Shown one piece after another: positions 1 to 32,552 of a stretch of DNA of 32,552 nt (position 1 is its first letter; each line of letters starts with the position of its first letter). Source of the stretch: Bacteroidales bacterium (GTDB lineage: Bacteria > Bacteroidota > Bacteroidia > Bacteroidales > JAGOPY01). The stretch lies in the NCBI GenBank assembly GCA_019429045.1, contig JAHYJL010000011.1, positions 1-32,552 of the forward strand, given 5' to 3'. The translations under genes were made by a program, and so were the position numbers. The notes beneath the pieces are model-generated. The model made no database searches. It was not told where the DNA came from and saw only the letters and a list, made by a program, of their open reading frames with translations.

Positions 1-1
1 A

Positions 2-514
2 TTCCGCTATGGCAGCGAACGAGTGGAAGTGGATATTCCCAATGGCAAAGTCCTGAAAAAAGCTGAAATATTCAGAGTGTTCAATGAGGTCGATGTATAT
101 ATAAGCATCCCGGTGGCCAAACATCACGCCGGGACCTTATTCAGCGGCAACCTCAAGGGGCTGATGGGCGTTTCATCTCGCGATACCAACCGGCTGATGC
201 ACTCTCCCGACGGGCGATATACCTACGACAATCATGAGCACCTGGCACAGTGCATCGCCGACCTGAACCTGATCCGCCTGCCCGACCTGTGCGTGGTGGA
301 CGCCATCGAATGTGCCCTGAACAACGGCCCCGCAGGCCCCGGTGAAACGACAAATCCAAATAAGATCATTGCCGGAATCGATCCCCTGGCGCTGGATGTT
401 TACACTGCCAGCCTGATCGGTTTTGAGCAGGAAGATATCCTGACCTTTGACAGGGCTTACCAGCTGGGGCTGGGAATAATAGACACTAGTAAGCTTACTT
501 TTTCACATTTATAA
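2..514 (+). CDS. DUF362 domain-containing protein, 3' part (5' end outside window)
   Basis: Frame open from the window edge; VYISIPVAKHHAGTLFSGNLKGLMG...DAIECALNNGPAGPGE...NKIIAGIDPLALDVYTASLIG is typical of DUF362. Confidence 0.75.
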   Translation, partial: FRYGSERVEVDIPNGKVLKKAEIFRVFNEVDVYISIPVAKHHAGTLFSGNLKGLMGVSSRDTNRLMHSPDGRYTYDNHEHLAQCIADLNLIRLPDLCVVDAIECALNNGPAGPGETTNPNKIIAGIDPLALDVYTASLIGFEQEDILTFDRAYQLGLGIIDTSKLTFSHL

Positions 515-548
515 GAGGGTGTATCAAAAGTCTATGCAATCGACTTAC

Positions 549-632
549 TGCCTGGATTTTGGTCGTGCTCCAACGACTAAAGCCATTGGTTCCGAGTATG
601 TTACAAAGGTTGGAACCGACGGCTTCAGTCGT
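549..632 (+). repeat. REP-like hairpin, copy 1 (interrupted at its 3' base by the IS110 element)
   Basis: tgcctggattttggtcgtgctccAACGACTAAAGCCATTGGTTCC...GGAACCGACGGCTTCAGTCGT; about 21-bp imperfect stem (573-632); near-identical in reverse complement to 27315-27400. Confidence 0.85.
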
Positions 633-668
633 ATTCTAAGACTTATACAAACATTTTTAATTATTTTT

Positions 669-1667
669 TTATGCAGCTGCATATTTGTGAGTATCCACGT
701 ACGGAGTTCCTCTTGTGGCCACTGCAAATATTCTCGCCAGGATCTTATTCCGGATTATGTTTAGGGTTGACATCTTTGACTTTCCTGATTCAGATCGACG
801 GTTATAATACGCTTTCATTTCAGGATTGTACAGAATAGCACTCAGAGCGCAAGAATGCAATAACGATTTGATCTTCTTGTTTGCCAGGTGATTTACCTTT
901 GTTTTACCCTTGATGCTGGTTCCTGATTGGTAAGGAAAAGGTGCAGTACCCGCATAGCTTGCAAACTTTCTCCATTCGCTAAACAAGATAAAGCCATGAG
1001 TTAAAACGATCATGTAGTAAGCTGTTTGTGGACCAACCCCCTTAATACTGCAAATCATCTCGAACAAGTGATTTATGTTTTGATCCTTCTGGATTGTATG
1101 AATCAATTTCAGGATAATTCGTTCAATCTGCTTGCTCAGGTAATGAATCATTCTGTCATGAATTTGAAAGGAATCAGGGTCTTGGTTTTTTTGAAGAAAG
1201 AGAGTGTTCTCTTTCAAGCTTGCCTGATAACCGGCCCTCTGCACGACCAGCCGATTTCTAAGGGATAATAAGTGACGAAGTTGATCAATGATCCGGGCAG
1301 GCATTTGATAGGGTACAATCTCATCTTTTCGCCGGTAGGCATATAAGGCAATTTTGGTGGCGTCAATGCGATCCTCCTTGCCCCGAACAATGCCCATGGA
1401 CCGATGCAGTTCCAGGCCGGGGATAAGGGTAAAATAATAGCCTGTGGAACTTAAAAAGCACGATAATCCATATGAATACAACCCGGTGTGCTCAAATGCA
1501 AACAGAATCGATTCTTTAGGTGTTACAAGGCTTTTTTCGACCCATGCGATGAGTTTTTTATACCCGCCAATGGTGTTGTCAAACCTACTTTCCTGACGGG
1601 CAAGATGCATCCTGGCATCAATCCAGCTCTTACTGACATCAATGCCGATTGTTTCTGAAAATTTCAT
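669..1667 (-). CDS. IS110-family transposase (DEDD + Transposase_20 domains)
   Basis: IGIDVSKSWIDARM N-terminal DEDD motif; IKGVGPQTAYYMI...FASYAGTAPFPYQSGTSIKGK C-terminal domain with candidate catalytic Ser. Confidence 0.95.
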   Translation of the reverse strand: MKFSETIGIDVSKSWIDARMHLARQESRFDNTIGGYKKLIAWVEKSLVTPKESILFAFEHTGLYSYGLSCFLSSTGYYFTLIPGLELHRSMGIVRGKEDRIDATKIALYAYRRKDEIVPYQMPARIIDQLRHLLSLRNRLVVQRAGYQASLKENTLFLQKNQDPDSFQIHDRMIHYLSKQIERIILKLIHTIQKDQNINHLFEMICSIKGVGPQTAYYMIVLTHGFILFSEWRKFASYAGTAPFPYQSGTSIKGKTKVNHLANKKIKSLLHSCALSAILYNPEMKAYYNRRSESGKSKMSTLNIIRNKILARIFAVATRGTPYVDTHKYAAA

Positions 1668-1689
1668 AACTTTACACGTTTTATGTTAA

Positions 1690-1862
1690 TAAAATAGGTT
1701 GCTGAACTAAAACCTTTAAAAGGCCCAGAGCCTAAAATTCTAACTGGTTCTTTGCAACCGAGTAAAAGAATGGGGACTAATACGACTGAAAGGCCTTGAA
1801 CCTGGTCGGACTAATAGTTCACCCCATTCTTTTCTTGTAAAGGTAATAGATCAGGCGTCTAG
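1690..1862 (-). ncRNA. Putative IS110 bridge RNA (target-binding loop 1764-1833, donor-binding loop 1697-1759)
   Basis: 12-bp stem AAAAGAATGGGG (1764-1775)/CCCCATTCTTTT (1822-1833) encloses ACGACTGAA and GTCGGACTA, matching the two target halves. GGTTGC (1697-1702)/GCAACC (1754-1759) encloses ACCTTTA and ATTCTAA, matching the two element ends. Confidence 0.85.
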
Positions 1863-1866
1863 GGGA

Positions 1867-1874
1867 CAAATCTA
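1867..1874 (-). promoter_or_regulatory. -7 box TAGATTTG for the bridge RNA; partner -33 TTTG at 648-651 (minus) is joined only in the circular form
   Basis: Minus strand across the RE-LE junction: TTTG-TATAAGTCTTAGAATACCTT(20 nt)-TAGATTTG, fitting the Bacteroidota TTTG/TAnnTTTG consensus. Confidence 0.7.
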
Positions 1875-2074
1875 AAGGTTGGACTACTAAAAAAACGAGA
1901 CTTTTTGACTTTTGATACAACCTCTTGCATAGGCTAATAAGACACTCTCCGTTAAATTCATCTCCCAAAAACTAAACTTCACCAGCCCCATCCTTCACTT
2001 CACCTTTTTCCGGTTTACTTCCCCTTATGGGCGGCATATCTTTGTTTCATCATTCATCATTAAAAATTAAAGCC

Positions 2075-2425
2075 ATGAAAACAATGATCGTAACCGCCGC
2101 CATGATGCTCCTGCTGACCACCGCCAGTGCATGGGCATCTGAAGATTCAAGTGCAACCTTTAGCCCGGTTGCGGAAAACCAGTTAGCCTTCATCAAACTG
2201 CAGCCCTCCAATATCATCGAATTCCGGGTAGTGAACGCCGACCATGAAAAAATCACTTTCACCATCTATGCTGAAAAGAACAACAAGATCTACAAGAGGA
2301 CGCTGCGGAATGACCATGGGATCAGGTTCGGATGCGACATGAGAGATTTCGGCCGCGGATCATACGAATGTGTGATCGAACAAAACGGCACGGAAATAGC
2401 CCGCAGAACCGTCACCCTTAAGTAA
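2075..2425 (+). CDS. Small secreted protein of unknown function (ORF opens at 2027; ATG at 2075 gives a signal peptide)
   Basis: MKTMIVTAAMMLLLTTASAWASEDSS signal peptide, then an about 85-aa beta-rich-looking domain. Confidence 0.65.
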   Translation: MKTMIVTAAMMLLLTTASAWASEDSSATFSPVAENQLAFIKLQPSNIIEFRVVNADHEKITFTIYAEKNNKIYKRTLRNDHGIRFGCDMRDFGRGSYECVIEQNGTEIARRTVTLK

Positions 2426-2524
2426 GATCTTTCAAATGCACTGCCGTTCTTTGACTTGTTGAAAATTTGCCTACTTTTGATTGACTGCATTAATTCGCAG
2501 GGAGAAAATCACCCGGTTCGGTTC

Positions 2525-3556
2525 ATGGTCCCAATCATATACAGCAAATGGTACTGGCGAATGATTGCCGGATTGATCTCCGGCCTCATCACCTGGCTGC
2601 TGGCGGAGATCCTGTTGAACATCCGTTACCGCTATTTTGACCTCTTCAGTCAGCCGCTGAATTATCTCTATGCCGCAATCTTCGGGATCATCCTTCTGGA
2701 ACTGTTTGTTCAGGTGAACAAGCAGATCGACCGCAGGCTCCCCTGGTCAAATGCTCCGGGAAAGCGATGGCTCATCCAAACCCTGGCCGGTATAGCATCG
2801 GCTATCCTGTTGATCGCCGTGATCCGAAACCTGCTCCATTTTGTGTTTTTGCCCGGCAAACTGGTCATCCTGGAAGATGAACTGATGCTCATCGTATTGA
2901 TCATCTTGTTCATTATGGCCTTAAACCTGGCCGAACTCGGATTTTTTCTGAACGACCGGTATCACAGGTCGGTGGCAGAAATGGAACGCTTCCGGAAAGA
3001 GAGTGCCGAATACCAGTTTGAAATGCTCAAGCTGCAGCTGAATCCGCATTTTCTCTTCAACAGCCTCAATACACTGTCATCATTGATTTATGAAGATGCT
3101 GGCAAGGCTGCCGCTTTTATCCGGAAACTCTCCGATGTCTATCGGTATGTGCTCGATAACCGCAATAAGGAATTGGTGACACTCCAGGAAGAAGAGGCTT
3201 TTATCAGTTCGTTTACGTTTCTGCTTCAAATACGATTCAGGGATATGATCCATTTCAACTTTGAGATCAGCCAGGCGGCCAAAAGCAAGCGCCTGGCACC
3301 CATGACCCTGCAGTTGCTGGTTGAAAACGCGGTAAAACATAATGTCGTTTCGATGAAGAAGCCCCTGACGATCATCATCTTTGCCAATGAAGACTACCTT
3401 AAAGTCAGCAATAATCTCCAGGTGAAGGAAGAAACCGGCGGTACCGGTGTCGGGTTGAAAAACATCGCCAGCCGGTATGCTTTCCTTACCGACCGGAAGG
3501 TGGTGATTGAAAAGGATGATCATCATTTTACCGTAAAAGTACCTTTAATCTCATAA
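2525..3556 (+). CDS. LytS-family sensor histidine kinase (ORF opens at 2456)
   Basis: N-terminal TM helices; LKLQLNPHFLFNSLNTLSSLI (His_kinase family) and a C-terminal ATPase region LLVENAVKHNVV...GTGVGLKNIASRY. Confidence 0.93.
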   Translation: MVPIIYSKWYWRMIAGLISGLITWLLAEILLNIRYRYFDLFSQPLNYLYAAIFGIILLELFVQVNKQIDRRLPWSNAPGKRWLIQTLAGIASAILLIAVIRNLLHFVFLPGKLVILEDELMLIVLIILFIMALNLAELGFFLNDRYHRSVAEMERFRKESAEYQFEMLKLQLNPHFLFNSLNTLSSLIYEDAGKAAAFIRKLSDVYRYVLDNRNKELVTLQEEEAFISSFTFLLQIRFRDMIHFNFEISQAAKSKRLAPMTLQLLVENAVKHNVVSMKKPLTIIIFANEDYLKVSNNLQVKEETGGTGVGLKNIASRYAFLTDRKVVIEKDDHHFTVKVPLIS

Positions 3557-3557
3557 G

Positions 3558-4325
3558 ATGAAGATCTTAATAATTGAAGATGAGCCTTTTGCGAGAGCTG
3601 AACTGATCCGCCTGATGGAGTCGACCGGCAGGAAATTCGAAATTGCCGGTCAGATCGATACGGTGGAGGACAGTGTCAACTGGCTGCGCACCCATCCGCA
3701 TCCCGACCTGATCTTCCTCGATATACAGCTGGCAGACGGCCTCAGCTTTGAAATCTTCAGGCAGGTCGAAGTGACAACACCGGTCATCTTTACCACGGCT
3801 TATGATGATTATGCGATCCGGGCTTTTCAACTGAACAGCATTGATTATCTTTTAAAGCCGATCCGTCCGGAAGCACTCGAAAAAGCCTTATCAAAACTGG
3901 AGAATTTGCAGGCGGCCCTTTCCCCTGTGAAAACCTTAACAGATCCTGCGGTGCTGGAAAACCTGCTGAAGCTGGCCGGTCGGGATTACAAATCCCGCAT
4001 CCTGCTGAAAACCGGTGACCAGATCCGCTCGGCTTCCATGAACGAAGTCGCTTATTTTTACGCGGAAGATGATGTGGTCTTTGCCATGTTGAAAGACCGC
4101 AACCGGTATATTGTCGATTACACCATTAACCAGCTCCAGGGTGAACTGGACCCGAAAGAGTTTTTCAGGATCACCAGGGGTTATCTGGTAAGAATAACGG
4201 CGATCAGGAAAGTAAGCAAATATTTCAACAGCAGACTGGCGGTGGAATTGGACCCCCCCAGGGAGGATAAGATTTTAGTGAGCCGGGTAAATGTGCCGGA
4301 ATTTTTAAAGTGGCTGGACAGATGA
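3558..4325 (+). CDS. LytTR-family response regulator
   Basis: MKILIIEDEPFARAEL..LIFLDIQLADG..TTAYDDYAIRAFQLNSIDYLLKPI receiver and C-terminal LytTR domain (FFRITRGYLVRITAIRKV). Confidence 0.95.
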   Translation: MKILIIEDEPFARAELIRLMESTGRKFEIAGQIDTVEDSVNWLRTHPHPDLIFLDIQLADGLSFEIFRQVEVTTPVIFTTAYDDYAIRAFQLNSIDYLLKPIRPEALEKALSKLENLQAALSPVKTLTDPAVLENLLKLAGRDYKSRILLKTGDQIRSASMNEVAYFYAEDDVVFAMLKDRNRYIVDYTINQLQGELDPKEFFRITRGYLVRITAIRKVSKYFNSRLAVELDPPREDKILVSRVNVPEFLKWLDR

Positions 4326-5113
4326 TGAATAAGAAGATAGAATATAGAAGACAGAAGTCAGGAGACAGGAGACAGGAGTCAGGGGACAGGAGGCGGAAGA
4401 TTGGAATTGGAGGTTATGAAGCCGGAAAGCTTATCACGCTCCTCTTGTTAACGCTTATGCTGCAGGGCTGTTATAATCTCACTGTCAGGATTTCTGAACT
4501 GCCTGAGAATACTCCGGCGGGAGAGGATATTTATATTTCCGGAAATTTCAACAACTGGGACCCGGGGGATGCCCGGTATATCATGCGATTAAACAATGAT
4601 TCGGTGTATGAGGTTAAACTTCCCAAAGGGATCGGAAGGCTTGAATACAAATTCACCAGGGGCGACTGGAGCACGGTGGAGAAGGACATTTGTGGTTACG
4701 AGATACAGAACAGGGTGGCATTTTATGGGCGCAGCGATACGGTGAACATCGTGGTCGAAAGCTGGAACGACCTTCCGAAGCCATTATGCCCAAAGGCTTT
4801 CTTCATTATAAGGACATTGCCGGCGGGCACACCTGAAAATGCCACCTTATATTTTGCCAGCGATATTAATGGCTGGAATGCAGGAGACAGGGGCTGGGCA
4901 TTCAGCCAGACCCCTGAAGGCATGTATTTCATTGAAGTCCCCAGGCCTGATGATGAAACCATCGAATACAAGATAACCAGGGGCGACTGGCGCAGGGTTG
5001 AAACCAGCGCAGACGGTGAAGACATTGAAAATCGTTTGTTTCGTGGCCGGGCCGGCGATGTAGTGTATATCGATATCGAAGGATGGAAGGACCGGGTTGA
5101 ACTTAAGCGCTGA
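4310..5113 (+). CDS. Lipoprotein with two glycogen-binding (CBM48/AMPK-like) repeats
   Basis: Lipobox LLTLMLQGC; repeats IYISGNFNNWDPGD...YKFTRGDWSTVE and LYFASDINGWNAGD...YKITRGDWRRVE. Confidence 0.75.
   Translation: MAGQMMNKKIEYRRQKSGDRRQESGDRRRKIGIGGYEAGKLITLLLLTLMLQGCYNLTVRISELPENTPAGEDIYISGNFNNWDPGDARYIMRLNNDSVYEVKLPKGIGRLEYKFTRGDWSTVEKDICGYEIQNRVAFYGRSDTVNIVVESWNDLPKPLCPKAFFIIRTLPAGTPENATLYFASDINGWNAGDRGWAFSQTPEGMYFIEVPRPDDETIEYKITRGDWRRVETSADGEDIENRLFRGRAGDVVYIDIEGWKDRVELKR
4347..4395. repeat. Seven imperfect 7-bp tandem units (GGAGACA-like)
   Basis: gaagaca gaagtca ggagaca ggagaca ggagtca ggggaca ggaggcg. Confidence 0.85.
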
Positions 5114-5140
5114 AAGCTCCATCGTCGACGAAGCTGTCAT

Positions 5141-6160
5141 TTAACCTGTCAGATCCGACGAAGGAGGACCTGACAGCGTTAAAATTATGTCTTCCGACAA
5201 CCGCCAGAGTTTCGCCCCGTTTGTCTCATCCGCCGCCTTTTCATCGATTTCTTTCCTCGACATCTTAAAAAGATAATCAAAAGCTTTTCCTTCTATATCT
5301 GCAGAGGTGGCAAAATAAACGACCGGCTCAGCCGCTTTTTCGGGAGATTTGAAGAAAAGGGCGAAGACCAGCTTCATCAGCGGCTGGAACAACCCCGGCG
5401 CTTCGCGGGCAATGCCTGAATTGACCGGTCCCGGGCATAATGCAAATACGGAAACGGGGGCACTGCTGTTATGATTTAATCTTCTCGAAAGCTCTGCAGC
5501 ATAAGTGGTGAGTAATAACTTGTAGTAACCATAATATTCTACCGTTTTGCCCATTCCATAATCCATGAAAACACCGAAATTCTCCCAGTCAAATGCAGGG
5601 GGGTGCCGGTGGCTTTCGGAAGAAACAATGATGATCCGGGGAATATGGCTTCCATCCTTCCTGAGGCAATTTTCCCGTATCAGGCCATTGATAAAGATGA
5701 ATTTGGAAAGATAATTGACCATGAACATCTCTTCCAGCCCTTGCGGCGTCTTCCGGCTCCGGCGCGGCACCATGGCGGCATTGCTGATCACAATATCCAG
5801 TGGTGCATATTTCTCCCTGATGATGGCAATCAGGTTCTTTACTGATGTGAAATCGGCAAAATCGACCCTGATCATTTCGACATCGTGGTTCCCCGTTCTC
5901 CTCTTCACCGCTTCCCCCTTCTCCGGGATACCGCTCCGGCAGGCCATGATCACCCGCGCGCCGCGCCTGGCCATCTCCAATGCCACGGCAAATCCCAATC
6001 CTGAACTCGCCCCATCGACGAGAACGGTTTTCCCCTCCAGGCGATCTTCTTCTTTTATTTCCCCTGCCTTTTCCTGCTTTTTGAAGACAGCGCTAATCCC
6101 TTCCAGCATGGCCGAAAAGGGGTTTTTATAGCCGATTTTTGGTTTTGGGGTCATTCTCAC
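5141..6160 (-). CDS. SDR-family NAD(P)-dependent oxidoreductase
   Basis: GKTVLVDGASSGLGFAVALEMARRGARVIMACR; DIVISNAAMVPR; YYGYYKLLLTTYAAELSRR (YxxxK). Confidence 0.92.
   Translation of the reverse strand: MRMTPKPKIGYKNPFSAMLEGISAVFKKQEKAGEIKEEDRLEGKTVLVDGASSGLGFAVALEMARRGARVIMACRSGIPEKGEAVKRRTGNHDVEMIRVDFADFTSVKNLIAIIREKYAPLDIVISNAAMVPRRSRKTPQGLEEMFMVNYLSKFIFINGLIRENCLRKDGSHIPRIIIVSSESHRHPPAFDWENFGVFMDYGMGKTVEYYGYYKLLLTTYAAELSRRLNHNSSAPVSVFALCPGPVNSGIAREAPGLFQPLMKLVFALFFKSPEKAAEPVVYFATSADIEGKAFDYLFKMSRKEIDEKAADETNGAKLWRLSEDIILTLSGPPSSDLTG
5146..5176. repeat. Inverted repeat at the end of convergent genes (possible bidirectional terminator or REP)
   Basis: ctgtcagatcc gacgaagga ggacctgacag; arms pair with one mismatch. 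Confidence 0.5.
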
Positions 6161-6177
6161 ACTATAAATATTAGTAA

Positions 6178-7428
6178 TTAGTCAGCCTTATTGAAATAAT
6201 CCCTGTACGGTTTGGTGAGCTCGAGTATATCTTCTTTTTCAACACCAAAATCCGCTAAAACATATTCATGGATACCATACTTTCCCATCGGATTATCCTT
6301 CTCGGCCTTCATGAATACCTGTAAAAGCTCAGGGGTCATGCCGCCATTGTTCCGGTAAATGTCCTGCAGGATCATTTGGGCATTTTCCTTTAGTTCGGGA
6401 TAGAAAATATCCGTGAACTGATTTTTTTCGGGATGATTTAGCCTGTATTCCAGTCCCTTTTGAAGCATGTAACCGGTTTTGCGGATCCAGTGCCGGGCGA
6501 TGGCATTGCCGTTGACCTCTTTGCTGAAAATGACCCGGCTGTGGGCCATCATACTGATAAAAGAAGGGACACATTCGGTGACCTCCCGGTGTGTCCAGAG
6601 AAAATGGACATCCCCGAAGTGCTTGTCGATCAGGTCCACAAATTCCAGGTGATGGGGTGATTTGAGGATCCAGCGTTTGCCTGGCCTCTGCCACTGGAGG
6701 AGTTTCAGCAGTTTCACCAGGTAGGCGTAGGCCGGGGACTGGTCTGTTTTCTCCAGCCACGCGGCATAGGAAGGGACGTTCATGGTGGCTTCGGGGGTGG
6801 TGCTCAGGAATGTCATATCGAGCAGCAGGATATCTTCTTCCGGCGCATTGTGCTCTACGGGATGAATGGCAAAGAAACCGGGTGCCATCAGGCGCAGGGC
6901 GCGTTCGCTGGTGCGGGCGATGGCAATCCTCCTGTCGGGTTTCCCTTTGCGGTCACCCAGTGGCGCCGGGTTGATCGCCTCCCAGCTCAGGACCACGCGG
7001 TTGTGGCGATCGGCGGCTAAAAGCCTGTGAAGCTTGGTGGTGCCGGTGCGCTGCAGGCCCAGGATCACCCAGGCCGGCAGCAGCGGCTGGTCGAGGATCT
7101 CCGGGTAACGGCGGAACAACGCCTCCGCCCTAAGCCGGGCTGCCAGCAAATTGATCATCCGCTGCCGGGTGATGAAATATCCGATGGGATGGAGTCCCGA
7201 TTCCTCGCGGATGGAATAAAGCAGCCTGTCCAGCGGTTCATCCAGGAAATCCGCACCCAGGCTTTGCTCGCCGGTGAGCTTCCGTGCCGCCCCGATCAGC
7301 TTGTCCTTCGTCAGCTCCTGCTTCGTGCCAATCGGATAACTCCATTCCCACGCCCTGTTCAGCAGGCTGAACCACCAGGGACGGTGACCGTATTGCGACG
7401 ACTTAATGATCTTATGGTTTTTCATCAA
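6178..7428 (-). CDS. Sulfotransferase-family protein
   Basis: VILGLQRTGTTKLHRLLA (5'-phosphosulfate-binding loop), WILKSPHHLEFVDLIDKHFGDVHFLWTHRE. Confidence 0.9.
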   Translation of the reverse strand: MMKNHKIIKSSQYGHRPWWFSLLNRAWEWSYPIGTKQELTKDKLIGAARKLTGEQSLGADFLDEPLDRLLYSIREESGLHPIGYFITRQRMINLLAARLRAEALFRRYPEILDQPLLPAWVILGLQRTGTTKLHRLLAADRHNRVVLSWEAINPAPLGDRKGKPDRRIAIARTSERALRLMAPGFFAIHPVEHNAPEEDILLLDMTFLSTTPEATMNVPSYAAWLEKTDQSPAYAYLVKLLKLLQWQRPGKRWILKSPHHLEFVDLIDKHFGDVHFLWTHREVTECVPSFISMMAHSRVIFSKEVNGNAIARHWIRKTGYMLQKGLEYRLNHPEKNQFTDIFYPELKENAQMILQDIYRNNGGMTPELLQVFMKAEKDNPMGKYGIHEYVLADFGVEKEDILELTKPYRDYFNKAD

Positions 7429-8608
7429 TTTTCCAGTCTTGAACCTTTGCTACCCGGCAAACGGGCTCCACTGGGCTGGCTCCCTCTTTCAGCCTGTACC
7501 AGCGCCAGCACATCGTCCCTTCACCATGACCGGCTGTCTCCAGCCAATTGCGGTGACCGGGATCCCGGTGGGCGACAATGACCCGGACACTGCCATCCGC
7601 TTCAGACTGTGCCCCGGCTTTGTTGATGCAAATATTGAAATACCGGTAATCGAGCGACTCCATCCAGTAATTGTTCAGCTGAAAATTCCAGGTGTCGCAG
7701 TCAGGTGGCTTCACATCGATCACCAGCATTTCATCATCTTCCAGTTTCCAGTGGCTGTGGTAGTAAATGATTCCGGCATCCCCGCCGGCAGCGTTCGAAA
7801 TGGCAGGGTCAAACTGCGGCAGCTTGTTGGTATGTTCCCGGAAACCTTTGGCCCAACGAGCGAATAGGAGAGGAGCCCCCGCTACGAACATGGCCGCTGT
7901 CTTCAAACCTTCGTCAACCCGACTTGGAGTGAGTGGATCTGGTGAAGCCCTGCCATCCAGGTTTTCGATAACAACATCAACCGGTATCTCGGATTGTCTG
8001 TCGGCAAAGGTCTGACGGACCATTACCAATGTGGTGTTATCTTCCATTTTCAGCCAGTTCTTCCCTTTTGGTGTTTTGCTCAGGATGATCTCAAAACTGC
8101 CATCGGGCTCACAGACCAGTTGATCCTGTTCAATTTTGCCGCAGGGCGCCAGGCCGCCGGTAGTGCCGTAATTTCCGTTTTGCGTGAAGAAACCAACATA
8201 GTCGATGCTATTTCTTTTCCCGGTGATCCGGTATTCATACTCCCCGCTGATCTGGGCATTCAGGTAAACATTGTCGGGATTGTCAGCGCCCATTTTCACC
8301 GTTTCGTGGACCATCCGGCGAAAAATCGGGAACGCCGGGTCGCTGTATTCGACAAATGCCTCCAGGCCCGCCCGGGTCAGCCTTGTCAGGTAGCGTACTC
8401 CTTCCGCCTGCTGGAAAGGATCCTGCGGAGCCCCTGGGTGCATCAGTACCGCCCCGGCCAGTTTCAGCCGGTCGCAGAATTCCTCCCACGACTTTCCTGT
8501 GACAATCCGCCGGGCCGACTCGTCATCCTCCGTTTTCCCGGCCAGTTTCAGCCTGAACTTTCTGAAAGCCTTAAGGATTCTAAGGAAAGTAAACAGCAGT
8601 TTTCTCAT
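7412..8608 (-). CDS. DUF1214-domain-containing protein
   Basis: NWLKMEDNTTLVMVRQTFADRQSEIPVDVVIENLDG and WNFQLNNYWMESLDYRY; overlaps the sulfotransferase start by 17 nt. Confidence 0.75.
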   Translation of the reverse strand: MRKLLFTFLRILKAFRKFRLKLAGKTEDDESARRIVTGKSWEEFCDRLKLAGAVLMHPGAPQDPFQQAEGVRYLTRLTRAGLEAFVEYSDPAFPIFRRMVHETVKMGADNPDNVYLNAQISGEYEYRITGKRNSIDYVGFFTQNGNYGTTGGLAPCGKIEQDQLVCEPDGSFEIILSKTPKGKNWLKMEDNTTLVMVRQTFADRQSEIPVDVVIENLDGRASPDPLTPSRVDEGLKTAAMFVAGAPLLFARWAKGFREHTNKLPQFDPAISNAAGGDAGIIYYHSHWKLEDDEMLVIDVKPPDCDTWNFQLNNYWMESLDYRYFNICINKAGAQSEADGSVRVIVAHRDPGHRNWLETAGHGEGTMCWRWYRLKEGASPVEPVCRVAKVQDWKIDEKP

Positions 8609-8673
8609 GCCGGGAAGAATTTTTTATTATCGTGGCCTTTATAACGGTTGCTGTCTTGTTAGCCACTCACTCT

Positions 8674-10353
8674 TCATTGTCTAAGCCAATTAAGCGCCTC
8701 CTGTGTAATTCCGCGGTACCATTCTACCTCATTATCTGTTAAATGAGTTAATTCAATTGAACGTTCAAAAAACCGTTTAATATGACTCGGTTCAGGAATA
8801 TAACTTGCGTTATATGAGTCCTCAACCATTTTAATAAACACACTCAAAGGCAATGGAACTATTGTGGAACTACCACCATAGTAATAAATGTTCATTTTAT
8901 GCAAAGCATAAAAATGTGCTATACATGCCTCATTGATAATAGGTGCAATGAATAAACAATAGGCTGGTTTTTCAGTTTCTCTTTTATATTTTGCTAGGTG
9001 TCTTGTAATTGGTTCACCCTCTGTTTCATACTGTCTCTGACCACTTTTCATTGTTACTTCAACAGTCAACCCAAAATCACCATAATCACAAACAATGTCA
9101 GCTATATTTCCTTGAGCAGTTGACATTGGATTACCATAGTCATCGAATTTTAAGTTCGCAGTTACTATCCCTCCATCTAACATTGCCATTGCTCGCCAAG
9201 TATTCCACTCAAGCATTAATGGAGTGTCGTAGAGCGAATTGTCGAGAATCTGCTCAAAGGTTGTATTTATGTCCTCAAAAAGACGATAATCTTTAATCGC
9301 AGCAACCTGTTCTGTAAGTATTTGTTCTTTTCTATTTTCTAACTCAACTTCTAAAATGTTTTTCAGATCTTTTAATGTTGCTTCTTTAGGTATCTGAAAT
9401 TGGGGAAAAGTATAACGTAGTTGATGTTCAAGTAACTCTCTGTTATCTGTTAATAGAACTGGAAATAGTGGGTTGCCTAGATAAGCAATATATTGCCTTT
9501 CATTATCAATGAAGCAAGGTTCTCTATCAGTATTTTGTAAGAAGTAATCAACTTCTTGAATTTTTTCAGGCACGATTGTAATTGATTTTCCTAAGTGCGA
9601 GATTTTGACTAATCCTGTTACCCTTAAGTATCGGAAGCAGGCATCTGCATAATCTCTCATGTTATTTGCTTTAGTTCTCAGAAACTTTGTAACTGAAGCA
9701 TCTTTTGTCTCTCTTGTTAATGTGTTCCCTGAAATAATTTCATCATGATAAATTTCTCGTAGTTCTTGTTCCAAATATTCTGATCGAAACTTTTTGTAGT
9801 TCCCGTCATTCTCTGCTTTCGCAGTCCTGAATTGATCAATTTTCTGAAGGATTGCATAAAATTGCCTATAATCAACTAATTGTAATCCAAACAGCATCAA
9901 TTCATCAAATTTCAATGAACCTAAATATCTAATGAGTCTGAATAGTTCGAGATAAGGTTTTACCCAAAAGTCAGCCGACTCTTCTGTTGGTTTGTGATAA
10001 GGTGAGGGAATTTGAAATTTGAGTAATTGTCTTAAAAATATCTCCTCTTTTCTTCTTGAGTTTACTAATTCTTCACCTGCTGGAGTTAACTGAATGTATG
10101 GAGAAAGGACAACAAATCCAAGTGCTTTTGGTGCTCTGTTAATTCGATCTCTTGCACTGAAAGCCGGATCATTGGCACCTTTGCCGTAGAAATAATTCTC
10201 CTCTCTCAATAACTCCATAAATGCTCTCTGTGTTTCTGAGTTCCATCTCTGACCTGCAAAATGGGTGTTCAATAATCCGATTTCGGGAATCATTTTAGCA
10301 GGAGTCCTAGGGGATGTAGTTACGAAAATTACTTTACTGTCAATTCTTGCCAT
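8674..10353 (-). CDS. AlwI-family type II restriction endonuclease
   Basis: N-terminus IFVTTSPRTPAKMIPEIGLL...RWNSETQRAFM..ARDRINRAPKALGFV is AlwI-family-like; adjacent to a Dam-type methylase. Confidence 0.85.
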   Translation of the reverse strand: MARIDSKVIFVTTSPRTPAKMIPEIGLLNTHFAGQRWNSETQRAFMELLREENYFYGKGANDPAFSARDRINRAPKALGFVVLSPYIQLTPAGEELVNSRRKEEIFLRQLLKFQIPSPYHKPTEESADFWVKPYLELFRLIRYLGSLKFDELMLFGLQLVDYRQFYAILQKIDQFRTAKAENDGNYKKFRSEYLEQELREIYHDEIISGNTLTRETKDASVTKFLRTKANNMRDYADACFRYLRVTGLVKISHLGKSITIVPEKIQEVDYFLQNTDREPCFIDNERQYIAYLGNPLFPVLLTDNRELLEHQLRYTFPQFQIPKEATLKDLKNILEVELENRKEQILTEQVAAIKDYRLFEDINTTFEQILDNSLYDTPLMLEWNTWRAMAMLDGGIVTANLKFDDYGNPMSTAQGNIADIVCDYGDFGLTVEVTMKSGQRQYETEGEPITRHLAKYKRETEKPAYCLFIAPIINEACIAHFYALHKMNIYYYGGSSTIVPLPLSVFIKMVEDSYNASYIPEPSHIKRFFERSIELTHLTDNEVEWYRGITQEALNWLRQ

Positions 10354-10359
10354 ATCTGT

Positions 10360-11268
10360 TTACAGTGATAGTTCCTTTTCAAATTCTAATTGTGGATACA
10401 GTTTTCTTGCTACATTACCATAATTTGAGATTAAAATATGGTTAGCGGTAGATTTAAATCTATTTCTAATATTTACAGCATATGCTTTTCCATATTCATC
10501 AACAATCATATCTCCATATAATTTTTCTGTTAACACCGTTCTCCCAATGACCATCAAGGCTTTACATTTTAAAGATCTGTAAAGGTTCGCTAATTCAATG
10601 TGATTATTTTCATTAAACCCATCTTTGTATTCAACGTTTCCATAGTCCGAAAATACACAGTCATATGGAGGGTCTAAAAAAATAAAATCCTCCTCAGAAG
10701 CCATTTTAAATATTTCGGAATAGTCGAGATTATAAATTTCAGTATTTGCAAGTAATTTACTGTGTGATTCTGTTACTAATGACGTATTTAAATTGGCGTA
10801 TCGTCCGTATGGTACATTATATTCTCCTTTTGCATTATATCTAATCATACCAGAATAAGCAGTTTTGTTAATGAAGAAGTAGAGGAAAGCATCAGAATAT
10901 TGCTTTTCAGTTAATTCATTGAACATATCTCGTATTTTATAGTAAAGGCGTTCATTTTCGTCATCTACCCTTTCTTCAGGCCTCATTTTCTTTAAATCTT
11001 CATACTTTCTGCGATTTTTTTTATATAGTTTTTCTATCTCAGTAAGCTCAGGTTTTAGGGTTTCAAAGTTGTCTTTTACGCCCATATAAAATGCCATTAA
11101 CTTTGAGTTAATATCATTGATTATTGCTTTTTTAGGTTCTAATTGAAAGAATAATGCACCACCTCCAAAGAATGGTTCAATATAGCGTCCGCTATATTTT
11201 GGGATATGCTTGATCAAATACTTGATCTCTTTTGATTTTCCTCCTCTATATTTTATCAATGGTTTCAT
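10360..11268 (-). CDS. DNA adenine methyltransferase (D12/Dam class)
   Basis: IKYRGGKSKEIKYL..RYIEPFFGGGALFF (FxGxG motif), DFIFLDPPYD (DPPY motif). Confidence 0.93.
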   Translation of the reverse strand: MKPLIKYRGGKSKEIKYLIKHIPKYSGRYIEPFFGGGALFFQLEPKKAIINDINSKLMAFYMGVKDNFETLKPELTEIEKLYKKNRRKYEDLKKMRPEERVDDENERLYYKIRDMFNELTEKQYSDAFLYFFINKTAYSGMIRYNAKGEYNVPYGRYANLNTSLVTESHSKLLANTEIYNLDYSEIFKMASEEDFIFLDPPYDCVFSDYGNVEYKDGFNENNHIELANLYRSLKCKALMVIGRTVLTEKLYGDMIVDEYGKAYAVNIRNRFKSTANHILISNYGNVARKLYPQLEFEKELSL

Positions 11269-11576
11269 GCTTTGGCAGTTTTACGTTTATACTTTACAAT
11301 AATATCAGCAACAAAATTGAGGATTTGTGTTGCTTCCTCCTCTTCGGCAATAATTTTATAAACTTGATCTGCCGACCAATAAAGATTTAGCTCATTAGTG
11401 TCGACCTGAAGCAGGTTTGCAAGAATTCTTAATTGCTCTCTTTTCGCCCGTCTGTCGCCCTTTTCAATTTTACAATATGTAGCAGTGTCAATTTCCAGCG
11501 CAGCAGCTAACTGTCTTTGAGGGATTTGTTTATCCTCTCGAAGTTCCCTAATTTTATTACCAAAAACATTTGACAT
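11265..11576 (-). CDS. XRE-family HTH regulator (controller-like) of the R-M operon
   Basis: IRELREDKQIPQRQLAAALEIDTATYCKIEKGDRRAKREQLRILANLL; 4-nt overlap with the methylase gene. Confidence 0.88.
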   Translation of the reverse strand: MSNVFGNKIRELREDKQIPQRQLAAALEIDTATYCKIEKGDRRAKREQLRILANLLQVDTNELNLYWSADQVYKIIAEEEEATQILNFVADIIVKYKRKTAKA

Positions 11577-11599
11577 AATATTGTCTTGTCATTATTTGG

Positions 11600-11607
11600 C
11601 AAATATA
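11600..11607 (-). promoter_or_regulatory. Candidate -7 box (TATATTTG) upstream of the XRE/R-M operon
   Basis: Matches TAnnTTTG, 24 nt from the start codon; no clear -33 box. Confidence 0.4.
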
Positions 11608-11705
11608 ATATGTTTTTCTATTATTTATTCTTTTTATCAATGATTTCGTTGTGACGTTATCTGGGGTGAACGGCTAATGGACGTGTAAAGATATAAAAAT
11701 GCATG

Positions 11706-11733
11706 ACTGACTTTTTGCATTTAAAAAGTCAGT
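11706..11733. terminator. Perfect 11-bp hairpin in the divergent R-M / sulfur operon intergenic region (terminator or regulatory stem)
   Basis: ACTGACTTTTT gcattt AAAAAGTCAGT. Confidence 0.45.
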
Positions 11734-11840
11734 ATATTTCCCGCCTTATTTAAACCTGTTATAGATTACATTCCGGTTTCTCGTATTCAGCTAACTGAAT
11801 AATTCTTTTTTCTAATTTCGGCCCTGTTTATAGATGGATT

Positions 11841-12080
11841 ATGGAAAAGGTCTGCCCGAATTACGAAGGTTGCCGCCTGGTCAGAACGGCGGTCGTCGAA
11901 CCGGATGATACAAAAAGGGAAGCGTATATCGAAGCGTATTGCCTCAGGGAGGAAACCTGGAGAAAATGCAAAAGGTACACTACCCGCAAGGCGCTCTGGA
12001 TTTGCCCCGATTTTGTCCTCCCGGATTCGGATATCAGTGAGGATGAAATTCTCGACAGATCAGAACAAGGAGAGCCATAA
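11841..12080 (+). CDS. Small cysteine-containing protein (five Cys), unknown function
   Basis: CPNYEGC...YCLREETWRKCKRYTT...WICPDF; first gene of the DsrC operon. Confidence 0.7.
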   Translation: MEKVCPNYEGCRLVRTAVVEPDDTKREAYIEAYCLREETWRKCKRYTTRKALWICPDFVLPDSDISEDEILDRSEQGEP

Positions 12081-12082
12081 TC

Positions 12083-12124
12083 ATTTAACATTTAACGTTT
12101 AACATTTAACATTTAACATTTAAC
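12083..12124. repeat. Six 7-bp tandem units (ATTTAAC)
   Basis: atttaac atttaac gtttaac atttaac atttaac atttaac. Confidence 0.9.
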
Positions 12125-12154
12125 ATTAAGAATTCAACAGTTAACATTACCGGA

Positions 12155-12472
12155 ATGCCAACAATAGAAATAGAAGGCCGCGTTTTTGAGGTTGATGGCG
12201 ACGGATTCCTGTCGCAACCCGAATCATGGGACCACGAAGTGGCCGAGATGATTGCACGATACGACGGGATCGATCCGATGAGCGAAAAACACTGGGCGAT
12301 CGTCAACATTATCCGTCGCAATTACGAAGAAAAGGGGATGGCGCCGATGATCCGGACCATCTGCCAGGAAACAGGCTTGCGCCTGCGGGAAATCTATGAA
12401 CTTTTCCCGCTGGGCCCGGCCCGTGGCGCCTGCCGTGTAGCCGGCCTGCCCAAACCTGACGGCTGTGTATAA
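12155..12472 (+). CDS. DsrC/TusE-family sulfur carrier protein, two-cysteine (DsrC-type) C-terminus
   Basis: DPMSEKHWAIVNIIRRNYEEKGMAPMIRTICQETGL...LGPARGACRVAGLPKPDGCV. Confidence 0.95.
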   Translation: MPTIEIEGRVFEVDGDGFLSQPESWDHEVAEMIARYDGIDPMSEKHWAIVNIIRRNYEEKGMAPMIRTICQETGLRLREIYELFPLGPARGACRVAGLPKPDGCV

Positions 12473-12475
12473 ATC

Positions 12476-13138
12476 ATGACAGAGATGGACTGGTATCAAT
12501 GGATGGCGCTGGCTGCACTGGGTTTTTGCCTGGTCTTATGCCTGTATCACTTTTTCAGGTTGATCAGGCTTGGGAAACCTGTCGATTATTCCAGCCCTGC
12601 GGGTAATATTGCACAGGGCGTCAAATATGCCTTCACAGGAGCTATGGACCCCCGCTGGAAAGAATCGGCACGGCTTCACCTCCCCACCTATACTGCCGGC
12701 CTATTCTATCATACAGGAACTTTTCTTTCGATCCTGCTTTTCTTCCCTGTTGTATTCGGATACATGCCACAGGGATGGCTTGCTTCGATAATTTCGGCGT
12801 TTCTTTTCATTTCTGCCTTTAGCGGAACCGCCATTCTTATTAAAAGAATGATCAGAAAAGAACTCCGCTCCCTCTCCAACCCCGATGATTTCATCTCGAA
12901 CCTCCTCGTCACACTCTTTCAATTCCTGACATTACTGGTCATCCTCCTCCCCCTCCTACACTCCTACAGTCCTACCGTCCTACCGTCCTACTACCTCATC
13001 TTCACGCTACTGATGCTATATCTTCCGCTCGGAAAGCTCAGGCATGTGGTCTATTTCTTCGCTGCACGATACCATTTAGGCAATTTTTATGGGAGAAGGG
13101 GCGTTTGGCCTCCACAACGGATTAATGCTGAAGACTGA
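12476..13138 (+). CDS. NarI/DsrM-like integral membrane protein (putative quinone-interacting subunit)
   Basis: Multiple TM helices with candidate heme-ligand His (GLFYHTG, KLRHVVYFFAARYHLG); located between dsrC and a dsrK-like gene. Confidence 0.65.
   Translation: MTEMDWYQWMALAALGFCLVLCLYHFFRLIRLGKPVDYSSPAGNIAQGVKYAFTGAMDPRWKESARLHLPTYTAGLFYHTGTFLSILLFFPVVFGYMPQGWLASIISAFLFISAFSGTAILIKRMIRKELRSLSNPDDFISNLLVTLFQFLTLLVILLPLLHSYSPTVLPSYYLIFTLLMLYLPLGKLRHVVYFFAARYHLGNFYGRRGVWPPQRINAED
12953..12992. repeat. Five 8-bp tandem units inside the DsrM-like CDS
   Basis: ctcctaca ctcctaca gtcctacc gtcctacc gtcctact. Confidence 0.85.
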
Positions 13139-14433
13139 TGAAGAAATTGACGGAAGAACAGAGGCGAAAGGCGCTCGAAGTATTTGAGAACTTCAGCGAC
13201 AGCAAGCTGCTGACCCATCTGAACAGCTGCGTGCACTGCGGCCTTTGTGCCGAAAGCTGCATGTACTACCAGGTATATAAGGATGCCCATTATGTGCCTG
13301 CAAAGAAGGTCGACATGGTGTCATCCATATATCGCCGGTATCATACCCTGAGCGGCAAGCTTGTTCCCTGGCTGACCGGTGCCCGTGACCTTGATGAGGA
13401 AGCCCTCGAAGAGATGATCGATCTTTTCTACGGTAGCTGCACGATCTGCAGCCGTTGCACCATGCACTGCTCCATCGGGGTGGACATTGGCTACCTGGTA
13501 AGGATTGGCCGTGCCATGCTGGCCGGCATGGGCTTTGTGCCGGCCACACTCCAATCCACTGTAGATGCAGCCATCAACACCGGGAATAATATGGCAATCC
13601 CCGAACAGGATCTCATCGATACGCTCAAATGGCTGGAAGAAGAACTTCAGTTTGAAGTGAATGATGAAAAGGCCGGGATCCCTTTGAATGTTCCGGGAAA
13701 AGACATCATGTACACCCTGAACCCGCGGGAGCCCATGTTTTTCCCATTATCCATCGCTGCCATGGCAAAGATATTCTATGCCGCCGGTGAAAGTTGGACG
13801 CTCTCCACGAGGATGTATGACGTTACAAATTACGGGTACTTCTCCGGGAATATACAGGAGGCCACGGCCATTGCCCAAAGATTATATGACGAAATGGAAC
13901 ACATACAGGCCCGGCGTTGCGTGCTGGCCGAATGTGGTCACGGTATAAGGGCGTTCCGATGGGAAGCCCCGAACTACTTGGGGAAACCCTTCCCGTTCGA
14001 GGTGATCACCTCCGTTGAGTTGCTGGCAGAATATATCCGGCAGGGCAGGATCAAAGTCGACCCGGCCAGGATACCGGAGAAAGTAACCCTGCACGACCCC
14101 TGCAACCTGGTGCGTAGCGGCGGGGTGATTGAAATGCAACGCTATATTTTGCGGAAAAGTGTCAGCGATTTTGTGGAGATGACCCCTCATGGCGCCGATA
14201 ACTATTGCTGTGGCGGAGGCGGCGGACAACTGTCCATGAGCGAATACAACGAACGGAGGATGAAGATTACAGGATTGAAAGCGGACCAGATTAAAAATAC
14301 CGGGGCTGCGATTGTTTGCACACCCTGTCACAATTGTGTCGATCAGCTGATCCAGACCAATGCGGTTTACAAGCTTGGCGTGAAGATCATGACCCTCGCC
14401 GAGATCGTGGCCGATGCGCTTATTTTAGAATAA
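13138..14433 (+). CDS. DsrK/HdrD-like (Fe-S)-binding protein with CCG domain
   Basis: CVHCGLCAESC and CTICSRCTMHC clusters; LHDPCNLV...NYCCGGGGG...CTPCHNC CCG motif. Confidence 0.88.
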   Translation: MKKLTEEQRRKALEVFENFSDSKLLTHLNSCVHCGLCAESCMYYQVYKDAHYVPAKKVDMVSSIYRRYHTLSGKLVPWLTGARDLDEEALEEMIDLFYGSCTICSRCTMHCSIGVDIGYLVRIGRAMLAGMGFVPATLQSTVDAAINTGNNMAIPEQDLIDTLKWLEEELQFEVNDEKAGIPLNVPGKDIMYTLNPREPMFFPLSIAAMAKIFYAAGESWTLSTRMYDVTNYGYFSGNIQEATAIAQRLYDEMEHIQARRCVLAECGHGIRAFRWEAPNYLGKPFPFEVITSVELLAEYIRQGRIKVDPARIPEKVTLHDPCNLVRSGGVIEMQRYILRKSVSDFVEMTPHGADNYCCGGGGGQLSMSEYNERRMKITGLKADQIKNTGAAIVCTPCHNCVDQLIQTNAVYKLGVKIMTLAEIVADALILE

Positions 14434-14441
14434 TCTCACTT

Positions 14442-15599
14442 ATGAAAATCATTTATCTCGATAATTCAGCAACATCTTTTCCGAAACCGGATGAGGTCTA
14501 TCAGTTCATGGATTCTTTTTACCGCAAAAATGGCGTCAACCCCGGCAGATCAGGATTTGATGCTGCCATTGCGGTCGAGGAAATGGTGCAGGGGACGCGG
14601 AAGCTGTTGACCGGACTGTTTAACGGGGATGATCCGAACCGGCTGACTTTCAGCTATAACGCCAGCGATTCGCTGAATATGATCCTTCAGGGCCTTGCCG
14701 AAAAAGGCGACCACGTGATAACCACCATGCTGGAACATAATTCTGTCCTGCGACCGCTTCACCACCTGATGCTTGAGGGGATCATCGAGGTGACCATCGT
14801 CCCCTTTGATGCGCAAGGTTATGTTGATCCTGAAGACATCAGAAAAGCGATCCGGAAGAACACCAGGATGGTGGTGGTCAATCACTGCTCCAATGTGATC
14901 GGAACGGTCCAGCCGGTGGTGGAGATTGGCAGGATCTGCAAGGAGAATGGAATTTACTTTGTGGTGGATGCCAGCCAGAGCGCCGGCGCGATACCCATCG
15001 ATATGAAAGCAATGAGCATTGACGTGCTGGTGTTTACCGGTCACAAATGCCTGATGGGCCCGACGGGTATCGGGGGCTCTTATGTGATGGAAAACATACC
15101 CGTCCGTGGAACCCGTTTCGGAGGGACCGGTGTCCGCTCAGCCCAGAAAACCCACCTGGAGGAATTCCCCTACCGCCTGGAATGCGGCACATTGAATATT
15201 GTAGGGGTGGCAGGCTTGTACGCCGGCACAAAATGGGTCATCGGGCAGGGAATTGAAGAGCTGCATGCCCGTGAAATGGCGCTGTGGGATAAAATGAGAA
15301 AGGGCATTCAGCAAATAGATAACGTGGTGACCTATTGTGCCGAAAGCCCTGAAAATCGTAATCATGTCCTGAGTTTCAACGTAAAAGGTTTCGAATCAGG
15401 AGATACGGGGACTTTGCTGGATGTTGATTATAACATCGCCTGCCGTACCGGTTTGCATTGCGCACCCTTGGTACACCAGGGATTGGGAACCGATAAGATC
15501 CATGGGACCGTCCGGTTCAGTGTCGGTCCGTTTAATACAGAAGAACAAATTGACCTGGCCATACAGGCAGTGGCTGAAATCGCCTCACTCAGGAGATAA
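14442..15599 (+). CDS. Class V aminotransferase (cysteine desulfurase family); ORF opens at 14316
   Basis: IIYLDNSATSFPKPDEV; VVDASQSAGAIPIDMKAMSIDVLVFTGHKCLMGPTGIGG (PLP Lys); CRTGLHCAPLVHQGLG (candidate catalytic Cys). Confidence 0.92.
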   Translation: MKIIYLDNSATSFPKPDEVYQFMDSFYRKNGVNPGRSGFDAAIAVEEMVQGTRKLLTGLFNGDDPNRLTFSYNASDSLNMILQGLAEKGDHVITTMLEHNSVLRPLHHLMLEGIIEVTIVPFDAQGYVDPEDIRKAIRKNTRMVVVNHCSNVIGTVQPVVEIGRICKENGIYFVVDASQSAGAIPIDMKAMSIDVLVFTGHKCLMGPTGIGGSYVMENIPVRGTRFGGTGVRSAQKTHLEEFPYRLECGTLNIVGVAGLYAGTKWVIGQGIEELHAREMALWDKMRKGIQQIDNVVTYCAESPENRNHVLSFNVKGFESGDTGTLLDVDYNIACRTGLHCAPLVHQGLGTDKIHGTVRFSVGPFNTEEQIDLAIQAVAEIASLRR

Positions 15600-15623
15600 T
15601 CCTATCCCACTGAGCGGTATCCA

Positions 15624-15908
15624 TTAATATCTTCTGAATTCGCGTCTCGGGGGCTTCGGGCCTTCATTGGCCGGCCGGGCTTTCTTTACTACGATCTGGC
15701 TGTTGTCGTATTCGCATTCATTCAGTTCGTTGATAGCCTTGTTGGCTTCTTCTTCGTTCTTCATTTCAACGAATCCAAAACGCTTTGACCTGCCGGTCAT
15801 CCTGTCGAAGATAACATTCGCAGAAACGACTTCACCGTATTCTGCAAAAAGAGTTCTTAGATCCTCACTCGTAGTGGAAGCACTGAGTTTTGCTACAAAA
15901 ATGTTCAT
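15624..15908 (-). CDS. RRM-type RNA-binding protein
   Basis: MNIFVAKLS (RNP2) and SKRFGFVEM (RNP1) motifs. Confidence 0.94.
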   Translation of the reverse strand: MNIFVAKLSASTTSEDLRTLFAEYGEVVSANVIFDRMTGRSKRFGFVEMKNEEEANKAINELNECEYDNSQIVVKKARPANEGPKPPRREFRRY

Positions 15909-16008
15909 GTGAAAAAAAATAAATGATTAATAAAAAAGGGTCTGGGGATTAATTATTTTAAAAATTTTGACCTTGAGGTGTAAAACGATTTTATTTTAAT
16001 TAAGCATG

Positions 16009-16041
16009 CAAAGATAATACTAAATTAATAAATTATGCAAA
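16009..16041 (-). promoter_or_regulatory. Candidate Bacteroidota promoter of the RRM gene: TTTG-N21-TATCTTTG
   Basis: -33 TTTG at 16038-16041 and -7 TATCTTTG at 16009-16016 (minus strand); implies a roughly 90-100 nt 5'UTR. Confidence 0.55.
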
Positions 16042-16093
16042 TTGATGTTTTTTTTATCTTTTTTTTAACTTATTGAAAATGAACTATTAATCT

Positions 16094-17836
16094 TTATGTG
16101 ACCTTTACCTTGATAATCCTGCTGTTAATTCCAGGCGGCAACCACCCGCTTTTGATCGAAATCCTCAGATAATACGTGCCGGGTTTTTGTGGCGCTTCCA
16201 GCAGGAAAGAGGTGCTGTATTCCTGCTCCGGCAACAGACCTGACAGGTCCTCAAACTGACTGGCTGAAACCGGTTTCCCGTATTGAAGTAACACCCAGTA
16301 AAGTGAAACGCCAGGCCGATCATCTTCTCCGAAATACACCGGTAGGCCATCAGGGTTTTTTAAGCTTATCGGGATCTCCAGCAGCGTCCCTGCCTGCAGT
16401 GTTATGGGTTTTGAAAGAACTTCAATGGGAAGGTAGTTGTAAGATCGGTAATCTTGCTGAATAAGATGATATTGATACCTTCCGCCGGGAATGCGAATGC
16501 TGTCGGACAGCGCCAGGTTGTGCTCCCGGATGTCCTCCTCCGTCAGATCTTTCCCGGATATCACGACCAGTACCTCGCGGCCCTGCAGCCCTCGTTCAAT
16601 CCCAACAAGGTCATACTGGTTACTCCTGTACATCTCACTGTTGTATGAAAAAGCTTCCTTTCCGGTATAAAAGCGATATTCAGAAGCATTCTGGTAGGAA
16701 CTGACAAACACCACCGGCCGCTCCCCTGCCCGGCGGTTGACTTCTTCGGCGAACTCCTTCCAGCCGTGAGATTCAATATGGATTTTATCCCGGTAGGGTT
16801 CGGGAATGATATCGATAACCAGCATCAATCTGGCAGCAAGGATCAGTACGAATGAAATGCCAAAAGCATAATTGAGATATCGTTTAAGCTTTATATGTCG
16901 TTCAAAGGCAATGCAGGCGATGATGAACAGAGGCACCAGGCCGGCAATGGTCCAGTTAGCTTCAACCCGTCCCCGCAGCATCAGCAGTAACGGAAGCAAC
17001 AGGCTTCCTGCCGCGCTGAATTTCAGGGCCCGTTCATATTCATTTTCAGGTTTGAACCGGAAGAGATGCCATATGACAGGAATGAAGAGCAATGGGTTGA
17101 CCATGGCCGCCTGTCCTGCCAGGTAATCCCCAAAATTTACCCACTCGAAAAACTCGTCATGGCTCCGTTCAAGGAGGTGATAGTAAAAGGTGGGGAAGTC
17201 GTGTATGTATTGCCAAACCAGGTGCGGCATGAATAATAGAGTGGTTACCGCCACAGCCAGCCAGAACTTAAAGGAACCCAGCAGGCGCAGGTCAGACAGC
17301 ACGGTGAAAAAGATAATGATGATCCCAAGGTATTTTGAATAAAACATACCTGCCATGACGATTCCCAGAATGACGGCATTCAATACGGAACGGTTATGGG
17401 CGAATTTCCTGTAGGTCAGGAAAAACAACGCTGTGAAGAAAACCAGTAAAGCATCGGGAATGGCCATGAAACCGGTGATATGAAAAACCGGGAAGGACAG
17501 GAAAAGAATGGCATACAGACCGAAGTGGACGTTTCTGGCCAATCTTTGCAGCATCAGCAAAGTAACAGCAGAGAGCAATACCACCAGGAGCCTGACGCCC
17601 AGTTCATTGTTAAAGAGGAAATAACCGATTCGGATCAGCAGTGCCGGCAGCGGGGGATGGTCATAATATCCCCAGGCAAGATGCCGGCTGTAGAAAAAAT
17701 AGTAGGCCTCATCCTTGAACAAACCCGTGTAAAAGGCCTGCAAAAGATTTAAAATCAACCAGAAAAAAAGAAAATATAAAAGGATCTTTTTGGATGAAAA
17801 TGAAGACAAAATGCCATTATCAGGTTCCATAACCAT
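16094..17836 (-). CDS. ArnT-like glycosyltransferase family 39 membrane protein
   Basis: LFKDEAYYFFYSRHLAWGYYDHPPLPALLIR GT39 signature, many TM helices. Confidence 0.9.
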   Translation of the reverse strand: MVMEPDNGILSSFSSKKILLYFLFFWLILNLLQAFYTGLFKDEAYYFFYSRHLAWGYYDHPPLPALLIRIGYFLFNNELGVRLLVVLLSAVTLLMLQRLARNVHFGLYAILFLSFPVFHITGFMAIPDALLVFFTALFFLTYRKFAHNRSVLNAVILGIVMAGMFYSKYLGIIIIFFTVLSDLRLLGSFKFWLAVAVTTLLFMPHLVWQYIHDFPTFYYHLLERSHDEFFEWVNFGDYLAGQAAMVNPLLFIPVIWHLFRFKPENEYERALKFSAAGSLLLPLLLMLRGRVEANWTIAGLVPLFIIACIAFERHIKLKRYLNYAFGISFVLILAARLMLVIDIIPEPYRDKIHIESHGWKEFAEEVNRRAGERPVVFVSSYQNASEYRFYTGKEAFSYNSEMYRSNQYDLVGIERGLQGREVLVVISGKDLTEEDIREHNLALSDSIRIPGGRYQYHLIQQDYRSYNYLPIEVLSKPITLQAGTLLEIPISLKNPDGLPVYFGEDDRPGVSLYWVLLQYGKPVSASQFEDLSGLLPEQEYSTSFLLEAPQKPGTYYLRISIKSGWLPPGINSRIIKVKVT

Positions 17837-17879
17837 TCAACAACAGAATTAACAGGCAAATATCGTCAATTCTTCCCTT

Positions 17880-17943
17880 CGTTACATCGCTACATCGTTA
17901 CATCGCTAAATCGTTACATCGTTACATCGTTACATCGTTACAT
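17880..17943. repeat. Eight 8-bp tandem units (CGTTACAT)
   Basis: cgttacat cgctacat cgttacat cgctaaat then four cgttacat; covers the stop codon of the downstream minus-strand gene. Confidence 0.92.
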
Positions 17944-20412
17944 GTCCATCTCATCCACCCCATTCCTGTCCATCGATTCCTGCTGCTGCCTTTGTGTTTG
18001 CCTGTAATTATTGATCCGGTAAGTGACATTCAGCATGATTATGGGAGATTCCCTTTTTATGGTGGTTTTGTTATAGAAATCCTGGCCATAAGTGATGGCT
18101 CCAAATTTTCCGGTTCCAAAAATATCCCTGGCTGCCAGCGTCAGAGATAATTTCCGGTTAAAGAAGTCTTTGCGGGCAGAAAGGCTGGCCATGTAACTGC
18201 CAATTGTCTCTCCCTGCAAGGTTACTGATGGGCCGTTATATTGGGAAGAGAATTGGATACGATAATCGTTCTTGAGATTTACCGATGCCGTCAGCCGGCT
18301 GCTCCAGTTCAGGCTGTTCTCTTTCACCTGCTGCCCTTCCGCCTGTCCTTCCAGCCTGTAATAGAACAGGTTGGCACTGGCAAAAACACTCAGCCATTGC
18401 GTGATGGTCACATTTCCCGAGACTTCGGTGCCCAGTGAATGATCCTTGTCCAGGTTATCCCATGTGCTCAGCAGGATGCCATTGTCTTGCAGGGTTGAGA
18501 CACGGGTGAGCTTGTTGTGCGTTACCCGGTAATAGGTTTCAAGGGCAATGTACGCACCTTTGAATCTTCGCTGATAACCGAGATCGTAGGAGTCAATATA
18601 TTCATCCTTCAGGTTCGGATTGCCCTGGCGGACATTGTAGGGGTCCCAGAAGCTGATATAGGGATCGAGCATATGGGGCCTGACGCGGTTTATCCTGCGG
18701 CTGTAACTCATCATCACCTGGTTCTTATCCAGGAATTCTTTCGAGATATGGACAGATGGAAAAAAGTCGGGCCTGTTCAGCACCGATACATCCGGCGACA
18801 GCGCATTCTGGATTTCCCTGTTCATGTATTCGCCCCTTAACCCCAGCTGGTAACCGAAGCCTTTCCACTGGCTGGCGAAAATAGAATAGACCGAATGGAT
18901 GTTCCGGTTAAATTCAAACGCATTCCGGTATTGTTCATCCTCCTGCCAGTCCTGCATGAGGGTATCAAAGTTGAAGTAGGCATAATCTTCCATATCATAA
19001 TAAAACCTGCTTTGATAACCTGCTTCAAATTTGCTTGCATCATTTATAGGGAGGGTGTAATCTGCTTTAATAAGGTAATCATAAGTATTCCCTGTTTCAA
19101 GCGACCGGATCTGGTTATAGGGGTTGCCGGGATTTTCCCAGTTCTGATCGGTAGGGAACTCTATCTGTTCATCTTCACTGTCGGTATCACGGTTGGAGAA
19201 ATAGGCCATCATCTCCAGTTTCTGCCCCTTATCGTTCAGTTTTTGCAGGTAATTGGCATTTATTTCGTAAAACTTGCCTTCACGGTATGAGCTGTTGATT
19301 GAATTGGAATAAAGGCCGGTTGTGGCAGGCAGGGTCACAAATTGCATGTAGGCATTCCTGTCGCGGCCGAAATTATAATAACCGTATTTACCGGATAAGG
19401 ATATAGTGGCTTTTGAGGTTGCCATATAATCGATACCTCCCCTGATACCATAACTGTCCCGTTTCATTTTATTCCAGGAATCGGAAATCCTTGACTGGGT
19501 ATAATCCGAAAAATAGGTTTCGTTTACTGATGTGCCTTTTCCTGAAAACCTTCTGATCCCCAGGTCAGCGCCGCCAAAAATGTTGACTTTCCCTACCCTG
19601 TAGTTGATAAGTATATCACCGCTATACTTGTTTTTAGTACCGACGGATGCATTGATGATCCCGTTCATTCCTCGTTCGGCTGTTTTTTTCGTCACCACAT
19701 TGATGATGCCCGCTGTACCTTCAGGGTCGTACCTTGCCGAAGGGTTGGTGATGATCTCGATGTGCTCAATGGAAGATGCCGGTATTTGCTGGAGCAAGTC
19801 GCTGGCTTCAATGACGCTGGGCCGGCCGTCCACCAGGACGGTGAAGTTACCGCTGCCCCTGAGGCTTACATTTCCTTCGATATCAACCTGTACCGAGGGG
19901 ACATTTTCCAGCACATCGATAGCTGTACCACCGGCGGATTGCAAATCCTGGCTGACATTAACGACCTTCTTATCAATCTGGTATACTACCCTGTCCCTGT
20001 CGGCTACAACCTCTACCCCTTCCAGGTAGGTGGTCGCCGATTGGAGCTTAATGGTGCCAAGATCATTGATTTTACGATTCGGGGTGATGAAAACAGAATC
20101 GATAAATTGTCTTTCGTAACCGATAAAATTAGCAGTGAGATAATACCGGCCATAAGGCAGCTCACTAAGCACGAATTTGCCGGTCTCATTGGTAATGGTA
20201 CCCGTTACCATTGATGAATCCCTTGACCGGAAAAGGACGATGTTGACAAATTCCATGGGGATATTGACGTCACGCTCGGTGACAGTCCCTGAAATTACGC
20301 CATCCGACGGCATGCCGGAAGGGTTTCCACCTCCGCGCGTCCCACTCCCTTGGGTTTGGGCTGTGATGTGAAGATAAGAAAAAGCGAACAGAATGATGAA
20401 CAAACGTTTCAT
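17938..20412 (-). CDS. TonB-dependent receptor / outer membrane beta-barrel family (OMP_b-brl_3-like)
   Basis: Signal peptide, CarboxypepD_reg-like domain, plug region (VLVDGRPSVIEASDLLQQIPASSIEHIEIITNPSARYDPEGTAGIINVVTKK). Confidence 0.93.
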   Translation of the reverse strand: MKRLFIILFAFSYLHITAQTQGSGTRGGGNPSGMPSDGVISGTVTERDVNIPMEFVNIVLFRSRDSSMVTGTITNETGKFVLSELPYGRYYLTANFIGYERQFIDSVFITPNRKINDLGTIKLQSATTYLEGVEVVADRDRVVYQIDKKVVNVSQDLQSAGGTAIDVLENVPSVQVDIEGNVSLRGSGNFTVLVDGRPSVIEASDLLQQIPASSIEHIEIITNPSARYDPEGTAGIINVVTKKTAERGMNGIINASVGTKNKYSGDILINYRVGKVNIFGGADLGIRRFSGKGTSVNETYFSDYTQSRISDSWNKMKRDSYGIRGGIDYMATSKATISLSGKYGYYNFGRDRNAYMQFVTLPATTGLYSNSINSSYREGKFYEINANYLQKLNDKGQKLEMMAYFSNRDTDSEDEQIEFPTDQNWENPGNPYNQIRSLETGNTYDYLIKADYTLPINDASKFEAGYQSRFYYDMEDYAYFNFDTLMQDWQEDEQYRNAFEFNRNIHSVYSIFASQWKGFGYQLGLRGEYMNREIQNALSPDVSVLNRPDFFPSVHISKEFLDKNQVMMSYSRRINRVRPHMLDPYISFWDPYNVRQGNPNLKDEYIDSYDLGYQRRFKGAYIALETYYRVTHNKLTRVSTLQDNGILLSTWDNLDKDHSLGTEVSGNVTITQWLSVFASANLFYYRLEGQAEGQQVKENSLNWSSRLTASVNLKNDYRIQFSSQYNGPSVTLQGETIGSYMASLSARKDFFNRKLSLTLAARDIFGTGKFGAITYGQDFYNKTTIKRESPIIMLNVTYRINNYRQTQRQQQESMDRNGVDEMDM

Positions 20413-20488
20413 ATAATATCAAATCGATTAGATAGAATAATTAGACGTTTGAAAAGGAAAAAGGTTTATCAGGCAGCGCAAATAAGTT

Positions 20489-23400
20489 TTACCTGATAAG
20501 CAGATATTTCCTTGCAACGTTCAGGGAGTTGGTGCCGGTGAGCCTGATCGTGTATAACCCCGGTGGTGATTCGCTCAGGTCGATGGTAAACTGACTGTCG
20601 GGGTTCAGGAAAACGATTTCCTGGTTTTTAATGATCTCTCGCCCCAGTTTGTCCGTTACTGTAAGAAAACATCTTTCAAAATTTCCTGTCTGCTGAATAT
20701 TGACGAGTCCTTTGCCCGGATTGGGAAATATCCTGAATCCGGCCTCATCAGAAAGATCATCAATGCCGACACATGCGGCAAAATCGAAGTAGATGGTACG
20801 CTGGGCTGTCGCAACGCATCCCTGGGGAGAGGTGACAGTCAGCTGGATGAAGTTAACATCGAAACCGATACCAGTAGTAGCGATTTTGATGATCTGATCT
20901 GTAGATCCGTTCGACCAGAGGTAGCTGGAACCGGGGCTCCCTGCGTCGAGGGTAACCGTATCAAATACACATACGGTTTGTTCATTGCCCGATCCCAGGT
21001 TTATATAGGGAGTTGGGTTGACAGTAAGGGTGGTGGAACCGCTGGCCTGGTTATATGTATCGCTTACTGTAACGGTATAGGTAGTAGTGATATAGGGCAT
21101 CACGATGGGGTTCTCTTCTGTGGTATTAAACCCGGGGGGATTGGATGTCCAGGAATAGCTGTAGTATAGCGGGCCAGCACCTCCTCCTGCCAGGGCAAAC
21201 AGCTGCGCCGGCTGGCCGGAGCAGATCGTGCCAGGTTGGACGGATGGATAAGCGCTCAAAGCATCACCCGTTACGTTTATCACAACAAAATCATCCTGCT
21301 CGCAGGCACACCCCGTCCCCAGGTCAGTGACATGAAGGGTGAATATGGTCGATGCAGTGAGGTTGAGCGTGGTGGGGTTTGGCACATTGGCTGAAACCAG
21401 CAGATCGGAAGGTTCCCATTGGTAATAATAAGGCCCGGTCCCCTGGGAGGCGCTTCCCTGAAGGACCGTAGGGGTTCCAAATGGTATTGACTGGTCGGGT
21501 CCGGCATTGGGTACAGGCAGCTGGTGCACCGTTACGGTGACGTTGCCGTTGACAATATATTCTCCATCATCCACTGAAACGGTGTAAGTGGTGGTCTGGT
21601 CAGGTGTCACAACGGGATCGGCGAGTTGCGAAGTAAAGCCGGGAGGGTTGGATGACCATGAATAAGAATAATCACCCGAACCCCCGGAGGCCATAGTGTG
21701 CAGGTGGCTTTGCTCACCCCTGCATATCGTGTTGGGGCTGGCGTAAGGATTGCAGGTCAGCACTCCCCCCATGACCGTGATCAGTACCTCATCCTCCCCG
21801 GTGCAACCGGTTTGATTATCGGTGATGGTAAGTGTGAAAAGCGTGGTTGTCGTCATCGCAACAGTAGTGGGCTGCAGTGCATTGGGATTTGTCAGCAGTG
21901 CGGCAGGCTGCCATTGATAGCTATAGCTTCCGGAGCCCCCTGAAACCGAGCCTTCCAGTGTGGTAGTCGTCCCTTCAGGAATAGTCTTTTCAGGCCCTGC
22001 ATTGGCAAGGGGGTTAGGGTTAACCGTCAGATAGACCGAGTCAATGGCAGTACAGCCCCATTCGTTGGCCACCTGGCACCAGTACCAGCCGGTCATATCA
22101 GTCAGAATGGTTTGTGTTGTTTCGCCGTTATGCCAGAGATAGCTGCTGTGCTCGCCGGCATCCAGGTAAAAAGCTTCGCTTAGGCAAACTGTAGTATCAT
22201 TACCTAAAGAAACCTCCGGGTTAGGCCTGATCTGCACGAAGCGCAGTACGGTTTTCGACTGGCCGTAAAGGTAGACTACCAGCGTTACGCCATACAATCC
22301 CGTACCCGGAAACAAAAAAGTTGGATTTAGCAGGGTAGAAGTAGTACCATCCGGAAAGGTCCATTTTACCGAGTCAGGGTCATCAGAAGCACTGGTATAA
22401 AACTGGGTTGGAAAACCATCACAGGCAGGTTCATCCCAGTAAAAGTCTGCCGTCAGGTAAAAGAAGGATTGGATAAAAGGCGGAAGACCATACCGGCATT
22501 GCCTGCCTGCCAAGCCAATGGCATTTTCAATAAAGCCACAACCCGAGCCCTGTACGTTGGGCTGGTTGATCCTGGACAAATAGGTGGAGCCATAACGGGC
22601 AATGTACAAACGGTTATCCGGGCCGAGTTGTATAGCGCCAATGGGATCAGAGCCCTGTCCGACCGATCCGACGATTACCTTTGAATTCAAGATGGCGGTT
22701 GGGTCACCGGAGGTAAGATCATACTGGGAGACCCTCCGGTTGGCTTTCCATTCGCCGATGTAAAGTTTTGTGCTGTTGGGGGAAAATTCCACCCCGTAAG
22801 GTCCGCCCGGGTCCCAACCGCCGGGATTGATGTAATTGTAATCGGTTACCAGGTGAGTGACGACTCCGGTTGTGTTGTTAAAATTATAGATGCCTACGCT
22901 AAAATCGGTGTTATTCGCTGAGGCAATCTTGGTTCCATCGGGCGAAACCTTCAGGTAGCCTTTGGAGGCCTGCATATCTCCAATTAATGGCGGACCGGTC
23001 GTACTGATAACCGGAGTGGTGTTAACACCACCGGAGGTTATGCGATAGACGTAAAAATCTGCATTCCCCCATTTTTTGGTGATCACCCAGAAAGAGAAAC
23101 CGTCACTGTGACCGACAGCCGTGACTTTTTCACAGGTAAGAGGGACCAGGGAAATATTTTTTTCAGAGACTACCACATCGCCAAAGCCATTGTTCAGGGT
23201 AATATCAACCCGTGAATAGCAAAGTCCGTTCGCCAGGTTATTGTCGTATGCATCAACGGTAAAAATGTAATACTGTGTAGTGCTTCCAGGCTTTGGTACA
23301 ATGATGCCTGATTGTGTACTTGAAGAGTGCCCATATAGTCCGCTGCCGTTTGGCATCTGGTTGTGGTTCCGGTCATACACAAACCGGCCGTCGGTATAAA

Positions 23401-23599
23401 ATTCAAGGTTCCCGGCTGAAGTGGAAATGGATGAGCATCCTTCCCCGGTGCTCAGGGCACCATTGGTTAATGCAACCGGTATGCCCATACCGAAATTGAG
23501 CCCGGCATACTGGCCAAAGTACCAGTAATTCGCCTGCTTTTGAGCATTGATCTGCAGAATCGAGATGAACAATGCAATTAGTAAAACAGATCTTTTCAT
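20489..23599 (-). CDS. T9SS type A sorting protein with Ig/PKD-like repeats (ORF opens at 23644; MKRSVLLIALF start at 23599 likely)
   Basis: Repeated GGSGSYSYQWQPAALL / SYSWSSNPPGF modules and C-terminal GFRIFPNPGKGLVNIQ...GLYTIRLTG. Confidence 0.88.
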   Translation of the reverse strand: MKRSVLLIALFISILQINAQKQANYWYFGQYAGLNFGMGIPVALTNGALSTGEGCSSISTSAGNLEFYTDGRFVYDRNHNQMPNGSGLYGHSSSTQSGIIVPKPGSTTQYYIFTVDAYDNNLANGLCYSRVDITLNNGFGDVVVSEKNISLVPLTCEKVTAVGHSDGFSFWVITKKWGNADFYVYRITSGGVNTTPVISTTGPPLIGDMQASKGYLKVSPDGTKIASANNTDFSVGIYNFNNTTGVVTHLVTDYNYINPGGWDPGGPYGVEFSPNSTKLYIGEWKANRRVSQYDLTSGDPTAILNSKVIVGSVGQGSDPIGAIQLGPDNRLYIARYGSTYLSRINQPNVQGSGCGFIENAIGLAGRQCRYGLPPFIQSFFYLTADFYWDEPACDGFPTQFYTSASDDPDSVKWTFPDGTTSTLLNPTFLFPGTGLYGVTLVVYLYGQSKTVLRFVQIRPNPEVSLGNDTTVCLSEAFYLDAGEHSSYLWHNGETTQTILTDMTGWYWCQVANEWGCTAIDSVYLTVNPNPLANAGPEKTIPEGTTTTLEGSVSGGSGSYSYQWQPAALLTNPNALQPTTVAMTTTTLFTLTITDNQTGCTGEDEVLITVMGGVLTCNPYASPNTICRGEQSHLHTMASGGSGDYSYSWSSNPPGFTSQLADPVVTPDQTTTYTVSVDDGEYIVNGNVTVTVHQLPVPNAGPDQSIPFGTPTVLQGSASQGTGPYYYQWEPSDLLVSANVPNPTTLNLTASTIFTLHVTDLGTGCACEQDDFVVINVTGDALSAYPSVQPGTICSGQPAQLFALAGGGAGPLYYSYSWTSNPPGFNTTEENPIVMPYITTTYTVTVSDTYNQASGSTTLTVNPTPYINLGSGNEQTVCVFDTVTLDAGSPGSSYLWSNGSTDQIIKIATTGIGFDVNFIQLTVTSPQGCVATAQRTIYFDFAACVGIDDLSDEAGFRIFPNPGKGLVNIQQTGNFERCFLTVTDKLGREIIKNQEIVFLNPDSQFTIDLSESPPGLYTIRLTGTNSLNVARKYLLIR

Positions 23600-23718
23600 C
23601 ATTTTTTGCAGATAATAAGTTAGTCTTTCGCCTCGCCATAACAAAAATAAGCATTTTTTAAAATATTTCGCAATTTCTTTATTTTCGCAGTCAATTGTTT
23701 TAAGTTAAAAAAAGCCTG

Positions 23719-25011
23719 ATGACTGATGATATGAAAAAACCCGGCATCCGTTCTTTCCCCGGGAATTTCTGGACGGTAATTACCATGGAATTCTTCGAAA
23801 GAGGTTCCTATTATGGAATGATGTCGGTGCTTTCGGTATACCTGGTGCTTAGCCGGAACGACGGCGGGCTGGAGTTCTCCAAGGAGAGCGTGGGCGCCAT
23901 CAAGAGCACGATTACTCCGCTGCTGTATTTTTTGCCGATCATCTCAGGTGCGCTCGGCGACCGCTATGGCTACAGGAAAATACTCTTTTTCGCTTTCATT
24001 ACGATGAGCCTTGGCTACCTTTTTACCGGCTTTGCCACCTCCTATGCAGCCGTTTTCAGCAGCCTGTTACTGGTCGCTCTCGGCGCGGGCTTCTTCAAAC
24101 CAATGATCACCGGGACTATCGCCCGCATGACCGATGAGTCGAACTCTTCGCTGGGCTTCGGCATCTTCTACTGGTCGATCAACCTGGGGGCATTTCTCTT
24201 TCCCCTCATCCTGGTGCCTTTTCTCAAATCGATCTCCTGGAGCTACATATTCTTTATGGCCGCCATTGGCACGGGTTGGTTATTTTTTCTCAATCTTTTC
24301 GTCTACAAGGAACCGTCAAGACAAAAAACGACCAAACCCCTGGGCCAGGTATTTGCCGAAATGTTCAGCGTGCTGAGAGATTACCGGTTCATGCTCATGT
24401 TGCTCATCTATTCAGGTTTCTGGATCATGTATTTTCAGGTGTACGATTCGGTCCTGTGGTACCTCACCGAAAAAATTGATATGTCCCCTTTCAACAGGAT
24501 TATCAACGCCTTCCTGGGATTGTTCGTCAGTAACCCTAACTGGAAGTTCGAAGCGGAGCATGTGACGGCCATGAATGCAGGGGCCATCATCCTGCTGCAG
24601 ATCATTGTCTCCAGCCTGGTACGCAACCTGAAAATTCTGCCAACCATGATCTTCGGCATCGCCCTGGGATCAGTAGGAATGGGAATGCTGGCCATTGCCC
24701 CCAATGCCTGGGTTTTCCTGGTATCAATGTTTGTCTTCACCCTCGGAGAAATGATCGCTCACCCGAAATTTATCTCCTACGTAGGGCTGATTGCCCCACC
24801 TGATAAAAAAGCCGTTTACCAGGGATATTCTTTCCTGTACGGTGTGATCGGCAGCGGGGTGGGGGGAATCCTGGGGGCATTTTTATACGTATGGCTGGTT
24901 GAGACGCATAATCATGCGTCTCTGCTGTGGCTGACCTTTGCCATGATCGGTGTAATCACGATTATCGGTTTGCTCTTGTATAACCGGTTTGTCCTTCCCC
25001 GGGCGAAATGA
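23719..25011 (+). CDS. POT/PTR2-type MFS transporter
   Basis: FWTVITMEFFERGSYYGMMSVLSVYLV; GALGDRYGYRKILFF; 12-TM-like pattern. Confidence 0.88.
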   Translation: MTDDMKKPGIRSFPGNFWTVITMEFFERGSYYGMMSVLSVYLVLSRNDGGLEFSKESVGAIKSTITPLLYFLPIISGALGDRYGYRKILFFAFITMSLGYLFTGFATSYAAVFSSLLLVALGAGFFKPMITGTIARMTDESNSSLGFGIFYWSINLGAFLFPLILVPFLKSISWSYIFFMAAIGTGWLFFLNLFVYKEPSRQKTTKPLGQVFAEMFSVLRDYRFMLMLLIYSGFWIMYFQVYDSVLWYLTEKIDMSPFNRIINAFLGLFVSNPNWKFEAEHVTAMNAGAIILLQIIVSSLVRNLKILPTMIFGIALGSVGMGMLAIAPNAWVFLVSMFVFTLGEMIAHPKFISYVGLIAPPDKKAVYQGYSFLYGVIGSGVGGILGAFLYVWLVETHNHASLLWLTFAMIGVITIIGLLLYNRFVLPRAK

Positions 25012-25029
25012 CCCGGTTTTATCATTTTT

Positions 25030-27468
25030 TCAGATATTCAGCAGGTATTGCAGGGTGAAATTGCGGGGGGGCTGGATATCCCCGGGCCGTCCCATGTGTT
25101 CCTTGTTGGTGAGGTTCCTGATGATGATACTGATCCTGGAAGCAGATGAAACCTGCCATGAAAACCGCCAGTCGATGATCACCGCTCCTTTGTCATTTTC
25201 CTGCCGGTATTCCTTCAGGCCCGGAAAAATCTCCTGCCCAAGGATCTTCTCTTCAAAAGCCATGTCGATCCGTTCGATGAAACTCTGGTAGCTGACGGTC
25301 AGGCCCGTGGAGAACTTCTGAAGGCTGGCGGATATATCTCCCTTGGCAGAATGGCGGTAACGGTATTTGAGAATTTTCTGTTCCGTGCTGTCTGCCGAAA
25401 GATCAACCGGATCCATGTAGGTATAGCCGGCAAAAAAACGGATATTTGCTTTGCCGGCAGGGCCCTGCCCGGTTATGGAGAAATCGATGCCTCTGATCCG
25501 GGCATCGCCCGTGTTGATCGACATAAACCCCAGGTGTTCCAGAGTGGGGATCTGAACGGAATCGGGTTTGTAAATTCCGAAAGTAAATTCCATCATGTGC
25601 TGGTATTCGGTCCAGAAGCCTGCAATATCAAGATAGCCGTTCCATTTCCGGATGCGGAGCCCCTGTTTCAGGCCGATCTCGGTGCTCCAGCCCGTTTCCG
25701 GCTCCAGGTCGGGGTTCGGGAAAATCCTCAGGGCGCCCAGGCTGGTGGAGGTATATTTTTCGGCCATCGACGGGTAGCGGTAACCCTGTCCGAATGAGGC
25801 CCGCAGGAATGTATATCTGGCCGCCTGCCAGTTGAGGCCCGTTCGCATCACGGGACTGGAACCATTGTCGGTATGGTCGATGGAATACCATTCCCAACGG
25901 AGGCCTAAACTAAACGATAAGCGGTTCAGAGGCTTGTAGTCGGCCTGCGAATACAGGGCCAGGGTAGAGCCGCGGTGATTACCATACAACTCGGAGGTAC
26001 CGATAGTGTAAGAAGAGGCCAGCCCGGCCGCCAGGTGGAGCTTGTCGCTGAATTCCCGCTGGTACTGGTATTCCCCGAAAAAATAATCGGACCCGTTTTC
26101 CTTATCTGGATTGTCTTTAAAATGGTTCTCTATTTTATAATATCTCGTGTTCAGGCTGTGGCGACCCTCTCTTTTATCATAATACCGCACAAAGGGATCA
26201 ATATTGAACCGGTAGCCGGTATTGGGGCTGACAGCCTCCGGGTTTTGGAGAAAGGCGCCCGAATCGGCATCCTGCCAGATTAAAAAATCGGAAAAATCCT
26301 GGAACTGGAAATTGGTGTAAAATCCTGTCTGCAAACTTTTTATCTTCTTTGGATTAAACTTTATGCCTGCGTTGAGCCGCCCGTAATACAATTGGTTTTT
26401 ATCACGGTATCCCTCATCGTAATAGGCACTGCCTCCGGCTGAAATATCGAACGATCCCGTTTTCCGCAGATGGGAGAATTTCATATTGCCCATCAGTGGG
26501 TAGTGGTCCCACCACCAGGACAGTTCATCCCGCAATGGCTGCAGGTACATGCCGGCAGAGATATCAACGGTGGTCATGGGTTGGAGACCCGGAGACATGG
26601 TCCGGAGGTTAATCACGCCATTCAGGGCCGAAGATCCGTAGAGCGCCGAGGAGGCTCCCTTTATGATCTCCACCTGGCCAATATTTTCAATGGGCAATGT
26701 GCTCCATTTGATGTCATTCACGTCTCCCGTTAGCAGCGGCAAACCGTCCAGCAGCATCATCACCCGGCTGCCGGCGCCATAGCTGTAGCCGCTTCCGCCG
26801 CGGATGTTCGCCTGGCCATCCATTACATCCACACCCGGCACCAGGCTGATGGTCTCATCCAGCTTGCGCGTGATCACATTTTCAATGAAACCGGCCGGTA
26901 TTACTTCCATGGAGACAGTGACGTCCGACAGACGTTGTTCATAAAGCGAAGCGGACACCACTGCCGTATTCAGCTCAAATGCCCGCGGCTGCATCCTGAC
27001 CTGCTTTTCCAATACCTCTCCGGATTTTATGAAAAAAGTTATTGTCTCGTCAGAATATCCTATAAATTTATAAGTGAACGTATATTGGCCTTCTTTCAGC
27101 ACGATCTCAAATTGCCCGTTCTCATCGGTCGCGCGGCCGTTGCCGTCGCTGATCAGAATATTCACGCCGGGAAGTGCCTCACGGTTTTGGGCATCAGAGA
27201 CCTTTCCGCGGAAGATGGCATCCTGGGCAGAAATTGTTCCTGTTAACAGAAGCAGCAGAATTATAAGTTGTATGAAAAGCCAGAGCGCTTTAACCGACGG
27301 GTATTTTATAGTAGTCCGACGACTGAAGCCGTCGGTTCCAACTTTTGTAACATACTCGGAACCAACGGCTTTAGTCGTTGGAGCACGACCCAATTCCAGG
27401 CAATTAACCGACGGGTTAACCCGTCGGTTAAGATTATTCAATACCGGTATTTCCTGAGGGATTCTCAA
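25030..27468 (-). CDS. TonB-dependent receptor; N-terminal part of the ORF is read through a REP repeat and the start codon is uncertain
   Basis: Carboxypeptidase-regulatory-like domain, plug (DGQANIRGGSGYSYGAGSRVMMLLDGLPLL), barrel; ORF track start is TTG. Confidence 0.88.
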   Translation of the reverse strand: MRIPQEIPVLNNLNRRVNPSVNCLELGRAPTTKAVGSEYVTKVGTDGFSRRTTIKYPSVKALWLFIQLIILLLLLTGTISAQDAIFRGKVSDAQNREALPGVNILISDGNGRATDENGQFEIVLKEGQYTFTYKFIGYSDETITFFIKSGEVLEKQVRMQPRAFELNTAVVSASLYEQRLSDVTVSMEVIPAGFIENVITRKLDETISLVPGVDVMDGQANIRGGSGYSYGAGSRVMMLLDGLPLLTGDVNDIKWSTLPIENIGQVEIIKGASSALYGSSALNGVINLRTMSPGLQPMTTVDISAGMYLQPLRDELSWWWDHYPLMGNMKFSHLRKTGSFDISAGGSAYYDEGYRDKNQLYYGRLNAGIKFNPKKIKSLQTGFYTNFQFQDFSDFLIWQDADSGAFLQNPEAVSPNTGYRFNIDPFVRYYDKREGRHSLNTRYYKIENHFKDNPDKENGSDYFFGEYQYQREFSDKLHLAAGLASSYTIGTSELYGNHRGSTLALYSQADYKPLNRLSFSLGLRWEWYSIDHTDNGSSPVMRTGLNWQAARYTFLRASFGQGYRYPSMAEKYTSTSLGALRIFPNPDLEPETGWSTEIGLKQGLRIRKWNGYLDIAGFWTEYQHMMEFTFGIYKPDSVQIPTLEHLGFMSINTGDARIRGIDFSITGQGPAGKANIRFFAGYTYMDPVDLSADSTEQKILKYRYRHSAKGDISASLQKFSTGLTVSYQSFIERIDMAFEEKILGQEIFPGLKEYRQENDKGAVIIDWRFSWQVSSASRISIIIRNLTNKEHMGRPGDIQPPRNFTLQYLLNI
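27290..27431 (-). repeat. REP-like hairpin copy 2 with flanking TTAACCGACGGGT repeats and a 28-nt perfect palindrome
   Basis: Hairpin stem 27315-27381; TTAACCGACGGGT at 27290-27302 and 27404-27416; palindrome TTAACCGACGGGTTAACCCGTCGGTTAA at 27404-27431. Confidence 0.88.
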
Positions 27469-27471
27469 CGA

Positions 27472-28239
27472 TCAGCGGCTTGTTTTCACCATTTTTCCGG
27501 AAATCATTCGCTGGCCGGCATGCAAATGGTAATAATAAGTGCCGGATGAAAGCGCTTCCCCATTGTAATGGAATGTATTATTCCCCGGAACCGCCAGCAT
27601 CTCCTTCAAATCAAGCAGCTTCCCGTGAATGGAATATATTTCCAACCTGGCCTTGGTATGGACATCACTGCTAAAATCAACGCTGGTCCATTTTTTAAAG
27701 GGATTAGGATAGCATGATTGGCTGATCAATTGTTCTGTTTTTCCATCTGGCAGGCTTGTATTATCCAGTATCTTAATAGCCAGAGAAGTGGAATCAGTTA
27801 CCTGTGCTATTGGAAAAGGGGGCCATCCAGGCAGAATAATTACATAAATTTCTACTACGATCTTCAGGGGGAAAGTGCCTGTGTCTGAAGGTGTTCCATC
27901 CATAAGCACACAATAGTAATTTCCCGCCAGGAAAATGCTGTCGGGAGTATTGCTTACCCAGGTCAGGCCCGGTGGAAGGTTATCCACGGTCATGAGTTTG
28001 ATGCTATGGATTACGACACCCGAGGTGTCTGTCAGCGGTGCCCGGATAGTGGCTGCCTGGCTGTAGAGCTGGTTCAGGAATCCATAAGCCAGGGTGTCGG
28101 GGCATACCTGCCCGTTATTTTCCGGATCGGGACATTCTTCCGGGCTCATGGGGGTGCATTGCGGGAAGCTGTTCAAATAGCTGAAAGACAGTATAATAAC
28201 TGTAATTAGCAGAATAAGTGAAGATGATCTTGTTCTCAT
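27472..28239 (-). CDS. T9SS type A sorting domain-containing secreted protein
   Basis: Signal peptide; C-terminal SCYPNPFKKWTSVDFSS...LEIYSIHGKLLD...SSGTYYYHLHAGQRMISGKMVKTSR. Confidence 0.85.
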   Translation of the reverse strand: MRTRSSSLILLITVIILSFSYLNSFPQCTPMSPEECPDPENNGQVCPDTLAYGFLNQLYSQAATIRAPLTDTSGVVIHSIKLMTVDNLPPGLTWVSNTPDSIFLAGNYYCVLMDGTPSDTGTFPLKIVVEIYVIILPGWPPFPIAQVTDSTSLAIKILDNTSLPDGKTEQLISQSCYPNPFKKWTSVDFSSDVHTKARLEIYSIHGKLLDLKEMLAVPGNNTFHYNGEALSSGTYYYHLHAGQRMISGKMVKTSR

Positions 28240-28360
28240 GGTCCTAAGTATTTAGGACATAAAAATAATTCACAAACCGACAGAAAACACTAACCATTCA
28301 ATAATAAATGAAACTTTATTGATATCTTTCGGAAATATTTTCACTTAAGAACTGCCTGTC

Positions 28361-29593
28361 ATGGTCTTAAACTACATCTGGGTTGCCTTTTTCGTGATCG
28401 CATTTCTGATTGGTTTGATCCGGTTATTAATTTATGGTGATACGGAGATTTTCCCGGCGATGATGAACAGCACCTTCGACATGGCGAAGACCGGCTTTGA
28501 GATATCGCTGGGGCTGACCGGTGTGATGACGCTCTGGATGGGGTTAATGAGAGTGGGAGAGAAGGGTGGGATCGTGAAGATTATGTCGCGGGCCGTGGGG
28601 CCGCTGTTCAAGCGGCTGTTCCCGGAGATCCCCAAAGACCACCCCGCGACCGGATCGATCATGATGAACCTGGCAGCCAATATGCTGGGGCTCGACAATG
28701 CGGCCACTCCCTTGGGACTAAAGGCGATGACGGAACTGCAGGAGATCAATAAGGACAAGGAAACCGCCTCCAACGCCATGATCATGTTTTTGGTGCTGAA
28801 CACTTCGGGGCTGACCATCATCCCGATCAGCATCATGGTCTACCGAGCGCAGATGGGAGCCGCCAACCCTTCCGATATTTTCCTGCCGATCCTGCTGGCA
28901 ACGTTCGTCTCCACCCTGGCAGGGATCATTGCCGTTTCCTTCTTCCAGAAGATCAACCTGCTGAACCGGGTGGTGCTGGCATACCTGGGAGGTTTCACAC
29001 TGTTGGTCTCGCTTATCATCTGGTATTTCACCACCATCCCGCAGGAGCAGGTGGCGGTCATCTCAACAGTCGCGGGCAATCTCATACTTTTCGTCATCAT
29101 CATCTCATTCATCGTCCTGGCTTTTTATAAAAAGGTCAACGTGTACGAGTCTTTCATCGATGGGGCCAAGGATGGTTTTATGATCGCCGTGAAGATCATC
29201 CCTTACCTGGTGGCGATTTTGGTAGCGATTGGCGTCTTCAGGACCTCGGGTGCGATGGATTTCCTGGTGGGAGGGATCGGCCGGCTGGTAGCCGCCCTGG
29301 GGATAAATTCCGACTTTGTTTCGGCCTTGCCTACCGCTTTCATGAAGCCACTCAGCGGCTCCGGCGCCCGCGGCATGATGGTGGACGCCATGCACACTTA
29401 CGGAGCTGATTCTTTCGTGGGTAGGCTCTCCAGCATCTTCCAGGGCGCCACCGATACGACATTTTACATCATCGCTGTTTATTTCGGCTCCGTGAGTATC
29501 CGGAAAACCCGCTATGCCGTTACCTGTGGATTGATAGCCGATTTCGCCGGCATCATCGCCGCGATCTTTATTGCTTATTTGTTTTTTGGGTGA
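28361..29593 (+). CDS. Nucleoside-recognition (Gate) domain protein, SpmA-SpmB fusion type
   Basis: LGLTGVMTLWMGLMRVGEKGG...NMLGLDNAATPLGLKAM (SpmA); FMIAVKIIPYLVAILVAIGVFRTSGAMD...KPLSGSGARGMM (SpmB). Confidence 0.88.
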   Translation: MVLNYIWVAFFVIAFLIGLIRLLIYGDTEIFPAMMNSTFDMAKTGFEISLGLTGVMTLWMGLMRVGEKGGIVKIMSRAVGPLFKRLFPEIPKDHPATGSIMMNLAANMLGLDNAATPLGLKAMTELQEINKDKETASNAMIMFLVLNTSGLTIIPISIMVYRAQMGAANPSDIFLPILLATFVSTLAGIIAVSFFQKINLLNRVVLAYLGGFTLLVSLIIWYFTTIPQEQVAVISTVAGNLILFVIIISFIVLAFYKKVNVYESFIDGAKDGFMIAVKIIPYLVAILVAIGVFRTSGAMDFLVGGIGRLVAALGINSDFVSALPTAFMKPLSGSGARGMMVDAMHTYGADSFVGRLSSIFQGATDTTFYIIAVYFGSVSIRKTRYAVTCGLIADFAGIIAAIFIAYLFFG

Positions 29594-29606
29594 CCTTTAT
29601 TCCTCC

Positions 29607-32552
29607 TTATTGCACCACCACCTGCTGCCGGCTGATCAGCCTGTTATTTATATCAAGTATCTGCAGGTTATAACTACCGGCAGGCAGATTGCTCAAATTG
29701 AATGTTGTCTGATATGGGCCGGCGGTGACGGTTTCCCGGTTTTCCAGTATCCGCACGCCATTGGTTGTTGTAATGCGGATAAGGATCTCCTGTTCCTTAT
29801 CCGAGTGAAGTTGCAGTGTGAAATTGCCGTCGTTCGGGTTGGGGAATAACCTGATACCGGATATTGCCTTCCGGTCGGAAATGCCCTGCGAGCTGTACAC
29901 GGCTACCTCGTGTGCCGGTGAAAAAGCGCTCTCGCCACAGTCATTCAGGCTCTTAACCGAAACAGACACCGTTCCGGTATAACCGGCCATCCAGGTCACC
30001 GTGGCTGTCGTCCCTTCCCAGGTGATGACCCCGGCTTCTGCCGGTTGCAGCATCCATTCGTACGCAACGGCATTGGCACCGGCAGTGCAGGTGAAACCGG
30101 TCGCCGGATACTGGAAATTATCGACCGAAACAGGCCCTGAAACTGCCTCAGGAGCCTGCGGCAGCGGATCCATGGTCAGGACAACGGTATCCTGCCCGTT
30201 GCATCCGTTGGCATCGGTCACGATCACCCAGTATTCTCCGGGATCCGATACGTTGATGTAGTAACTGTCTTCCCCTGTACTCCATAAATAGCTGTTAAAA
30301 CCGGTACTTGTGCTCAGCATCACCTGGGTGCCTTCGCAGAAAGAGCGGTCGTCGCCCAGATCCACCGCTGGAAGGGCATGAACAGTCATAGAGATGGTAT
30401 CGCGCGCCGAACAGCCAAAATCGTTGGCGACTTCCACCCAGTAATCACCAGGTGAAGAAACAGTGATGCTCTGTCCGGTATAGCCGGTGCTCCAGAAATA
30501 GGCGGCATGCCCTGGTCCTGCATCCAGGATAGCTTCATCCCCTTCACAAATGGCAAAATCGGATCCCAGTTCTATGGCGGGTGGATCAACAACAACGATG
30601 GTAATCTCGTCTTCCAGCGTCATACCGCCATCAGTCACGGCCAGGAAATAGGTCGTCGTCACCTCAGGGAAAACCTGCGGGTTGGGGTCGCTGGATGTAA
30701 AACCGGGCGGATCGGAGGTCCATGAATAGGTGAAATTACCCGAACCACCGGTAACCATAGCATGCAGCACGGTTGACCCTCCCAGGCAAATGCTGTCTTT
30801 GTCCGCTGTTACCGAAAGGTTGATGTCTGTGACATGCATGATGACCGGCACGATGATCTCACTGTTCACCGGGTCATTGCTGTTGATCACAAAATTCGCC
30901 TGGTAGGAGCCCACCTCCATGTTGGTGGCATTCAGCGTGAGGGTGATGGGCTGGGATTCACCTGCTGCGATCGTTCCGGTTCGCGGAGAAGCGCTGACCC
31001 ATCCGATCACGTTCAGGGAGTAGTCTTCCACCTCTCCGTTGACTGTCGTGCCGCAAGGATTGACCGGCATGGCTCTTTTGACACGGATCCGCATGCGGGT
31101 GATCCCACTGTGGGCATCGTCCGGAACTGTGATGTTGGCTGTGTAGGGTCCGGTTCCGGGCGAGCCGCTGACCACTACAGGTTCATCATCCAGAAAGTCC
31201 TGGTTCTGGTTCCAGTCGATCCAGATGCCGCAGACATCATTGGGATAGATGGAAACACCGTTGTAGACAGTCATTTCAAAAGAATCACCCGATGCAACGG
31301 TCGTGCTGAGATGGGTATAATCTTCATAACCGCCACACTCCGAAAAATTATCTATTTCATTGAATTTCACCCTCCGGATATATTCAGTGCAACCGCCGCT
31401 GGCAGCGCAGTAATCCCTTGTCCCGGAATTGTCACTTTCAGGCAGGCTGAATAATGAGCTATATTCAAGTGGCAATTGCCCGATATTGGCCAGTTCAATA
31501 ATGCTGGTCAGGGTGGCTCCCGGGCTTACATATTCTTCGATCACCGCCGGATCTGTCTGTGCAATGGCTTTTCCCCACTTTACATCTACGATGGCTGGTC
31601 CCGATTCACCTTCAATACCATAATAGGCTCTCACAAAATACCTGAAGGTACCATAATTTGGCAGGCTGTCATTGTAAGAGGGCCATAAACTGGTGCCTAG
31701 GAACTGCAAATTCCGGTAGATCTTGTAATAGCTGAATGTAGGACTGGTATTATGCTGCCAGCTCAGGTTCACGGCACCGGTCTCCTCGTTCAGTTGTGCT
31801 GTCAGATCGGTTGGTGCAGCCATGGTACTGGTCTGGTATGGAGAAGTGTAGGTCAGCGCGGTCCCGGTCCGGTTGTCGGTCCATACGGGATAGACCACTC
31901 CGTTGCGGGCGGCAATGCCGATATAGTCGCCGAAATAGCCGCTGGCCAGGCCGGGGATGGGCGATGGCGTGAAACTGACGTCGCTGACTTTGAAGTCTTC
32001 CCAGGTTTCCCCTCCGTCATATGAATTGGCACAAAACACCTCGCACTGGGAACCGGAAACATTCCTGTCGTCATAAAAGACCACGCTGAGGGTGCCGGTT
32101 ACCGGGTCGCAGGTAATCCAGGGGAAGTAATGCTGTTTCCCCATACCGGCCGGATCCTGGTTTACCCGGTTCGGATCTGTCCATGTAACCCCCTGGTCGG
32201 TAGAACGGATCATGTAAACGTCGATATCGCTGCCGGTATTGACGCCCGGATAACCGATATTGCTCCAAACAATATAAATATTCCCGCGTTTGCTGCTGTT
32301 GCTGATATCCACCGCCATCACGGGGAATGAATTCACCCGCATATTTTTGCTGGTTTCGCTGGTACGTATTCCCCTGATATTATTTATGATCCGGGATGTA
32401 GTATACGTTTGCCCCCCGTCGAATGATCTTGCCAGGCCAATGGCTTTCTCGTCACCCGGCCAGTTGTCATATATGGCAAATGCGGCATACACCTCTCCGT
32501 CCGGGCCTGTCTGGATGTTCACCCCCTGCGCATGGCTGCCTGGATTGAGGGA
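29607..32552 (-). CDS. Large T9SS secreted protein: BNR/sialidase-like N-part, GEVED domain, Ig-like repeats, sorting domain (N-terminus beyond window)
   Basis: Frame stays open to the window edge; GLARSFDGGQTYT, STDQGVTWTDP, SYDGGETWEDF BNR-like; WIDWNQNQDFLDDEPV...NGEVEDYSL GEVED; GIRLFPNPNDGNFTLQ C-terminus. Confidence 0.88.
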   Translation of the reverse strand, partial: SLNPGSHAQGVNIQTGPDGEVYAAFAIYDNWPGDEKAIGLARSFDGGQTYTTSRIINNIRGIRTSETSKNMRVNSFPVMAVDISNSSKRGNIYIVWSNIGYPGVNTGSDIDVYMIRSTDQGVTWTDPNRVNQDPAGMGKQHYFPWITCDPVTGTLSVVFYDDRNVSGSQCEVFCANSYDGGETWEDFKVSDVSFTPSPIPGLASGYFGDYIGIAARNGVVYPVWTDNRTGTALTYTSPYQTSTMAAPTDLTAQLNEETGAVNLSWQHNTSPTFSYYKIYRNLQFLGTSLWPSYNDSLPNYGTFRYFVRAYYGIEGESGPAIVDVKWGKAIAQTDPAVIEEYVSPGATLTSIIELANIGQLPLEYSSLFSLPESDNSGTRDYCAASGGCTEYIRRVKFNEIDNFSECGGYEDYTHLSTTVASGDSFEMTVYNGVSIYPNDVCGIWIDWNQNQDFLDDEPVVVSGSPGTGPYTANITVPDDAHSGITRMRIRVKRAMPVNPCGTTVNGEVEDYSLNVIGWVSASPRTGTIAAGESQPITLTLNATNMEVGSYQANFVINSNDPVNSEIIVPVIMHVTDINLSVTADKDSICLGGSTVLHAMVTGGSGNFTYSWTSDPPGFTSSDPNPQVFPEVTTTYFLAVTDGGMTLEDEITIVVVDPPAIELGSDFAICEGDEAILDAGPGHAAYFWSTGYTGQSITVSSPGDYWVEVANDFGCSARDTISMTVHALPAVDLGDDRSFCEGTQVMLSTSTGFNSYLWSTGEDSYYINVSDPGEYWVIVTDANGCNGQDTVVLTMDPLPQAPEAVSGPVSVDNFQYPATGFTCTAGANAVAYEWMLQPAEAGVITWEGTTATVTWMAGYTGTVSVSVKSLNDCGESAFSPAHEVAVYSSQGISDRKAISGIRLFPNPNDGNFTLQLHSDKEQEILIRITTTNGVRILENRETVTAGPYQTTFNLSNLPAGSYNLQILDINNRLISRQQVVVQ

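What the first reader, a model, noticed from the sequence alone, without database searches (positions are those of the whole stretch)
1764..1833. IS110 bridge-RNA target loop readable from sequence and matching its own insertion site
In the non-coding region upstream of the transposase, a perfect 12-bp stem (1764-1775/1822-1833) encloses an internal loop. Its two sides are ACGACTGAA (1782-1790) and GTCGGACTA (1805-1813). The insertion site, reconstructed across the element, is TTCAGTCGT|TGGACTACTA. One loop side is the exact reverse complement of TTCAGTCGT. The other matches GT(C/T)GGACTA, the single difference being a G-T wobble-compatible position. This is the arrangement expected for the left and right target guides of the bridge RNAs described for IS110/IS621, but in a Bacteroidota element with a GT (AC on the transposase strand) core and a different target.
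Basis: partly seen in the sequence, partly recalled or inferred. Interest (0 to 1): 0.93.

Follow-up and report, generated by a model that had tools for sequence, protein, structure and literature searches.

The report
Insertion element guided by bridge RNA
A mobile DNA element in this (probably Bacteroidota) genome carries a small RNA whose two loops spell out both its own ends and the repeated genome site it inserts into, so it is a well-supported but not new-in-kind member of the RNA-guided IS110 bridge-RNA systems.

Summary
An intact IS110 recombinase (669-1667, minus) lies in an element at 633-1877, with an AC core (tnp strand) at each end. Its 5' non-coding end encodes a two-module RNA. 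A covariance model built from 19 relatives, this element left out, finds it at 1830-1697 with 118.6 bits (E 3.7e-26), the only match at E <= 0.001 in the 2.9-Mb genome.

The element sits in a ~170-bp palindromic repeat present in dozens of copies.

Across 37 distinct elements, target guides match their own flanks and not others' (0 of 20,000 permutations). Left donor guides equal their own right ends in 25/25 resolved cases. A Bacteroidota-type promoter (TTTG...TAnnTTTG) is split across the two ends and joins only in the circle; this layout is conserved.

This is a new member of a known kind. Differences from IS621: NC core instead of CT, 9-nt right target guide, sigma-ABfr-type junction promoter. 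Transcription and activity are untested.

The parts
633..1877 (-). IS110-group insertion element (1245 bp between the core dinucleotides)
   Evidence: junctions defined by the uninterrupted target in dozens of paralogous repeats and by the LE remnant in L002
631..632 (.). core dinucleotide GT (+) / AC (tnp strand), right-end side
   Evidence: sequence; conserved donor core in relatives
1878..1879 (.). core dinucleotide GT (+) / AC (tnp strand), left-end side
   Evidence: sequence
669..1667 (-). recombinase, 332 aa, intact
   Evidence: Pfam DEDD_Tnp_IS110 3e-15 and Transposase_20 4.7e-19; PDB ISCro4 2.8e-21, IS621 2e-18
1690..1862 (-). predicted bridge RNA (5' end inferred from the -7 box; leave-one-out model match covers 1697-1830)
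1822..1833 (-). target-binding-loop outer stem, 5' arm (3' arm 1764-1775)
   Evidence: compensatory pairs
1764..1775 (-). target-binding-loop outer stem, 3' arm
1805..1813 (-). left target guide UAGUCCGAC (7 nt left target + core AC)
   Evidence: equals repeat consensus and L002 flank; covaries with flank in relatives
1791..1803 (-). inner hairpin of the target-binding loop
1782..1790 (-). right target guide UUCAGUCGU (complement of AC-GACTGAA)
1779..1781 (-). putative handshake guide AUU, complementary to the RE end AAT
   Evidence: 12-nt perfect complement across RE/target junction (I4); position as in IS621 (PMC11208158)
1754..1759 (-). donor-binding-loop outer stem, 5' arm (3' arm 1697-1702)
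   Evidence: sequence; one search recovers pairs of this module
1697..1702 (-). donor-binding-loop outer stem, 3' arm
   Evidence: sequence
1737..1743 (-). left donor guide UUAGAAU = last 7 nt of the element's right end
   Evidence: 7/7 in 25 of 25 resolved elements
1721..1733 (-). inner hairpin of the donor-binding loop
1712..1718 (-). right donor guide UAAAGGU = complement of AC-CTTTA (core + left end)
   Evidence: sequence; core base tracks guide base in most relatives
1867..1874 (-). TAGATTTG, match to Bacteroidota -7 box TAnnTTTG, in the left end
   Evidence: consensus from PMC7366714
648..651 (-). TTTG, match to Bacteroidota -33 box, in the right end; 20 nt from the -7 box only in the circle
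515..632 (.). left part of the interrupted palindromic repeat (terminal repeat GAGGGTGTATCAAAAGTC at 515-532)
1880..1924 (.). right part of the interrupted palindromic repeat (terminal repeat 1907-1924)

Best explanation
The locus is an IS110-group insertion sequence. When it is excised as a circle, a promoter forms across the joined right and left ends and makes a ~170-nt bridge RNA from the left end. The RNA's first loop base-pairs with the target (TAGTCCG-AC-GACTGAA, in a genome-wide palindromic repeat), and its second loop base-pairs with the circle junction (TTAGAAT-AC-CTTTA). A DEDD/serine recombinase tetramer then exchanges strands at the AC core. Shown here: the intact recombinase gene, exact boundaries, RNA structure with compensatory changes, guide/target and guide/donor complementarity and their covariation across relatives, and empty target copies. 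Inferred from IS621: circle intermediate, transcription, RNP assembly and strand exchange.
For: Leave-one-out covariance model (19 relatives) hits 1830-1697(-) at 118.6 bits, E 3.7e-26, the only hit at E <= 0.001 in the genome. RNAalifold on 22 elements gives two stem-loop modules, with 14 of 20 pairs showing compensatory changes. Target guides against own flanks over 37 distinct elements: LTG 271.5 vs 227.1+-4.2 and RTG 271.0 vs 236.5+-3.5 in permutations, none of 20,000 reaching. Left donor guide = own right end 7/7 in 25/25, over 8 different right-end sequences. Five copies of one element in G384 share flank sequence at the guide-facing CACTC|TCGAACT. 29 exact empty target 16-mers vs 0 in the control. 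Recombinase homologous to ISCro4 and IS621 of solved structure. Junction promoter layout in 19/25 circles vs 0/25 integrated flanks.
Against: No transcript data. Only one intact copy and one remnant in this genome, so recent activity is unproven. MFE folding of the single RNA (z -3.7) mispairs the guides with each other and does not by itself show the open loops. No Rfam family matches. About a third of the distant relatives had weak or unresolved flank matches, as expected from truncated ends or wrong boundaries but not individually explained.
Confidence: 0.96

Rival explanations
1. The loop/flank matches arise because the element inserts by short DNA homology, with target-like sequence captured in the element, and no guide RNA is involved.
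For: The matches themselves are at the DNA level and would look alike for one element.
Against: Guides sit at fixed positions of a conserved RNA structure with compensatory changes. One guide is same-sense and the other reverse-complement, on opposite sides of one loop. The same RNA carries a second loop matching the element's own ends. Homologues ISCro4/IS621 have solved structures, and IS621 is RNA-guided (PMC11208158).
Confidence: 0.02
2. Relic: a genuine bridge-RNA element now inactive, its only other trace being a left-end remnant.
For: One full copy and one 43-bp remnant in the genome; the occupied site carries a private substitution.
Against: Open reading frame intact, all four guides still match, split promoter intact; assembly fragmentation may hide further copies.
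Confidence: 0.2
3. Chance complementarity in AT-rich non-coding DNA.
For: None beyond the short length of each guide.
Against: Two 9-nt guides, two donor guides, conserved structure, and 0 of 20,000 permutations.
Confidence: 0.005

Closest known systems
IS621 (E. coli, IS110 group; PMC11208160, PMC11208158)
   Same: DEDD/serine recombinase; RNA in the long 5' left end; target loop 5' of donor loop; LTG 9 nt incl. core; same-sense left guide and antisense right guide; handshake position complementary to the donor end; promoter formed at the RE-LE circle junction; target inside a dispersed palindromic repeat
   Different: recombinase only distantly related (E 2e-18); core AC here and NC (AC/GC/TC) in most relatives, versus CT; right target guide 9 nt including core versus 4 in IS621 (longer RTGs are reported for other orthologues); promoter matches the Bacteroidota consensus instead of sigma-70; repeat is a ~170-bp MITE-like palindrome rather than REP
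ISCro4 (PDB 9t56)
   Same: closest solved structure by sequence (E 2.8e-21)
   Different: distant; its RNA was not compared here
ISEc21 / IS1111-type seekRNA elements (PMC11187229)
   Same: non-coding-region RNA guiding target choice
   Different: IS1111 group has the RNA downstream of the transposase and reversed guide order; here it is upstream as in the IS110 type
REP-targeting IS110 elements ISPpu9, ISPpu10, ISPa11, ISRm19 (PMC1525189)
   Same: IS110 elements specific for dispersed palindromic repeats
   Different: different hosts and repeats; guides not examined in that 2006 paper

Membership tests
IS110 family, IS110 group (bridge RNA) | DEDD_Tnp_IS110 plus Transposase_20 recombinase | tested here: met
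   homology to IS621 and ISCro4
IS110 family, IS110 group (bridge RNA) | catalytic D, E, D, D and S residues | tested here: met
   aligned with ISCro4: GIDVSK, FEHTG/MEATS, KEDRIDA/KTDAVDA, QSGTS/ESGSS; residue function taken from PMC11208158
IS110 family, IS110 group (bridge RNA) | structured ncRNA in the left end, upstream of the recombinase, with two internal loops | tested here: met
IS110 family, IS110 group (bridge RNA) | first loop complementary to target, LTG to bottom and RTG to top strand, core included | tested here: met
IS110 family, IS110 group (bridge RNA) | second loop complementary to the RE-LE donor junction | tested here: met
IS110 family, IS110 group (bridge RNA) | promoter assembled at the circle junction | tested here: met
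   sequence layout only; activity not tested
IS110 family, IS110 group (bridge RNA) | RNA expressed and bound by the recombinase; RNA-dependent recombination | not testable with these tools
   needs small-RNA-seq and in vitro recombination
IS621-like subgroup | CT core dinucleotide | tested here: not met
   core AC here; AC, GC or TC donor cores in 24 of 25 resolved elements
IS1111 group | RNA in the right end and long sub-terminal inverted repeats | tested here: not met
   RNA upstream of the gene; right end only about 36 bp after the stop

The most novel reading that the evidence does not exclude
The element represents a Bacteroidota-wide IS110 clade that departs from IS621 in two linked ways: the core is N-C instead of C-T, with the variable base often tracked by the RTG/RDG core contacts, and the bridge RNA is driven by a sigma-ABfr promoter whose -33 and -7 boxes lie in opposite ends, so that guide RNA is made only from the excised circle. 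In several relatives the core left at the two ends differs, as if the target core stays at the left junction and the donor core at the right one.
Probability: 0.6. Interest if true: 0.5.

Novelty: new member of a known kind. Interest (0 to 1): 0.45.

Why it matters
It shows that target and donor guides of an undescribed IS110 element can be read from sequence alone and validated by relatives. It also adds a Bacteroidota clade with a different core preference, a full 9+9-nt target reading and a host-matched circle promoter. Such recombinases are candidates for programmable DNA insertion in Bacteroidota. The dispersed repeat with 29 perfect target sites gives the element many possible landing sites, paralleling IS621 in REPs.

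Tried and rejected
Rfam scan: no bridge-RNA family, only a sub-threshold chance hit. Single-sequence MFE folding pairs the two target guides with each other and was not used for the model. The genome-contig scan found only one relative and viral contigs none. Same-family genomes lack the element. The first regular expression for the right-end boundary was wrong and was redone. For the ATAGATT/TC subclade (L076, L080-L091) the right donor guide matches the target core rather than the donor core; I could not decide between a boundary shift and a real cross-pairing and did not use those as evidence for the core rule. Terminal-repeat hits of the host repeat show only short spacings by eye, so no autonomous partner transposon was identified.

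Full report
WHAT IS THERE. The window carries an intact 332-aa IS110-type recombinase on the minus strand at 669-1667 (Pfam DEDD_Tnp_IS110 and Transposase_20). Its closest solved relatives by sequence are the ISCro4 transposase (9t56, E 2.8e-21) and IS621 (8wt6, E 2e-18), with the D/E/D/D/S positions retained in the ISCro4 alignment.

BOUNDARIES AND TARGET. The left and right flanks (up to 632 and from 1880) belong to one ~170-bp palindromic repeat with inverted ends GAGGGTGTaTCAAAAGTC. Searching the joined flanks in the same genome gives 70 matches, the best uninterrupted one 97% identical across the junction; 62 terminal-repeat matches are found with one mismatch allowed. Aligned empty copies read TTCAGTCGT-CGGACTACT. 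The exact 16-mer TAGTCCGACGACTGAA occurs 29 times in 2.9 Mb, 0 for the reversed control. So the insertion site is not merely reconstructed: it exists uninterrupted many times. The core is AC on the recombinase strand (631-632 and 1878-1879). A 43-bp left-end remnant elsewhere (L002) is flanked by TAGTCCGAC, again the guide sequence. Note: my joined row was one base short, hence the gap; one search used the correct join.

THE RNA. Read on the minus strand, the RNA has two modules. Target module: stem 1822-1833/1764-1775, left target guide UAGUCCGAC, inner hairpin, right target guide UUCAGUCGU, then AUU, which is complementary to the element's right end AAT; together UUCAGUCGUAUU is a 12-nt perfect complement of the RE/target junction (I4). 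That is the position of the handshake guides in IS621 (PMC11208158). An LTG of 9 nt including the core, and core inclusion in the guides, follow the published scheme (PMC11208160).

TEST ON RELATIVES. Protein searches over about 1,580 genomes and one genome-contig scan gave relatives at roughly 32-51% identity. An alignment of 22 RNAs yields an RNAalifold consensus of exactly these two modules, 14 of 20 pairs with compensatory changes. A covariance model built from 19 relatives without this element finds the window's RNA at 1830-1697 with 118.6 bits, E 3.7e-26, the only match at E <= 0.001 in the genome, and it also finds most of the remoter relatives. For 37 distinct elements I took the guides at structure-defined positions and asked how well they match anywhere in their own versus other elements' flanks: sums 271.5 (LTG) and 271.0 (RTG) against permutation means 227.1 (sd 4.2) and 236.5 (sd 3.5); none of 20,000 permutations reached the observed value. 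In most clear cases the best match abuts the conserved left end CTTTA or right end TAGAAT. In 25 elements with resolved ends the left donor guide equals the last seven bases of the own right end in all 25, over eight different end sequences (TTAGAAT, ATAGAAT, TTGGAAT, ATAGAAA, TTAGAAC, ATAGAAC, ATAGATT, ATAGATA). Five copies of one element in genome G384 sit at five places with differing outer flanks that share CACTC|TCGAACT, the guide-facing part. The relatives are not phylogenetically independent, so the permutation result is a strong indication rather than an exact probability.

PROMOTER. The left end holds TAGATTTG and the right end holds TTTG; in the circle they stand 20 nt apart, matching the Bacteroides consensus TTTG (-33) and TAnnTTTG (-7) (PMC7366714). 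In 25 resolved elements YTTG lies 17-18 nt before the left end in 19 circles and in 0 integrated flanks (Fisher P 1.2e-8). [quoted passage not shown] This implies, but does not show, that guide RNA is made mainly from the circle.

DIFFERENCES FROM IS621. IS621 and its orthologues use CT, with T almost invariant (PMC11208158). Here the donor core is AC, GC or TC in 24 of 25 resolved elements, so the second base is C. In most of them the right donor guide base tracks the first core base (AC with GGU, GC with GGC, TC with GGA). A subclade (L076, L080-L091) breaks this rule, and in several elements the core at the left junction differs from that at the right (e.g. L005 TC/AC, L068 GC/AC). That is what top-strand exchange downstream of the core would leave, but boundary errors are not excluded.

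VERDICT. A genuine, well-supported bridge-RNA element of the IS110 group, found by sequence reading and confirmed by relatives. Bridge RNAs were predicted for 85.7% of ISfinder IS110s (PMC11208160), and IS110 elements in palindromic repeats have been known since IS621 (PMC1525189), so the kind is known. The full-text library held no study of bridge RNAs in Bacteroidota, so the member and the core/promoter details appear undescribed there, within that limited library.

Noticed in passing
515-632 and 1880-1924; 27304-27402; genome-wide: The target is a ~170-bp palindromic repeat with 18-bp terminal inverted repeats, dozens of copies, some with nested GACGGGTTAACCCGTC palindromes, some in arrays (G000:C218, copies 150 bp apart). 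No autonomous partner was identified.
   Followed up: partly
L002 (G000:C172:26969-27011): Solo left-end remnant: TAGTCCGAC|CTTTAGATTTG...CTTTAC then GACTACC; the cut falls at an internal AC followed by GACT, as if a second recombination used an internal pseudo-core to delete the element.
   Followed up: partly
L005, L068-L070, L080-L084, L097: Core dinucleotide differs between left and right junction of the same element; may record which strand's core is kept at each end.
   Followed up: partly
1880 (window): The occupied repeat copy alone carries T where the 29 exact empty target sites carry C, next to the core on the left-target side; the base faces the putative donor-loop handshake position.
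   Followed up: no
L031 and the L018, L021, L025, L033 group: Some 32-37% identical relatives give only weak or no match to the RNA motif or model; their RNA may be a different structural type.
   Followed up: no
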